Part shown: piece by piece, positions 1 to 54,258 of the stretch
Layout: each line of letters begins with the position of its first letter
Numbering within the stretch: the first letter of the stretch is position 1
From: a virus
IMG/VR virus record: IMGVR_UViG_3300012000_000021
Location: 1 to 54,258 of that record
Strand: one strand, 5' to 3'
Length of the DNA stretch: 54,258 bases
Program-made: the position numbers and the translations under genes
The notes under the pieces: generated by a model
Database searches by the model: none
The model's input: the letters and a program-made list of their open reading frames with translations, nothing else
Told to the model about the DNA's origin: nothing

Positions 1-321
1 TACCACGCTGGTAGATGTGACACCTGTTGCTTGAAATGTATAGGAGGTCTGAGATTGTAGGCCTGTGACTGTGACAGGTGATGCACCGCTGGCAGTGAAA
101 GAGCCAGGTGAACTGATCACGTTATAAGTTGCAGGAGTTCCACCTGTTGTAGCAGCAGTGATCGCAACAGTGGCAGCACCATTGTTGTAGGCACGTGAAG
201 TACCTACGTTGGTAGCGACAATGGCTGTCGGTGCATCAGGAAAGTCCATGATCTCGGATACTGCTGAGAGACCATCAGGGGTACCTTCGATGCGTTCATC
301 TTGTGCTCTGCGGATAGACAT
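1..321 (-). CDS. FN3-type tail fibre or adhesin, N-terminal part (runs off the left edge)
   Basis: The reading frame starts at ATG 321 and stays open to base 1, so only about 107 N-terminal residues are visible. After a short lead (MSIRRAQDER) comes a fibronectin-III-like beta domain with the motifs FPDAPTAIVATNVGTSRAYN and TVTGLQSQTSYTFQATG. The same module opens the proteins at 1251-2804 and 3189-4958, so this is the third member of a paralogous fibre family in a row. FN3 modules in phage tail proteins are generally held to bind carbohydrate surfaces. The distal receptor-binding part lies outside the window. It is last in the leftward fibre cluster. Confidence 0.8.
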   Translation of the reverse strand, partial: MSIRRAQDERIEGTPDGLSAVSEIMDFPDAPTAIVATNVGTSRAYNNGAATVAITAATTGGTPATYNVISSPGSFTASGASPVTVTGLQSQTSYTFQATGVTSTSVV

Positions 322-359
322 AGTGTCTAGTATCTCCTATCATTACTGGAAAAAATTGA

Positions 360-659
360 TTAAGCCGAAATTTCTATTGCAGGAAATTTTATAAAGCCAT
401 CTTTTAGAGTTGCGCCAGCATCTAACTTTTGAGCAGCAGCAAGCATCGACTCTACGGTTGTCTCTGTTACATACCAGTCAGTTAATTCTGAAGGATTGAT
501 TGAGCCTTTGAGTAGGTAGCAGTAGATAAGGGTATCGGGGTCTTGCATATCACCTGTAGCAAAATGAGGTTCAATACGAACGTTGTCATTATTTACAGTA
601 GAGGTAGGGTCAGTACCTTCACCATTAGCCCACTTTAATTTCCATGCGTAGTACTTCAT
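360..659 (-). CDS. Hypothetical phage protein, 99 aa
   Basis: A 99-residue soluble protein with no family recognised. It has an acidic middle and many aromatic residues near the start (MKYYAWKLKWANGEG), and no signal peptide or membrane segment. AAGGAG lies 5 bases before ATG 659. The ATG overlaps the stop of the upstream gene by 4 bases (ATGA), so the two are probably translationally coupled. Lying between two fibre genes, it could be a fibre-associated or chaperone-like protein; that is inference from position only. Confidence 0.65.
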   Translation of the reverse strand: MKYYAWKLKWANGEGTDPTSTVNNDNVRIEPHFATGDMQDPDTLIYCYLLKGSINPSELTDWYVTETTVESMLAAAQKLDAGATLKDGFIKFPAIEISA

Positions 660-1240
660 GCTAACTCCTTCTGGCCTGTTATCTGTTGCATCTCTTGTGA
701 GACTGCACGGATGCCACCTTCTGGAGCCATCTCAAGGGCGCCAATTTGACGAAGAGAGTCCAAATGAGCAGCCTGTGCTTGAGTACCACCAATAGCCTCA
801 AGGGTTGCTTGACGACTTAACCTTTTGTTCCAATATTCTGGCTGTGCTGCTTCAATCTCTTGACGAGTGTACTTGTGCTCAAAAGAGTTATAGATACTCA
901 TCAATGTGTCTAATTCTCTAAATGCCCCAATACCAACGAGGCGAGTCTGTTCAAGACCTAACTCTTTAATTTGAGCATCAATCTCATCTACCTCATCACC
1001 TGTGGCACGAAGTTTGGCAATTTCAATTTCATCTTTCTTCATTTGAAGGCTAACAGTTTTAATAGTGTAATAGAGTTGCTGCAACTCAATAACACACTGC
1101 TGATAGCGCATCTCCTCGGTATCGTGCTGATTAACAACAAATTTCTCTAATTGAAAATCAGAGCGTGCTTGTTGAACCTCAGCCATTGCTAATAAAATAT
1201 CGGGCGTAAACCTTTCAGTTATTTCAGGTAGTAGTTCCAT
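656..1240 (-). CDS. Coiled-coil protein between fibre genes, 194 aa
   Basis: The start is taken at ATG 1240 because GGAG sits 6 bases upstream and this start clears the upstream gene, which ends at 1251; the frame is open further upstream to 1306. The protein is highly charged and mostly helical, with heptad-like stretches at about residues 30-100 (KTVSLQMKKDEIEIAKLRA). The C-terminus is Gln/Gly rich. Family not recognised. A fibre assembly chaperone or a helical fibre component is plausible from context. Confidence 0.7.
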   Translation of the reverse strand: MELLPEITERFTPDILLAMAEVQQARSDFQLEKFVVNQHDTEEMRYQQCVIELQQLYYTIKTVSLQMKKDEIEIAKLRATGDEVDEIDAQIKELGLEQTRLVGIGAFRELDTLMSIYNSFEHKYTRQEIEAAQPEYWNKRLSRQATLEAIGGTQAQAAHLDSLRQIGALEMAPEGGIRAVSQEMQQITGQKELA

Positions 1241-1250
1241 GTGTTGCTCC

Positions 1251-2804
1251 TTATAGTGTTCCTGAGTTAGAGAATCCAGATTGACCGTTACCGCCACTTG
1301 TAGCAATTGTGGTAGCAGATAGTGTAGTAATAGTGTCGTTTGAGAATAACACCTTGTTTATTTGAGTAGTCTTGGTGTTACTGTCAGTAACGTTACCACC
1401 CATTACATATCCTGCAGTACCGCTCTTTGCCACACCTGCTCCATCAAATCTTCCTTGAGAGAAAGTCGCAGAGATTGCTGCAACGGAATCGTTAGAGAAA
1501 GTCAATTTTGCAACTTGAGTTAAAGCAGAACCATTTTCGGCTCCTCCACCCGCCCAGTAACCAGCGGTTCCTGAGTTAGCAAACCCCATGGAATTAGCAC
1601 GAGAAGAAGAGAGTGTTGTTCCTAATGTACTTCTAGTTTCTCCGCTGAATGAGAGTTTCTCAATTCTTGTTGTGTATGAGAATCCTGCAATTTGACCTCC
1701 GCTGTAGTAACCAGCAGTTCCTGAGTTAGCAAATCCAGAGCCGTAAACACTAGGCACGGAGGCAGTAGCCGACAAGGTTGAACCTGCGTCGTTAGAGAAA
1801 GTTATCTTTGTAAACGCATTACGAAGAGTCTGTGGGCTCTGGTTATCACGGCCACCTGTGTAGTAACCAGCAGTTCCTGAGTTAGCAAAGCCTACAGCGC
1901 CGTAAACAGCAGCAACATATGTTGCTGCAATAGTAGAAGAAGATTCGTCAGAAAATACAAGTTTTCTAATTGAGTCAGTGTGTTGGCCAGCAGAGTTCAT
2001 TCCTCCCATGGCGTACCCAGCAGTTCCTGAGTTAGCCATACCAGTAACTATGCCTCTGCCCGTATCAAGGACATTGTCTACTGCAGATACTGTTTCGGAA
2101 CTAAATAGCAACTTATCTGCACGACTTGAGTAACTTGGATAACCGAGGTTACCTCCCACCATAAACCCTGCTGATGGGTCTGGTTTAGGAGTGATTGAAT
2201 TAGATGCGCTAGATGAAACAGATGTACCGTTTGCATTAACTGCTGCAATAGTAAATGTGTATGCCTGTGCAGTTGCAAAAGTTCCTGTAACAGTTAATGG
2301 AGTTGATGTGCCAGAAACAGACAAAGAAACAGAAGGACTGCTAGTTGCTGTGTAAGAGGTAATGGTAGAGCCACCAGTAGCGCCAGCAGTAAAGGGTACA
2401 GACACTACAGTATCGCTAGTTCTTGAAACGGTTCCGATAGTAGGTGCAGCAGGAACAGTGGTTGCAGTGATAGAAGATGATGCGCTAGATGCGGCCCCAG
2501 TTGCAGATGCATTTGTTCCAGTAACAGCAAAGGTATAAGAGGTAGCAGATTGTAATCCAGTAACAGTCAATGGAGATCCAGCACCAGTAGCAGTAAATGA
2601 TCCAGGTGTAGATGTGGCTGTGAAAGAGGTAGAGGTACCACCAGTGGCTGCAGCAGTAAATGCCACAGTCGCAGATCCATTGTTAAATGCACGGGCTGTG
2701 CCTACATTTGTAGCAGCGCCAATAGTGGGTGCATCAGGTACATCAGGGATAGCAACACCGCTCTTGGTGATGCCTGATGTATTAGCACGCTTGATATTAG
2801 CCAT
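1251..2804 (-). CDS. Tail fibre: FN3 modules plus kelch-like beta-propeller tip, 517 aa
   Basis: Residues about 20-210 form two FN3-like modules (DVPDAPTIGAATNVGTARAF; TVTGLQSATSYTFAVTG; then VPAAPTIGTVSR). Residues about 215-517 carry five repeats of roughly 50 residues, each with the core F(A)NSGTAGYxxGG followed by a strand like KLxFSxExxSTLxAT. A sixth repeat stops at FSNSGTL. This looks like a kelch-type propeller. Such fibre tips are expected to contact the host surface. The FN3 part is shared with the neighbouring fibres, while the tip is unique, suggesting modular exchange. The stop is followed at once by the next gene's ribosome site, so the short last repeat is probably natural. Confidence 0.8.
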   Translation of the reverse strand: MANIKRANTSGITKSGVAIPDVPDAPTIGAATNVGTARAFNNGSATVAFTAAATGGTSTSFTATSTPGSFTATGAGSPLTVTGLQSATSYTFAVTGTNASATGAASSASSSITATTVPAAPTIGTVSRTSDTVVSVPFTAGATGGSTITSYTATSSPSVSLSVSGTSTPLTVTGTFATAQAYTFTIAAVNANGTSVSSSASNSITPKPDPSAGFMVGGNLGYPSYSSRADKLLFSSETVSAVDNVLDTGRGIVTGMANSGTAGYAMGGMNSAGQHTDSIRKLVFSDESSSTIAATYVAAVYGAVGFANSGTAGYYTGGRDNQSPQTLRNAFTKITFSNDAGSTLSATASVPSVYGSGFANSGTAGYYSGGQIAGFSYTTRIEKLSFSGETRSTLGTTLSSSRANSMGFANSGTAGYWAGGGAENGSALTQVAKLTFSNDSVAAISATFSQGRFDGAGVAKSGTAGYVMGGNVTDSNTKTTQINKVLFSNDTITTLSATTIATSGGNGQSGFSNSGTL

Positions 2805-2857
2805 GTTGCCTATTGTCTCCTATGGTTACTGAGAAAAAAGTATTACTCAAGCGCAAA

Positions 2858-3160
2858 TTATTGTGCTAGATGAGCAACAAGGGCCTTCAAAGCCTCTGCT
2901 GTTTCAATAGCCGCAAGATTAGCAGCATGCTGTGCTGCTTCACGCTCTTCTTTAAGAGCCGCCGCTGCTAATGCTGCTTCGTGACCCGCTTGCATTTCTG
3001 CAGCGTGAGTGTTGGCCCAAGCAAGAGCGTCGGCTTCTGATGCCCACGGCTCTGATTGACCTGGAAGGTTTGGTTGCATAATGCAGATGTTTCCATCGGA
3101 ATCAATCCATGCTTTGATTCCATCTTCATCATTTGTTATGCGTACTGTGTACTGTGGCAT
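2858..3160 (-). CDS. Small Ala-rich fibre-associated protein, 100 aa
   Basis: The N-terminal half (MPQYTVRITNDEDGIKAWID) looks like a short beta segment. Residues 45-100 are an Ala/Glu-rich helix (AALAAAALKEEREAAQHAAN) likely to form a coiled coil. AGGAG lies 9 bases before ATG 3160. It sits between two FN3 fibre genes and could be a fibre stalk or attachment piece. Family not recognised. Confidence 0.6.
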   Translation of the reverse strand: MPQYTVRITNDEDGIKAWIDSDGNICIMQPNLPGQSEPWASEADALAWANTHAAEMQAGHEAALAAAALKEEREAAQHAANLAAIETAEALKALVAHLAQ

Positions 3161-3188
3161 TTATTTTTTCTCCTTGTTGATTATTGGT

Positions 3189-4958
3189 TTAGGCAAAGGT
3201 TGCGCGGTAATGATAGTTTTCATTTGTATTTGGAGTACCTTGTTGTCTGATAAAACTTACTACATTTCCAACTGCGCCAAGAACTGAATAATCCCAGTTT
3301 GGAACAGCAGTTAAAGCAGTTTGTACTGTGTAGGTAGTGCCATTAAATGTGTATGGCTTTCCACCTATGGGACTACTATTGTATTGAGGCACAACCATTA
3401 CAACTTCACTAACAACAGTTTGATTTACATAGAAAGCATTACTAATGTCACCCCACGGTGCTGAAGTTAAAGCACTCCACGCACTTGTTACAGAGGTACA
3501 TTCATAGGCCGCTGAGTTATTCTGTCTCCAGAACCAACCTTTGCCACCAAAGTTATTATCAACACCAGTGGCGTATTGATTATTCAAGATTGGGCTATCA
3601 ACTCCATTTTGTGTCCAAGCACCACCAAAACTTGTTTGATACCAGGTATAGGGGCCACCTAAAGCATTTCCACCTACTGTTCTAACATTTCCAGTTCCAT
3701 CAAGTGAAGCAAATCCAATACCGAGTCCTTGTTTAGGGAAAACTGACCCTGCTGACCAACTACTTCCATTATAAATTGCTGTTGTATTAGTAATACTAAA
3801 ACCTGAAGTGTATGAACCAATTCTCATAAGAGAATTACTGCTACCACTTGCAGTCAATCTTTGTACAATAGTTTGATAAGTGTCTATGTTCATGTTGCTT
3901 GCTGACCAAGAACTTCCAGTCCATTTGTATCCATTAGGTATAACAGTCTCACCATTGTAAATACCACCACCTACCCAAATCAAACTTGTATTTCCAGCAC
4001 CTTGACCTTGTGTAATAGTATTGCTTGAATTAGGAACACTTGTAGAAACACTCCACGCACCAAGTGCAGGTAATGTTGGGGTCACAGCACTAGAAGCAGA
4101 TGAGGCTGCTGAAGTTCCTGCAGAGTTAGTAGCAGTTACTGTAAATGTGTAAGCAGTTCCATTTGTTAATCCAGAAACTGTAATAGGAGACGCAGAGCCT
4201 GTACCTGTTAATCCACCAGGGCTAGAAGTAACTGTGTACCCAGTAATAGTAGAGCCACCTGTAGCACCCGCTGTAAAGGTAACTGAAGCAGTTCCGTTAC
4301 CAGCAGTTGCCGTTCCAATAGTAGGTGCCTGAGGCACAGATACAGGAGTTACTGAGTTACTTGCAGAAGATGCCGCAGTTGTTCCATTTGCATTTGTTGC
4401 TGTGACGGTATAAGTACGAGCAGTGCCTACTGAATCTGATACAGAAATTGGGCTTGAAGAACCTGTCCCTGTATTACCTGAGGATGAAGTAACTGTATAA
4501 GTTGCAGAAGCACCACCAGTTGCTCCTGGGGTAAAGGTTACAGAGGTGTTAGCAGAGCCTGTGTATGACTGACCAGAGGCAACAGTAGCGGTACCAATTG
4601 TTGGAACTTGAGGAATAGTAGTAGCCGTGATAGAAGAAGAAGAAGCAGAGGTTAATGTGCCATTAGCATTAGCAGCAGAGACTGTAAATGTGTAAGAGGT
4701 GGCACTTTGAAGACCAGTAACAGTAATAGGAGAAGTACCTGTACCAGTAAATGATCCTGGAGTAGAGGTAGCAGTAAAAGTAGTTACTGGCCCACCAGTA
4801 GGTGCGGCTGTATAAGTTACTGTGGCAGCGCCGTTATTGAATGCACGAGAAGTTCCAACGTTAGTTGCAGTGCCGACTGTAGGGGCATCTGGAACGTCAT
4901 CGATAGGTGTTATACCGAACTCGACGCTCTTGAGTGAAACTCTGTTAGTGATAGTCAC
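3189..4958 (-). CDS. Tail fibre: three FN3-like modules plus propeller-like tip, 589 aa
   Basis: The start is GTG 4958, with AGAGG 8 bases upstream. Residues about 18-300 hold three FN3-like modules (each beginning VPDAP, IPQVP or VPQAP followed by TIGTAT). The remaining ~290 residues are rich in W, G, S and N with repeated motifs (KWTGSSWSASN, AIYNGSSWSAGS), suggesting another beta-propeller or beta-sandwich tip. Gene order and shared FN3 modules mark it as a paralogue of the fibres on its left. The C-terminal domain does not resemble the NSGTAGY propeller, so the two fibres probably bind different targets. Confidence 0.8.
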   Translation of the reverse strand: MTITNRVSLKSVEFGITPIDDVPDAPTVGTATNVGTSRAFNNGAATVTYTAAPTGGPVTTFTATSTPGSFTGTGTSPITVTGLQSATSYTFTVSAANANGTLTSASSSSITATTIPQVPTIGTATVASGQSYTGSANTSVTFTPGATGGASATYTVTSSSGNTGTGSSSPISVSDSVGTARTYTVTATNANGTTAASSASNSVTPVSVPQAPTIGTATAGNGTASVTFTAGATGGSTITGYTVTSSPGGLTGTGSASPITVSGLTNGTAYTFTVTATNSAGTSAASSASSAVTPTLPALGAWSVSTSVPNSSNTITQGQGAGNTSLIWVGGGIYNGETVIPNGYKWTGSSWSASNMNIDTYQTIVQRLTASGSSNSLMRIGSYTSGFSITNTTAIYNGSSWSAGSVFPKQGLGIGFASLDGTGNVRTVGGNALGGPYTWYQTSFGGAWTQNGVDSPILNNQYATGVDNNFGGKGWFWRQNNSAAYECTSVTSAWSALTSAPWGDISNAFYVNQTVVSEVVMVVPQYNSSPIGGKPYTFNGTTYTVQTALTAVPNWDYSVLGAVGNVVSFIRQQGTPNTNENYHYRATFA

Positions 4959-4981
4959 TGGGGTTACCTCTAACTAGTTAA

Positions 4982-5311
4982 TTAGGAAATTTCGCTGCCA
5001 AATAGTGAGAATGAAAGAGTTGCAGTCGAAGCGTATACACGAACCACATCTGTTGTGGCCAAAGTAATTCCTAGAGTCAAAGCAGTTGTGTCTGAGGCTG
5101 CGACTGTTGCACCGTATACGATGTAGTGCTTTGCTTCTGCTGTTGCACCTGCTGGGCTAACCGCAATACGGTAGGTAGCAGCAGAGGCTGCCTGGTTGCA
5201 GATGATGATGGTTGAGCCAACAGTAGATGTTGCTGAAGGCACTGTGTAGAGTGTTGTGAGGGTTGTAGCCGCTGGTGCTGCTTGACCCAAAACTTTGTAT
5301 GCTGTTGCCAT
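4982..5311 (-). CDS. Conserved phage structural protein, 109 aa
   Basis: The start is ATG 5311 with AGGAG 5 bases upstream; the longer frame to 5395 has no such site. Short beta-rich protein beginning MATAYKVLGQAAPAATTLTT and ending LSFSLFGSEIS. To my recollection this layout (KVLGQ, TLYTVPSATS, HYIVYGATV, FGSEI) recurs as a conserved small protein near fibre genes in many marine and freshwater phages. I do not know a proven role; a decoration or fibre-associated protein is likely. It is read away from the plus-strand cassette starting at 5381. Confidence 0.7.
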   Translation of the reverse strand: MATAYKVLGQAAPAATTLTTLYTVPSATSTVGSTIIICNQAASAATYRIAVSPAGATAEAKHYIVYGATVAASDTTALTLGITLATTDVVRVYASTATLSFSLFGSEIS

Positions 5312-5368
5312 GAGACTCCTTCGAAGGGGATGTACATAGGTTAACTGGTACAGAAACTCTATGTGGGC

Positions 5369-5374
5369 TAAAGT
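5369..5374 (+). promoter_or_regulatory. Candidate -10 box of a leaderless promoter (TAAAGT)
   Basis: TAAAGT fits the actinobacterial TANNNT pattern and ends 6 bases before ATG 5381, which has no Shine-Dalgarno sequence. The spacing matches five other operon-heading genes in this window. No clear -35 box. It would drive the plus-strand glycan cassette. Confidence 0.4.
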
Positions 5375-5380
5375 AACGGT

Positions 5381-6382
5381 ATGAATTTGGTGCATAAATC
5401 GGTTTCTCAGGGCGGAAAATTAGCGCCCCTTATCCTGCCTCATAGCCTCACATCTGGTATGGGCTTAATGAATCCATCGATCTTTATCGATGACGATGGC
5501 GACATCCTTGTCAATATTCGCCATGTCAACTACACGCTATACCACTCAGAGCATGACCAACGCTTCTTCAGCCCATGGGGGCCCCTGTCTTATCTGCATC
5601 CTGAAAAAGACCAACGACTAGTTACAACCAACTATCTCTGCCGTCTTGACAAAGATCTTAATGTCATCAATTACACCAAGGTAGATTACTCAGCACTTGA
5701 TGTCCCACCTATCTGGGAGTTTGTTGGTGAAGAGGATTGCCGCATCACTCAGTGGGATGGCAACTACTACCTGATCGGTGTTCGTCGTGATACCACACCT
5801 AATGGTCAGGGTCGCATGGAGTACTCCAAGATCGAGTTGGACAAGAACCACTGGACAGCCAAAGAGGTACAGCGAGTTCGCATACCGCCTCCTATAGACG
5901 TCAACTCATACTGTGAAAAGAACTGGATGCCTATCCTTGATATGCCGTATCACTTTGTGAAGTGGGCTATGCCTACTGAGATTGTTAAGGCTAATCCTGA
6001 TAAGTCTGAGTGTGAGCAGGTACTGGTAAAACAAACACCTTCTACTCCTATTGATCAACGTGGTGGTACTAACATTGTTTCTTGGGGCGATTACTACATC
6101 GCATTTACGCACGAAGTAAAGTTGTGGCGTAACTACCTTAATCAGAAAGACTCGATCTATCGTCACCGCATGATTGTGTGGGATAAGGAGTTCAACTTCA
6201 TTGGTCTGACTAACTCCTTTGCATTCTTAGATACGCCAATCGAGTTCTGTGTAGGAGCCGCTGTTCGTAACGGCAAACTACTGCTAAGTTTTGGTGTGCA
6301 AGATAATGCGGCCTTCGTACTAGAGGTGCCGAAGAAGATTGTAAATGGCTTAGTTACGGAGGCGATGGCATATGGGAATTAA
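5381..6382 (+). CDS. GH130-like five-bladed propeller protein, 333 aa
   Basis: The sequence alternates short beta blades with acidic/aromatic motifs: NPSIFIDDDGDILVNIRHVN, WEFVGEEDCRITQWDGNYYL, GVRRDT, and later QRGGTNIVSWGDYYIAFTHE. The GEEDCRI...DGNYYL stretch resembles the GxEDPRV...dGkYYm strand of family 130 glycosidases/phosphorylases, which act on mannosides. No signal peptide. It is first in a four-gene plus-strand cassette (overlapping the next gene by 11 bases) with a methyltransferase and a glycosyltransferase. A role in building or trimming a glycan is likely; substrate and activity are not established. Confidence 0.55.
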   Translation: MNLVHKSVSQGGKLAPLILPHSLTSGMGLMNPSIFIDDDGDILVNIRHVNYTLYHSEHDQRFFSPWGPLSYLHPEKDQRLVTTNYLCRLDKDLNVINYTKVDYSALDVPPIWEFVGEEDCRITQWDGNYYLIGVRRDTTPNGQGRMEYSKIELDKNHWTAKEVQRVRIPPPIDVNSYCEKNWMPILDMPYHFVKWAMPTEIVKANPDKSECEQVLVKQTPSTPIDQRGGTNIVSWGDYYIAFTHEVKLWRNYLNQKDSIYRHRMIVWDKEFNFIGLTNSFAFLDTPIEFCVGAAVRNGKLLLSFGVQDNAAFVLEVPKKIVNGLVTEAMAYGN

Positions 6383-6932
6383 AGAGATAACAATCGCTCT
6401 TGCTGAAAAGCCTGAGGATGTACAACTCAACTTCGATCTTGCTGAAGCCTATGACAGAGAGAAGCAGTACGCATCTGCTGCAGGGTTCTACTTACGAGCC
6501 GCTGAGTATGGGCACAAGACTCACCCTCTGATTGCTTATGCATCTTTGTTGAAGATGGCGTTGTGCTGGTCTCACCAAGGAGATCGTAATCGAACTGTCT
6601 ACAACAACCTAATGCAGGCTGTTGCATACCTACCTAATCGCCCAGAGGCCTACTTCTTGTTGGCTCGTATTCACGAACGTAACAAGGAATACCAGCAGTG
6701 CTATACCTATGCAGAGATGGGTCTGCTCTATGCAACTACTACCTTCCATAATCCACTGCCAGCATATGTTGATTACAACGGCTCCTACTGCTTGATGTTC
6801 GAGAAGGCGGTAGCAGGTTGGTGGTTAGGCCGCAAAGAAGAAAGTAAAGTTCTATTCCAGCATCTACTCGATGATCACCAGATGGCACCAGAGTATGTAA
6901 GCGGTTGCCTCAATAACTTAAAGTTGTTCTAA
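6372..6932 (+). CDS. TPR-repeat protein, 186 aa
   Basis: Helical protein with tetratricopeptide-like repeats: DVQLNFDLAEAYDREKQYASA (about residues 16-36), then PEAYFLLARIHERNKEYQQC (about 92-112) and a further helical pair. TPR proteins act as protein-protein adaptors and often accompany glycosyltransferases. The start ATG 6372 overlaps the upstream gene by 11 bases, and the next gene begins one base after the stop. It may hold the enzymes of this cassette together; that is inference. Confidence 0.7.
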   Translation: MGIKEITIALAEKPEDVQLNFDLAEAYDREKQYASAAGFYLRAAEYGHKTHPLIAYASLLKMALCWSHQGDRNRTVYNNLMQAVAYLPNRPEAYFLLARIHERNKEYQQCYTYAEMGLLYATTTFHNPLPAYVDYNGSYCLMFEKAVAGWWLGRKEESKVLFQHLLDDHQMAPEYVSGCLNNLKLF

Positions 6933-6933
6933 T

Positions 6934-7464
6934 ATGTTTCCTAATTGGTTTAAGAGTGTAGAGAAGTACTTCCGTCATGTGCCCAATGTGCCACTTCGTG
7001 CATTACAGATCGGCACTTATACAGGTGATGCCACAGAGTGGCTGCTTAATAACTGCGAGATCGAGTACCTCGATGATGTCGACACCTGGGAGGGAAGTGA
7101 AGAGGTAGCACATGACTCGATTGACTTTACCTCTGTCGAGGATTATTACGACTCACGGTTTAAAGACCCACGCATTACCAAGAACAAGATGACTAGCGAT
7201 GAGTTCTTTTATCGTCCAACTCGCACCTATAACTTCATCTACATCGATGGCGATCACACCGCTTTACAGACCGCCCTCGATGGATTGAATGCCTTCAAAC
7301 TCCTTGAGAAGGGTGGCGTCATGGCCTTTGATGACTACCTATGGAACTACAACGGCAACCCCTTCCTAGAGCCTAAGAGAGGCGTAGACGCCTTCCTAGC
7401 CGTATGTGAGGGACAGTACACAGTCATTGAATCTGGCTATCAGTTGTGGATTGAGAAGTGCTAG
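6934..7464 (+). CDS. Class I SAM-dependent methyltransferase, 176 aa
   Basis: A Rossmann-type methyltransferase of the Methyltransf_24 kind. Motif I is ALQIGTYTGDATEWLL (about residues 23-38). The acidic end of strand 2 is in the LDDVDTWEG region, strand 4 is YNFIYIDGDHTALQTALDG, and the following strand is LLEKGGVMAFDDYLW. Relatives near glycosyltransferases often methylate sugars. It overlaps the GT25-like gene by 7 bases, so the two are probably co-translated. The target could be a glycan placed on phage fibres or on host surface polymers. Confidence 0.75.
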   Translation: MFPNWFKSVEKYFRHVPNVPLRALQIGTYTGDATEWLLNNCEIEYLDDVDTWEGSEEVAHDSIDFTSVEDYYDSRFKDPRITKNKMTSDEFFYRPTRTYNFIYIDGDHTALQTALDGLNAFKLLEKGGVMAFDDYLWNYNGNPFLEPKRGVDAFLAVCEGQYTVIESGYQLWIEKC

Positions 7465-8189
7465 ATAACGCCTGCTACGAGGTCTTCCATACGGATACTG
7501 GAAACACACTTCGTAATAAGTCCTATGAGGGAATTGTAGAGGCGCTCTCTTTTCTGCCTCGTCTGGGTTCGCCCACAATGTACTTGAATACAGCAGATAA
7601 GGCTGAGGCGTTTGTCAATCAGACACCTGGATTTAAGGTCAACACAGTCTACGACTACTGTAAACCAGGTGAAACCTTCCCACCATCTGCTGGCGTCATT
7701 GGCGTGTGGGCTAGTAACTATCTGGCTTATAAGAAGTTCCTAGAGACAGATTATGACACCCTGATCATCTTTGAAGATGACATCTTGGTGAGCAAGAACT
7801 TCAAAGAAATTGTCACCATGTACATGCAGGAGTTAATGCCCATCTGGGACTTCTTCTCTTTCTTTGTTCCAGATGATTCTTTGTTCGCCTATAACGAGGC
7901 AGCGCATGATCTTGGTGAAGAGTTTACTTGTCGCTCATACCAGCAGTGGTCCTGTGCAGGTTATGCAGTCAGTCGAAAGGGTGCACAACGTGCAGTTGAA
8001 GATGTGGAATCACGAGGCATCAACTGCCCAGTTGACTGGTACATCTTTAATTTCCGCATGAAGCAAGAAGCAGATCAGATGAAGTTCAATACCTTCACAG
8101 TAAAGCCAGGTGTATACCGCCCTATTAAATTCTTATTAGAGGCAGCACAAATAAGCCAAATACATAGGGGTAGTACAGAACTGCTTTAG
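7458..8189 (+). CDS. GT25-like glycosyltransferase, 243 aa
   Basis: The core SAGVIGVWASNYLAYKKFLE followed by TDYDTLIIFEDDILVSKNF matches the family 25 layout: a G-x-x-G-x-x-x-S/N-x-x-x-x-x-x-K/W block, then the acidic EDD nucleotide-sugar and metal motif. QQWSCAGYAVSRKGAQRAVE fits the later G-Y-x-x-S/T region of this family. Family 25 includes LPS galactosyltransferases and procollagen galactosyltransferases. The gene ends at 8189 and the collagen-like fibre gene ends at 8190 on the other strand, so the enzyme directly abuts a run of collagen-like genes. Acceptor unknown: fibre repeats or host polysaccharide. Confidence 0.72.
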   Translation: MLDNACYEVFHTDTGNTLRNKSYEGIVEALSFLPRLGSPTMYLNTADKAEAFVNQTPGFKVNTVYDYCKPGETFPPSAGVIGVWASNYLAYKKFLETDYDTLIIFEDDILVSKNFKEIVTMYMQELMPIWDFFSFFVPDDSLFAYNEAAHDLGEEFTCRSYQQWSCAGYAVSRKGAQRAVEDVESRGINCPVDWYIFNFRMKQEADQMKFNTFTVKPGVYRPIKFLLEAAQISQIHRGSTELL

Positions 8190-9560
8190 TTACATTCCAC
8201 CGTATAGAAGAACTGTGACTGTAGGGTTTGCAGATTCAGAACCAATAGTTCCTTGAGCACCTAAGGTTCCCTGTACACCTTGTGGACCGACTGTACCTTG
8301 GGTTCCTTGTGTGGCAATACTTTGTACACCTTGCGTACCCTGTGTTCCTTGAGTACCTACTGCTCCCTGTACACCTAACGTACCTTGAGTACCTTGAATT
8401 CCTTGAGTTCCCTGAGTGCCTTGGGCACCAACTGCTCCCTGAGTACCAAGAGTACCTTGCGTACCTTGGGCACCGTTAGAGCCAACAAAACCAGCAGCAC
8501 CCTGTGCACCTACAGCACCCTGTGCACCTACAGCACCCTGTGCACCTACAGTACCTTGAGCACCAGTGTCACCCTTATCACCAGTACGAGCAAAGGTGAT
8601 TACGATGTCATCTGAGTTAGACAGTGTGCCGTTACCAGATACGTAAGAGCAGTTAACTGTAAACCAGCCAGTGTTATCTGTAAGAGAACCAATTGTGTAA
8701 AGTTTGAATATGCTGTCATCAAACTTCTTAGAGACACGGAAGTGACCCTTGATAGTTGATGTTGAGTCATCAATTGTGTTTAAAAATGTTGAGAGGTCTG
8801 TTGCAGCATCATTACTTGCATCAATGTACATAGCAGTTGCTGTTGTAGGAGACGCATTGAATCTAATGTTTCCTGTACCTGGATCAGAGGCGGTAGTTGT
8901 TGTGCTAAATGTGTAATCAAATGTGGCGCCACCAAAGTTACCTGCAGAACCCTGTACACCTAGAAGTCCTTGTACACCTTGAGTACCTTGAGTACCTTGA
9001 GTACCTTGAGTTCCTTGTGTGCCCTGTGTTCCCTGTGTTCCCTGTGTGCCTTGAGCACCAACTGTACCTTGGCTACCAAGAGTTCCTTGAGTACCTTGAG
9101 CACCTGTTGTACCTTGTACTCCCTGTAATCCTTGAACACCTTGAATTCCCTGAGTACCAGTTGTACCTTGTACACCCTGTGTTCCCTGTGTGCCTTGAGC
9201 ACCAGTAGTTCCTTGAACCGTTGGGACAGAGACATCAATAGCGTTACCGTTTAATGCAAATGTAATGTTGCTACGAGCACCACTAGTAAGCGCATTGTAA
9301 GTATGTTGAACTGTGTGATAGAGGTTAGTTAGACCTTCAGGAAGATCGTCTGTGTTATCTAACGCAGCGCCAGAGATAAGACCAGCAATATCACTGGAGT
9401 CTAGAAAGTAATCTAGGCCGCTCCATGTTGTAGCGCCACCTACACCAATCTTAAATTTTCCAGTATTGGTCTCAAAACCAATCTCACCAGCGGCTAGGAC
9501 TGGATCTGCAGTGCTCCACTGAGTAGCGGTTCCACGTCGGACTTGGATTCTAATTGCCAT
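8190..9560 (-). CDS. Collagen-like tail fibre, 456 aa
   Basis: N-terminal cap MAIRIQVRRGTATQWSTADP, with AGEIGFETNTGKFKIGVGG, is a common phage fibre start domain. It is followed by SGAALDNTDDLPEGLTNLY, also present in the 183-aa protein at 12706-13257. Two tracts of Gly-X-Y triplets (GTQ, GVQ, GAQ) at about residues 118-205 and 330-440 flank a ~115-residue beta domain (TFDYTFSTTTTASDPGTG ... IVITFARTGD). That domain also occurs twice in the 954-aa neighbour. Triplets contain almost no proline, so stability would have to come from Thr/Gln contacts or glycosylation. Confidence 0.85.
   Translation of the reverse strand: MAIRIQVRRGTATQWSTADPVLAAGEIGFETNTGKFKIGVGGATTWSGLDYFLDSSDIAGLISGAALDNTDDLPEGLTNLYHTVQHTYNALTSGARSNITFALNGNAIDVSVPTVQGTTGAQGTQGTQGVQGTTGTQGIQGVQGLQGVQGTTGAQGTQGTLGSQGTVGAQGTQGTQGTQGTQGTQGTQGTQGTQGVQGLLGVQGSAGNFGGATFDYTFSTTTTASDPGTGNIRFNASPTTATAMYIDASNDAATDLSTFLNTIDDSTSTIKGHFRVSKKFDDSIFKLYTIGSLTDNTGWFTVNCSYVSGNGTLSNSDDIVITFARTGDKGDTGAQGTVGAQGAVGAQGAVGAQGAAGFVGSNGAQGTQGTLGTQGAVGAQGTQGTQGIQGTQGTLGVQGAVGTQGTQGTQGVQSIATQGTQGTVGPQGVQGTLGAQGTIGSESANPTVTVLLYGGM
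8222..9220 (-). repeat. Short-period DNA repeats encoding Gly-X-Y triplets
   Basis: Two tracts of 9-base and 18-base near-repeats (complement of units like GTACCTTGA and GTTCCCTGT) at 8240-8560 and 8950-9210 encode the collagen-like parts of the fibre. Such tracts are prone to length change by slipped pairing or recombination with the similar tracts at 10080-12520 and 12985-13120. Confidence 0.75.
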
Positions 9561-9826
9561 TAAGCGTTTCCTCCATCGAAGGTTGTCTCAAAATCAGTAG
9601 TGCCTGCACTTCCACCATCGAGAGTAGTAGTGTCATAGGATGAACCCACGACTCCACCATCTTCTGTTACTGGTTGAATATTTGGCAAAAATTCTATCCA
9701 ACTAACTCCGTTGTACACGAAGAAACTTTGGCTAAGAGAGTTAAAGTAGACGTCACCATCGTACCGTCCAGCAGGTTCTACTCCGCTGGACAGTACGTTG
9801 ATAGGGACGAGTGCTTTTTTACTCAT
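9560..9826 (-). CDS. Small fibre-attachment-like protein, 88 aa
   Basis: Residues 1-50 (VPINVLSSGVEPAGRYDGDV, then YFNSLSQSFFVYNGVSWIEF) resemble the short N-terminal cap also found at the start of the 954-aa collagen-like fibre (VEGQIYYDTDDKVVKTWNGT). The tail is Asp/Gly/Thr rich. This looks like a stand-alone copy of the cap module. Its stop overlaps the next gene's ATG at 9560. AAGG precedes ATG 9826. Confidence 0.6.
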   Translation of the reverse strand: MSKKALVPINVLSSGVEPAGRYDGDVYFNSLSQSFFVYNGVSWIEFLPNIQPVTEDGGVVGSSYDTTTLDGGSAGTTDFETTFDGGNA

Positions 9827-9829
9827 GTG

Positions 9830-12694
9830 TTACGCCTTGACTACCACTCTGTATGCTTGAGTTGTAACTGGGGCGACTGCAAATCCGACTGTGACTGTGC
9901 TGGTCGTTACGTACACAACGTCAGTTACAACTTCAGCCTTTGTAGTGGTATCCCATACGGTAACCATGATGTCTGTAGTTCCAAGGCTGTGTGTGACTGT
10001 GAACTGTGTAGTTCCAGTTGCTCCACCATCTGTAGAAGTTCCAGTAATAGTTGTTGCGTAAGTTCCAAGTTGACCAGAGGTACCTTGTGCACCTGTTGTT
10101 CCTTGGGTACCAAGAGTACCTTGAGTACCTACTGTGCCTTGCGTACCAGTTGTACCTTGGGCTCCTACAGTGCCTTGGGCACCAACGGTACCCTGCGCTC
10201 CAGTTGTACCTTGTACACCAGTAGCACCATCGAGGTTGATTGACCATACAGCGTATGTTCCTGAGCCTCGAACGTCATTGACGTTTACAACCAGTGTGTT
10301 AGTTCCTGCTGTGTAACTTACTACAGTGGCAGACATGTTGTTGTTTACATCGTAAGCAACTACTACGTCTTGACCTACTGAGTATGAAAGATCTGCATCA
10401 GCCAGTACAAAACTTACGTTGTTTGCTACTGCAATTGCACGTGAGGTTGTAGAGGTTGTCTTGTAGCGATCTGAATGTCCTTCTGTACCTTGGGCACCGA
10501 CAGTACCCTGAGCACCGACGGTACCTTGGGTACCGACAGTACCTTGGCTACCAACAGTTCCCTGAGAGCCAACGGTTCCCTGTGAACCAACTGTACCTTG
10601 GGCGCCTGTTGTACCTTGAGCGCCTTCTGTACCTTGAGAACCGACTGTTCCCTGGCTACCGACAGTTCCTTGGGCTCCAGTTGTACCTTGGGCTCCGACA
10701 GTTCCTTGGCTACCTACAGTTCCCTGGCTACCAACAGTACCCTGTGCGCCAGTTGTACCCTGTGTACCGTCTGTTCCTTGGCTACCTACAGTACCTTGGG
10801 CACCTGTTGTACCCTGTGCACCAGTGGTGCCTTGGCTACCAACAGTACCTTGGGAACCTACTGCACCTTGTGCACCAAGGGTTCCTTGGGCACCGACAGT
10901 TCCTTGAGTTCCTGTTGTACCCTGGCTACCAGTTGTACCTTGAGAACCAACATCACCAGTACGAGCAAACGTTACAAGAACATCACTAGTATCTGGAATA
11001 TCTCCGCTACCTACAAGTGGAGTTACATCTAAGTTGTACCAGCCAGAGTTATCAACCATTGAGTTGATTGCCCAAAGGCCAAATACCGCAGTATTTCCTT
11101 TAACAGTTATCTTTACATGGCCCTTAATTGGTGATGTTGAGTCATCAATAGTCTGTAGATAAGCAGCCATATCAAATGCGTTAATATCATTTTGATCAAT
11201 TGCAATGTGTGTTGAATTTGAAGTATCTGCAGTATTGAATCTAATTTTTCCTGAACCTGGATCAGCCATTGTTGTACTGGCTGCAGTCTCGTACTCAACA
11301 GTTACACCGCCGAAGTTACCTTCTTTACCTTGTACACCTTGAGTACCGTCTGTACCTTGAGCACCTAAAGTACCTTGGCTACCGACTGTTCCCTGGGCAC
11401 CAACTGCTCCTTGAGCACCAAGAGTACCCTGTGATCCGACAGTTCCCTGTGAACCAACTGTACCTTGACTACCGACTGTACCTTGTGCACCGAGAGTACC
11501 TTGGCTACCAACTGCTCCTTGAGATCCAACAGTACCCTGTGTACCTTCAGTACCCTGTGCTCCTACAGTTCCCTGTGCTCCTACAGTACCCTGTGATCCC
11601 ACAGTTCCCTGAGCACCAGTAGTGCCTTGAGCACCGACAGTTCCCTGTGAACCAACTGTACCTTGTGAACCTACAGTTCCTTGTGCACCTGTAGTGCCTT
11701 GAGAACCTAAAGTACCTTGAGTACCAACAGTTCCTTGTGCACCTACTGTTCCCTGTGCTCCTTGAGCACCGAGATCACCAGTACGAGCAAAGGTAAATAG
11801 AAGTTCTTCGCCATTGCTAAAGTTTCCGTTACCAGAGACATAAGCAACGTTAACAGTAAACCAATTTGATTGATCAGTAACACCAGAAATTGTGTAAAGA
11901 GCAAAAACAGAAGTATCATTTTTCTTAGATACTTTTACGTGACCCTTGATAGTAGAGGTTGAGTCATCAATAGTTTGTAAGAAGTTAGAGACATCGTAGT
12001 TACCATCAGAAGGGTTGATGTCTAATGCAAGAATTGTTGCTGAGGCTAACGTAGTGTTATTTAGACGAGCATAGTTGTCGCCTGGGTCTGACATACTTGT
12101 GCTATTACTGTATGTGTACTCAACTGTAATACCACCGAATGAACCTTCAGTACCCTGTGTACCTTGCGCTCCGTTGTTTCCGTCAATACCTTGTATACCA
12201 TTAGTACCTTGTGAACCTACTGTGCCTTGCGCTCCTACAGTTCCTTGTGAGCCTACTGTTCCTTGGCTACCTACAGTACCTTGTGATCCAACTGTACCTT
12301 GAGCACCATTAGAACCATCTAGACCTTGAGCACCTGCTGCTCCTTGGGCTCCTACAGTTCCTTGGCTACCGACAGTACCTTGTGCACCAACGGTACCTTG
12401 CGCTCCTACAGTTCCCTGTGCACCGACAGTGCCTTGAGAACCTATTGCTCCTTGTGTACCAATCGTTCCCTGTGCGCCGACAGTTCCCTGTGCGCCAGTG
12501 GTTCCTTGTGTACCTTGGCTTGCGTTAATCCACGCAGTGCCGTTCCAAGTCTTTACAACCTTATCGTCAGTGTCATAGTAAATCTGACCTTCGACTGGGT
12601 TGGCTGGCTTGTTAACGGTAGCAAGGTTTTGAATACGAGCATTCTGTAATTCAAGTTTTCCTAAATCAATTGGGGTTAAAAACTTACGGGCCAC
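9830..12694 (-). CDS. Large collagen-like tail fibre, 954 aa
   Basis: GTG 12694 has AAGGAG 7 bases upstream. A cap (MARKFLTPIDLGKLELQNAR, GQIYYDTDDKVVKTWNGTAW) is followed by four collagen-like tracts of triplets such as GTQ, GTV, GAQ and GSQ. The tracts are separated by two copies of a ~115-residue beta domain, each starting ...VEY and ending FARTGD. A third, different beta domain (SFVLADADLSYSVGQDVVVA) follows. The C-terminal ~80 residues (QFTVTHSLGTTDIMVTVWDT) form a beta cap like the end of the 183-aa protein, perhaps a trimerisation or tip domain. Gly-Thr-X is unusually frequent. It abuts the 88-aa gene by 3 bases. Confidence 0.87.
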   Translation of the reverse strand: MARKFLTPIDLGKLELQNARIQNLATVNKPANPVEGQIYYDTDDKVVKTWNGTAWINASQGTQGTTGAQGTVGAQGTIGTQGAIGSQGTVGAQGTVGAQGTVGAQGTVGSQGTVGAQGAAGAQGLDGSNGAQGTVGSQGTVGSQGTVGSQGTVGAQGTVGSQGTNGIQGIDGNNGAQGTQGTEGSFGGITVEYTYSNSTSMSDPGDNYARLNNTTLASATILALDINPSDGNYDVSNFLQTIDDSTSTIKGHVKVSKKNDTSVFALYTISGVTDQSNWFTVNVAYVSGNGNFSNGEELLFTFARTGDLGAQGAQGTVGAQGTVGTQGTLGSQGTTGAQGTVGSQGTVGSQGTVGAQGTTGAQGTVGSQGTVGAQGTVGAQGTEGTQGTVGSQGAVGSQGTLGAQGTVGSQGTVGSQGTVGSQGTLGAQGAVGAQGTVGSQGTLGAQGTDGTQGVQGKEGNFGGVTVEYETAASTTMADPGSGKIRFNTADTSNSTHIAIDQNDINAFDMAAYLQTIDDSTSPIKGHVKITVKGNTAVFGLWAINSMVDNSGWYNLDVTPLVGSGDIPDTSDVLVTFARTGDVGSQGTTGSQGTTGTQGTVGAQGTLGAQGAVGSQGTVGSQGTTGAQGTTGAQGTVGSQGTDGTQGTTGAQGTVGSQGTVGSQGTVGAQGTTGAQGTVGSQGTVGSQGTEGAQGTTGAQGTVGSQGTVGSQGTVGSQGTVGTQGTVGAQGTVGAQGTEGHSDRYKTTSTTSRAIAVANNVSFVLADADLSYSVGQDVVVAYDVNNNMSATVVSYTAGTNTLVVNVNDVRGSGTYAVWSINLDGATGVQGTTGAQGTVGAQGTVGAQGTTGTQGTVGTQGTLGTQGTTGAQGTSGQLGTYATTITGTSTDGGATGTTQFTVTHSLGTTDIMVTVWDTTTKAEVVTDVVYVTTSTVTVGFAVAPVTTQAYRVVVKA
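10080..12525 (-). repeat. Extended collagen-coding repeat tracts
   Basis: Tracts at about 10080-10225, 10480-10950, 11320-11775 and 12150-12525 consist of degenerate 18-base units encoding Gly-X-Gln-Gly-Thr-Val-type hexapeptides. Codon choice varies among units, which reduces exact identity and may restrain recombination. The tracts share units with 8222-9220. Confidence 0.75.
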
Positions 12695-12705
12695 GGTTTA
12701 TCTCC

Positions 12706-13257
12706 TTAAGATAAGTAGGCATTACCTGAGAAAGCGGATTGGAAGGAGACCGTTAGTGAGTTCGAATTAGTGTACGCAATTTCACCTTCAACAATGTTAC
12801 CAGCAGAGTCTATAACTGTAACGTTAGGCTTAAAGCCTAAATTATGAGTAATCGCCCAGGAATTACTGGCCGCTCCTTGCATGTGAGCATATGAGACACG
12901 AGCAACTGTAAAGTACTTATTTGTTGTGCCTTCTGTAAGGTCGTCTGTGTTATCAAGTGCTGCTCCACTAATACCTTGTAGTCCAGCAGTTCCTTGTGTT
13001 CCTTGAGTTCCAGTACCAAGTCGACCTTGTACACCTTGTACACCTTGAAGACCAATGGTTCCCTGTACACCCTGTGTACCTTGGGCGCCTCTGACTCCTT
13101 GAGTACCTTGAGCACCAGTTACCGCTCCACCACCAGAGCAGGCACCGCACCCACAGTTTGATGCGTGGACAGTTCCTTCAGGTGTTGTTATGAGTACGAC
13201 GTTGTTAACTGCAATTGGTACCGTTGCAGACCCTGGACGGGTGTACTGATTCGTCAT
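12706..13257 (-). CDS. Short collagen-like fibre with Cys-rich N-terminus, 183 aa
   Basis: AGAGG precedes ATG 13257, which overlaps the upstream gene's stop (ATGA). The N-terminal part contains a cysteine knot-like motif (ASNCGCGACSGGG, about residues 33-45) that could cross-link or bind metal. About 25 Gly-X-Y triplets follow, then the shared SGAALDNTDDLTEGTTNKYF segment and a beta cap (SWAITHNLGFKPNVTVIDSA) resembling the end of the 954-aa fibre. This may be the proximal fibre or adaptor linking the tail to the longer fibres. Confidence 0.8.
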   Translation of the reverse strand: MTNQYTRPGSATVPIAVNNVVLITTPEGTVHASNCGCGACSGGGAVTGAQGTQGVRGAQGTQGVQGTIGLQGVQGVQGRLGTGTQGTQGTAGLQGISGAALDNTDDLTEGTTNKYFTVARVSYAHMQGAASNSWAITHNLGFKPNVTVIDSAGNIVEGEIAYTNSNSLTVSFQSAFSGNAYLS

Positions 13258-14312
13258 TGGCTTACCTCTTTTGTAACGAAGATTATTCCAGAGACGTAAG
13301 TGTGAGTTACACCTTCTGCGTCTGTCAATTGTACATCGTAGTACGATCTTGCAGGAAGTAAACGAGTCTGCTCACCAGTAAGTGAAAGAACCAGTGTTCG
13401 TTGATTATCGCCATCTTCAGTGATGTTTGGTTTTGTCACAGTAAACTCAGCAAATACAACTGCTGCACCTGGAAGTGATCTAATCTCTGCCAGTGGGGTT
13501 AAGTTGTTTACTTCAAAGTCTAAACGAATAGAGAACTCGTAGTCATCACCTTCGTAGATGTTGAGGTCTTGCACAACAGTTGTTGGAGTTGGTTTGACAT
13601 TTCCATAGGTAGGGATAGGTAGACGAACCCTTGTCTTAGGGGACTTGTTGTCAATCTCCTGTGGCTCAAATACTGGTACGTATTCATTAGTGGTCTTTGA
13701 AATACGACGCAATGAGAACACATCGATCTTGTACAAACCAATGCCAAGTTGTGAACAGAGTTCCTTGTATTGGTTCTTGCGAACTTCAATCATCTGCATC
13801 AACTGGCGGTAACGCTCAGAGCGAGGAATCATCACTCCATCTGGCGCTTGAATGTCGATATCAAAAGAGGCATCTGTAGCCAGTGTGTACATGGCTAGAG
13901 TAGATGCGTAAATAATTACTGGATACTCTTCTACGGTAGGTAAATTTGCCATAGTCATTGTGCGGCCGTAAGAGTCTGTGTGAAAAGTAGTGTGTTGTGC
14001 AAATGCGTCGTCGATATACTGGCAAACTTCAGTCTCTGTGAAGTACTTGAAGTAGTTTCCAGCAACGATAACGACGTCACCTGCTGCTGGAGTGTCGTCA
14101 AAGACGATATGCCCTGTTGCTTCTTCAACCTCTACATCAGCAGACACATCTACTCCATCGCTATTTATGGCTAGGTATGCACCGTCAAGAGGAGAGTAGG
14201 GAATAAGAAAACGGTTAGTGGTGCCATCAGCCACAAATTGGTAGACGAAAGATCGACCAATGTCACCAAGTTCGTAACGTAGGCGGTTTGACATCGCTGC
14301 TAATGTAGCCAC
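13254..14312 (-). CDS. Head-tail adaptor or baseplate-like structural protein, 352 aa
   Basis: GTG 14312 has GGAGG 4 bases upstream, which favours it over the in-frame ATG at 14294. The N-terminus (SNRLRYELGDIGRSFVYQFV) and the following domain ending in helices (ECQ-like YIDDAFAQ, SERYRQLMQMIEVRKNQYKE) fit a connector or adaptor protein. The C-terminal ~110 residues (NIYEGDDYEFSIRLDFEVNN ... RTLVLSLTGEQTRLLPARSY) resemble the BppU-type N-terminal domain found at fibre attachment points. Its place between capsid and fibre genes fits a bridge between head/tail and fibres. Family assignment is by layout only. Confidence 0.6.
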   Translation of the reverse strand: MATLAAMSNRLRYELGDIGRSFVYQFVADGTTNRFLIPYSPLDGAYLAINSDGVDVSADVEVEEATGHIVFDDTPAAGDVVIVAGNYFKYFTETEVCQYIDDAFAQHTTFHTDSYGRTMTMANLPTVEEYPVIIYASTLAMYTLATDASFDIDIQAPDGVMIPRSERYRQLMQMIEVRKNQYKELCSQLGIGLYKIDVFSLRRISKTTNEYVPVFEPQEIDNKSPKTRVRLPIPTYGNVKPTPTTVVQDLNIYEGDDYEFSIRLDFEVNNLTPLAEIRSLPGAAVVFAEFTVTKPNITEDGDNQRTLVLSLTGEQTRLLPARSYYDVQLTDAEGVTHTYVSGIIFVTKEVSQ

Positions 14313-14370
14313 TTAACCTCCGTAAAATTACTGTGCCTATCATCTCGTGTAATCAAGATTTACACAGGGC

Positions 14371-14419
14371 AAAAAAGGCCCAACCCCCAACTGGGAGGAG
14401 GGCGGGAACCAGTTGAGGG
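14371..14419 (-). terminator. Intrinsic terminator on the minus strand
   Basis: Arms 14384-14394 and 14409-14419 pair over 11 bases. On the minus-strand RNA the only imperfect pair is a G-U wobble; on the plus strand it would be a C-A mismatch. The minus strand then reads TTGGGCCTTTTTTG, giving a T run at 14371-14376. It would end or thin transcription after the capsid gene set before the adaptor and fibres. Confidence 0.7.
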
Positions 14420-14444
14420 TCGGACTACTTGTGACGTCTAGTGT

Positions 14445-14816
14445 TTAGTTAGGACGCCAAATATATCCAAGTTGCTCAAGGTAAGCCGCAAGATCTGATG
14501 GGACTCGATACTTAACGCCAGCCTTAAAGGTGTAAGCATTGCCTACGCCGTAAGTCATTTCTTCAATGTCAGTAATTGTACGGATGACAACCATGTCACC
14601 TGCAGTTGATACTCCAACATTTTCGATCTCGTCTAGTACGAGTGGGGCATCTGGCTTCTTAGGATCAAAGACATCCTTCTCCAGACTCTCTGCTTCAAGT
14701 TGCGTAGCAATAGAGATCTCTTCTGCACGCTTCTTTAACTCTGCTGCGTTCTTCTTTGTTGCTTGCTCTTTAGCACGACCTGTTGCGTCTAAAGGACTTA
14801 CTGGTGTATTTGCCAC
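14445..14816 (-). CDS. Small conserved head protein downstream of the capsid gene, 123 aa
   Basis: GTG 14816, with GGAG 10 bases upstream. The N-terminal ~50 residues are a charged helix (GRAKEQATKKNAAELKKRAE). The C-terminal half is a small folded domain with DMVVIRTITDIEEMTYGVGN and YRVPSDLAAYLEQLGYIWRP. The position right after the major capsid protein and the size fit a head-completion or decoration protein. Family not named with confidence. Confidence 0.65.
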   Translation of the reverse strand: MANTPVSPLDATGRAKEQATKKNAAELKKRAEEISIATQLEAESLEKDVFDPKKPDAPLVLDEIENVGVSTAGDMVVIRTITDIEEMTYGVGNAYTFKAGVKYRVPSDLAAYLEQLGYIWRPN

Positions 14817-14853
14817 GGTATGTATTCTCCTAAAGTAGATTGGTTATTGATGC

Positions 14854-14884
14854 CTGGGGACCCAGGAAGGAGTAGGGTCCCCAG
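14854..14884 (-). other. Perfect 10-bp hairpin between capsid and next gene
   Basis: CTGGGGACCC (14854-14863) and GGGTCCCCAG (14875-14884) pair perfectly around an 11-base loop, 19 bases after the capsid stop. There is no T run, so it may stabilise the capsid mRNA end or slow polymerase rather than act as a full terminator. Confidence 0.55.
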
Positions 14885-14902
14885 ACATCTGTAAAACTTG
14901 TC

Positions 14903-16030
14903 TTAGTTTGTGTAAACCTTGACGATAGCCTGATCGGTGATTACACCTAGGCCCCAGATTGCGTACCATGCAAGAGCGTGCTCACGACCGAAGTCAAGAA
15001 CTCCACCGTCACGTAGTTCAACTGGGAGAGAGATTGCGTGACCAAATGCGTTGTCACCAATCATGATTGATTCGTAAACTTCAGCACCGTTACCAGTTGC
15101 TGATGTTAGGTAACCCTTTTCTGCAGTGTAATCAGCAGACTCTGGGTTTCCACCTGAACCTGGGGCTGTGTTAGCCTTGACAGGAACGCTGTACTGATCT
15201 GCTGGAACACCAACAGATGTTGAAGTTGTGTAAGCAGCGTTAACTGCCAACTTCTTAACCTGTGTTGTTTCGATGAATACTACGTCGTATAGACGACCGA
15301 TTTCACCGAGCATGAAGTTACCTGGAGCAGCGTACTTTGTAACTTCGATGAACTCTGGGTTCGAACGAATGTCACGTGACTGCTTTGGGTGTACAAACTG
15401 TACATATGTCTCACCTAAGCGAGGGATGTTCTTACCAGCAAGGGTAAGAGCAGCATCCTTTACAGCACCTGTTGACAACTTGTAGTTACCATCAAGGTCT
15501 GACATCTGTGTTGCTACTGTGCCTTCGTTGTACCAGTCATTAACACCTTGTACTGCTGAGCGGTCGTAACCAAACACTGCTGATGTTGCTGCTGATAGTG
15601 TGTTGCGAGCCTGTACATCTAGGTACTGCGCCATGTGGCGACCTAGAAGACGTGAGGCTGAAGCCATAACGTCATCGAATGATGCGTTAAGAAGTAGTTC
15701 AGAAACTGCTACTGCGTAGCCGTGTTCTGCAACTGTGATTGCGATCTGCTCTGCTGTTAGAGCGTTGGTTGTCATACGAACACCTTCAGTTAGAGGTGTT
15801 GGATCGATACCAAAGTTCTTGTAACGGAGGAAGTTAACGCGTAGACCAGGTGCTACACCTAGTTCTGTCTTCTTAACTGCGAATTGCTCGAAGCGAAGAA
15901 TTGGCATTGCCTGGAACAAGATTTCCTTGCTCCAGATTGTTTGAATTGCTTGGCTCAAAGATGTGTTTGAACCTGAGTACGCTGTAGGCGCTCCTGCGAG
16001 TTGCCCAGTACCTGTAATTGCACTTGCCAT
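14903..16030 (-). CDS. Major capsid protein, N4-gp56 type, 375 aa
   Basis: The order of motifs matches the N4-gp56 capsid family: an N-terminal helix region (IQTIWSKEILFQAMPILRFE), GLRVNFLRYKNFG, PLTEGVRMTTNALTAEQIAI, then HGYAVAVSELLLNASFDDVM and RLLGRHMAQYLDVQARNTL. VQFVHPKQSRDIRSNPEF and a C-terminal LPVELRDGGVLDFGREHALA region follow. It forms the HK97-fold head shell. It is preceded by the scaffold-like gene and portal, the usual head order. A hairpin follows the gene. Confidence 0.88.
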   Translation of the reverse strand: MASAITGTGQLAGAPTAYSGSNTSLSQAIQTIWSKEILFQAMPILRFEQFAVKKTELGVAPGLRVNFLRYKNFGIDPTPLTEGVRMTTNALTAEQIAITVAEHGYAVAVSELLLNASFDDVMASASRLLGRHMAQYLDVQARNTLSAATSAVFGYDRSAVQGVNDWYNEGTVATQMSDLDGNYKLSTGAVKDAALTLAGKNIPRLGETYVQFVHPKQSRDIRSNPEFIEVTKYAAPGNFMLGEIGRLYDVVFIETTQVKKLAVNAAYTTSTSVGVPADQYSVPVKANTAPGSGGNPESADYTAEKGYLTSATGNGAEVYESIMIGDNAFGHAISLPVELRDGGVLDFGREHALAWYAIWGLGVITDQAIVKVYTN

Positions 16031-16069
16031 TTAGGTCAAGTCCTTTCTTAATTGGTTAGTTGGAAGGGA

Positions 16070-16843
16070 TTACTGATCGAACAGTCCCTGACCACGATTG
16101 CTGGCGGCAGTGCCAAGTAACTTGGCTCTTTGTTTCGCATAGTCGGCCATTGTCATGTCCCGAATTGCATCGGGTGTATACGATTGTTGTGACGAGTCAT
16201 TATCGAGGGGTCCTGAGGCAGGTGCGGTAATTCGAGTACCTGCCATTTGTTGCTTCGCAGATTGCATTGCTGCTTGTGCAGATTGCAAAATACTTGAAGA
16301 CTTATCTTTGAGAGTAGCGATGCTGCTCTCAACTTCATCGGGAGTATTACCTTGAATCAAATCGATTAGTTCAGGAACGATATTATCCCGCTCTTGTTCC
16401 AGACGATTTTGACGGTAATTCATTAGTTCTTGGAACCTGCGCTCTTGCTCTAGTAGAGCAAATGCACGTTCTCTTTCAAGACGTTCGTTCTCTAGTTGAG
16501 AACTAAATTCTTGCTCCTTCTTTGCGAGGAGTTCTTTGAACGATAGTTCACTTTCTTCTTCTTGCTTACGCTTTGCTTCTGCTTCTTTCTCAAGAGCAAG
16601 ACGAAGGTTTTCGCGTTCTGCTTCTTTGGCTGCTGCTTCTTCAGCACGAGCCTTTGCAGCAGCAAGTTCTTCTTTCATCTTTTCCATTTGAGGATATAAC
16701 TTTGCTTTTTCTTGCTCACGAGCCTTAGCAATGTCATCTGCGGTATACACAGAACTCACCTCATTCTGAAAAACTTCTTGTGCTGTAACTGCTTCTGCTA
16801 ATTGCGGAGACAGTAGATCAGCGGTTTCTACTTGGTTTTCCAT
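16070..16843 (-). CDS. Capsid scaffolding-like coiled-coil protein, 257 aa
   Basis: ATG 16843 is preferred because AGGTG is 6 bases upstream; a GTG at 16852 would add three residues. Residues about 35-175 are a long charged coiled coil (EKMKEELAAAKARAEEAAAK, LERERAFALLEQERRFQELM). The C-terminal part contains YTPDAIRDMTMADYAKQRAK, a helix like those by which scaffolds touch capsid protein. Location between portal and capsid is the classic scaffold position. Confidence 0.78.
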   Translation of the reverse strand: MENQVETADLLSPQLAEAVTAQEVFQNEVSSVYTADDIAKAREQEKAKLYPQMEKMKEELAAAKARAEEAAAKEAERENLRLALEKEAEAKRKQEEESELSFKELLAKKEQEFSSQLENERLERERAFALLEQERRFQELMNYRQNRLEQERDNIVPELIDLIQGNTPDEVESSIATLKDKSSSILQSAQAAMQSAKQQMAGTRITAPASGPLDNDSSQQSYTPDAIRDMTMADYAKQRAKLLGTAASNRGQGLFDQ

Positions 16844-16951
16844 AGTAATCACCTATATTTTCTGGGTCTTTGTCCGAATGCCTTGCGGCGTGCCACTGGG
16901 TTTTATTACGAGATAATTGCATTACATTTCACTACAAAAATCTCGGTATAC

Positions 16952-16968
16952 TCTGATTTTTTATCAGA
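16952..16968 (-). other. Small hairpin after the portal gene
   Basis: TCTGAT and ATCAGA flank a 5-base T loop, 5 bases beyond the portal stop. With only 6 pairs and no T run after it on the minus strand, it is a weak candidate for pausing or mRNA end protection. The rest of 16853-16951 shows no gene. Confidence 0.3.
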
Positions 16969-16973
16969 ATCTT

Positions 16974-18710
16974 CTATTCCTTATCAACCGATCTGCGCTG
17001 TGGGATTTTAGTTCCGTAGGCATCGGTGACAAGTTTGTTACGCAGTTCTGCCTCAGCCTGGACTTCGATTCCCTTAGTCTCTTGGCTTGCAGGATTTTGT
17101 GGATTGTTGTCATCCTGTGGTCCCATCATGCCATCACCCATAACATCGCCGTCTCCTAGTTGAGTAGGCTGCATTGGGATAGCGGAGTTGCCATCAGGTC
17201 CTGGCATCATTCCAGTCATGTCCATGATCTGCTTCTGGATCTGGATCTTTACAAGTTGTAGAGCGCCATCTGCTTCAGCATCAGTGATAAGTTCTTGACG
17301 AATTTCCTGCAACTTCTCCTCTGGGAATTCCTCACCAAGAGTACGAAGTGCACCTTCTTTAGACTCAAGACCCATACCCAACTTAGTCTGGATTTCGTTG
17401 AGCGCAATCAACTTATCAAGAGGCAGTGGCTGTGGGAAGTGAGCATAGTTCATGTACGAGATAGGATCATTAGGATCAAGCATAGGTAGTTGACCTGGCT
17501 TAATAGGTCCATCTACATCTGGGTTGTACATCATCGTCTCTGGTTCCTTGAGGTACAGAGTACGAAGTGCTAACTCGTTGATTCTTTCAATACCCTTGCC
17601 ATACTGGGCTACCTTTTGTGAGTAGCGATTCATCAATGGCTGATACTGGATAGACAGGGCTACACCTGAGGTGTTAGAAATCGCTTGAACTTGTCCCAGT
17701 GCGGTTTCTGGGATGTTCATAAGTTCATGCATTGAGCGCTTTAGAAGTTCGAGATACTTCAAAGCACCATCAATACCTTGGGCGCCGCCTTCAAGATTGA
17801 AGACTTGAGCATCTTTTGGAAGACCGCCCCAAACCTTCTTAGCACCCTTTTCCAAGTTAGAGGCTTTAGCACCCACGATCACTGTCACTGGTGATGCGTG
17901 GTAATTAATGATGTCAGCGACATCAGTGCTAATTTCGTTGTATGCACGGTTGATAGTGATGATGTCATGTGCGTCCGAGAGACCCCACGGCGATCCTGAA
18001 ACAGGAACATTAGGTATATGTACCACTGGGATTAGTCCTAGTGGATTTGGGCGAGAGTCAATTAACTCATCGTTGACGTACTCTTCAATAACGTCGTCAG
18101 TCAAAATTTCAGTATAGGTAAACACTTGACGTGTACCTTCTAGTGATGTTCCCCAGAAACGATACTTCTGTTTAAAACGCAGTAGGCGTGTGCGATCGTG
18201 TGGGTGGAACTCAGGAAAACAGAAAGAAGAGTTCATTGGTAGTAGACGAACACGGCCAGGATGGAAGTGACCAGCAGAGTCTGTCCATGGCTCTTCGTAT
18301 GCGACCTTTACAAAACAATCACCAGTGATTCCGCCTTGCTGTCCCATCTCAAGTAGGACACGCATCTTGTCATTGTCTACTTCCCAAATGCGCTCTAAGC
18401 GATCTGGAACAATTGCTTCTGTTGCTTTAGGTGAACGAAAATGTATACCGTTACCAAATGTAAAACGTGAAAGATAGTCATCAAATGCACGGTAGTAGTT
18501 AACTGCAATCTGCATCTCACCTTGCTCACGGCGATAGCCCCAGTGATGACCAAGATACATCGCCCAGTTGAGTGAGTAACGATTAAGTCGAGGACCGTGT
18601 ACTTCAAACTCTTCATCAGCAAGTTCCACCAAACCAAGTGGTGAAATTGAGATTGTTAAATCGCTAGAGGCTGCTCTATACGATGGAGGACTAAAGTCAA
18701 GAAATGACAT
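16974..18710 (-). CDS. Portal protein, 578 aa
   Basis: The size and motifs fit an SPP1-gp6-type portal: an N-terminal region with RYSLNWAMYLGHHWGYRREQ and AVNYYRAFDDYLSRFTFGNG, the wing region with QQGGITGDCFVKVAYEE, and LGLIPVVHIPNVPVSGSPWG. The stem/clip region follows (HDIITINRAYNEISTDVADI; GGLPKDAQVFNLEGGAQGID; MNIPETALGQVQAISNTSG). An acidic, Pro/Met-rich C-terminus comes last. The portal forms the 12-fold DNA channel and scaffold nucleation site. Its ATG overlaps the upstream gene's stop by one base. Confidence 0.88.
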   Translation of the reverse strand: MSFLDFSPPSYRAASSDLTISISPLGLVELADEEFEVHGPRLNRYSLNWAMYLGHHWGYRREQGEMQIAVNYYRAFDDYLSRFTFGNGIHFRSPKATEAIVPDRLERIWEVDNDKMRVLLEMGQQGGITGDCFVKVAYEEPWTDSAGHFHPGRVRLLPMNSSFCFPEFHPHDRTRLLRFKQKYRFWGTSLEGTRQVFTYTEILTDDVIEEYVNDELIDSRPNPLGLIPVVHIPNVPVSGSPWGLSDAHDIITINRAYNEISTDVADIINYHASPVTVIVGAKASNLEKGAKKVWGGLPKDAQVFNLEGGAQGIDGALKYLELLKRSMHELMNIPETALGQVQAISNTSGVALSIQYQPLMNRYSQKVAQYGKGIERINELALRTLYLKEPETMMYNPDVDGPIKPGQLPMLDPNDPISYMNYAHFPQPLPLDKLIALNEIQTKLGMGLESKEGALRTLGEEFPEEKLQEIRQELITDAEADGALQLVKIQIQKQIMDMTGMMPGPDGNSAIPMQPTQLGDGDVMGDGMMGPQDDNNPQNPASQETKGIEVQAEAELRNKLVTDAYGTKIPQRRSVDKE

Positions 18711-18955
18711 TACTTCTTCTTATCTTTCTTGTTTTCTTTTTTAGTTTCAAGATGCTTTGACTTTTCTTTGTCTTCTTTTTTCTTAGCCATTGCAACTTTA
18801 CGTGTGGCTTCAGTCGTTTCAACAAACTGTCCACCGCTCTGGATGTACTTCTTGTGCACCCATGCTGATGCACCTGGATTTGGGTATGAGGAATACTTAG
18901 CACGAGCCATAGCAACGATAGTTGCATATAACTTTGGGTTTGCGGGTTTTCTCAT
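18710..18955 (-). CDS. Small basic protein next to portal, 81 aa
   Basis: GGAGGAG lies directly before ATG 18955. Residues 8-48 (YATIVAMARAKYSSYPNPGA, SAWVHKKYIQSGGQF) have the pattern of small DNA-virus proteins in which a conserved W...YxxxGGxF motif ends a short domain (DUF5872-like; tentative). Residues 50-81 are almost entirely Lys/Glu/Asp, a flexible charged tail. A role near DNA packaging or head DNA is possible from its place. Confidence 0.6.
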   Translation of the reverse strand: MRKPANPKLYATIVAMARAKYSSYPNPGASAWVHKKYIQSGGQFVETTEATRKVAMAKKKEDKEKSKHLETKKENKKDKKK

Positions 18956-18977
18956 ATCTCCTCCAAGGATAGCCTAA

Positions 18978-19003
18978 CCACCCTCACACTAGTGTAAGGG
19001 TGG
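18978..19003 (-). other. 12-bp hairpin, strand-specific G-U pair
   Basis: The minus strand reads CCACCCTTACAC-TA-GTGTGAGGGTGG (read as 11-12 pairs around a tiny loop). The one imperfect pair is a U-G wobble in the minus RNA but C-A on the plus strand. No T run. Likely an RNA element between the 131-aa and 81-aa genes. Confidence 0.5.
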
Positions 19004-19024
19004 GTCGGCGTACTTACTAAACTA

Positions 19025-19420
19025 TTAGTCGTTTACGACTGTTGGTGACATGCGCTGTGTGCGGCCACCTGAACGAACTGCAGTCTCAAATTGAGCACCT
19101 GAATAGTCATTCATTGTTCCATGTGCAAATTCACCAAGGAATGTTGGTGCTTCTGTCCATGATGCTGATCCAACGTGTGCACGCTCTGAGAGAGTCTCAG
19201 CAGCGGTCTTTGTGTGTACTGGTGCGTTGCGGTTTGGACGGCCAGGTGCTGTTGCAGAACCTGACATCATTCCTACCTGGAAGTCTGCTGGCACATCTGT
19301 GTCAGTTGCGACTCCTTCTTCAAAACGTAGTGGTCCACGGCGAGTTGCGTTGCCAGACTCTTTCATTTCGTAGATCTGAGGTGCACGCTCTGGAAAGCGA
19401 GGTGCTGGTGAGATTGTCAT
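19025..19420 (-). CDS. Hypothetical virion-type protein, 131 aa
   Basis: AGGAG is 6 bases before ATG 19420. The protein is Pro/Gly/Thr/Arg rich with little predicted secondary structure (APRFPERAPQIYEMKESGNA; TAPGRPNRNAPVHTKTAAET). It lies between terminase and portal. Disordered proteins of this kind are common as minor head proteins. Family not recognised. Confidence 0.6.
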   Translation of the reverse strand: MTISPAPRFPERAPQIYEMKESGNATRRGPLRFEEGVATDTDVPADFQVGMMSGSATAPGRPNRNAPVHTKTAAETLSERAHVGSASWTEAPTFLGEFAHGTMNDYSGAQFETAVRSGGRTQRMSPTVVND

Positions 19421-19470
19421 ATTTACTCCTTACATAGTTTCCACCTTTTTGAGGTATCTATGTTGTTCAA

Positions 19471-21051
19471 CTAGAAAAAAGGATTACTTGATGCAACAAC
19501 TTCTGGCATTACCAAATCCTTAGTTAAGGAGCAGGCAATAGACAGAGAGTCCACAAAGTCATCGTGTGCATAGGATTCGTCAGGTGCGGCAACTAAGAAG
19601 TTAGGTCCTTTGTACTGTACCTCAGCATCTACCATCTGCTGGTAAAACCGCTTCCAAGTACGAAGTCTGCGAGTTTTTGCGTGTGCTGGCCATGCAAGCA
19701 TCTTGCGTTGGATCAATGCCTGTAGGTGCTTCCAACGACCAGATTGCTCACTAGGACTAGATGTCAAAGACATAACCTCTGCCCTAGGAATCAATAGTTT
19801 AAGGCGCTGCGCTACAGCGTCACCTACACCGTTGGCGTCCACACCAATAGCAAGGACGTCGTAGTTACTGAGGAAGTTTACGATCTGGAAGTACTGCTCT
19901 TCCCAATCGTCTCCCTGCATCTCTAACCAGTTAAGGACTCTGTGATCAAAATAACCAAACTCATCAGGACGATCCCAATCAACCCAAACCACAGTAACAA
20001 CTGTAGAGTCAGTTTTACGAGCAGGGTCGATGCCGACAACGACTGGGGTTTTATGCCATACCTTAACCAGTTCTTGAGAAGTGTCCCCCAAGTCGTCCAT
20101 AATGTTTGAAGTAACAAACATGCCTCGCTCAAGAAGCCATTTGCAGTTGTACGACATTTGAAATTCATCTGATTCCTCACCAATTCGTAGTATTTCTTTT
20201 CTAATAAACTTTTCATAGTTATCATTAAACTTTGCAACATCTTTCCAGTCCCATTGGAAATGGTTCTGTCTATTACCACGAGTCGTTTGACGACGTCGGT
20301 TCATCTGGATTGCTTTGTAGAAGTTGTTCTTACTCGTTGTAGGTGTTCCAGTCTTTACCATTGTTCCTGCGTAGTAGGCAAGCATCGGAGAGATTGACTT
20401 AGAGACTACGAAGTCGTCAGCCTCTTGACACTCGTCAATAACGATCAAATGGAAAGACTTAGACTCAATCTTTGCACGAGGGTTTGCAGTCATCATGGTA
20501 ATAGTAGAGCCTGACTTCTTTAGTTTAATCTGACGTGTTACGCCTCCTACACGAGCAGTCTGATCATCAATCTCAGGATCGCCAAGGATCTCTAGTGCAC
20601 GCTCTGATGTAAGGCGTGTGACTGTTCTACCAAATAAAGTTTCAGCCTGTCCTTCAGTAGGTGCAAATAGTCCTACCCACAACCCATCTTTGAATTTACC
20701 AAGTAAGTCTGGGTATAACTTTGCAAGTCTAGGAAGTAGCACCATCAGTGTGGCTACTGTGTCAGCAACAGTCTCTGATTTTCCTGACTGACGTGAAGCA
20801 AGTGCTGTGATCTCTTCACCATCATTAATGATGACAGATTCAATAATACGACGTGCTAGAGGCTTTTGGTAAGGGTGCAGATCATGACCGACAAGGACCT
20901 TAAGAAAGTCCATAATCTTCTCAATAAGTTTGTCAACAAACTGTTGAGACAGTTCATCGAGTTGTTCATCTAGAGGTTCGTTTTCTCCTTGTTCTTCTGC
21001 TTGATAGAACTCAGGACTAATCTCTTCAAACTTGTCTTGATCCACTGTCAT
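19471..21051 (-). CDS. terL: Terminase large subunit, 526 aa
   Basis: The DNA-packaging motor. N-terminal ATPase: adenine-region LHPYQKPLARRII (about 59-71), Walker A SRQSGKS (86-92), Walker B LIVIDECQE (202-210, with D206 and E207) and coupling motif TGTPTTS (234-240). C-terminal RNase H-fold nuclease: VVGIDPARK (D342), AIGVDANGVGD (D405) and HDDFVDSLSIA (D497/D498/D501). Length is in the normal range. It overlaps the upstream gene by 4 bases. No recognisable small subunit is adjacent. Confidence 0.93.
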   Translation of the reverse strand: MTVDQDKFEEISPEFYQAEEQGENEPLDEQLDELSQQFVDKLIEKIMDFLKVLVGHDLHPYQKPLARRIIESVIINDGEEITALASRQSGKSETVADTVATLMVLLPRLAKLYPDLLGKFKDGLWVGLFAPTEGQAETLFGRTVTRLTSERALEILGDPEIDDQTARVGGVTRQIKLKKSGSTITMMTANPRAKIESKSFHLIVIDECQEADDFVVSKSISPMLAYYAGTMVKTGTPTTSKNNFYKAIQMNRRRQTTRGNRQNHFQWDWKDVAKFNDNYEKFIRKEILRIGEESDEFQMSYNCKWLLERGMFVTSNIMDDLGDTSQELVKVWHKTPVVVGIDPARKTDSTVVTVVWVDWDRPDEFGYFDHRVLNWLEMQGDDWEEQYFQIVNFLSNYDVLAIGVDANGVGDAVAQRLKLLIPRAEVMSLTSSPSEQSGRWKHLQALIQRKMLAWPAHAKTRRLRTWKRFYQQMVDAEVQYKGPNFLVAAPDESYAHDDFVDSLSIACSLTKDLVMPEVVASSNPFF

Positions 21052-21185
21052 ATGGAACTCTGTGTGCGTCGCTTTAACTCTTTGGCAATAGCGTAGAAGG
21101 CCTCAGCGCCCATAACAACTTCATCGAGGTCAGCCTCGCTCTGGTGCCTCTGCCATGTCGAAATGTTTTTGCCGATCGTATACAT
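21048..21185 (-). CDS. Small helical protein upstream of terminase, 45 aa
   Basis: The frame is open to 21293, but ATG 21185 has GGAG 6 bases upstream and cuts the overlap with the upstream gene to 56 bases. The product (MYTIGKNISTWQRHQSEADL...) is a short helical, charged peptide ending KELKRRTQSSI. Its stop overlaps the terminase ATG, so translation is probably coupled. It could be a reduced packaging accessory. The longer form would be 81 aa with a very basic N-terminus. Confidence 0.5.
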   Translation of the reverse strand: MYTIGKNISTWQRHQSEADLDEVVMGAEAFYAIAKELKRRTQSSI

Positions 21186-21531
21186 TGACTGCTCCATCCA
21201 TAAGATCAAATCTGGAGTAGAGACCGTCGACACTCGTTTCTCGATTCGACTCTGGGGCTGGTGTCCAACCTGCTTCTTCCGTAAAATCCTCATATGTAAC
21301 TTCCCGTCTTGCTAGTGCTCCGCTTAATGCTTCTTCTTCGTCTTTCATGGCTCCCCACTTACCTAAGACTAGTCCATGGTACTTGGGTAATCGTACTATG
21401 AACGGAGTAGCAGTTCTGTACGGTTCTTCTATTTCTTGGCTCCAGCCACGAACAACAAGTTTGTTACCCCACTCATAGGGGAACCTAGTAACTTGAACAA
21501 ATAGTGATCCGACATTGTGTACCTTTGGCAT
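21130..21531 (-). CDS. Hypothetical phage protein, 133 aa
   Basis: Compact N-terminal region with aromatic residues (FVQVTRFPYEWGNKLVVRGW), then acidic helices. No membrane segment. Family not recognised. It begins immediately after the stop of the KTSC-domain gene and overlaps the small gene leading into terminase. A packaging or head-completion role is possible. Confidence 0.6.
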   Translation of the reverse strand: MPKVHNVGSLFVQVTRFPYEWGNKLVVRGWSQEIEEPYRTATPFIVRLPKYHGLVLGKWGAMKDEEEALSGALARREVTYEDFTEEAGWTPAPESNRETSVDGLYSRFDLMDGAVNVYDRQKHFDMAEAPERG

Positions 21532-22245
21532 TTACTTCTTTCTGGATGAAGTGCTGTACTGCTTTCCACGACTGCTTGTCTGAGAGATACGAGCATAACG
21601 GTAGAACTCTTTACGCACACCTGCTGGGATAGAGCGAACATTAGCAGGTCCACGAGGTTTAAAGTCTAAGTACTTATAAATGTATTGGCCCTTTGAGACA
21701 CGTCTTTTGAAGTTCTGCCACTCAGATGGAGTTACCTCGTAGTAGTTGTAGAAGGTTCCATCACGGAACACCACAGTCAGAACGCCTCTTACCTTGTCGT
21801 AACCTGCGGCTACTGTGCGAGGGCGTTCTGGTCTACTGCTAGAGGTTGGAACAACAGTTAATGGAGCCGCTGCTGTGCCTTCATCTCCTTGAGGACCTTT
21901 GTATCCAGGGACAATAAGTTCGCCTGTGTCATCATCTTCATCATAAGACTGGCGGTAAGAAGATCGGTCGACGTAATTTCCGTCTGAGTCAATGTAGTAC
22001 GCATCAGCATCAATGCTCTGCGCTAACGCATCTCCCGCCTGATTGCGACGGTTTGCCTCTCCAAAAGATTGTGGCTTGTAGTACTTGTCAATTTCACCAA
22101 GGAACTCAATACCACCGAACTCTCCAGAAGATGCTGCTGTTGGAAGACCAGCAAAGTTTCCAGAGATCTGACCAAGTAGTTCGCCAGAAGACGGTATAGC
22201 AGTGCGTTGATTGCTCACTGCTCTACCGCCTACTGGACGTACCAT
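21532..22245 (-). CDS. KTSC-domain protein, 237 aa
   Basis: The N-terminal ~110 residues are low-complexity and acidic (SYRQSYDEDDDTGELIVPGY). A KTSC-type domain follows at about residues 145-200: LTVVFRDGTFYNYYEVTPSE then FKRRVSKGQYIYKYLD. KTSC domains are small folds found in phage and bacterial proteins, sometimes attached to nucleic-acid enzymes or virion proteins. The tail is basic (SSRGKQYSTSSRKK). The ribosome site AGGAT before ATG 22245 lies inside a hairpin (22252-22269), suggesting translational control. Confidence 0.7.
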   Translation of the reverse strand: MVRPVGGRAVSNQRTAIPSSGELLGQISGNFAGLPTAASSGEFGGIEFLGEIDKYYKPQSFGEANRRNQAGDALAQSIDADAYYIDSDGNYVDRSSYRQSYDEDDDTGELIVPGYKGPQGDEGTAAAPLTVVPTSSSRPERPRTVAAGYDKVRGVLTVVFRDGTFYNYYEVTPSEWQNFKRRVSKGQYIYKYLDFKPRGPANVRSIPAGVRKEFYRYARISQTSSRGKQYSTSSRKK

Positions 22246-22251
22246 TGTTTT

Positions 22252-22269
22252 ATCCTAACAGATTAGGAT
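22252..22269 (-). promoter_or_regulatory. Hairpin covering the ribosome site of the KTSC gene
   Basis: ATCCTAA (22252-22258) pairs with TTAGGAT (22263-22269). On the minus RNA the 3' arm is TTAGGAT, which contains the AGGAT Shine-Dalgarno of the gene starting at 22245. The stem also reaches the stop codon of the upstream gene, so ribosomes finishing there would open it. Confidence 0.45.
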
Positions 22270-22967
22270 TATGCCCAAGGTGTAAGAGTTACTGTTGCAC
22301 CTGGAACAACGCTGTTTTGTCCAGCGGTTAGTGATTGAGTCTTAATTGTTGCTGTTGCAGCAGTTAGTCTAGTTCCAGGTGTGATAGCGCCTGTGTCTGC
22401 GACTGTCCATCCTGAACCTGCAATAATAAGCGTAGTTCCTGAACCACCAGTTACAGTCCAAGTACCAACAAGTGCTGTTGGAATACCTGTTCCTGCAGCA
22501 ATAGTTACCTTTGTACTTACAGGCCATGTGCCTGTTCCACCAGAAACATATACCGTTGCTGCAGTAGTAGCAGTTACGTTAATACGAGTTGGTTGAGTAG
22601 CGGTGTTTGTTGCTGCTGACGCAGTGATAACAGTTAATGAAGCATCCTTCATTGCGTCCTGTGCAAGTGCTGTTGCAAATCCACGAACTTCTGGTACGAG
22701 TACGTAGTCAGTTGCTCCTACTACATCTTCGCCTGCTGTATTTGGTGTATATTGTGGATAACCATTCCAACCTGAAAGAGCGTTGATGTGGCTATCTGCT
22801 GCTGGATCTAGACGACCCGCTACTCTTGTAGTGACTGTTGTCGAAAGAGTTGCACTTGCTGCATTTGGACGAGCATCGTTTGGTTGAATAGGGAAGTTTC
22901 CATATACGAAGTCGATAGCGACCTCGCCTGCGTCATCGAGCAGGTTGCCGTTGTTATTTGTTGCCAT
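22269..22967 (-). CDS. Beta-rich virion protein, 232 aa
   Basis: After an acidic start (NNNGNLLDDAGEVAIDFVYG) the protein is Ala/Thr/Val/Gly rich with alternating hydrophobic residues typical of beta-sandwich virion proteins (TKVTIAAGTGIPTALVGTWT). A head decoration protein or a neck protein is possible. Family not recognised. Confidence 0.6.
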   Translation of the reverse strand: MATNNNGNLLDDAGEVAIDFVYGNFPIQPNDARPNAASATLSTTVTTRVAGRLDPAADSHINALSGWNGYPQYTPNTAGEDVVGATDYVLVPEVRGFATALAQDAMKDASLTVITASAATNTATQPTRINVTATTAATVYVSGGTGTWPVSTKVTIAAGTGIPTALVGTWTVTGGSGTTLIIAGSGWTVADTGAITPGTRLTAATATIKTQSLTAGQNSVVPGATVTLTPWA

Positions 22968-23025
22968 GAATAGTCTGCTTTCTCTAGAGAAGTTAAAGCC
23001 TCATGCGCTTAGAGGCATGACAAGT

Positions 23026-23262
23026 CTACTTAAAATCATCACAATCATGGTCTTCAAGTTCATTTGTTTCTAGAACAGTACGACAGTCCTTGCATTTGAA
23101 GAATTTGACATCGTCGAGACCTACATGTAAGGAATCAGAGTGATATTCCGCTTGATCCATCTGAGGACCTGCTAGAACCTCTGGAGGAAAAGGACCTCTA
23201 GGGCTGTGAGCAGATGAAGGGATCGCATGTCCTTGTATTGCAAACTTGCGAATTAACTTCAT
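23026..23262 (-). CDS. Zinc-ribbon-like small protein, 78 aa
   Basis: The C-terminal part has FFKCKDCRTVLETNELEDHD followed by C, giving CxxC...HxC metal ligands. The N-terminal half is Pro/His rich. Its ATG (23262) lies directly next to the stop of the upstream gene at 23263. Small zinc ribbons are abundant throughout this genome. Specific function unknown. Confidence 0.55.
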   Translation of the reverse strand: MKLIRKFAIQGHAIPSSAHSPRGPFPPEVLAGPQMDQAEYHSDSLHVGLDDVKFFKCKDCRTVLETNELEDHDCDDFK

Positions 23263-23481
23263 CTATTCCTCTGTTTTCTTAGGGGCCTTCTTCTTTGAGA
23301 CTGAGAGTGTTTCAGCAACAGTCTCTTTAGCCTCAGTAAATGCCTCAGTAATGTTTAATAGTCCCGCTTTACGACGGTCCTCCAAGAAACTTGGTAGATC
23401 TTTACCGCAGTAGTAGACAGACTTCGTCTTTGTTATGCGGTAGACATACATAGCGTCATTAGGACAGTTTGCACACTTCAT
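23263..23481 (-). CDS. Small zinc-binding protein, 72 aa
   Basis: ATG 23481 is preferred: GGAG is 5 bases upstream and it overlaps the previous stop by one base (TAATG). Residues 3-30 form a zinc site (KCANCPNDAMYVYRI ... YYCGKDL). The C-terminus is Lys/Glu rich. It resembles the short CxxC...YYCxxxL proteins seen in actinophages. Function unknown. Confidence 0.6.
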   Translation of the reverse strand: MKCANCPNDAMYVYRITKTKSVYYCGKDLPSFLEDRRKAGLLNITEAFTEAKETVAETLSVSKKKAPKKTEE

Positions 23482-23831
23482 TACCACTCCAATCCATGAC
23501 TAAACTTTTTGCTCTCAGTGTTCACATCGGCACCGCCACCCATAGGTCCTGGTCGTGATGGGCTTGGGAACATCTCGGATAATATTGTTTTTTGATCTTC
23601 TGGAACATCTCTGTGTTCAGATAAGTTTTGAGCACGAGTCCAGAACTCTGGTGGATACATGCCAAAGTTGCGAAGAATTTGACCATGAGCCTTTAACGCA
23701 GGGATCTGCTTCGTGCGAATTGCAAAATCTAAAATCTTCTTGTCAATTGCAGAAAGAGGATTTACTCGTGAGTCATACCCAGAATTAAAGTGGTTGTATG
23801 AATCATGGTCACGAGATAAACCGCCAGCCAT
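23481..23831 (-). CDS. Hypothetical phage protein, 116 aa
   Basis: Helical central part (AIDKKILDFAIRTKQIPALK; GQILRNFGMYPPEFWTRAQN), and a Gly/Pro-rich, probably disordered tail ending KKFSHGLEW. Family not recognised. It sits in a run of small late genes read toward terminase. Confidence 0.55.
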   Translation of the reverse strand: MAGGLSRDHDSYNHFNSGYDSRVNPLSAIDKKILDFAIRTKQIPALKAHGQILRNFGMYPPEFWTRAQNLSEHRDVPEDQKTILSEMFPSPSRPGPMGGGADVNTESKKFSHGLEW

Positions 23832-23833
23832 AG

Positions 23834-24202
23834 TTACTTCTTCTTTGGTCGTGTTCCAGGAGCCGTTGGCTTTGCGCCCTTAGACTTCACTGGTACTCGT
23901 GGGACCTTCGCCCCTGTAATTGGATTGGTTGCTGTGTTGCTCTTTAGTGTGCCTGGCACTGGTGCTCCTGTCGTTGATGGGTTTATTGCTCCGCGTTTCC
24001 GATACCCAGGCATTGGTGCTCCTGTGTTTTGTGGTGTCGGTTTAGTCTGTCGTGAAAGTACTGTCTGTTCGGTATGGCTTTGTTGAACCATAGCATTAGA
24101 GTAGTGCTTATCCTTTTCAGGTTCTGGCATAAATTTATCGATCAAACCAGCAGCCGCTGTAAACGGATTCCAGTCCTTTGATTGAAACTGCACGTTGCTC
24201 AT
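23834..24202 (-). CDS. Pro/Thr/Lys-rich protein with an internal repeat, 122 aa
   Basis: The N-terminal MSNVQFQSKDWNPF is distantly like the NL[S/N]xxQF leaders of other proteins in this window. Residues 60-110 contain three versions of a motif (NTGAPMPGYRKRG, TTGAPVPGTLKS, ITGAKVPRVPVKS), a tandem ~17-residue repeat with basic residues. Probably disordered; possibly binds DNA or another virion protein. Confidence 0.55.
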   Translation of the reverse strand: MSNVQFQSKDWNPFTAAAGLIDKFMPEPEKDKHYSNAMVQQSHTEQTVLSRQTKPTPQNTGAPMPGYRKRGAINPSTTGAPVPGTLKSNTATNPITGAKVPRVPVKSKGAKPTAPGTRPKKK

Positions 24203-24216
24203 GGGTCTATCTTCCC

Positions 24217-24582
24217 TTAATTAACGGGATTTGGAGTATTAATCTCAGATTTGTTTAGACAATTTTCAATAGCAATTAGTCTTTCGCCCATCTCTACGAA
24301 AGCCTCCATTACTAACTCTTGGTTTGCATAGAGTTTGTTGACAGTGTCCTTTGTGGACTTACCGCCATTTTGACTTAGTTCGCCGTCTAACTTATTGAGG
24401 CGCTGCATTACTCCTGGAACTTCATCTCTACCAGGGGATGCCTCTTCGCCCTCCCAGTCACGCATGAAGCGCTCCATCCACTGCATGAACCGTTTTATTC
24501 TTTTGTACAGTGGGCTCAAGAGAACTCCTAGGCTAATGAGAGCACCAGTGACAATTCCAATTGTCATAAAGGTATTTGTCAC
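24217..24582 (-). CDS. Membrane-anchored coiled-coil protein, 121 aa
   Basis: An N-terminal membrane helix (FMTIGIVTGALISLGVLLSP) is followed by a basic/aromatic stretch (YKRIKRFMQWMERFM) and a coiled-coil-like C-terminus. The layout is like DUF2746-type actinophage proteins that sit beside lysis genes. It neighbours two other small membrane proteins (24601-24792, 24829-24993), together a likely lysis module. Confidence 0.65.
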   Translation of the reverse strand: MTNTFMTIGIVTGALISLGVLLSPLYKRIKRFMQWMERFMRDWEGEEASPGRDEVPGVMQRLNKLDGELSQNGGKSTKDTVNKLYANQELVMEAFVEMGERLIAIENCLNKSEINTPNPVN

Positions 24583-24600
24583 TGGTGCATCTCCTCTAAA

Positions 24601-24792
24601 TTACTTCTTGCCGAAGCCGTATGATGGATCTTTTGGATTTATAAACTTTGCTGCTGGTCCAAGTAGACCTGCAATAAAGGCGTTAGCCAAAATCTTTGGG
24701 TCCGAAATTCCTGACATGTAGAGCGCTGCTACTGCAGCAGCACTTGCACGAAGCCAAGTTGCTCCTGCAGCCTTAAGTACGTTGATATCCAT
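24601..24792 (-). CDS. Small membrane protein, holin candidate, 63 aa
   Basis: AAGGAG precedes ATG 24792 by 5 bases. Two weakly hydrophobic segments, about residues 17-30 (ASAAAVAALYMSG) and 34-50 (ILANAFIAGLLGPAAKF), with a Lys-rich end (GFGKK). Size and topology fit a class II holin or a related small actinophage membrane protein. It lies in a row with two other membrane genes. Confidence 0.5.
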   Translation of the reverse strand: MDINVLKAAGATWLRASAAAVAALYMSGISDPKILANAFIAGLLGPAAKFINPKDPSYGFGKK

Positions 24793-24828
24793 GGTTCTCC
24801 TTACTAGATGCCCTCGGCTAATAATCTC

Positions 24829-24993
24829 TTATTCGTCTCGGTTACGCAGGGGATACGTGATAGCCCATGCAACTAGAGTTGCAACAATTGCATATCCAAC
24901 AATGGTTTTTGCGCTTCCATCAAGAACAACCCATGCAATGAACATGCCAAGGAGTGTCCAGAGTTGGTCAATCATGTCTTTTATTACTCTCAT
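24829..24993 (-). CDS. Two-TM small membrane protein, holin candidate, 54 aa
   Basis: Start ATG 24993 overlaps the stop of the 936-aa gene (ATGA). The product has helix 1 at about residues 10-25 (QLWTLLGMFIAWVVL) and helix 2 at 31-48 (IVGYAIVATLVAWAITYP), with Asp/Lys before and Arg/Asp/Glu after. This is the typical two-helix layout of a small holin. Confidence 0.6.
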   Translation of the reverse strand: MRVIKDMIDQLWTLLGMFIAWVVLDGSAKTIVGYAIVATLVAWAITYPLRNRDE

Positions 24994-27800
24994 ATTGCTT
25001 CCTTTCTTCGTCTCATTGCCTTGCTCTCACCAGAGGCTCCGCCTCCACCACCTCCACCACCAGAACCGCCTCCACCACTTCGTGATCCACCACCTGTTGC
25101 ACCAGCGGCTGCACCAACTGCATTCATAGCAGCACCTGCAGCAACAACTGTTGCAACAACCATGTCAGTTGCTTCTTTGCGTTCTTCGTCAGACATATCA
25201 GCACCAACACTTCCAAGAGCGTCTAGTACTGCTCCTGGATCTGTAAACACTTCGTTAAGTAATGCTCCTGGATCTTGTAGCAATTCAACTTGCACTGCAA
25301 CCTCTGCAGTAATGATAACTTCATTACCATTCTCATCTTGTCTAACCTCGACAGGAGTTGCTGCTGGTAAGTCTTTGTACTCAATACCTGCATCTTGAAC
25401 CTGTTCTTTTGTTAGAGTATCGCCAGGGGCAACAGAAGAGATAAGTGCCTCCGCAACAATTCCTCGTTCAGCAGTTGATAAGTTTCCATCTTGAGATGCC
25501 ATAGCAACAATGACTGCCACGTCTGCCTTGCTGACGTTGCCATCAGAGGCCAGGGCATCCAGGACTGCATTTTGATCTGCGATTGAAAGTTTTCCATCAC
25601 TTGCCAAGGCATCAACGAGTTGGGCTGCCTCTTTAGCATCCACTTTTCCATCTGCTGCCATAGCATCAGCAATAGCAGAAACTTCTGATGAATCTAACTT
25701 TCCATCAGATAGCGCATCATCTACAACGGCTGTAACCTCTTCTTCTGGAGTTGGTTCAGGAGAAGGAGCAGGTTCGGGTGAAGGTTCAGGTTCTGGTTCA
25801 GGCTCAGGCGCTGGGTCTACTGGTTGCTCAGTTGGAACATCTGGTTCACCAATTGAACCATCAGGATCAGGAATTGCTACAGGTGCTTCGTCAGCAGGCG
25901 CAGGAGGCTCTTCAACAGTTGTTGGTGGTTCCTCAACAGGTTGAGGAGGCATGTCAGGGCCCGTGTCAGTGTTGGCAATTACAGGTGGTTCCTCTACAGG
26001 GTCAGGAGTAGGTTCAGGTGAAACGTCGGGTTGTGGTTCAGGTTGTGGCTCTGGCTGTGGCTGTGGGTCTGGTTGCGGCTGTGGTTCTGGTTCAGCAACT
26101 AACGCAGGTGCTGGAGGAGTCGGAGGAGTAGGTGCTGGAACAGCATCAATAACTGCTTGCGCTACTGCAAGAATTGTTGGTGCTGTATTTACCTTTTCAA
26201 CAGCGGTAGAGACAGTTGCAAGTGCAGTTACTTTATCGGTTAAAGATGTAGTCGCTGTTTCTAAAGCAATTACCTTATTTGAAGGAACAACAGCAATTGG
26301 TGCAATCGCAGCAGCGGCTATTCCTGTTGCTGTGTTTGTAGTGACTACTCCAGTGATAGCAGTATTTAAAGTAGCAATCTGTGCATTTGCGGCAGTAATT
26401 GAGTTTTGAATAGCGGCTGTGCTTGGGTTTGGAGTCGGTGTAAATGAGGCACCTTGACTAATTCTTCCATTAAATCCAGGCCCAGAATTTGTATCGGTAA
26501 TTGGAGTAATTGTTCCATTAGTAGTTGGACGAACATTAAATCTTGCACCATTTGGAATAGGGCCTGTAACACTTACATCCGCTGCCCATGCACCGTCTGT
26601 TGGGTTTACATCAGCGTTAAATCTAATTTGTGTCATTTGAGTATCTGCAGTCATTTGAGGGTATGGACGCACATCCCAGGCAACAGTAAGGGTATTGGTT
26701 GTTGTTGAGTAAGTTACTCCAGAGCCATTACTCCATGTAGTCCAGTCATACCCCGCAATAGAGATAGATGGTGCAGAAGGGGTTGAATAATAATTTTGTC
26801 CTTCATTAACACCAAAAGTAATAGTTGCGTTTGAACCTACATATACGTTTGTATAAACGGTGTTACCCATGCGTAGGTTAAACGGTAAGTTCATACGAAC
26901 GCCAGCATCATCAGTATTGGCCAAGACATTTGTTGATGCACCAACAGTTGCTGCTAGTGCATTAACTGCATCTTGTGCATTGTTGATTGCGACGTTTGCT
27001 TGTGTCAACTCTGTTTGAGCAGCAGTACGTGCAGGGGCAACTGCTGCTACCGCTGTTGTTGCTGCAGTAACTGCTGTGTTTGCTGCTTGTACTTGAGTGG
27101 TTGCAGCCTGTATTGCAGCAGTTGCTGTTGCTGCTCTTGTTGACTCTAATGCTACCTGAGTTGCAACCTGTGTAACAGTTACCTCTGTAACTGGAGTAGG
27201 AGTTGGTGTAACTGTTGGAGTAGAGGTAGGGGTAGGAATAGGAGTTGGCGTTGGAGTAGGAGTAACTGTTGGAGTAGGAGTTGCTGCTGCAACTACTGCT
27301 TGTACTAGAGTTGTTGCTGCCTCTGCAACTGTTGACACCGCTGCAGTTACCGTTGCTTGTGCAGTTGCAACCTCTGTAGATGCTGTTGTCGCTGCTGCTG
27401 GTATTGCTGCTACTGCATTAGTTACTGCAGTTACCGCTGTAGTCACTGCCTCTGTTACTGTTGCTGCAACAGTTGCAATTGGAGTTGTATTTGCTACCTG
27501 TGCTACTGCTGCTACCGCTGTTGTTACTGCGGTGTTTGCTTGTGCAACTTCTGTGTTTGCAGTTGTAACTGCAGCCACTGCGGTTGATGCTGCTGTTGCT
27601 GCTGCTGTTGAGGCTGTAACTGCTTGTGCAACTTCAGTCGTTGCTGTAGCAAGTGCGGTGTTGACTGCTGCTTGGGCAGGACTAACTACCACCTGTTCTG
27701 GCGCAGGTGGAACTGTTTCTTCTGCATACGCTGTTGATTGACCTAATAAATAAAGAAGTGTTGTGAGAAATAGTGTTGCGAATAAACGCACTGCTCTCAA
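24990..27800 (-). CDS. Large secreted Ala/Pro-rich multidomain protein, 936 aa
   Basis: TTG 27800 has GGGG 5 bases upstream. A clear signal peptide (RLFATLFLTTLLYLLG ... AYAEE) leads to Ala/Val/Thr-rich helical repeats (30-290) broken by a Thr-Pro linker (TPTPTVTPTP). A beta-sandwich of nidogen-like appearance follows (LPFNLRMGNTVYTNVYVGSN, then ATITFG). A second helical part, a Pro-Gln/Glu linker, five 18-residue repeats around D-G-[KN]-[LV] (about 755-845), a hydrophobic segment, a Gly-rich stretch and a basic end (KAMRRRKEAI) complete it. Very unusual for a phage: a surface-displayed or envelope-spanning protein, perhaps lysis-related. Function unknown. Confidence 0.75.
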   Translation of the reverse strand: MRAVRLFATLFLTTLLYLLGQSTAYAEETVPPAPEQVVVSPAQAAVNTALATATTEVAQAVTASTAAATAASTAVAAVTTANTEVAQANTAVTTAVAAVAQVANTTPIATVAATVTEAVTTAVTAVTNAVAAIPAAATTASTEVATAQATVTAAVSTVAEAATTLVQAVVAAATPTPTVTPTPTPTPIPTPTSTPTVTPTPTPVTEVTVTQVATQVALESTRAATATAAIQAATTQVQAANTAVTAATTAVAAVAPARTAAQTELTQANVAINNAQDAVNALAATVGASTNVLANTDDAGVRMNLPFNLRMGNTVYTNVYVGSNATITFGVNEGQNYYSTPSAPSISIAGYDWTTWSNGSGVTYSTTTNTLTVAWDVRPYPQMTADTQMTQIRFNADVNPTDGAWAADVSVTGPIPNGARFNVRPTTNGTITPITDTNSGPGFNGRISQGASFTPTPNPSTAAIQNSITAANAQIATLNTAITGVVTTNTATGIAAAAIAPIAVVPSNKVIALETATTSLTDKVTALATVSTAVEKVNTAPTILAVAQAVIDAVPAPTPPTPPAPALVAEPEPQPQPDPQPQPEPQPEPQPDVSPEPTPDPVEEPPVIANTDTGPDMPPQPVEEPPTTVEEPPAPADEAPVAIPDPDGSIGEPDVPTEQPVDPAPEPEPEPEPSPEPAPSPEPTPEEEVTAVVDDALSDGKLDSSEVSAIADAMAADGKVDAKEAAQLVDALASDGKLSIADQNAVLDALASDGNVSKADVAVIVAMASQDGNLSTAERGIVAEALISSVAPGDTLTKEQVQDAGIEYKDLPAATPVEVRQDENGNEVIITAEVAVQVELLQDPGALLNEVFTDPGAVLDALGSVGADMSDEERKEATDMVVATVVAAGAAMNAVGAAAGATGGGSRSGGGGSGGGGGGGGASGESKAMRRRKEAI

Positions 27801-27837
27801 GTTTTCCCCTCGGAATACTCATTGTCCTCTTAGGGAA

Positions 27838-28065
27838 TTATAGCGCTTTGCCTGCTTTACGAATGACAAACTTAGAAGCAACGTTTTGTGAATTTACAGA
27901 TTCACCTTGTACACCCTTACCACGGTTAGCCCAAGAAACAACACTTGGTTCTGCTTTTGATTTGTAACCTAGGTTTGAGTTAAATCCAAACTCTGTCTTA
28001 CGTGGTTTTCTATTTGGATTTACTGTTAGTGCTTGTCGATTTAATTGTGGAACTCTATCTGTCAT
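27838..28065 (-). CDS. Small basic hypothetical protein, 75 aa
   Basis: Basic, Asn/Lys/Arg-rich and without a hydrophobic core (QALTVNPNRKPRKTEFGFNS), so probably disordered or nucleic-acid binding. The ATG 28065 overlaps the previous stop by 4 bases. Family not recognised. Confidence 0.55.
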   Translation of the reverse strand: MTDRVPQLNRQALTVNPNRKPRKTEFGFNSNLGYKSKAEPSVVSWANRGKGVQGESVNSQNVASKFVIRKAGKAL

Positions 28066-28442
28066 GTTCCTAATCCCCCAATAAATCCTGCAGCAGTACC
28101 GCCAGAACCCGTACCGTCTGTTGCAGAGGCTGCATCGCTTGCACCGCTCATTGGTTGATCATGATCTTTATTGATTTCAGGTGCGCCAGTTCCTGAACCT
28201 AAGGTTCCAACCATGTAAGGGTAATTTAAAAACCAAAACCCTGAACCAGAATACCCAGATTCACGACGACGACCAAAACGGCGACGCTGTTGTTCCTCAA
28301 TATCTGATGCAGAATCAAATTGTGTTGAAAGATTTCTCAAGTTCTTTCCTTCCGCCGTAACACGACTCCCCACAGAGTAACGACCATAAGTATCACCAGG
28401 ACCACCAAAAAGTCCTTTACCAGTTTCATATCTACCTTCCAT
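28062..28442 (-). CDS. Small protein with internal NLSTQF motif, 126 aa
   Basis: ATG 28442 is preferred: AGGAG is 9 bases upstream and overlap with the previous gene shrinks to 11 bases. Gly/Ser rich with an Arg cluster (EEQQRRRFGRRRESGYSGSG) and a hydrophobic patch (FWFLNYPYMVGTLGSGTG). It contains GKNLRNLSTQFDSASD at about residues 32-47, matching the NL[S/N]xxQF motif found near the N-termini of many neighbours. Probably a minor virion protein. Confidence 0.6.
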   Translation of the reverse strand: MEGRYETGKGLFGGPGDTYGRYSVGSRVTAEGKNLRNLSTQFDSASDIEEQQRRRFGRRRESGYSGSGFWFLNYPYMVGTLGSGTGAPEINKDHDQPMSGASDAASATDGTGSGGTAAGFIGGLGT

Positions 28443-28632
28443 AATTAAATACTCCTTCTGGGTCGTAGACAACTAATGCTGATGCAACTAACTTCGCACT
28501 CATTGCTCGTCCATGATGACCACAGAAATACAATTCACCATTTGCAAGTGTTGCTCGCACTAGCGCTTGTGCTCCGCATTTGTCGCAACGATCAAGTGCT
28601 GACATAGCCTCATGCGTAGTGGTAGTTGTCAT
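28432..28632 (-). CDS. DUF7455-type zinc ribbon, 66 aa
   Basis: SALDRCDKCGAQALVRATLA followed by NGELYFCGHHGRAMSAKL gives CxxC...CxHH ligands. This is the layout of a short zinc-ribbon family widespread in Actinobacteria and their phages, which supports an actinobacterial host. The ATG at 28632 overlaps the previous stop by one base. Confidence 0.72.
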   Translation of the reverse strand: MTTTTTHEAMSALDRCDKCGAQALVRATLANGELYFCGHHGRAMSAKLVASALVVYDPEGVFNYGR

Positions 28633-28805
28633 TAAAAGAACCCTGGCTTTGCTATGGGTGTGTTGGCACCAGGTGCGTACTTGTTCTGTTCACCAGAAAT
28701 CTTTGGAAGTTGTTTTTCATCAAATTTTGAACTTCTTGGCATAGCACCAGCCATAGTGATGCTTCTTTGTGGTGAGAACTGCGCCATAGAAAGGTTCTGG
28801 TTCAT
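28632..28805 (-). CDS. Small protein with NLSMAQF leader, 57 aa
   Basis: ATG 28805, preceded by AGGA. The product begins MNQNLSMAQFSPQRSIT, carrying the NL[S/N]xxQF motif at residues 4-10, and continues as a Lys/Pro/Gly-rich tail ending IAKPGFF. No fold is apparent. It is the first minus-strand gene downstream of the plus-strand zinc-ribbon island. Confidence 0.6.
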   Translation of the reverse strand: MNQNLSMAQFSPQRSITMAGAMPRSSKFDEKQLPKISGEQNKYAPGANTPIAKPGFF

Positions 28806-28842
28806 GTTCCTATTTTGCCCCCTTTATCGGTCTGTGTAAGGA

Positions 28843-28848
28843 CATAAT
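28843..28848 (+). promoter_or_regulatory. Candidate -10 box of a leaderless promoter (CATAAT)
   Basis: CATAAT (5 of 6 to TATAAT) ends 6 bases before ATG 28855. It lies in the 49-base gap between divergent genes. No good -35 hexamer is seen. Confidence 0.4.
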
Positions 28849-28854
28849 ACCTGT

Positions 28855-28968
28855 ATGGATGATGCCGCCTACATTGCAAAGTTTTCTTGTAGTATATGCG
28901 GCAAACGATACGTAGTAATGACTCTTGCAAGAGATTGCGAAGACGATCACATAGACGGAGAAGATTAA
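28855..28968 (+). CDS. 37-aa cysteine-containing peptide
   Basis: The product begins MDDAAYIAKFSCSICGKRYV and continues with a Cys and His farther on (RDCEDDHIDGED), a possible Cx2C...C...H metal site. Its TAA overlaps the ATG of the FmdB-like gene (TAATG), a sign of translational coupling. It stands apart on the plus strand within the leftward late genes. Confidence 0.5.
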   Translation: MDDAAYIAKFSCSICGKRYVVMTLARDCEDDHIDGED

Positions 28969-29144
28969 TGCCTAGATACGAGTACTCATGCATTCAGTGC
29001 GATTTAGATTACGAAAAAGAGCGTAGCATCACTGAGGCAGATCCTGGTTATCACTGCGACAAGTGCGGCTACGCTCTTCAGCGTGTCTTTAATTCTTTTG
29101 GCCTCTCCTTTAAAGGTGGAGGCTTCTACTCAACTAGAGACTAG
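28968..29144 (+). CDS. FmdB-type zinc ribbon, 58 aa
   Basis: GGAGAAG precedes ATG 28968. MPRYEYSCIQCDLDYEKERS and HCDKCGYALQRVFNSFG give the two CxxC knuckles of FmdB-family regulatory zinc ribbons. Length is at the short end of the family. It overlaps the 3' end of the minus-strand holin-like gene (29141) by 4 bases, so its transcript runs antisense into that gene. Confidence 0.75.
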   Translation: MPRYEYSCIQCDLDYEKERSITEADPGYHCDKCGYALQRVFNSFGLSFKGGGFYSTRD

Positions 29145-29482
29145 TTGTAGTTTGGATCGTCTTCTTTAGCAGGTGCAGCCTTTGCTGCTTTGTCTGCTGC
29201 TTGACGTTCTTCAACTTCTACATCTGCCACAGTCTTTGCACCTTTGTCAACGGTTGAAAATGCTGCGTTGATTTCGTCGAGAGTTAGTTTTCCATCGTCC
29301 ATAAAAGCACGAGCCAACTTCTCGATAACTGCTGCAACTGCAGTAAGGCCTGCGACTGTTACCGCCTTGATAGTTGAGATACCAGCAATAGCACCAGCAC
29401 CGATTACTGAAAGACCGCTTGCTGCAAATACTGCAACAATACGCATCAATACGTTGTTTAAACTTTTCATAAGACTATTCAT
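29141..29482 (-). CDS. Holin-like membrane protein with acidic tail, 113 aa
   Basis: N-terminal MNSLMKSLNNVLMRIVAVFA starts two hydrophobic segments (about residues 14-33 and 36-55; GLSVIGAGAIAGISTIKAVT). An EF-hand-like stretch MDDGKLTLDEINAAF (about 61-75) and an Ala/Lys/Glu-rich tail follow. The layout matches actinophage holins. Its position four genes downstream of the endolysin supports a lysis role. The D-G-K-L motif echoes the repeats of the 936-aa protein. Confidence 0.65.
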   Translation of the reverse strand: MNSLMKSLNNVLMRIVAVFAASGLSVIGAGAIAGISTIKAVTVAGLTAVAAVIEKLARAFMDDGKLTLDEINAAFSTVDKGAKTVADVEVEERQAADKAAKAAPAKEDDPNYN

Positions 29483-29521
29483 ACCTGTTCTCGTTTCCCC
29501 CTCAGGATGTAAGTTTTATTA

Positions 29522-29785
29522 TCAGTCTTGCTGGATGCCCATACGTTCTAAATACAGTTCTTTTTCACTCATTAGGTACTCTTCAATGCGCTTGTACTGT
29601 ATTTGGGTCTGTTCTTGGGTTGCTTGAATCTGTTCTTCTGTCATCTCTTTATTTAAATCCTTAAAAGTTTCTACGGCCAGATCTAAGTTAGTCTTGGCCA
29701 GTGCTGCCTTGAGTTGTGCCTGTTTCCAGCAGTACTCGGCATGATCGGTTTTTCTTTGCAAACGCTTGTCTTGTGTTTTTGACAT
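29522..29785 (-). CDS. Small coiled-coil protein, 87 aa
   Basis: ATG 29785 is chosen because a TATACT -10 box ends 7 bases upstream (leaderless start). An in-frame GTG at 29833 has no ribosome site. Nearly all helix: KTNLDLAVETFKDLNKEMTE, IQATQEQTQIQYKRIEEYLM. Family not recognised. Confidence 0.6.
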   Translation of the reverse strand: MSKTQDKRLQRKTDHAEYCWKQAQLKAALAKTNLDLAVETFKDLNKEMTEEQIQATQEQTQIQYKRIEEYLMSEKELYLERMGIQQD

Positions 29786-29792
29786 AAGGCTA

Positions 29793-29798
29793 AGTATA
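29793..29798 (-). promoter_or_regulatory. Candidate -10 box of a leaderless promoter (TATACT)
   Basis: On the minus strand TATACT ends 7 bases before ATG 29785, which has no Shine-Dalgarno sequence. A hairpin just upstream (29839-29868) could end the previous transcript. Confidence 0.45.
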
Positions 29799-29838
29799 GG
29801 GGTAGTTTCTGCGTGCTCGTACCCAGGAGCCACTTATT

Positions 29839-29868
29839 CAGTTGTGTGATTAATCTAACTCACAACTG
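29839..29868 (-). terminator. Possible terminator hairpin after the Ntn hydrolase gene
   Basis: CAGTTGTG (29839-29846) and CACAACTG (29861-29868) pair over 8 bases around a 14-base loop, 22 bases after the hydrolase stop. No T run, so termination would be weak. It precedes a new promoter. Confidence 0.35.
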
Positions 29869-29890
29869 CTGTGATCCGCATCATAAACAG

Positions 29891-30439
29891 TTACTTATAT
29901 TGTTCCTTGACTAAAAACGGCCCAGATGTATTCATATCTAGTTTCTCAGAGATTTCTAGCGCCTTGATAGGCTTTGCACCTGCATGAAGTGCCCCAATAG
30001 CATAAGAAGAGCCAGAACCTACTCCGTAGATCCCGTCAGCACTCATGCAGATCGAGCAGTCATCGGCAACATCAAATACCTCGCCACCGACTGCCACTAA
30101 GAAGTTAAATCGATTGCCATCACCTTTTCCATCGCCCTTGCCCTCTGCAAAGTCATATCCGTTATCTGTCAAGCATTTTCTAAGAGAAGGCATCACTTTA
30201 GCAATCATGAAGTGATAAACATCTTGAAGATCTTTTGCTGTTGGTTTTGGCGGAATCCATAGGTGTTGTGCAATGTCGCAAGGTGCAACTTCTCCAGAAC
30301 CAGCAATTAAGTAACCATTGCGTTCTGTAATCTTTTCCATTCGAGGATGGTGATAGATGCGACCGTCATCACCTGTTACTTGGTTATCGGCAGCAAAAAC
30401 AACTCTGTCTTCGTATTGCACCGCTACGATCGTTGTCAT
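29891..30439 (-). CDS. HslV/proteasome-beta-like Ntn hydrolase, 182 aa
   Basis: ATG 30439 has GGGAG 5 bases upstream, so the protein begins Met-Thr-Thr-Ile-Val. Removal of Met would expose Thr1, as in HslV. FAADNQVTGDD puts Asp at position 17 counted from Thr1, and a Lys at about 35 (MEKITERNGY) matches the catalytic Lys, followed by LIAGSGEVAPCDIAQHLW. Later YGVGSGSSYAIGALHAGAK fits the conserved proteasome beta G-S-G-x-x-x-A region. No ATPase partner is adjacent. Its place between endolysin and holin-like genes suggests a virion or late role. Confidence 0.75.
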   Translation of the reverse strand: MTTIVAVQYEDRVVFAADNQVTGDDGRIYHHPRMEKITERNGYLIAGSGEVAPCDIAQHLWIPPKPTAKDLQDVYHFMIAKVMPSLRKCLTDNGYDFAEGKGDGKGDGNRFNFLVAVGGEVFDVADDCSICMSADGIYGVGSGSSYAIGALHAGAKPIKALEISEKLDMNTSGPFLVKEQYK

Positions 30440-30457
30440 AACCACTCCCTAATAGAA

Positions 30458-30497
30458 GAACCCCCCAAGGATACCATTAGGTATTGATGGAGGGTTC
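30458..30497 (-). terminator. Terminator-like hairpin after the endolysin gene
   Basis: Outer arms 30458-30466 and 30489-30497 pair over 9 bases, with a U-G wobble only on the minus RNA. An inner stem ATACC/GGTAT (30471-30475, 30480-30484) stacks inside. The minus strand then reads TTCTTCTATT. The structure separates endolysin from the hydrolase ribosome site. Confidence 0.55.
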
Positions 30498-30515
30498 CAA
30501 GTCTAAAATGTCCGA

Positions 30516-31259
30516 TTAGAGCAGTTTGACCAGTTCTGCCCATGTCTTAGGGCCGATGATGCCGTTTGAGTCCACAAGGTCGTTATTGTCCTGGAATGCG
30601 ATAACTGCCTTCTTTGTTCCTGGGCCGTAATCGCCGTCTGCAGCCAATCCTAGAGCACGCTGGACAATCTTGACAGATTCTCCCTTGGCACCTGGCTTGA
30701 TCTGTCCTGGGAATGCTGGAGGTGCTTCTACTGGCACATCTACATTAACCTCGTTGCCCTTGTAGTTAGGACGACCCCAACCAACGATTGATACGAGAAC
30801 CTTCTTCTTGTTGACCTTGTATGCACGGATCTGCTCACATACCTCGCCACCATTTCGCTGGTCGCCTTTCTTCTTGCCAGATGTGTTGCCTTCGATGGTC
30901 AGTACTACGCCATCAGAGTCAATACCTGTGCAGATACCTACGTGAGAAATTCTATCGACACCGTCTCCTGGAAAATCAAAATACAGGATATCTCCTGGTT
31001 GTGGTGATTGACCGCAATCAGCGTCAAACCATGTGCCCATCTTCTTGAATGCTGCAGCACCCGCAACTGTTGAGACAGTATTAGGGATTTTTACCCCAGC
31101 CTGATTACCACACCACATGACGAATGAGCCACACCATGCTAGAAAGTTTGCTTTGGTGAAAGCGCCGTACTTGGTCTCATTATCTTTAGGGCCTTCAATA
31201 ACCCCAACTTCTTTTTTTGCAACTTCAATGATCGCTGCTGCTGTGCCTTTGTCAGCCAT
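30516..31259 (-). CDS. Endolysin: CHAP-like cysteine peptidase plus peptidoglycan-binding domain, 247 aa
   Basis: ATG 31259 is chosen over the longer frame because AGGAG is 4 bases upstream. Residues about 1-170: CHAP/amidase-type domain with catalytic FLAWCGSFVMWCG (Cys43) and DRISHVGICTGID (His106); PQPGDILYFDFPGDG is the usual strand before the His. Residues about 185-247: PG_binding_1 repeat (GAKGESVKIVQRALGLAADG, YGPGTKKAVIAFQ, IGPKTWAELVKLL). No signal peptide, so export would depend on a holin. Confidence 0.88.
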   Translation of the reverse strand: MADKGTAAAIIEVAKKEVGVIEGPKDNETKYGAFTKANFLAWCGSFVMWCGNQAGVKIPNTVSTVAGAAAFKKMGTWFDADCGQSPQPGDILYFDFPGDGVDRISHVGICTGIDSDGVVLTIEGNTSGKKKGDQRNGGEVCEQIRAYKVNKKKVLVSIVGWGRPNYKGNEVNVDVPVEAPPAFPGQIKPGAKGESVKIVQRALGLAADGDYGPGTKKAVIAFQDNNDLVDSNGIIGPKTWAELVKLL

Positions 31260-31266
31260 GATTCTC

Positions 31267-31761
31267 CTAGCCTGGAATAGTGTCGTTAAACTTGTCGAGA
31301 GGAATTCGCCACGAATTCTCTGGAGCATAATGATACTCGTCCTTGGTGCACTCTTCAGTAGGAAGCCAGCCATAAACCTCGACCTCTGAATAGTAGTCGC
31401 GGTCTAGAACCCGTGCCCCTACCAGAATGACCCCTGGCCTGATGTCCTTAGGAAATACTGGGATCTCGTCCTTAGTACGGACTGACTTAACCTCATAGCA
31501 TGGCATTACATCAGGAAAGTCTTTTCTGAAGTAATGTTCCTCATTGGTGTAGAACGGAAATGTAAAGGGCTGCTTGTATAACTTAGCAACTGCATACTCT
31601 GCAACGATAGTTCGTACATTTGCCGCAATTTCTGGCTCTAGGTACTTCTTATTGTCACCTGCATAGTTAGGGCGATCAATACTGCCGAACTTCATCATCC
31701 ATCGGTTCAATGCAATATCTGCACATGCACGAACTTCTTCTTTAGATAAGTTAACAATCAT
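31267..31761 (-). CDS. PD-(D/E)XK-like nuclease fold protein, 164 aa
   Basis: Contains FPDVMPCYEVKSVRTKDE (about residues 82-99), fitting a PD...ExK active site on adjacent strands, then IRPGVILVGARVLDRDYYSE. The upstream helix ANVRTIVAEYAVAKLYKQP carries a Glu typical of the fold. Actinophages encode similar stand-alone proteins. DNA cleavage is plausible but unproven. The ATG overlaps the stop of the upstream mini-gene (ATGA). Confidence 0.6.
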   Translation of the reverse strand: MIVNLSKEEVRACADIALNRWMMKFGSIDRPNYAGDNKKYLEPEIAANVRTIVAEYAVAKLYKQPFTFPFYTNEEHYFRKDFPDVMPCYEVKSVRTKDEIPVFPKDIRPGVILVGARVLDRDYYSEVEVYGWLPTEECTKDEYHYAPENSWRIPLDKFNDTIPG

Positions 31762-31844
31762 TTTTTATACTTCCAATTAACCCATATCTCAAATACTCTG
31801 CCAATAATAATTCCAACCATTAGCCCAAGAAGAAACCCTGTCAT
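31758..31844 (-). CDS. 28-aa single-span membrane peptide
   Basis: ATG 31844 overlaps the previous stop (ATGA), and its own stop overlaps the next ATG. The product MTGFLLGLMVGIIIGRVFEI then WVNWKYKK is one hydrophobic helix with a basic end. The chain of exact overlaps supports it being translated. Confidence 0.55.
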   Translation of the reverse strand: MTGFLLGLMVGIIIGRVFEIWVNWKYKK

Positions 31845-31981
31845 GAATAGTCCTTCTCAATAATTACATACCAATGTATAAAGGCAATAGTCAATGCTCG
31901 GTCTTTTGGGTAGACCTCAAATGCAAAACCCCAACTATCAGATACACCGCCCTTTATCCAACTTTTTTTAAAATACCTCAA
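31841..31981 (-). CDS. Small hypothetical protein, 46 aa (TTG start)
   Basis: TTG 31981 overlaps the previous TGA (TTGA). The product (RYFKKSWIKGGVSDSWGFAF...HWYVIIEKDYS) is aromatic-rich with a short hydrophobic core. No family. Support is the chain of overlapping stops and starts. Confidence 0.45.
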   Translation of the reverse strand: MRYFKKSWIKGGVSDSWGFAFEVYPKDRALTIAFIHWYVIIEKDYS

Positions 31982-32082
31982 CGGCAATACCAGCAGTAGT
32001 AAGGTGTGCGTAACTCATCCTTGTTAATGACGGTTACTCTGCCACAATGAACACAGAGTGCATCTACTTCGTCTTTCTTCAT
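31978..32082 (-). CDS. 34-aa zinc-ribbon peptide
   Basis: ATG 32082 overlaps the previous stop (ATGA). Cysteines in DALCVHCGRVTVI and YYCWYCR give two CxxC knuckles spaced as in minimal zinc ribbons. Confidence 0.6.
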   Translation of the reverse strand: MKKDEVDALCVHCGRVTVINKDELRTPYYCWYCR

Positions 32083-32240
32083 ACTTGACCTCGCACTACC
32101 TTTAGTACCCACTCCATCGCTGTAAAGACAGCGTAGTCAACGTCATCTACTGGAGGTAGGTTTTTTTCTAGTTCATCTTCAATACGTTGTGCAATCTCTT
32201 CACGTAGTTCTAACTCTCTATAGTCCCAAGTCTTTTCCAT
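32079..32240 (-). CDS. Small acidic helical protein, 53 aa
   Basis: ATG 32240 overlaps the cupin stop by one base (TAATG), and its stop overlaps the next ATG. Sequence MEKTWDYRELELREEIAQRI...FTAMEWVLKVVRGQV is helical and amphipathic. No family recognised. Confidence 0.55.
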   Translation of the reverse strand: MEKTWDYRELELREEIAQRIEDELEKNLPPVDDVDYAVFTAMEWVLKVVRGQV

Positions 32241-32578
32241 TATGCACGACCGAAGTCATCCTCAAGGCGCACGATGTCATCTTCGCCAAAGTAGAGACCT
32301 AATTGCGTCTCAATAAAAATAAGATCTTCTTCTCCAACATTAGCAATACGATGAGCAATACCTTGTTCAATAATAAAGGCGTCTCCACCTAATGCCATAG
32401 ATTGAATGCCATCGATAGTTACGGTGCCTGTTCCAGAGACAATGACCCAATACTCTGAGCGTTGTTCATGTGTCTGATAGGAAAGGCGTTGACCAGGACG
32501 CACAACGATGCGCTTGACCTGGTGAGTGTCAGATGTTGCTAGTACTTCGTATGTTCCCCAAGGGCGGTCTGTAATCAT
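32240..32578 (-). CDS. Mannose-6-phosphate isomerase-type cupin, 112 aa
   Basis: A single cupin like the C-terminal domain of bifunctional mannose-1-P guanylyltransferase/M6P isomerases: RPWGTYEVL, HQVKRIVVRPGQRLSYQTHE (metal site), RSEYWVIVSGTGTVTIDG, IEQGIAHRIANVGEEDLIFI, ETQLG-type glutamine strand and FGEDDIVRLEDDFGR. Stand-alone versions convert fructose-6-P and mannose-6-P. It may feed GDP-sugar supply for the glycan cassette at 5381-8189. Confidence 0.82.
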   Translation of the reverse strand: MITDRPWGTYEVLATSDTHQVKRIVVRPGQRLSYQTHEQRSEYWVIVSGTGTVTIDGIQSMALGGDAFIIEQGIAHRIANVGEEDLIFIETQLGLYFGEDDIVRLEDDFGRA

Positions 32579-32597
32579 GCCCAGACCCTATCACAGG

Positions 32598-32984
32598 TTA
32601 TTCTTCGTCTTCGGGCTCTGCCTTACGTGGTGGGACGTTGCCACCTACCTTGCGTGCCCACGCATCTCCCTTATCGGTTCTAAAGGTTGAGTGTTGTGGC
32701 GACTTGATCCCAGTGTCAGATGCAAGTTTAGTTGCCTTCTCGTACATAGAGGTCGCAACACCGAGACCCTGCATGCGCCCGATCACGTTGATGTTGTCAA
32801 TCTGACCACTTCGCTTGTTCCAGTCCATATGACCTAGATAAGAGCCTTCTGAGTCACGAGCCTCCATAGTATGAATCTTTGGGTGCTGCTTAGGTGCTCC
32901 AGGATGGATGTACTGGAACTGAACGCCCGACAGATTTCTTGGCTCTGATGGATCGTGATCTGGTTCTCTAGGCGTCTGCTTCAT
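32598..32984 (-). CDS. GNAT-like acetyltransferase with NLSGVQF leader, 128 aa
   Basis: The N-terminus carries EPRNLSGVQFQYIHPG. The body GHMDWNKRSGQIDNINVIGR followed by MQGLGVATSMYEKATKLASD has the GNAT acetyl-CoA loop pattern (R-x-Q-G-x-G/A), then PQHSTFRTDKGDAWARKVGG. That body is closely paralogous to the protein at 34476-34799. Smaller than a full GNAT. Target unknown; candidates include host proteins or tRNA. Confidence 0.68.
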   Translation of the reverse strand: MKQTPREPDHDPSEPRNLSGVQFQYIHPGAPKQHPKIHTMEARDSEGSYLGHMDWNKRSGQIDNINVIGRMQGLGVATSMYEKATKLASDTGIKSPQHSTFRTDKGDAWARKVGGNVPPRKAEPEDEE

Positions 32985-33355
32985 TAGAACCCTTCCCTAA
33001 AGTTGCCGTTTTCATCCCATTCGCCATTATCGGCATCACCTGCAGTGCGATCACCGTGCTCATCGCTTGCACCAAACTTCTCGTAGAGATGCTCTGAGGC
33101 AGGACCTATACGGTTTTGCCAATGGATGTCCTTGTCAGGGTATGAATCATACACGTGCTTCATGACATTTTGAGCGTGACCCTTGCCCTCTTCGTGACTC
33201 TTAAGCCAGTTTACATAGACGGCTTCATCGCCTTTTGGATGATGGATGTCAGCGTATGCGACAACATTGCCAGTCTTGTCATGTAACTGATGACTAGTAG
33301 TCTCTTTGTCTAGAGGCTTAGTGGTGAACTTAAACTGCTGTGGATTAAGATTCAT
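32984..33355 (-). CDS. GNAT-like protein with NLNPQQF leader, 123 aa
   Basis: It begins MNLNPQQFKFTTKPLD. The middle has VAYADIHHPKGDEAVYVNWL, then KSHEEGKGHAQNVMKHVYDS (the acetyl-CoA loop region, E-G-K-G-x-A) and HWQNRIGPASEHLYEKFG, a usual GNAT end. The tail is acidic. Its stop overlaps the next ATG. Confidence 0.62.
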   Translation of the reverse strand: MNLNPQQFKFTTKPLDKETTSHQLHDKTGNVVAYADIHHPKGDEAVYVNWLKSHEEGKGHAQNVMKHVYDSYPDKDIHWQNRIGPASEHLYEKFGASDEHGDRTAGDADNGEWDENGNFREGF

Positions 33356-33618
33356 TTACGCTTCTTTGGTGTGAAATGCTCATGCTCGTGCCCGACCTCA
33401 AATTTTCCGTCCTCATGCATACGCATGTGCATCTTGTGGTGCTGTGCGTAATCATAGGTCGAAATGCCATCACCGCCGAATGATTTTCCATTCGCAGGCC
33501 CGCGACCTTTTATGTGCCACTTCAATATATGCCATCCAATTGCGTGGCCCTCTTGATCAGGTACCCATCGCTTCTTAGGAGCATCACCAAACTGTGCATT
33601 GTTAAGATTCTCTGGCAT
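33352..33618 (-). CDS. His-rich small protein with NLNNAQF leader, 88 aa
   Basis: It starts MPENLNNAQFGDAPKKRW. Rich in His, Gly and Lys (YAQHHKMHMRMHEDG; EHEHFTPKKRK), so metal binding is possible. No fold recognised. The ATG lies two bases after the previous stop, and its own stop overlaps the next ATG. Confidence 0.6.
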   Translation of the reverse strand: MPENLNNAQFGDAPKKRWVPDQEGHAIGWHILKWHIKGRGPANGKSFGGDGISTYDYAQHHKMHMRMHEDGKFEVGHEHEHFTPKKRK

Positions 33619-33620
33619 GA

Positions 33621-33722
33621 CTACCTCGCTTCACAGATGCACTTGCAGGTGTCTATTGTACAGCAGCCGTACTTCATGTCATGGTCACATAGACGACATT
33701 GCTCTTTACTTGGGGCGCTCAT
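33621..33722 (-). CDS. 33-aa Cys-rich peptide
   Basis: ATG 33722 overlaps the previous stop (ATGA). Seven cysteines in 33 residues (KEQCRLCDH, YGCCTIDTCKCICEAR) suggest a metal knuckle. Confidence 0.55.
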   Translation of the reverse strand: MSAPSKEQCRLCDHDMKYGCCTIDTCKCICEAR

Positions 33723-34117
33723 GTTGTCATCTTCCTTGGAGGATTATACTTACGCATTCTTTCTCTCTTACCAGGATGGACTGTGGTAATTGAGTGGACG
33801 TTAACCTTCACATTCTCTTTGAGAGGAATCTCATCTTCTTCTGCATCCATGGCGATGTCGTAACTTTGTAACTTCTCTGGATTCTTTTCTACGGCACGTT
33901 TTGTCGCTGTGGCATGGATAACAGAGTATGGACCCTTGTAAGATGCGCGATGGCTTGCATAGCCTCCTAGACCCTTACCGCTTCCGAAATCCTCTGCTAC
34001 ATCTGGGTTATCTGTCCAATGGACTCCTAGTATGTGCTTCTGTACTCCAGAGGCAGGAACCTGTAATCCACGAAAAATGTGGAACTGCTTAGGAGATAAA
34101 TTATCTTGGGCGCTCAT
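33719..34117 (-). CDS. ADP-ribosyltransferase-like protein with NLSPKQF leader, 132 aa
   Basis: It begins MSAQDNLSPKQFHIFRGLQV. FRGLQVPASG...GVHWTDNPDVAEDFGSGKGL follows the ART pattern (R-G strand, then hWTxNPxxAxxF), as in virion-injected phage ARTs and bacterial toxins. The C-terminal half has strands (YSVIHATATKR; ENVKVNVHSITTVHP) and an acidic EEDE stretch that could hold the catalytic Glu. It is paired with a second ART-like gene immediately upstream. Confidence 0.62.
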   Translation of the reverse strand: MSAQDNLSPKQFHIFRGLQVPASGVQKHILGVHWTDNPDVAEDFGSGKGLGGYASHRASYKGPYSVIHATATKRAVEKNPEKLQSYDIAMDAEEDEIPLKENVKVNVHSITTVHPGKRERMRKYNPPRKMTT

Positions 34118-34479
34118 TCGTCACTCATCTTCTCTCCACGAGTGACGTAGCGCTTGACGCCCTTTACTCTGAAGCCCTTATCAGAGGTTATAGAGTCCTT
34201 ACTCCACCAAGACATATCTGTCAGTGTCTTGTCAGTCTTTAATGGCTCGACTTCATAGACAGGTGATACCAGAGATTGCTGATGCCATCCCTTTTTATTA
34301 TCTCGTCCTCGGTAACCTGTATTCATACGATCAATGACATGGTCTGCTGCACGCTCTGGATTAGTTCCTGCCCATACGACACGATCATTACCTGGGCGGA
34401 TTATTGTTCCAGGCTTCATCGTCTCTGCGGTAGATCCGTGGAACAACTCTGGAAACTGCTTAGGAGATAGGTTGCTCAT
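34114..34479 (-). CDS. ADP-ribosyltransferase-like protein with NLSPKQF leader, 121 aa
   Basis: ATG 34479 overlaps the previous stop (ATGA) and gives MSNLSPKQFPELFHGSTAET; the frame is open farther upstream, but this start matches the paralogues. LFHGSTAETMKPGTIIRPG followed by VVWAGTNPERAADHVIDR resembles Arr-type ADP-ribosyltransferases (YHGT...L..G..I.PG...AT..ERA). Downstream strands carry YEVEPLKTDKTLTD. Catalysis is untested. Confidence 0.6.
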   Translation of the reverse strand: MSNLSPKQFPELFHGSTAETMKPGTIIRPGNDRVVWAGTNPERAADHVIDRMNTGYRGRDNKKGWHQQSLVSPVYEVEPLKTDKTLTDMSWWSKDSITSDKGFRVKGVKRYVTRGEKMSDE

Positions 34480-34799
34480 TTCTTGCTCCGATTGTGTGGA
34501 AGACGTCCACCTACGGACTTTGCCCATGCATCTCCTAGGTCAGTTCTCTCATAGGAGTGTTGAGGTCCTACTTGACCTTTTTCTTGGGCGGTTTGATTTG
34601 CTAGATCCCACATGTGGCTTGCGATACCTTGACGACGAAGTCGTGTGCTTACACTGATGTTCATCACTCTCTTGGAGCGCTTGTTCCAATCCATAGAGCC
34701 GACCATGTTGCCATCTTGGTCATGAGCATCGATGTGGTACATGTACTTGCCCTCATGATGGGTCAGAGATACAAATTGCTGAGGATTGAGGTTGCTCAC
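34476..34799 (-). CDS. GNAT-like acetyltransferase with NLNPQQF leader, 107 aa
   Basis: GTG 34799 overlaps the previous TGA (GTGA) and gives MSNLNPQQFVSLTHHEGKYM, aligning with the start of the ART-like neighbour; another GTG lies at 34811. The body GSMDWNKRSKRVMNISVSTR, LRRQGIASHMWDLANQTAQE, PQHSYERTDLGDAWAKSVGG is paralogous to 32598-32984. RRQGIA is the acetyl-CoA-binding loop. Confidence 0.68.
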   Translation of the reverse strand: MSNLNPQQFVSLTHHEGKYMYHIDAHDQDGNMVGSMDWNKRSKRVMNISVSTRLRRQGIASHMWDLANQTAQEKGQVGPQHSYERTDLGDAWAKSVGGRLPHNRSKK

Positions 34800-35008
34800 T
34801 TCTTGCGCCACACTCTCACGGTCTCATCTGGCTTATATGTAGATACGCCAGGTGACTTAGAGCCACGTAACTTATGTGCTACGACGAAGTCATTACCAAT
34901 CATCTTGGCCGCATGTACACGTAACTTTACTGAAGGATCAAGATAATCACCTGGGGCGATTTCTCGTGCAGCAATGTGAGATGCTTCAAACTCTGCTAAA
35001 CGACTCAT
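34796..35008 (-). CDS. Small beta protein beginning MSRLAEFEAS, 70 aa
   Basis: ATG 35008 has GGAG just upstream and overlaps the previous stop (ATGA). Start MSRLAEFEASHIAAREIAPG is like MARYAEFADS of the GNAT at 35169-35687, perhaps a second shared leader. The rest (VKLRVHAAKMIGNDFVVAHK ... ETVRVWRKK) suggests a small beta barrel. No family. Confidence 0.6.
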   Translation of the reverse strand: MSRLAEFEASHIAAREIAPGDYLDPSVKLRVHAAKMIGNDFVVAHKLRGSKSPGVSTYKPDETVRVWRKK

Positions 35009-35166
35009 ATGCTCCACCAAGTTAACTCTTGTGGATTATCAATGATGTACTTTTTCCAGGCGCGATGCTGTTCGTTGACATCGGACCAGTTCACCTCGTG
35101 AGTGCTAGAGCCGCAATGTGGGCAGAACACGGCACCGACTACCTCGTAGATGTGCACACACTTCAT
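35005..35166 (-). CDS. 53-aa zinc-ribbon protein
   Basis: ATG 35166. The product MKCVHIYEVVGAVFCPHCGS followed by a His and helical tail has CxxH...CxxC ligands. Its stop overlaps the next ATG. Confidence 0.6.
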   Translation of the reverse strand: MKCVHIYEVVGAVFCPHCGSSTHEVNWSDVNEQHRAWKKYIIDNPQELTWWSI

Positions 35167-35168
35167 GA

Positions 35169-35687
35169 TTAGAAGAACTTATATCTTACTGCGTTAGGTT
35201 TTTCTGCATCTAACTTCTTTGCCATGTGTTCTGTTTCAGGAGATGCAACTTTACCGACATTAAGGACAGAACCTTCTGGTGTGGTCTTGTGCATGTAGTC
35301 AAACATCTGACGGCCAATTCCTCCACCACGGTTCTTTCCGTGTACCTCCATATAGCCGATGTTAGTATCTGCAATTGTGTTAGTAACTTTTTCACGAGAG
35401 ATCTCGTTGCCTGCTTCATCTTTACTGATAGTGGTGTACGAGTGCGTACTAGGTGGTTCACGATAGAAGTCAGAATACCCAACTAGCCCTGGCTCACCCT
35501 TTGGATCGTCCTTGATGCTGCCACGTGAGTCAACTGCTCGTGGAGTTGGATCTGCTGGGTCATAAGCAGAGAGGCGACGTGGCTCACCGTATGAACGGAT
35601 AGGGTGCTGATACGCCATTGATTCTGGCATGTCATGCTCCACGTAGTGGCGACCTACGGAATCTGCGAACTCTGCGTATCTAGCCAT
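35169..35687 (-). CDS. GNAT-like acetyltransferase, 172 aa
   Basis: Residues about 55-172 form the likely fold: strands around EPGLVGYSDFYREPPSTHSY, NIGYMEVHGKNRGGGIGRQM (acetyl-CoA loop R-G-G-G-I-G) and FDYMHKTTPEGSVLNVGKVA, then ...HMAKKLDAEKPNAVRYKFF. The N-terminus MARYAEFADSVGRHYVEHDM is separate. This is the most typical GNAT of the island. Confidence 0.68.
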   Translation of the reverse strand: MARYAEFADSVGRHYVEHDMPESMAYQHPIRSYGEPRRLSAYDPADPTPRAVDSRGSIKDDPKGEPGLVGYSDFYREPPSTHSYTTISKDEAGNEISREKVTNTIADTNIGYMEVHGKNRGGGIGRQMFDYMHKTTPEGSVLNVGKVASPETEHMAKKLDAEKPNAVRYKFF

Positions 35688-36181
35688 TATAGATAATCTT
35701 TCTCTAACTTAGCATCAGGAAGAGATTTGAAGTACTTGACGGGGAAGATGTGATCTTTGAACTGCTCTGCAGATAATGCGACTCGGTGGTGACCACCTAG
35801 TACCTGGCCCATGCCCAACTTACCGCTCTGTAATGCGATGTAGCCAGGCATGCCAGATTGCTTTGCTCTATCTCCGAGAGTGCTCTTACGTGAGATGCCG
35901 TACTTCTGTGGTGTGCCCATTGCAAAATTTATTTCTCCGAAGCGCTCTTCACCAGTCTGCTTGGATTCTTTTAGTTTGCGATCCCATAGTTCGCTATCTG
36001 TCTCTTTGCGCTCACCGTGATCGTAGCGATTTGCTCTCTCATTCGGTGGGAGACGAACTGTCCTCTTGTCACCTTCTAGAGGGGGGAAGTGCTCTTTGAT
36101 CTCAGGTCCTGTCATGAACATAGGCATGTAGCCAGCCTTCATCGCCTTACCTACATCTTTAGGAGGCGTCATCTTCTTCAT
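35687..36181 (-). CDS. ParB-like protein, 164 aa
   Basis: The C-terminal part YIALQSGKLGMGQVLGGHHR then VALSAEQFKDHIFPVKYF shows the G-x-H-R motif with flanking strands typical of ParB/sulfiredoxin-like domains, which bind nucleotides and in some phages act as nucleases. The N-terminal half is charged. It is the first sizeable gene of the leftward operon. Confidence 0.6.
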   Translation of the reverse strand: MKKMTPPKDVGKAMKAGYMPMFMTGPEIKEHFPPLEGDKRTVRLPPNERANRYDHGERKETDSELWDRKLKESKQTGEERFGEINFAMGTPQKYGISRKSTLGDRAKQSGMPGYIALQSGKLGMGQVLGGHHRVALSAEQFKDHIFPVKYFKSLPDAKLEKDYL

Positions 36182-36244
36182 GTGACTATTGTTGCATTAA
36201 GGCTACTGCCTTGAGTTGTTACTAAGAAAAAATATTTTGGGCGT

Positions 36245-36316
36245 TTAGTGGTTAGAGGCCCACAATGCCAGGATGATCAGGGCAAACGAGAGCGCCACGA
36301 TAGCCATGCCAATCAA
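36245..36316 (-). CDS. Possible 23-aa membrane peptide
   Basis: TTG 36316 overlaps the previous stop (TTGA). The product ends MAIVALSFALIILALWASNH, a single hydrophobic helix. Too short for certainty; an internal ATG 36307 would give 20 residues. Confidence 0.35.
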   Translation of the reverse strand: MIGMAIVALSFALIILALWASNH

Positions 36317-36411
36317 TTTTGACCTTGCTCCTCTTGAGATTGCTCTTTACAAGGGCAATTTGTGCTGCAACAAGGCTCAGAAGCCATAGATAGGGGCTGA
36401 ATTTCGCTCAT
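36313..36411 (-). CDS. 32-aa Cys-rich peptide heading the leftward operon
   Basis: ATG 36411 has no ribosome site but sits 7 bases after a good -10 box (leaderless). The product MSEIQPLSMASEPCCSTNCP then CKEQSQEEQGQN has four clustered cysteines. Confidence 0.5.
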   Translation of the reverse strand: MSEIQPLSMASEPCCSTNCPCKEQSQEEQGQN

Positions 36412-36418
36412 GTGGCCG

Positions 36419-36447
36419 ATTATTGCTCATTTTGGCTACTGTGTCAG
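36419..36447 (-). promoter_or_regulatory. Main leftward promoter (CTGACA - 17 bp - AATAAT)
   Basis: On the minus strand the -35 CTGACA (36442-36447) and -10 AATAAT (36419-36424) each match the sigma-70 consensus at 5 of 6 positions with an ideal 17-bp spacer. Transcription would start at or next to ATG 36411. It would drive the effector and late genes. Confidence 0.65.
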
Positions 36448-36481
36448 AACATAGAGGTGAAATTTTGTAATTTAGGGGAGG

Positions 36482-36487
36482 TATACT
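36482..36487 (+). promoter_or_regulatory. Candidate -10 box of a leaderless promoter (TATACT)
   Basis: TATACT ends 6 bases before GTG 36494. A GGGGAGG lies 12 bases upstream of the GTG, rather far for a ribosome site, so a leaderless start is favoured. Confidence 0.45.
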
Positions 36488-36493
36488 TCTTCC

Positions 36494-37153
36494 GTGGAAA
36501 AACAAACTCAAGACCTCACTAAATTTATCAATGCTGGAATAAAAAACTTTCAAGAGGCTAATGAGAAGAAGAGGGCAGCGGCTGCTCCACGCAAGGAACT
36601 AGAGCAAAAACAACGAGAAGAACGTCAACGGGCTGCTTTAATTTGTAAATTAACAAAATTAATCAAAAAATACATACGAGAACAAGAAAAAATACGTTTA
36701 AGTGCTCAACACGGAATAGTAATTGGCGATTACGATCGCTGTCGTAGAAACAATGGAGTGGCTTGTGCGCCTTGCAAGGCTGTTGCTGCTGAGTACGTCC
36801 GTGTCAAATGGGCTAGTGACCCCAAATATAAGGCTAAAGAAAAAGAATACTACAAAAATAACCCTGATAAAAGACATGTAAGCAAAAATAGGAAGCGTGT
36901 AAAGGGCGGAAAACACAGAGCGTACACACGAAATCAGATAATTAAACGAGATGGCTCTGATTGCTACCTATGCGGTGATCCTGTGGACTTCACTGCCCCC
37001 CATATACAAGGGCAACCTGGCTGGGAAACCTATCCACACGTAGAGCATGTAATCCCTTTAGCACTAGGTGGGGACGATACCCTCGAAAACGTCAAGTTAG
37101 CCCATGCAAAATGCAATATTGACAAGGGCCTTAGGCTACTGCCTTCATCCTAA
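36494..37153 (+). CDS. HNH endonuclease with N-terminal coiled coil, 219 aa
   Basis: Residues 1-75 are a charged coiled coil. Residues about 75-115 contain AQHGIVIGDYDRCRRNNGVA then CAPCKAVAAEYVRVKW, a Cys/His module also seen inside the integrase (48169-49431). The HNH domain follows: NQIIKRDGSDCYLCGDPVDF, then YPHVEHVIPLALGGDDTLEN and VKLAHAKCNIDKG (CxxC, H-V-I-P, N...CNxxKG). Such phage HNH proteins act in packaging or as homing nucleases. It stands alone on the plus strand, divergent from the late operon. Confidence 0.85.
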   Translation: MEKQTQDLTKFINAGIKNFQEANEKKRAAAAPRKELEQKQREERQRAALICKLTKLIKKYIREQEKIRLSAQHGIVIGDYDRCRRNNGVACAPCKAVAAEYVRVKWASDPKYKAKEKEYYKNNPDKRHVSKNRKRVKGGKHRAYTRNQIIKRDGSDCYLCGDPVDFTAPHIQGQPGWETYPHVEHVIPLALGGDDTLENVKLAHAKCNIDKGLRLLPSS

Positions 37154-37246
37154 CCTCTCAACCATGGCTGACACTTGGCCGAGTCATGCGTGTAATCGCG
37201 TTAATGGTGGGGTGGTCAATTTATTTTTTACAATGTTTACATCATC

Positions 37247-37523
37247 ACCTGACTACTAATCAGGTGCGATGTTGTTAACACACGCTTTGTTATCAGGTTG
37301 TACCAATGATCTGATGACAATCTTGGTGACGATGCAACGATGCAACTTCGGCTACTGCTATCTGAATCAGGTTGCCTGTGTTCGCACAACCAGCCTGTCA
37401 GTCATCTCTCCCACTTGTTATCAGGTAGCAACTAACTATTCATCATCTGTCATCTCATCTACAGAGTTACTCACCTGTGTTATGTGTATCAGGTAATCGA
37501 TCTCTATTAACAGGTTGTACCAA
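37247..37523. repeat. Cluster of TCAGGT / GGTTGTACCAA repeats
   Basis: TCAGGT occurs at 37260, 37293, 37367, 37421 and 37489, with ACAGGT at 37510. An opposite CACCTGA at 37247 forms the perfect dyad CACCTGA-N6-TCAGGTG. GGTTGTACCAA occurs at 37296 and 37513, with a one-mismatch copy at 38326. The stretch 37154-37616 has no convincing gene. Candidate protein-binding array (regulator or replication initiator). Confidence 0.5.
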
Positions 37524-37616
37524 CTATCAGTACTAGATCACCAACCTAGCAATCAACTGGTGTATCTATCTCTCTCTCATTCTCTCTATCTAATCATCAC
37601 TATCGTTCTTTTACAG

Positions 37617-37641
37617 AAAGGGGGTGCTAACGCCCCCCTTT
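37617..37641 (-). terminator. GC-rich hairpin after the HNH/endonuclease VII gene
   Basis: AAAGGGGG (37617-37624) pairs with CCCCCTTT (37634-37641) around a 9-base loop, 30 bases past the stop at 37671. On the minus strand CCCCCTTTCTG follows. The T run is short, so it may work in both directions. Confidence 0.5.
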
Positions 37642-37670
37642 AAAACCCCCTGTTACTGGAATGGGGCGAA

Positions 37671-38045
37671 CTATTCTTTTTGTTGATCTTGTTCTAAATA
37701 CGCAACGGCTCTTCGCAATACATACGAATCATCTTTTAGCATTCCAATCGCCCTGTTGCAGTTATGACATAACCAGCCACGAACGCGATCTGTATCGTGA
37801 TTGTGATCGATCACTAAATCACGAGTCAGGCTCTCTTCGTGGGCGTTACAAATTGCACATCGATAATCTTGTTTTTCTTTTATCTTCAATAAATCTTGGT
37901 AACTCATTTTGTAAATGCGTGACAATCTTTTCGGTTTCTTTTTGCGGTGTCTGCATGCACGACAAATGTTTCTGACATAGCCATAACCTGTTAATTCAAA
38001 TCGATCTAATGGCTTCTCAGTTTCGCAAGAGTTACAAATCTTCAT
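37671..38045 (-). CDS. Recombination endonuclease VII-like HNH nuclease, 124 aa
   Basis: An N-terminal zinc knuckle (KICNSCETEKPLDRFEL; NICRACRHRKKKP) precedes an endonuclease VII domain: YRCAICNAHEESLTRDLVID then HNHDTDRVRGWLCHNCNRAI and GMLKDDSYVLRRAVAYL. Family members resolve branched DNA (T4 gp49 type) or nick DNA. It reads leftward, opposite to the HNH gene at 36494. The start is apparently leaderless. Confidence 0.87.
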   Translation of the reverse strand: MKICNSCETEKPLDRFELTGYGYVRNICRACRHRKKKPKRLSRIYKMSYQDLLKIKEKQDYRCAICNAHEESLTRDLVIDHNHDTDRVRGWLCHNCNRAIGMLKDDSYVLRRAVAYLEQDQQKE

Positions 38046-38051
38046 CGGACT

Positions 38052-38057
38052 AATGTA
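38052..38057 (-). promoter_or_regulatory. Candidate -10 box of a leaderless promoter (TACATT)
   Basis: On the minus strand TACATT (TANNNT) ends 6 bases before ATG 38045, which has no Shine-Dalgarno sequence. Confidence 0.4.
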
Positions 38058-38102
38058 ATTGAACTTTCAACTACTCGCTCGGACTTACTTGGCGGAACTA
38101 GC

Positions 38103-38166
38103 GATCTTGGCAGTTACTTCGGGCTATGTGACCCCGATCACATCTCACGCTCAAACTGACAAGATC
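38103..38166. other. Nested dyad upstream of the endonuclease VII gene
   Basis: Outer arms GATCTTGGCAGTT (38103-38115) and AACTGACAAGATC (38154-38166) pair at 12 of 13 positions. Inner arms ATGTGA (38126-38131) and TCACAT (38138-38143) pair perfectly. TCACGCTCAA is repeated at 38145 and 38171. No gene from 38046 to 39063. Confidence 0.4.
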
Positions 38167-38469
38167 AGCCTCACGCTCAATAGCCCTAATTTGGCTTCTA
38201 TGGGCTCTCTCAGGGCTTTACCCCCAATACTGGAATAAGAACCCTATTCATGGGGCGATCGTGGCTCTGCGCCTGATCTGTGAGGGGCGGTTTTCTGATC
38301 GAAACACGCTTTACCTCTCTTATTAGGGTGTACCAATTTGTCGTACAGGTGTGCTTTAATTCTCTCAGTAGCGCACTCGATGTGTGACCACCGATTTCAG
38401 AATCCTCTAGGGGCAAATTGGTGAATCATTCAAAGTGAAAAAAGCGAATCGTTAAAACTGGTAACAGGC

Positions 38470-38700
38470 TTTAACAATAATTAAATAATAAATAAACATC
38501 GGTGAACTAACCTGCGAAAGATTTCCCATAGTGGACAGTACTTAGGTGACGATCAATTTATTTATTTATTTTTCATAGTGACTAAGAAACTGCGATTTAT
38601 TTATTCGGAATTAGTTATCACTTAATAACTAGTTACTAAGGCAGACATTGTGCGGTCGGACTATACGATGCAATAACACCGAAATAAATAATCGATTCGA
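38470..38700. other. AT-rich tracts with (AAT)AAATAA repeats, candidate origin element
   Basis: AATAAATAA-type runs occur on both strands: 38474-38496 (ending AATAATAAATAAAC), 38554-38573 (ATTTATTTATTTATTTTT), 38595-38606 (ATTTATTTATTC) and 38682-38692 (AATAAATAATC). They lie within a 1-kb gene-free stretch between divergent operons. This looks like an easily melted element; no initiator gene is identified here. Confidence 0.4.
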
Positions 38701-38950
38701 TCATGCTTGCTACGGCGATGCGAATGTAAAAAAAGTAATTACATTCAAGCGGTATTTCAAGGGCGCGAATTAACGATCACGAAACTGATTGTGAATAGCA
38801 GTAGGGCTTAGGGAATGAAGTGTGGAGATTGTCATTGTAATTAGTGACGGAATGTCTCTACTAGTGAGTGCAGGTGGTAATCAATCCAACCGATTGCACA
38901 TTGAAACTAGTTACAAGAAAAAACAATCAGCACTTCTGCTTATGTGTTAA

Positions 38951-39003
38951 TAGTGATCGATCACCATAAATAGTCAGCGAACTATCTTGGTGATCGATCG
39001 CTA
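38951..39003 (+). other. 16-bp dyad with two GTGATCGATC palindromes before the early operon
   Basis: TAGTGATCGATCACCA (38951-38966) pairs with TGGTGATCGATCGCTA (38988-39003) over 16 bases, with one T-G wobble if transcribed rightward. ATAGT/ACTAT pair within the loop. It ends 60 bases before the first gene of the rightward operon and could be an operator or a 5' leader hairpin. Confidence 0.5.
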
Positions 39004-39063
39004 TGGATACATAACTCGATGTATTCAATCCACTAGTAACTACAAAAGGAAACGGAAAACAAA

Positions 39064-39237
39064 ATGAAACAACAAACATTCATCGATGCAAAGGGCAACA
39101 TCGTTGCTCGCGGTCGTATTACTGAGATCGCTATCGATCTATTACTAAATGACGGAACTCGCTTCTACTCAACTAAATCAGATAACTACACACTCGACTT
39201 CATCAAGAAACTAGACATCGTAAAGGTTGCTAAATAA
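39064..39237 (+). CDS. First gene of the rightward operon, 57 aa
   Basis: ATG 39064 follows an A-rich leader with AAGGAAACGG. The product (MKQQTFIDAKGNIVARGRIT...) is a small mixed alpha/beta protein. The TAA is directly followed by the next ATG. Family not recognised. Confidence 0.6.
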   Translation: MKQQTFIDAKGNIVARGRITEIAIDLLLNDGTRFYSTKSDNYTLDFIKKLDIVKVAK

Positions 39238-39534
39238 ATGACAACAACACGAACATCAAACACAAACGCTGGCGATCTAATTGCTAATCGCGTTGCATTC
39301 ACAGGTAACAACCTTTACGGCGTTGTTACTCCTTACGATTCAGTTATCTATACAACAGGGCAATTACCGATTGAGTTTCAAGATCAACTTAAATTAGATC
39401 GACCTGACTTTATTGTGTACTCGTATTCAACACCGATTGCTTGGCATTCTAATAGCGGTTGGTTTATGCCTAATTGCAAATACTCAGTTACAACATCAAA
39501 ACATCAAAACTATGTACGAAGGGCGGTTGCATAA
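39238..39534 (+). CDS. Conserved phage protein, 98 aa
   Basis: The C-terminal segment FIVYSYSTPIAWHSNSGWFM then PNCKYSVTTSKHQNYVRRAV is a pattern found in small phage proteins (SYxTPIAW...W.P...YS.TTSxHQ), which I associate with DUF8033; the name is tentative. Role unknown. Confidence 0.65.
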   Translation: MTTTRTSNTNAGDLIANRVAFTGNNLYGVVTPYDSVIYTTGQLPIEFQDQLKLDRPDFIVYSYSTPIAWHSNSGWFMPNCKYSVTTSKHQNYVRRAVA

Positions 39535-39535
39535 C

Positions 39536-39817
39536 ATGGGTCGACTACACGCAGAGGAATTAGCAAGCGGTGAGTTTGTTATTGATCTCGAACAACAATT
39601 AGCAATTCACTTCTCTAGTAATTGCTATCCACCAATTCCGCACTTCATGATCGCGGTTGCTCAGGAAGCAATCAAGGCGGTTAACGCCGAGCAATACGAT
39701 CTCGAAATTGAATTACCTGCTGGTGTGCAATTTCGTAACTCAACAACTGTTACTGCGATCAACGCGGTTGACGGATTATTCCTAAATGCGTGGATAGATA
39801 GAGATGAGGATTACTAA
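39536..39817 (+). CDS. Hypothetical protein, 93 aa
   Basis: ATG 39536 lies one base after the previous stop and is preferred over upstream in-frame starts that overlap that gene. Acidic; IAVAQEAIKAVNAEQYDLEI is a helix-strand unit. Family not recognised. Confidence 0.6.
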   Translation: MGRLHAEELASGEFVIDLEQQLAIHFSSNCYPPIPHFMIAVAQEAIKAVNAEQYDLEIELPAGVQFRNSTTVTAINAVDGLFLNAWIDRDEDY

Positions 39818-39913
39818 ATGACGATCTTTATTATTGCGATCATCGCTGGCGTTATTGGCGTACTGATTGAAAACTTATTTCACGAACTCTCACAAAAAAA
39901 TCGGGGTATCTAG
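39818..39913 (+). CDS. 31-aa membrane peptide
   Basis: Directly follows the previous stop (TAAATG). Product MTIFIIAIIAGVIGVLIENL then FHELSQKNRGI: one hydrophobic helix. Its TAG overlaps the next GTG. Confidence 0.5.
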   Translation: MTIFIIAIIAGVIGVLIENLFHELSQKNRGI

Positions 39914-40179
39914 TGAGCCAATTCAATCTCGATGAACTCGGATTACTTCACACAATGGTTGAAGTGTCACTCGACAACGCACTAGAGAATGGCGCACCAC
40001 CACAGATCGTTGCGGTGCTTCAATCTGTACTACCAAAGATTGAATCTCGTATTGAAGAAGAGTGCAACATCTTCAATGAGTTTCAAAAACTAACTACACA
40101 ACTCGATGATCTGCACCTTGCATCACAGATCATTGTGCAGAACCCTGATGCAGTTACAACCGACTACCAAACAAACTAA
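39913..40179 (+). CDS. Small helical protein, 88 aa (GTG start)
   Basis: GTG 39913 overlaps the previous stop (TAGTG). The sequence is almost all amphipathic helix (DELGLLHTMVEVSLDNALEN; SVLPKIESRIEEECNIFNEF). Similar short proteins occur among early actinophage genes. Function unknown. Confidence 0.6.
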   Translation: MSQFNLDELGLLHTMVEVSLDNALENGAPPQIVAVLQSVLPKIESRIEEECNIFNEFQKLTTQLDDLHLASQIIVQNPDAVTTDYQTN

Positions 40180-40203
40180 TCACCTAGAGAAAACGGAAAC
40201 CAA

Positions 40204-41085
40204 ATGACTACAGAAAACAAATCCCTATTCATTCCTACATTGGAAAAGACATCGCACTACATACCACGCACCTTTACTGGTGGCGTTACAGAAGATGCCA
40301 TGTACGACTTCGCACTTGCTCACAACATGAACATCTTGATTGAGGGCGATGCTGGAACTGGTAAAACAACTTCGGCACTTGCTTACGCATCAAAGCGACA
40401 CATGAACTTCTTCGCTGTTCCATGTAACTCAGCGATCGACTTCACTCAGTTAATCGGTGGCTTGTTCCCTGATGCTGACGGCAAACTAAAGTGGGTTGAC
40501 GGCGCGATCACAAAGATCGTTCGTGAGGGTGGCTTGCTACTTATCAACGAACTCAACAACGCACCTAAGAACCTGTCTCAGTACCTCATGTCACTACTCG
40601 ATGATCGCCGTTCAATTACCCTCATGTCACATGACAACGAAGTGATTACGGCTCACCCTGATCTTCTAGTGGTTGCAGATCAGAATCCAAACTATCGTGG
40701 AACTCAATTACTAAATGAGGCGTGGAAAGATCGCTTCGAAATTAAATTGCGCTTCGATTACGACAACACCATTGAGAAGAAGATCATCACATCTTCATCT
40801 CTACTGGAACTCGCAAACGGAATGCGATCAACATCTCGCAGAGACGATCACGCATCAGATCGTGGAACTATCTTCGAGACACCTGTATCACCACGCATTC
40901 TAAAAACATTCGAGAAGTTAGCAAAGGGCTTGTCATTCGATTTCGCTTGCGATGTATTCGTAAACAATTTCACAGATGAAGAGCGACCTGCGGTCAAGAT
41001 GCTTCTAGAAGGTACTTCATACAACATTCGAGAAGAACTCGGACTCGATGTTGATGCGATCACAACTGAACACGATCAGGCTTAA
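40204..41085 (+). CDS. MoxR-type AAA+ ATPase, 293 aa
   Basis: Walker A GDAGTGKTT (about residues 48-56); CNSAIDFTQLIGGLFPDADG is the MoxR-specific loop. Walker B GGLLLINELNNAPKNL has Asn where most have Asp before the catalytic Glu. Sensor 1 LLVVADQNPNYRG and the arginine region WKDRFEIKLRFDY follow. It is the partner of the VWA protein immediately downstream; such pairs remodel or insert cofactors into target complexes. Leader GAAAACGGAAACC precedes ATG 40204. Confidence 0.87.
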   Translation: MTTENKSLFIPTLEKTSHYIPRTFTGGVTEDAMYDFALAHNMNILIEGDAGTGKTTSALAYASKRHMNFFAVPCNSAIDFTQLIGGLFPDADGKLKWVDGAITKIVREGGLLLINELNNAPKNLSQYLMSLLDDRRSITLMSHDNEVITAHPDLLVVADQNPNYRGTQLLNEAWKDRFEIKLRFDYDNTIEKKIITSSSLLELANGMRSTSRRDDHASDRGTIFETPVSPRILKTFEKLAKGLSFDFACDVFVNNFTDEERPAVKMLLEGTSYNIREELGLDVDAITTEHDQA

Positions 41086-41087
41086 CA

Positions 41088-43088
41088 ATGTGTGCCTGTG
41101 GTAAATGTCCGTCATGCAAACAATGGGGAGTAACAATGAACTATGACGAAGCAATCGAAGAGTGGGAACTCGACATTCTTGGTGAGACTCGTGAGTCACT
41201 ACGATCACAAGCGATCAAGGCAGAAGAGAAGAAACAACGACTAGAGCGATTCACACAATTCTTCGGTCGTGTTAATTCTGCATTCACTTTCCGCAAAGTG
41301 ATTGTGACTGTTGAGAACTCTCCTATGGAAGCACCTGCTTGGTCAGGTGCATCAACTGTCACTTTCAACTCTCGTGTCATTGGTGATCTCAATGATGCTA
41401 AATCAATCGCTGGTATCAAGGGGCTTGATCTTCACGAGATCAGTCACATTCTTTATACATCTCGTGAAGGATCAGAAATCTTTGATTATGTACGAGATAA
41501 CAATTACTTCATGGCATACAACGCACTTGAAGATCAGAGAATCGAAACTCTCTTTACATCAAAGTATCCGTCAACGATCGACTGGTTTACCGCCACGATC
41601 TTGATTCACTTCGTTGATAACAAAGAGGCTTTCACTAACTCTTATCCGCTATTGCGTGGTCGTAGATACCTGCCTGTTGATCTAAGAGCGCAATCTCGTA
41701 ACGCCTATCCTGAACAAGATCAGATCGATGAAATCTGTGCAGTAGTCGATGAGTACCGCACTCTTCTATTCCCTGCTGATACTGAAAAAGGAAAGGAACT
41801 TATTGCGCGATTTAATGAGTTACTTCCAAAAGGTAATGGCAACGGCTCAGGTAATGGCGAAGGTGGGTCTGTGCGACCTGCTGAGGCTGGTGAAGAGGGC
41901 GATGTAGTCATTCGTATCAATGACCCATTCGGTCATGGCAAGCGACCTTCTGAGGGCTTGGAATCGTCTGCTAATTCACGACCTGTTCCACCAAAGAAAC
42001 AAGAGAAAGATCGTGATCGCTCACAACAACTCGACAAAGAAGATGATGCAGAACTGGCTGAGCAACTGAAATCAAAACCTGTTATCGATGTTGACATCAA
42101 CGACATTGATTTTGATTTTGATTTCGATGATGCAGATTCAGATTCAGATCAGGATTCAGATCAAGATTCTGATTCACATCAACCTTCTGATTCTGCTGGT
42201 TCTTCTGCTGGCGAATTAATCGACACATTGATTGGTGATCTATTAGAAAACATTCTTGATTCTAATGAAACCGAAATCAATGACATCTTGCGACAGATTG
42301 GTGGTTTACCTTCTCTTACTACCAACAATTCAAAAGAGCCTGAGTTAGATTCATTTCATGATCTTGCCCCTGATGCAAATACATTTCAAGCATCGTTGTC
42401 ATTCGGTCGTGAGTTAGAGCGATTGAGATCATCGTTCGACCCTGCATGGGATAGATACGAGTCACAAGGTCGCTTGTCTGCACATCGCTACTTGCGTGGT
42501 GATGAACTCGATACTGTATTCGATCAATGGAATGAAGGTCGTGAAGATGCGACTGAGATCGAATGCGTGATCTTGTTAGACAACTCAGGTTCAATGTCAG
42601 GACACAAAGCCTCTAGTGCGTACAAAGCCATGTACGCGATTAAGAAGGCACTTGATCGTGTTAACGCAAATACAACTGTTATCACTTTCAATGATCGTGC
42701 TAACACCCTGTATCGTGCAACTGATCGCGTTGGTAACACAATTCGTGATGCTGGTACTGGTGGTGGAACAAATGCTGACGGCGCAATTAAGTACGCAACT
42801 AAACTGCTTGCCGAAACTGAGAAGCCTGTTCGTATCTTCTTCGCAATTACTGACGGAGAATGGTCGGGCGATCAGAAAGACAATCACGAAACAATCAAGC
42901 GCATGGCTCGTGCTGGTGTGCTTACTGCATTCGCGTACATTCCTGAAAGTACTGAACCTGTAGAACTAAATGCACAGAAGTCTCACTATTGCGAGATCGC
43001 TTCTGTTGTTCGTAATCCATTCGATCTTGTTTACATGGCGAAATCAATCGTGAAGTACGCGATCTCTCGCCGTCTCGTAAGCAACTAA
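41088..43088 (+). CDS. HExxH metallopeptidase-like plus VWA domain protein, 666 aa
   Basis: Residues about 30-240 contain a zincin-like motif GLDLHEISHILYTS (H116-E-x-x-H120) and YNALEDQRIETLF. Residues 330-370 are an extreme Asp/Ser stretch. Residues 493-660 are a VWA domain with an intact MIDAS: ECVILLDNSGSMS (D498, S500, S502), GGGTNADGAI (T561) and FAITDGEW (D589). The design is like DUF2201 metallopeptidase-VWA proteins that partner MoxR ATPases. A second start, ATG 41136, has GGGGAG 5 bases upstream. The extra 16 residues carry a CxCxxCxxC motif. Confidence 0.85.
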   Translation: MCACGKCPSCKQWGVTMNYDEAIEEWELDILGETRESLRSQAIKAEEKKQRLERFTQFFGRVNSAFTFRKVIVTVENSPMEAPAWSGASTVTFNSRVIGDLNDAKSIAGIKGLDLHEISHILYTSREGSEIFDYVRDNNYFMAYNALEDQRIETLFTSKYPSTIDWFTATILIHFVDNKEAFTNSYPLLRGRRYLPVDLRAQSRNAYPEQDQIDEICAVVDEYRTLLFPADTEKGKELIARFNELLPKGNGNGSGNGEGGSVRPAEAGEEGDVVIRINDPFGHGKRPSEGLESSANSRPVPPKKQEKDRDRSQQLDKEDDAELAEQLKSKPVIDVDINDIDFDFDFDDADSDSDQDSDQDSDSHQPSDSAGSSAGELIDTLIGDLLENILDSNETEINDILRQIGGLPSLTTNNSKEPELDSFHDLAPDANTFQASLSFGRELERLRSSFDPAWDRYESQGRLSAHRYLRGDELDTVFDQWNEGREDATEIECVILLDNSGSMSGHKASSAYKAMYAIKKALDRVNANTTVITFNDRANTLYRATDRVGNTIRDAGTGGGTNADGAIKYATKLLAETEKPVRIFFAITDGEWSGDQKDNHETIKRMARAGVLTAFAYIPESTEPVELNAQKSHYCEIASVVRNPFDLVYMAKSIVKYAISRRLVSN

Positions 43089-43149
43089 CTGTCACTCTCT
43101 AGGTGACTACATGAGATGCGCTATTCGTGGAAGGCTGGCGCAGATCATA

Positions 43150-43186
43150 AGTGAGTGGGGCTTGTTTTTGGCTTGCCCCACTCACT
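43150..43186 (+). other. Perfect 12-bp hairpin after the VWA gene
   Basis: AGTGAGTGGGGC (43150-43161) and GCCCCACTCACT (43175-43186) pair fully around a 13-base loop rich in T. There is no T run after it. It may be a pause, a processing site or an mRNA end guard inside the operon. Confidence 0.5.
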
Positions 43187-43219
43187 ACCCAAACAATTAC
43201 AACTAAGGAGAATAAAGTA

Positions 43220-43837
43220 ATGAAATCAGCAGACCTACAAATCGGTATTAAGTACGGCGTTATTCCTTCATGGGATTACTCATCACAAGATAAGAAAGAC
43301 CCTGCAAAGGTGCAACGCAGAGCCGTTGCTAACGCAGAGTTAGTCTCACTAGAGAAGTACGAATACAAGGTGTATCGATCAGATAATCCTGATGATGCAC
43401 AATTTACTTCTGCACCAAAGGGAAGTAGATCAGTCGGTTACATCGTCAAATCTTCTGACTGGGCTGGTAACACACAGGGTGACATCTACTGGATAGCGAG
43501 AGCGCAGGACATCGTTGCTGAGTATGCAACTCTTGAAACTCGTTGGACTAAAGAAGAAGCCGAAGAGAAGGCTCGTGAGGCTCAATGGAAGGCAGAACGC
43601 GAAGCCAAAGAACAACAAGAGAAGATTGAACAGGCAAACGCTCAACGATCTATTGATGCGGTCAAAGAATCTCTTCGATCAATCATCGGTTCTCGTGCAG
43701 ACAAACTTGATTTCGAGATTCGTAATCGCCGTCAAGAAAACGGAGATTACAAACTAAGCGGTGCTTGCACTATCGATGTACGCACTCTTCAATCACTAAT
43801 CGAGAAGGTTCTCGAAGCAAGAGACATGGTGGCATAA
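43220..43837 (+). CDS. Hypothetical protein with coiled coil, 205 aa
   Basis: ATG 43220 has AGGAG 9 bases upstream. Residues 1-100 are a mixed domain (DLQIGIKYGVIPSWDYSSQD; ADNSxD-like SSDWAGNTQGDIYWIARAQD). Residues 105-150 are a charged coiled coil (EEAEEKAREAQWKAEREAKE). The C-terminus (IDVRTLQSLIEKVLEAR) is helical. Family not recognised. Confidence 0.65.
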   Translation: MKSADLQIGIKYGVIPSWDYSSQDKKDPAKVQRRAVANAELVSLEKYEYKVYRSDNPDDAQFTSAPKGSRSVGYIVKSSDWAGNTQGDIYWIARAQDIVAEYATLETRWTKEEAEEKAREAQWKAEREAKEQQEKIEQANAQRSIDAVKESLRSIIGSRADKLDFEIRNRRQENGDYKLSGACTIDVRTLQSLIEKVLEARDMVA

Positions 43838-44542
43838 ATGAGTTACTTCTTAGATCGATTCGTAGCGATTCAAGATAAGTACTACAAGAACTATCAAGGC
43901 AATACGCATCACTCAACATGGTTGCGTAACAAGCGGTTCGATCACATGATTGAACTAAAACAATTACCGAATACCTATCAAGAAATTGAATACAAGGGGC
44001 ATTCAATCATTGTGCAGGGCATTCACTATCAATGGTGCGACATTTTCGATGTAAATGGGAATCACTTCTCTTCTGTACCACGAACATCAGAGATTAAATC
44101 TCGTGGTGATCTGCAATTCAGTACGATCTTTCTTGCATGGGCTTGGCGTATTGACGGACAACACACAGATAAGCCATTGAACTGGAATAGTGAACACGCA
44201 GTTATCTGTGGCAGTCATTCAACAGACAAGATCGAGAAAACGATCAAACTCGCAAAGAAGCGCATCGATCTTGAAGCAAAGATCGTTGCGGTTCAAGATC
44301 AACTGATCGCTATTGCTGGTGAGCGCATGGTGTACTCAACAAACATGAGTGCATACAACCCATACAACGCCGTAATTAACGATCAGGTGTTTATTCAGGG
44401 GTTTGGTCGGTTGCGTAAGGGCATCATCGTTGAGACAACTGGATCACGATTCGTTGTTGCTTATGTAACTCCCTCTAATCATCATGATCTGAAATACAAG
44501 ACACTTCCACTTAGTCGCTTATACATAAAGGAGAATGCGTGA
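43838..44542 (+). CDS. Hypothetical protein, 234 aa
   Basis: Begins directly after the previous stop. Contains GIHYQWCDIFDVNGNHFSSV and FLAWAWRIDGQHTDKPLNWN, aromatic-rich beta segments, then a helix (LAKKRIDLEAKIVAVQDQLI) and a small C-terminal barrel (GRLRKGIIVETTGSRFVVAY). Family not recognised. Confidence 0.6.
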   Translation: MSYFLDRFVAIQDKYYKNYQGNTHHSTWLRNKRFDHMIELKQLPNTYQEIEYKGHSIIVQGIHYQWCDIFDVNGNHFSSVPRTSEIKSRGDLQFSTIFLAWAWRIDGQHTDKPLNWNSEHAVICGSHSTDKIEKTIKLAKKRIDLEAKIVAVQDQLIAIAGERMVYSTNMSAYNPYNAVINDQVFIQGFGRLRKGIIVETTGSRFVVAYVTPSNHHDLKYKTLPLSRLYIKENA

Positions 44543-45015
44543 CAACTAAAAGCCGAAAGTCTGCTAAAACTATTGAGCGAGAAAACTTTCTTGCTATTGG
44601 TATTAAGGCGTGCAATCGGTGTGACAACCTGTACGAACTAAGTAACTTTCGATCTGCAAAAACTAAATCGGGAGTAGTTTCGTATTGCATTCCTTGTGAA
44701 GATGCGTACAAAGTAGAGTGGCACTTGAAGCGCAGGATTCAGATCAAGGAATGGATTTACAATCACCTAAAATCTAATCCTTGCGTTGATTGTGGCGAGA
44801 AAGATGTACTCGCACTCGACTTCGACCATGTAAGAGGCGCACGAAAGCGTTACAACATCGCTCATGCGTTCATGCTAAGTAACATGACGATCAAGCGATT
44901 ACAAACTGAGATCGCAAAGTGCGATGTCCGTTGCGGTAAGTGCCACAGAATCCGTACACACATGGCTAGTAAGTCATGGAAATACCGAATGGCTATTGAG
45001 AAAGGAGATGCTTAA
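44539..45015 (+). CDS. HNH-type zinc endonuclease-like protein, 158 aa
   Basis: GTG 44539 overlaps the previous stop (GTGA). N-terminal ribbon IKACNRCDNLYELSNFRSAK ... YCIPCEDAYK. The second part NPCVDCGEKDVLALDFDHVR then GARKRYNI...CDVRCGKCHRIRTHM fits an HNH layout (CxxC, D-F-D-H-V, CxxCHRxxTH). Similar proteins are common in actinophage early regions. Confidence 0.78.
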   Translation: MTTKSRKSAKTIERENFLAIGIKACNRCDNLYELSNFRSAKTKSGVVSYCIPCEDAYKVEWHLKRRIQIKEWIYNHLKSNPCVDCGEKDVLALDFDHVRGARKRYNIAHAFMLSNMTIKRLQTEIAKCDVRCGKCHRIRTHMASKSWKYRMAIEKGDA

Positions 45016-45186
45016 TTGTTAACAGTAAGAGGCTGGATTGTTCTTGTAATTATTCCTGCATTGATCTTGGTATCGCTATTTACTTATGTAACTCGTGATG
45101 TCTGCTATGTGGGCGAAGGCGGTAACTGGTTGGGCTATGGCTCATGCACAAAGATGATCGATGAAGTGACAGGAGAAAACAAATGA
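45016..45186 (+). CDS. Small membrane protein with extracytoplasmic Cys pair, 56 aa (TTG start)
   Basis: TTG 45016 has GGAG 8 bases upstream, and the TGA overlaps the next ATG. One membrane helix (GWIVLVIIPALILVSLFTYV) is followed by CYVGEGGNWLGYGSC, two Cys that could form a disulphide outside the membrane. Confidence 0.6.
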   Translation: MLTVRGWIVLVIIPALILVSLFTYVTRDVCYVGEGGNWLGYGSCTKMIDEVTGENK

Positions 45187-45380
45187 TTGATTCAGAACTT
45201 GAAACTCTACTTGCTGATGTTGTTCGATCTAAATGGGGCGATAGAGGTATTGAGTATCTTGTTGGTGCGATCTCTAGCATCACAACTGCTGACCAACTAA
45301 CTGCACTAATCAATGCAAATCTTGATTCTCGTGTAGTTAGAACTTCACCTGACGGCTCACTATTCTTGGGAGATAACTAA
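45183..45380 (+). CDS. Small hypothetical protein, 65 aa
   Basis: ATG overlaps the previous stop (ATGA). Helical N-terminus ELETLLADVVRSKWGDRGIE, short beta end (VVRTSPDGSLFLG). Function unknown; tightly coupled on both sides. Confidence 0.6.
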   Translation: MIDSELETLLADVVRSKWGDRGIEYLVGAISSITTADQLTALINANLDSRVVRTSPDGSLFLGDN

Positions 45381-45616
45381 TGATCGCAACTGCAAAAGAA
45401 GCAATAGAGATGATCGAGAAAATGTATGCAACAGACATGAGTGAACAACTAGTAATTACTTGGTGGGATTCAACTGATTTCCAAGATCGTGATCTCGATA
45501 AGGCATTCAATGTCTGTGAAGATGCACTTGATGTCTGTATCGGACACATCAGCGACACAATCGCTGACTTCGTTCCTGCTTTAAGTGAAGGAGATTCAGA
45601 TGCCAATAACGCTTAG
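45380..45616 (+). CDS. Small acidic protein, 78 aa
   Basis: Start overlaps the previous stop by one base. Acidic and helical (KEAIEMIEKMYATDMSEQLV; AFNVCEDALDVCIGHISDTI). Such acidic phage proteins sometimes mimic DNA; there is no direct evidence here. Confidence 0.6.
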   Translation: MIATAKEAIEMIEKMYATDMSEQLVITWWDSTDFQDRDLDKAFNVCEDALDVCIGHISDTIADFVPALSEGDSDANNA

Positions 45617-45749
45617 ACAAGCAAAACTGCTAGATCAAAAGTATCGTCACATTCGAGATTGTTTTGAGTGTGGCGATCAACACGATGTCAATGAGATGTA
45701 TCCAAAAGACGGATACTTAATCTGTGAACCTTGTTCGCAGGGAAGATAG
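45600..45749 (+). CDS. 49-aa zinc ribbon
   Basis: GAAGGAG lies just before ATG 45600, which overlaps the previous gene by 17 bases. RDCFECGDQHDVNEMYPKDG then YLICEPCSQGR has two CxxC knuckles. Confidence 0.62.
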   Translation: MPITLRQAKLLDQKYRHIRDCFECGDQHDVNEMYPKDGYLICEPCSQGR

Positions 45750-45759
45750 GAGATAACCA

Positions 45760-45924
45760 ATGGGATACGCACAGATCGTTCGTAGGGTAGAAGCCCACGA
45801 ACTAACTAATTGTGATGATTGCGGGAATAACGAACTTACTTCATCAGGTAAATACTTCGAAGAACTAGGTAGTCAAAAGATACTGTGGTTCTGCTTTAAC
45901 TGCATTCATAATCCAACACAGTAA
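45760..45924 (+). CDS. 54-aa zinc ribbon
   Basis: GGAGATAACCA precedes ATG 45760. ELTNCDDCGNNELTSSGKYF and ILWFCFNCIHNPTQ give CxxC...CxxC. It is the last gene before the structured gap at 45929-46186. Confidence 0.62.
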   Translation: MGYAQIVRRVEAHELTNCDDCGNNELTSSGKYFEELGSQKILWFCFNCIHNPTQ

Positions 45925-45928
45925 CTTT

Positions 45929-46186
45929 ATCGAGTAGGGGTCAACGCAGGGTTAAACGACAGGGTTAATTCATTTCCCTATCTCCTTACCTGCTAAGGGC
46001 GATCATGATCGGCTTCTATGATTGCCGTAGTCGTACCTGCCCCTACTCGATTTCACTATTGATAGAGATCGTCAACACCTAGCAGACTACGGCAGACTGA
46101 AAAGGTGTTATGAAAATCTTGCAAGATCGTTGATCGATTTCAGACCAACGCACAACATCGTTCTACTTCTTGACGATCTCTATCAA
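45929..46186 (+). ncRNA. Candidate structured RNA with three interlocking inverted repeats
   Basis: The gap between two operon genes carries perfect arms. P1: ATCGAGTAGGGG (45929-45940) with CCCCTACTCGAT (46040-46051). P2: GCCGTAGTC (46024-46032) with GACTACGGC (46085-46093). P3: TTGATAGAGATCGTCAA (46059-46075) with its exact complement (46170-46186). The 5' arm of P2 lies inside the P1 loop and its 3' arm inside the P3 loop, so the stems interlock like linked pseudoknots. Local hairpins CGATCATGATCG (46000) and ATCTTGCAAGAT (46116), an extra stem CACCT/AGGTG (46076, 46103), and CAGGGTTAA repeated at 45947 and 45960 add to this. No reading frame of note. No known RNA family recognised. Confidence 0.6.
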
Positions 46187-46216
46187 CTATTTAATTAACC
46201 TAGAGAGGATTACAAC

Positions 46217-46390
46217 ATGGATACACCACACCCATTCACACTAGAAGAAGTAAATGCAATCCTTGTTGCACGATTCAATGGCGAATCGTTGCAGAGCGTT
46301 GCTGATCGATTTAACACAAATCGTGTACTGATTAGAAGAATAGAAAGTAAATACATGAACCGATTCAAAGTCGGACACACTTACAATTAA
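46217..46390 (+). CDS. Helix-turn-helix protein, 57 aa
   Basis: AGAGAGG precedes ATG 46217. FTLEEVNAILVARFNGESLQ, SVADRFNTNRVLIRRIESKY reads as a short HTH (helix, GESLQSVADRFN turn, recognition helix). It may bind DNA or the adjacent structured region. Small size suggests a regulator like those of mobile elements. Confidence 0.62.
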   Translation: MDTPHPFTLEEVNAILVARFNGESLQSVADRFNTNRVLIRRIESKYMNRFKVGHTYN

Positions 46391-46401
46391 GGAGAAACTA
46401 A

Positions 46402-46494
46402 ATGACATCAATTCCACAAACTAAATGTAATGACTGCTTGGAATGGGTTGAGTACGAAACTGTCCACGAATGCAAAGGAGAAATAAATGAGTGA
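46402..46494 (+). CDS. 30-aa zinc-knuckle peptide
   Basis: GGAG lies 7 bases before ATG 46402. PQTKCNDCLEWVEYETVHEC has CxxC...HxxC ligands. It overlaps the next gene by 8 bases. Confidence 0.55.
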   Translation: MTSIPQTKCNDCLEWVEYETVHECKGEINE

Positions 46495-46828
46495 ACTATC
46501 ATCACACCAAACTGATCTGATTAAGTCGATCACGATCGCTAACGAGTTTCTAAAGATCGTTCGCGGATTCAAAGTAGATTCTGATCGCAAAGACAGTCTG
46601 CCTCAGGAGATCAAGGAGTACCTAGCCAATGAACACCTGAACTCAATCATGGAAGATCAAGAGATCGAACCTGAGATGTTGATTTGGGGATTCCTGCACA
46701 TGATCGAGATTCTCTTGAAGTATGCAGAGTTAGACCCTGAGGACTTAACGAGTGTCATGGATTCGTTTATGAAGTATGTGATCGAAAACCCTGACCAATA
46801 CAGAGATCGGAGTAACGATGAAGATTGA
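46487..46828 (+). CDS. Acidic helical protein, 113 aa
   Basis: GGAG precedes ATG 46487. Helical throughout (SHQTDLIKSITIANEFLKIV; PEMLIWGFLHMIEILLKYAE) and net acidic. Overlaps the WhiB gene by 11 bases. Family not recognised; an interaction with WhiB or RNA polymerase is conceivable. Confidence 0.6.
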   Translation: MSELSSHQTDLIKSITIANEFLKIVRGFKVDSDRKDSLPQEIKEYLANEHLNSIMEDQEIEPEMLIWGFLHMIEILLKYAELDPEDLTSVMDSFMKYVIENPDQYRDRSNDED

Positions 46829-47093
46829 GATCATCAATGCACCATGTCAGTCAGCAGGTGTTGACCCTGAGTTATTCTTTCCTGACCCGACAGAGTACGA
46901 AAAGATTCAGCGAGCCAAAGCAGTATGCAATCAATGTCCTGAGATCACAAAGAATAAATGTCTCTCATTCGCACTAGACAATGGTGTGCAGTATGGAATC
47001 TTCGGCGGTCTAACAGATCACGACAGAGCCCTACTACGCCGTAGAGAGAATCGAAAATACAAGCAGTATGTATCAGTAGTGGGGGAGTATTAA
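46818..47093 (+). CDS. whiB: WhiB-family iron-sulfur regulator, 91 aa
   Basis: Four cluster-binding cysteines in the family spacing: C10 (NAPCQSAGVDPELFFPD), then AKAVCNQCPEITKNKCLSFA (C37, C40, C48), then the G-x-x-G-G turn QYGIFGGLT (Phe where Trp is usual) and a basic C-terminus (ALLRRRENRKYKQY). WhiB proteins bind sigma-A region 4 and occur only in Actinobacteria and their phages. The phage copy probably redirects host transcription. Confidence 0.92.
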   Translation: MKIEIINAPCQSAGVDPELFFPDPTEYEKIQRAKAVCNQCPEITKNKCLSFALDNGVQYGIFGGLTDHDRALLRRRENRKYKQYVSVVGEY

Positions 47094-47095
47094 TT

Positions 47096-47218
47096 ATGTA
47101 CACAAAGAATCAGGTAGTAATCGAAGTCAATGGTGGCGTTGCAGAAGTAACTCGTTGCCCTAATGACATCGAAGTAATCATCATCGATTACGACAACGAG
47201 ATCAATGGAGATAACTAA
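47096..47218 (+). CDS. 40-aa small phage protein
   Basis: ATG 47096, with GGGGGAG 10 bases upstream. MYTKNQVVIEVNGGVAEVTR then CPNDIEVIIIDYDNEINGDN forms two strands ending in an acidic tail. The TAA is directly followed by the next ATG. Peptides with this pattern are common in phage early regions; role unknown. Confidence 0.62.
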   Translation: MYTKNQVVIEVNGGVAEVTRCPNDIEVIIIDYDNEINGDN

Positions 47219-47428
47219 ATGATGAATCCAAATGACATAGTGCTATTTACTCGTGAAGAAGCAAATCAATTAGTGAGGAGAGTGCTTACTGATGATGAAT
47301 GGCTAAAGATCAGAGAGTGGATTACTTCTGACGATAATCTGTGGGAAGTGATCGATGAATGTATTCAGAACACGATTAGTGAGGTGATTATCGATGAAGA
47401 TCAACAAGAAACTGGTGAATCGAATTGA
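47219..47428 (+). CDS. Acidic hypothetical protein, 69 aa
   Basis: ATGATG start directly after the previous stop. Helices FTREEANQLVRRVLTDDEWL and LWEVIDECIQNTISEVII. Family not recognised. Confidence 0.6.
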   Translation: MMNPNDIVLFTREEANQLVRRVLTDDEWLKIREWITSDDNLWEVIDECIQNTISEVIIDEDQQETGESN

Positions 47429-47616
47429 AGGATTGGCTCACTACTACCGACATCGCACAACAAACAGGGCTAAAGATCGACACGATCTATACCTATCGAA
47501 AGCGCAACACCCTTCCCGAACCCGATCACATGATCGGCAATCGACCACTATGGAAGCAAGAAACAATCGATAAGTGGAACTCTTATCGAATAACACAAAT
47601 AGAAACGGAGAAATAA
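47425..47616 (+). CDS. MerR/AlpA-type helix-turn-helix protein, excisionase-like, 63 aa
   Basis: TTG 47425 overlaps the previous stop (TTGA). WLTTTDIAQQTGLKIDTIYT then YRKRNTLPEPDHMIGNRPLW and KQETIDKWNSYR is a complete winged HTH_17 domain. Lying a few genes before the integrase, it could be its excisionase (recombination directionality factor). Confidence 0.8.
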   Translation: MKDWLTTTDIAQQTGLKIDTIYTYRKRNTLPEPDHMIGNRPLWKQETIDKWNSYRITQIETEK

Positions 47617-47844
47617 ATGGTTGCAAATGTAATCAGTAGTCAAACCTCAGCAACAGATCATGTTATTGAGTTTCCAATGAACGGAAATGTTTACACCGCC
47701 AAAGTATTTATTGGTGAGTGGGGCGTTGATGTTGATTGGTTTATTGGTGAGGACTTTATTGCGATCGATGATCGCTGGAAGGTTCTGCCAACTGATCTCT
47801 ACAATCTCGATGATTTGGATTGGGAAGAGATTCTCTATCCATGA
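47617..47844 (+). CDS. Small hypothetical protein, 75 aa
   Basis: Starts directly after the HTH gene (TAAATG with GGAG upstream). Mixed strands and acidic end (EWGVDVDWFIGEDFIAIDDR; LDWEEILYP). Overlaps the next gene by 4 bases. Confidence 0.6.
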   Translation: MVANVISSQTSATDHVIEFPMNGNVYTAKVFIGEWGVDVDWFIGEDFIAIDDRWKVLPTDLYNLDDLDWEEILYP

Positions 47845-47996
47845 GTACCTACAAAGTAACTTTTGTATGGACACGATCAATCGAAGTCGAATGCGATTCC
47901 GAAGATCAAGCGAATCAACTCGGTGAACTATGGCTATCCGAAGCAGTACCGCAGATCGCTCACGACACCGAATGGGATAGTGAGATCGTCAACTAA
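47841..47996 (+). CDS. 51-aa hypothetical protein, last in the operon
   Basis: ATG overlaps the previous stop (ATGA). Product MSTYKVTFVWTRSIEVECDS...AHDTEWDSEIVN is a small alpha/beta unit. Followed by the operon terminator. Confidence 0.6.
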   Translation: MSTYKVTFVWTRSIEVECDSEDQANQLGELWLSEAVPQIAHDTEWDSEIVN

Positions 47997-48075
47997 CTCT
48001 TAGCCCTGATCTGGGGCGATCTGAGAGTTACTTCAAGCGCACATAAGCAGATTCCCTAAGCCCACAGTCACTATT

Positions 48076-48111
48076 GCCCCTAGCCCCTGATCGGGCTAGG
48101 GGCTATTTTTT
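48076..48111 (+). terminator. Strong intrinsic terminator of the rightward operon
   Basis: GCCCCTAGCCC (48076-48086) pairs perfectly with GGGCTAGGGGC (48093-48103) around 6 bases, followed by TATTTTTT. It separates the early operon from the integrase unit. Confidence 0.85.
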
Positions 48112-48120
48112 GCATTCGAA

Positions 48121-48154
48121 GTTACTCACCAGTAACATTACTCAGCAGTAACAT
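48121..48154 (+). promoter_or_regulatory. Tandem operator-like dyads before the integrase gene
   Basis: TACTCACCAGTAACAT (48123-48138) is followed at once by TACTCAGCAGTAACAT (48139-48154). Each contains TTACT-N4-AGTAA, an inverted repeat. They lie 15-45 bases before ATG 48169, so a bound protein would cover the promoter or leader. Arm-type integrase or excisionase sites are another reading. Confidence 0.55.
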
Positions 48155-48168
48155 GAAGGGGGAAGATC

Positions 48169-49431
48169 ATGGCTTATGTCGTAAAGCGTGGGGATAGGTT
48201 TACAGGCTATTACCGAAAGGGCGGTAAACGCCTCTCAGCAGGTACATGGGGCTCGACTATCGATGCCATGTACCACGCCTCAAAAGCAGAGGCATCGGGT
48301 GGCAGCGAGCCTTCTAGGGCTGTATTTACCCTATCGACCTACATCGATTCATGGCTTCCCACCGCCGATCTCATGCCGATCACTCGCAAGGGCTATCGAT
48401 CAGTCATTGACCGCTATGTGATTCCAACTCTTGGAGATCGCAAAGTAACTTCGATCGATACCCGTACCATTCAAAAGTTACTTCAAGCCCTGAGATCAGA
48501 AGGAGTCGGTTCAGCCACCCTCAATCAGATCAAGGCATCACTAGGGTCTGCCTTCTCCCAGTTAGTCGATACAGGAGAATTAACTCAGAACCCTACTCAT
48601 GGGATTCGTATTAAGGCGAAGTATTCGGACATCTCAAATGTTGTAGAACCCGAAGAGTTTAAAGCGATTATTCAGCATCTACCGACCGAAGGGGCGCAGT
48701 TATTCGCCCGATTCTTAGTCGCATCAGGTTGCCGATTCGGGGAAGCAACCGAGATCAGGGTCAAGGACATCAACCTGAGGACAGGGGAAGTCTATGTCCA
48801 AAGGCGAGTCAGCGATCTAGGGTCAAGCCATACCAGCAGGTTTCTAGTCGTAGAAGCCACAAAGTCGGGTCATAAGCGAAGCCTTATGTTAAGCAAAGCC
48901 CTACTACAAGAGATTCAGGGTTATGTCATAGCAAAAGCCCTATCAAAAGATGACCTGTTGTTTCCAAGAACGATCATCTTAACAACAGGTAAACTAGAGG
49001 CTTCTCGTGGAGAAATGTCTAAGCGACCATTCGCCAAAGACGGAAAACTGTTCCAGCATGGAACTCTGTACGCCTATACACATGGGCGTTGCCGATGCGA
49101 GGCTTGTAGAGAGTCGGTGCGAAAGCACAGGCAAAAGACAAAGCCATACCAAAAGCAACAGAGGTTCATCGACCATACGAGTCACCTACCACGAGATGTA
49201 TGGAGAACTACATGGAACAAGGCAATAGCCAAGTCAGGCATCGGTTGGAGTCCTAGAACCCATGATCTAAGGCACGCTAACGCTACTCAACTTCTAAAAA
49301 GCGGAGTAGATGTGCATGAGGTCAAGGAACGCTTAGGGCATCAGTCGATAAAGACGACAGAGCGATACCTACATCGCCTTCGTCACAACCAGTCAAAGGC
49401 ATCAGAAAGTGTCAATGACTTTTTGGAGTGA
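48169..49431 (+). CDS. int: Tyrosine integrase with a Cys-rich insert, 420 aa
   Basis: GGGGGAAG precedes ATG 48169. N-terminal arm-binding region (RGDRFTGYYRKGGKRLSAGT), core-binding domain (about 55-135) and catalytic domain: R189 in SGCRFGEATEIRV, Lys in TKSGHKRS, box II HDLRHANATQLLK (H365, R368), H391 in LGHQSIKTTE and Tyr400 in ERYLHRL. Between the Lys and box II sits an insert, about 295-345, with HGTLYAYTHGRCRCEACRES, a Cys/His module like one in the HNH protein at 36494. It indicates a temperate or integrating lifestyle. Confidence 0.93.
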   Translation: MAYVVKRGDRFTGYYRKGGKRLSAGTWGSTIDAMYHASKAEASGGSEPSRAVFTLSTYIDSWLPTADLMPITRKGYRSVIDRYVIPTLGDRKVTSIDTRTIQKLLQALRSEGVGSATLNQIKASLGSAFSQLVDTGELTQNPTHGIRIKAKYSDISNVVEPEEFKAIIQHLPTEGAQLFARFLVASGCRFGEATEIRVKDINLRTGEVYVQRRVSDLGSSHTSRFLVVEATKSGHKRSLMLSKALLQEIQGYVIAKALSKDDLLFPRTIILTTGKLEASRGEMSKRPFAKDGKLFQHGTLYAYTHGRCRCEACRESVRKHRQKTKPYQKQQRFIDHTSHLPRDVWRTTWNKAIAKSGIGWSPRTHDLRHANATQLLKSGVDVHEVKERLGHQSIKTTERYLHRLRHNQSKASESVNDFLE

Positions 49432-49433
49432 TG

Positions 49434-50012
49434 ATGAATCTAACAAGAAGAGGCAAGATCGTATTCGGATCGCTATTTACGGCGATGTTCGTTGGTAGTG
49501 GGCTAGTGGTATTGCCACCAGCCTTTAGCCCTACGCAAGCCGAAGCACAGATCATGCAGAAGCAATACCAAGAGCGAGCCCTAGCCAAGTACGAGAATGC
49601 AGACAAACTAACTCAGACACAGTTAGTCGATCTGCTTAGCGCAGTTGGCTTCAAAGGACAAGCCTTACGCTATGCGTGGGCAATCGCTATGAAAGAGTCA
49701 CATGGAAACCCTCTCTCCCACAACGGCAATCGCAAGACAGGGGATAACTCATTCGGGTTGTTCCAAGTCAACATGGTTGACTCATTGGGACAAGATCGCA
49801 GGGAAAAGTTCAATTTAGAGTACAACGCTCAACTGTTGAATCCTGTGGTGAACGCCAAGATCGCTTACTTCATGAGCGCAAAAGGCAAAGACTGGAGATC
49901 ATGGAAAGGTGTCCACAATCCTGTAGTAAAAAAGTGGTTAGCACAGTTCCCTGAAGCACATGCAAAAGCCCTAGCAAAAGCGAAAGCGAAAGCACTAGGA
50001 ATAACAGAGTAA
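49434..50012 (+). CDS. Secreted lytic-transglycosylase-like protein, 192 aa
   Basis: ATG 49434 is preferred (GGAG 5 bases upstream); ATG 49431 and GTG 49428 are also in frame and overlap the integrase stop. A signal peptide or anchor (RRGKIVFGSLFTAMFVGSGL ... AEAQ) precedes a lysozyme-like domain: ALRYAWAIAMKESHGNPLSH, with the catalytic Glu in MKESHGNP, and TGDNSFGLFQVNMVDSLG. The tail is Lys/Ala rich. It may remodel peptidoglycan in the lysogen or at infection. Confidence 0.77.
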   Translation: MNLTRRGKIVFGSLFTAMFVGSGLVVLPPAFSPTQAEAQIMQKQYQERALAKYENADKLTQTQLVDLLSAVGFKGQALRYAWAIAMKESHGNPLSHNGNRKTGDNSFGLFQVNMVDSLGQDRREKFNLEYNAQLLNPVVNAKIAYFMSAKGKDWRSWKGVHNPVVKKWLAQFPEAHAKALAKAKAKALGITE

Positions 50013-50023
50013 GCAATAGGAGA

Positions 50024-50047
50024 AGCCCCGTCAGAAATGGCGGGGCT
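50024..50047 (+). terminator. Hairpin with GAAA tetraloop after the transglycosylase gene
   Basis: AGCCCCGTCA-GAAA-TGGCGGGGCT: ten pairs with one U-G wobble on the plus RNA (A-C on the other strand), capped by a GNRA loop, 11 bases after the stop. It is followed by ATCTTCG, a weak T tail. Confidence 0.55.
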
Positions 50048-50057
50048 ATCTTCGAAG

Positions 50058-50085
50058 TAACTCTACCTGGCAGCCAGGTGAGTTA
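50058..50085. other. Dyad TAACTC-T-ACCTGG-CAG-CCAGGT-GAGTTA
   Basis: Twelve pairs with one bulged base around a 3-base loop, 17 bases before ATG 50103. It is followed by AGTTAGTTAG. This could be an operator for the 50103 gene or part of an attachment site near the integrase. Confidence 0.4.
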
Positions 50086-50102
50086 GTTAGTTAGGGGAGC
50101 AC

Positions 50103-50615
50103 ATGGCAAGTGGCGGTATGCAGGACTGGCAGTCAATAAGTCATAGCAAAGCAAAGCCATACCAGAAGCCATACCAGAAGCAAGAGCAATTCCCAAAGCA
50201 ACACCAGAAGGACGAGTGGACTCAACCCGAACTGCCATTTACTGATAAGCCGTGGCGTTCTGATAAGTATCTTACTGATACTGAAATAGAAGAACTCTTT
50301 TGGCGCAAATTAGTGCAGTTGGGTTGGAGATGGCAGACATACGGCGAGAACTTAAAGAGCAAGAACATTGTGTTGCCTTGCCCTTACTGCAATTTACTAA
50401 TGGATAGCCACACCATCATCACAGAAACAAACTCTAAAAGAATGCAAGACAAATATTATTGCGAACAAGTTTTAAAGAGGCACAAGGGTCTTGAATGCAA
50501 AGCCATACTAGAAGACGAAGCAATACCAGAAGCCATATCAGAAGCCATACCAGAAGCATGTTACAAGTGCCATGGTGAAGGCATCTTGCAATCAGGAGAA
50601 GAGTGCGACTGCTAA
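50103..50615 (+). CDS. Zinc-finger protein with frame-switching repeats, 170 aa
   Basis: GGGGAG precedes ATG 50103. The N-terminus is Lys/Gln/Pro repeats (SKAKPYQKPYQKQEQFPKQH). The middle holds a ribbon (IVLPCPYCNLLMDSHTI ... YYCEQ). Then come EAIPEAISEAIPEA repeats and a DnaJ-like knuckle (CYKCHGEGILQSGEECDC). The KPYQK and AIPE repeats are the same 12-base DNA unit read in different frames. Function unknown. It converges with the reductase gene (stop at 50615, next stop at 50617). Confidence 0.68.
   Translation: MASGGMQDWQSISHSKAKPYQKPYQKQEQFPKQHQKDEWTQPELPFTDKPWRSDKYLTDTEIEELFWRKLVQLGWRWQTYGENLKSKNIVLPCPYCNLLMDSHTIITETNSKRMQDKYYCEQVLKRHKGLECKAILEDEAIPEAISEAIPEACYKCHGEGILQSGEECDC
50156..50555. 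repeat. Dispersed 12-base repeat GCCATACCAGAA
   Basis: Copies at 50156-50167 and 50168-50179 (exact), 50198 (variant), 50502 (one change), 50520 (one change), 50532 (one change) and 50544-50555 (exact). A near copy, GCCATACCAAAA, lies in the integrase at 49143-49154. The unit is tandem with period 12 in places. Confidence 0.7.
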
Positions 50616-50616
50616 A

Positions 50617-52641
50617 TTACTTAGGTTGGTTGTCAGTAATCAGTTTGACTTCGCAAGCATCAGTTGTGCAGTAAGCCTCACCAATAGCATCAGCAGCCAT
50701 TCCTGCATAGACACCAGAGAAGTCAATAGGGAAGAGTTGCATTACGCCTTGCTCTTCGTATTCCTTCTCAGTGATCTGTGTGTAAGGCATTTGAGGATAT
50801 ACATGGTTACCACTAGGCAAGAATGAGACAGTCTTTAGTTGACCATCGTACATATGCAAAGCCGTACCAATAGCCGAGGCTTCCTTTTCTGGATCAAATG
50901 AGATTGTTACAGAGACAGAGTTGTCTGACCAGTAGCGTTGAGCAGTGGCAGCAAGTGCCATCTTCTCGTAAATACTTACATCCTTCTCACTTCGCTTAGC
51001 CTCTGACTTGATAGGGAAGAAGACAACCGAAGTCGTATCAGGAGACTCACTTGCTGGCTCTACTCTGTAGTTAGCAAGTTTGAACAGTGGAAGCATTGGG
51101 TCGTTGTTTGAGAAGCGGATAGCACGATTGAAGTACTGACCACCTACAGTCCAGTGAACTCCTGGAGATTCTCCAGCCAAGATACTTACTGTTCCTGATG
51201 GCTTGACTGTTGTCATCTTGATTGACTCACGGATACCAAGCCACTCTGAGTAGTTGGTGTCATATGACTTGATGACCTTGTAGCCTTCATCCATCCACTG
51301 ACGCAGGACTGGGAGTCCCTTAGTGTCTGCAAAGTTTGCAACACCTGAGACTGATGTACCGATACGGCGATTGCGCTGCATGATCGCATTGGTTTCTTCC
51401 CAGTGAGTTGGAAGCAATGTCACAGTCTTTGCATAGAGGTAAGCGAACTTCAATGTGCGCTTGAAATCTTCAAGATCTGTGTGGCGATTCAAGTAAGTCT
51501 CTACCAATGTGCAGCACTCGTATGACTCTAGTGACTGCTCAGCACATGGGTTGTACCCTGCAATACGCCAGTCCTTGTTGTTGATTGGATCTGCAAGGCG
51601 ACCGTATTGCTTGGAGATGTCCATCCAAATAACTCCTGGCTCTCCGTTGCGAGCAATACCTTCGATGATTCCATCGAGGTTATCTCCTACATTGACAGCC
51701 ACAGAGTTGTTCGACATCCAGCCATGCGTCATACGCTCTGGATACTTCTCGTAGTTCTTTAGGTTTAGAAACTCTTCATCTTCAATGCGACCAATAAGTA
51801 GTTCTGCAGAGCGACGGACGTTGCCAGAGACTACGCACACACCAATCATGTTTCCAATGTCTGCGATGTCACGACGAGTTAACTTCTGACCAGCACGACC
51901 CTTGAATAGTTCACAGATGTACTGGTGCAGTTTGATTAGAGGATCTGCTCCTGCTGCGGTTCCACCGAAGGTGCGGATTGGTTCACCCGCTGGACGGATC
52001 GCTTCGTAATTAAATGTTGGAGCCTTTGTATCTGGCTTGAGGTAGGCATTGATGAGGGCGGCTGTTGCTTCGACCCAACCCTCTCGTGTGTCTGGGATGT
52101 CATAGGTGTAATCTCCTTGTGGTGCATAGATGTTGAACTCCTTATCTGCTCCCTTATCATCAAAACCAACGCCCACTCCGAGCATTGATGCCTCCATAAG
52201 AAATGCAAATGGTTTTGCTGGATCTGTCTTTATCATCGATCCAGTTGAAACGAAGGCGCAATTCTGTAGTGCTGCTGAGTTGCGTTGCTCATTGACGATT
52301 GGAGTTCCCATAACCCATAGACCTCTTCCAGGCGGTGTCCACTTCAAGTTCCATAAGCGATCGAATGCCTCTTTGGCTGAGGCTGCTGGCTTTTCATCTG
52401 ACCATGGCAAGCGGGTCGGCTTTGCGTGAGCCTTCTGCAATGAGTACATGCCGTTAATCACACGTTCACATACATCGACCCACGTCTCTTTCGTACCATC
52501 TGCCTTGAGGCGAGAATAGGTACGTAAAAAAGTTATCTCTCCAACCGAGTTACCTGCTGCATCTTGATAACCAAACGGCGCCTTCTTTGGGCGATAAGGT
52601 CCGATGAAGTCCTCAGTCAGTTTGAAAGATAATGTTGTCAT
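50617..52641 (-). CDS. nrdJ: B12-dependent (class II) ribonucleoside-triphosphate reductase, 674 aa
   Basis: ATG 52641 with AGGGG just upstream; a start at 52653 would add four residues (numbers below use that longer form). Layout is like monomeric RTPR: NSAALQNCAFVSTGS (C132), LGVGVGFDD, CVVSGNVRRSAELLIG, active-site YNPCAEQSLESYECCTLVE (C370 for the thiyl radical, C381 as partner, 11 apart as in the family), TVKPSGTVSILAGESPGVHW and C-terminal CTTDAC pair for re-reduction. It supplies dNTPs under any oxygen level if the host has adenosylcobalamin. Confidence 0.92.
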   Translation of the reverse strand: MTTLSFKLTEDFIGPYRPKKAPFGYQDAAGNSVGEITFLRTYSRLKADGTKETWVDVCERVINGMYSLQKAHAKPTRLPWSDEKPAASAKEAFDRLWNLKWTPPGRGLWVMGTPIVNEQRNSAALQNCAFVSTGSMIKTDPAKPFAFLMEASMLGVGVGFDDKGADKEFNIYAPQGDYTYDIPDTREGWVEATAALINAYLKPDTKAPTFNYEAIRPAGEPIRTFGGTAAGADPLIKLHQYICELFKGRAGQKLTRRDIADIGNMIGVCVVSGNVRRSAELLIGRIEDEEFLNLKNYEKYPERMTHGWMSNNSVAVNVGDNLDGIIEGIARNGEPGVIWMDISKQYGRLADPINNKDWRIAGYNPCAEQSLESYECCTLVETYLNRHTDLEDFKRTLKFAYLYAKTVTLLPTHWEETNAIMQRNRRIGTSVSGVANFADTKGLPVLRQWMDEGYKVIKSYDTNYSEWLGIRESIKMTTVKPSGTVSILAGESPGVHWTVGGQYFNRAIRFSNNDPMLPLFKLANYRVEPASESPDTTSVVFFPIKSEAKRSEKDVSIYEKMALAATAQRYWSDNSVSVTISFDPEKEASAIGTALHMYDGQLKTVSFLPSGNHVYPQMPYTQITEKEYEEQGVMQLFPIDFSGVYAGMAADAIGEAYCTTDACEVKLITDNQPK

Positions 52642-52812
52642 AACCCCTACCATTTCTATAAATGTCTAAATACCCCTCTGTGGGTTGCTTAGTATTGCGC
52701 TTGGAAACCTATCATGCATCTGTTAACTTTGCGAAGTACTCTCGCCAAAAGAAAATGGTCAACTACGGGTGAGATATGTTTTACACCCTGTTAACTGCTG
52801 TTATCAGATAAG

Positions 52813-54258
52813 TTAATCTTCTATTGCTTCAGAGATAATCTTAGTGACAGTCTCTTCACGGATTGGATTAGGGAACTCTTTGAGTGCCTGAGCGCGATCT
52901 CCAAAGATTGCAGAGAGCACTCCACCAGAAGATTGACGGCTTGCAGTGATCTGAATGAACTCCTTGTTCTGATCCATCTCATTGACATTGCCCACTAATT
53001 TTAGAAGACGATCGATCTCTTGGGACAGATTTGGATCTGCGTATCCACCATTCATTTCCTCTGCAAATCGCATAAAAGCAACTCTCTGCCCCTGCATTTC
53101 GATAATTGCAGTCAGTAGTGACTTGAGTTGATCTTTAGTCTTTACCTCTACTGGAAGATTAAATGCACATGTATTTTGCGGTTTGAACGCTGGGCAGTTA
53201 GATGCAACAAAGCATGTATCGCATTGGCGAAGGGAGGTCTGCTGTGTTTGAACAACAGGAACATCCATGAGAATGTCTTTGCCATCATCATCAGTTTCGA
53301 CTATTGTCTTCATTTTGAATCCAAAGACAGGCAAGTTTGTCATCTCTTCAGGGGCTCTTTCTACTGATCCACTACGCTCCACTTTCCTCCCTTCTGCTCC
53401 ACTGTTATCAGAAGCGGACAGATCTAATCCCATCAACCCCGTCATGAACTCATCGCTATTATCAGATAAGTTAGTGTCTTTACCACCATCAATGATGTGG
53501 AAGTTGGGGGTCTTCTTGTCCATGGATTCCTCTAGTTTCTTGTATGACCAGACAGCAACTCTAGTTGCTTCAAGGGTACTATCTTTAACAAACTCTGAAT
53601 AGTCTAGCCCAGCCTTCTCCACAATGTTCTTGTAGCGAGGTCGTGCCTGATCCTTCATCTTCTTCGGGTAACGCACCAAGCGTGCCCCATCCCAGATGAT
53701 CGTCTCACCTCTACGCATGGGCGATAGCCATGACAATGTGCTGGCTGTGACAAATGGTATGGATCTTAGGTTGTCTGGTTTGGCACATCCGAGGGCGTGG
53801 TAGTTGACTTTGAACTGGTTGGAGTAAGTCCTTGTTACGGCGGCCAAGTTAGTTACTGATTCGATCTCGTCATGAGGTATAGCCACATTGTGGAACTTTT
53901 TTGACATCTCTGCCAACTTACTCTGTCCATACTCTTCATGCCAGATGACCCATAGTTTAGGGTCGTTACTGAAGAAGGGACGCTGCGCTTCTATCCATTC
54001 AAGGCCGAGTATTTGTGAGTCAAACTCAAGGAATCCTTCAGCACGATCTGCATTGTTTACAAGAAACTCCTGGTAGTCAGCGGCCAAGTCAATTAGTTCC
54101 TCACGAGATAGCCCAGCCTTGTCAGCCTGTGACGCCCCTGATTCGATGTAGACCTTGGTCTCTGGATCAAAGTGCTCGCTTATAAGCCAGATCTTAGTCT
54201 TTGGAAGACCACGCTTGCGAAGACCCCAAAAGTTGAGTCCCATCGACTCAACCTTCAT
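52813..54258 (-). CDS. TGT/DpdA-like TIM-barrel protein with Cys cluster (may extend past the right edge)
   Basis: The first ATG visible is at the window edge (54258), so the true start may lie outside. Residues 1-235 resemble tRNA-guanine transglycosylase-like proteins: GFLEFDSQILGLEWIEAQRP, VAIPHDEIESVTNLAAVTRT, VNYHALGCAKPDNLRSIPFV then STLSWLSPMRRGETIIWDG. A linker leads to a cluster RQCDTCFVASNCPAFKPQNT-C (zinc or iron-sulfur) at about 350-372 and a helical end. DpdA-type phage relatives insert 7-deazaguanine bases into DNA, and this could do so. No queuosine-precursor genes are in view. Confidence 0.55.
   Translation of the reverse strand: MKVESMGLNFWGLRKRGLPKTKIWLISEHFDPETKVYIESGASQADKAGLSREELIDLAADYQEFLVNNADRAEGFLEFDSQILGLEWIEAQRPFFSNDPKLWVIWHEEYGQSKLAEMSKKFHNVAIPHDEIESVTNLAAVTRTYSNQFKVNYHALGCAKPDNLRSIPFVTASTLSWLSPMRRGETIIWDGARLVRYPKKMKDQARPRYKNIVEKAGLDYSEFVKDSTLEATRVAVWSYKKLEESMDKKTPNFHIIDGGKDTNLSDNSDEFMTGLMGLDLSASDNSGAEGRKVERSGSVERAPEEMTNLPVFGFKMKTIVETDDDGKDILMDVPVVQTQQTSLRQCDTCFVASNCPAFKPQNTCAFNLPVEVKTKDQLKSLLTAIIEMQGQRVAFMRFAEEMNGGYADPNLSQEIDRLLKLVGNVNEMDQNKEFIQITASRQSSGGVLSAIFGDRAQALKEFPNPIREETVTKIISEAIED

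Follow-up and report, generated by a model that had tools for sequence, protein, structure and literature searches.

The gap and its inverted repeats

The window, meaning the whole 54,258 nt stretch of viral DNA that was analysed, contains a gap between a 54-aa and a 57-aa ORF, both on the + strand (Table 1). The first-pass annotation had described this gap as free of genes and flanked by genes of the same strand, and both statements hold. A coding function for the gap was considered and rejected, as a long ORF is absent and the indels between relatives have lengths not divisible by three.

Three perfect complementary pairs, P1, P2 and P3, had been reported in the gap. All three are present, though P2 is 10 bp long and not 9. 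Copies of CAGGGTTAA are found at 45947 and 45960. The fold of the region 45929-46186 falls far below that of shuffled sequences on either strand (z -6.1 on + and -7.4 on -). Among 500 dinucleotide shuffles of this region, none contained a 17-bp arm, arms of 12 bp or longer occurred in one, and arms of 10 bp or longer in 17. On these counts, P1 and P3 are beyond what is expected by chance, and P2 alone is near it.

In the first-pass annotation, P2 bridged the loops of P1 and P3, giving an interlocked chain of three helices. In five relatives that were aligned for P2, 9, 6, 7, 9 and 5 of the 10 pairs can form, and P2 pairs perfectly in the window alone and is not conserved by compensation. The 3' arm is missing from many relatives, namely those that lack module B, the element that includes P3, and the 5' arm overlaps the 3' strands of two helices of module A, P4 and P5. 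Judged from these alignments, the P2 pairing is coincidental. The interlocked topology was rejected because P2 is unconserved and P3 belongs to an optional, separate module; the inverted repeats are real but the three helices are not one structure. The gap contains two modules, A (45929-46051) and B (46059-46186), and the true pseudoknot, which was missed in the first pass, lies inside P1.

Table 1. Features of the gap and of the ORFs on either side of it (window coordinates)
Feature	Position	Strand	Remarks
Upstream ORF	45760-45924	+	54 aa; cysteine-containing, zinc-ribbon-like; stop 4 bases before P1
Gap	45925-46216		between the 54-aa ORF and the 57-aa HTH ORF, both +
Module A, pseudoknotted RNA	45929-46051	+	covariation; match to model R1 at 45928-46052
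P1, 5' strand	45929-45940	+	pairs with 46040-46051 (12 bp, perfect in window); two-sided changes in 11/12 pairs
GUYAA	45940-45944	+	near-invariant, 34-35/35 at four of five positions; outside first search pattern
Pseudoknot, 5' strand GCAGG	45946-45950	+	pairs with 45989-45993 in loop of CCUU/AAGG hairpin
Variable hairpin AGGG...CCCT	45961-45979	+	between pseudoknot strands; shorter or absent in other phages
Hairpin CCTT/AAGG	45984-45998	+	loop holds pseudoknot 3' strand; CC..AAGG visible in most sequences, helix shifts
Pseudoknot, 3' strand CCTGC	45989-45993	+	covariation
Conserved block AAGGGCGRUCAUGA	45995-46008	+	AAGGGCGRTCA part required by main search pattern
P5, GCGR with YCGU	45999-46002 / 46031-46034	+	100% paired; R-Y change on both sides of one pair
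P4, variable hairpin CGGC/GCCG	46010-46027	+	two-sided changes in each of three counted pairs; 77% paired
Conserved block AGYCGUAYCUGC	46029-46040	+	required by main search pattern
P1, 3' strand	46040-46051	+	covariation in both alignments
P2	46023-46032 / 46085-46094	+	10 bp, perfect in window; bridge of the first-pass annotation
Module B, optional stem-loop	46059-46186		outer stem P3; inner helix 46128-46132 / 46146-46150
P3	46059-46075 / 46170-46186		17 bp, perfect in window
Downstream HTH ORF	46217-46390	+	57 aa; weak Sigma70_r4 match below Pfam cut-off

Fold and strand of module A

A search for homologous intergenic regions and for covariation had been advised with the first-pass annotation, and related phages were found to keep module A with compensatory changes. 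In an alignment of 45 sequences, 93.6% of the cells of 22 pairs were paired, compared to 75.4% after shuffling, and the covariation score was 0.521, compared to 0.194 for shuffled sequences and no more than 0.132 for slid controls. A model-based alignment of 35 sequences (A4), which also includes L055 and L104, two divergent GC-rich members, gave a score of 0.634, compared to 0.202 for shuffled sequences and no more than 0.159 for slid controls; the covariation counts take related sequences individually, the events are not independent and the slid controls retain this relatedness. The excess of compensatory changes over both types of control, together with the G-U/A-C asymmetry described below, strongly supports the identification of module A as a structured RNA, not a chance feature or a DNA site.

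Module A is about 90-145 nt long (91-144 nt when measured with the closing stem). The blocks required by the search pattern are invariant partly by construction, and P1, the pseudoknot, GUYAA and P4 lie outside the pattern. The pseudoknot helix (45945-45950) has two-sided changes in all six columns, with variants that include CATAGG/CCTATG in L005 and CACAAG/CTTGTG in L015. P5 is also present in relatives that were found via a protein rather than the pattern, and P4 is seen in nearly all members. The first positions of P4 (window 46009 and 46028) show an unusual coupled choice in A4, where they are mostly U/U (17/35) or C/G (15/35).

The pairs of P1 also reveal the strand on which the fold is selected. 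G-U cells outnumber A-C cells by 35:3 in alignment A1 and by 25:5 in A4 (p 1.6e-4), where the ratio for the pseudoknot is 13:4. Because G-U is far above A-C in P1, module A acts as an RNA of the + strand, and the ratio does not fit a DNA palindrome. A DNA-level recombination or replication site, which was among the initial suggestions, would be in keeping with the long inverted repeats, the integrase gene in the window and the patchy occurrence of module B. However, the choice of G-U rather than A-C in P1 reflects RNA-level selection on one strand and disfavours such a site for module A, and module B is found only after module A. We therefore regard a DNA site as extremely improbable.

Distribution and hosts

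The neighbouring protein (window 46487-46828) led to 40 loci in viral contigs. At 37 of these, the DNA matches the gap region, in some cases partially, and the other three begin <450 nt upstream of the protein. Every close relative whose sequence spans 45929-46051 retains module A. The pattern AAGGGCGRTCA-N15-45-AGYCGTAYCTGC recovered 61 viral loci, many of them in otherwise different phages. With relaxed patterns, one further genuine member, L104, was gained, and the other loci obtained in this way were without the motif when inspected by eye. Variants of module A were found in about 50 distinct phage sequences, and a covariance model, R1, has exactly one match in each of 38 phage records.

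WhiB, which is a marker of actinobacterial hosts, is encoded in 26 of 28 carrier records, and a class II ribonucleotide reductase (RNR) is encoded in 24 of the 28. From this gene content, the carriers are very likely actinobacterial phages. In 84,980 bacterial genomes, the exact pattern had three matches, all missing the P1 stem when examined by eye, and two of these genomes have no match to R1. A search of 395 genomes from a single actinobacterial class gave no copy either, which is weak evidence given that the filters were strict and there was no positive control. Among cultured phages, blastn returned only weak matches that were judged to be due to chance, and R1 has no match in phages DSL-LC01 and Gaia, the RNRs of which are closest to that of the window. 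A group of large (about 155 kb) mycobacteriophages has a weak 34-nt match (E 0.6-7) to the 3' half of module A in L104 (L104:11313-11415), located inside a gene near the left end of those genomes.

Module B

Module B was found in eight phages, namely the window, L003, L004, L005, L006 and L011, and the more distant L064 and L066, and is always directly 3' of module A. All cells of its outer stem and inner helix are paired (100%), and five pairs have two-sided changes. The module is cleanly missing from L002, L008, L012, L013 and L014, where module A runs straight to the next ribosome-binding site, and L007, L009 and L010 are also without it. In L003 (2664-2810), TTYCACTA-like direct repeats are present at the ends of module B, an arrangement that an insertion or a duplication might leave. 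Despite these repeats, a free mobile element was rejected as an explanation, as module B was never found apart from module A.

Genomic context

The stop codon of the upstream ORF is 2-12 nt before module A in most phages, and this spacing leaves little room for a promoter belonging to module A. Phages of the window's lineage have the next start codon, usually that of a small HTH gene, 19-27 nt 3' of the RNA. In a second clade, module A is followed by an intrinsic terminator and then by a converging class II RNR gene. In the GC-rich L055 and L104, module A adjoins tRNA-like genes. Two tRNA genes are within about 2.2-2.9 kb of module A in L058, and a TROVE/Ro60-like protein, a weak YrlA-like RNA, tRNA genes and module A are close together in this contig (L058:4966-7832). 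L010 has another gene between module A and the HTH gene, and in L061 no HTH gene follows directly. Module A is always on the mRNA strand, and both the upstream and the downstream genes differ between phages.

The main rival to a trans-acting RNA is a role in cis in the mRNA, as a 3'-UTR or intercistronic element that blocks exonucleases, insulates the translation of the next gene or stabilises the upstream message. The short distance from the upstream stop, the constant mRNA strand and the start codon or terminator that comes after the RNA are all consistent with this role. However, the flanking genes differ from phage to phage and offer no common target in cis, the core shows far more conservation than simple stabilisation by a hairpin would require, and several such transcripts are already closed by terminator hairpins. 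Hence, we consider a cis-acting element less likely than action in trans, though it deserves the most weight among the alternatives.

A riboswitch-like leader for the HTH/WhiB genes had been suggested in the first-pass annotation, and a riboswitch or protein-binding leader controlling these downstream genes was considered. In its favour, an HTH gene usually comes next in the window's lineage. This suggestion fared poorly when further phages were compared, as what lies downstream may be an HTH gene, a terminator and convergent RNR gene, a tRNA-like gene or another ORF. No expression platform was seen, and L010 and L061 depart from the expected gene order. Because module A lies so close behind a stop codon, and because in other phages it ends the operon, before the terminator, or adjoins tRNA-like genes, a leader is very unlikely.

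Comparison with known RNA families

The window has no match in Rfam 15 at the gathering score, and the region containing the motif has matches only at E>=0.38, which is chance level. Eight diverse carrier loci also gave no match at gathering over the motif; two sub-threshold matches to Phe_leader overlap or adjoin it in L049. No description of the module A RNA was found in the open-access literature, and a description elsewhere is possible. As none of the known families tested was matched, module A was filed as a new RNA family, and by the measure of Rfam 15 and the open-access literature it seems to form a phage RNA class of its own that is new. The initial proposal of a new structured RNA that includes a pseudoknot and belongs to no recognised family is thus borne out by the covariation, the G-U/A-C asymmetry and the Rfam searches. 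Mimicry of, or complementarity to, 16S or 23S rRNA by the conserved blocks was rejected, as the longest shared words are 7-9 nt, the same as for shuffled blocks.

GOLLD and ROOL are orphan structured phage RNAs that include pseudoknots and are often found beside tRNA islands (PMC12286853). Module A resembles them in being an orphan, structured, pseudoknotted RNA of phages. However, GOLLD and ROOL are several hundred nt long and differ in sequence and structure, and the much shorter module A matches neither covariance model.

Bacterial Y RNAs (YrlA, RF02553) are likewise small structured RNAs, and the carrier L058 encodes TROVE just upstream of module A as well as the YrlA-like RNA. A phage Y-type RNA that binds the Ro60/TROVE protein was therefore considered. 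However, the motif itself does not match the Y RNA covariance model, and the Ro60 partner is missing from 37 of the 38 carrier records, including every other large record (up to 141 kb). This possibility is largely refuted, and we give it very little credence.

Other small ribozymes are recognised by a pattern of compact core, variable helices and changing neighbours. Module A conforms to this pattern, with a compact pseudoknotted core in which unpaired bases are conserved, helices that vary and neighbours that change, and the same likeness extends to riboswitch aptamers. A new self-cleaving ribozyme, in which the conserved core and pseudoknot would be catalytic and would cut the transcript, was therefore weighed. 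However, module A matches no Rfam ribozyme or other family of this type, the gene downstream is not constant, the closing stem is long and no cleavage site was located in these data. Self-cleavage is accordingly possible but rather improbable.

Proposed role of module A

The best explanation, to which we assign a probability of about one half, is that module A represents a new family of small structured RNA in actinobacterial phages that is encoded within an operon and probably acts in trans. The comparisons establish the fold, the strand, the distribution and the position of module A. In this fold, P1 encloses GUYAA, the pseudoknot formed with the loop of the CCUU/AAGG hairpin, the short invariant GCGR/YCGU helix and a variable hairpin. 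Module A would be transcribed within the operon, as suggested by a start only a few bases after the upstream stop and by the terminator or start codon that often comes next. Release of the RNA from the operon transcript may follow, after which its rigid core, conserved in sequence, could bind a putative conserved partner, either a host protein or an RNP, during infection. Some phages add a second stem-loop, module B, directly downstream.

The core is conserved across AT-rich and GC-rich phages while the neighbours change, which points to a partner or an activity that is conserved in actinobacterial hosts. More tentatively, module A may belong to an undescribed RNA class, built around the pseudoknotted core and with a second RNA domain in some phages, that serves actinobacterial phages in trans for host takeover or counter-defence or that is a new ribozyme. 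In environmental actinobacterial phages, module A appears to be a conserved RNA gene overlooked by current annotation, and its consensus is sharp enough for synthesis, probing and use as bait.

Other features of the window

Two further features were recorded elsewhere in the window. At 48076-48105, just upstream of the tyrosine-type integrase gene, GCCCCTAGCCCC...GGGCTAGGGGC makes up a strong terminator-like hairpin, and a T-run comes after it. A CobS-like AAA ATPase is encoded beside a CobT/VWA-like protein at 40204-43088, and the RNR that this phage also encodes is of the B12-dependent class II.
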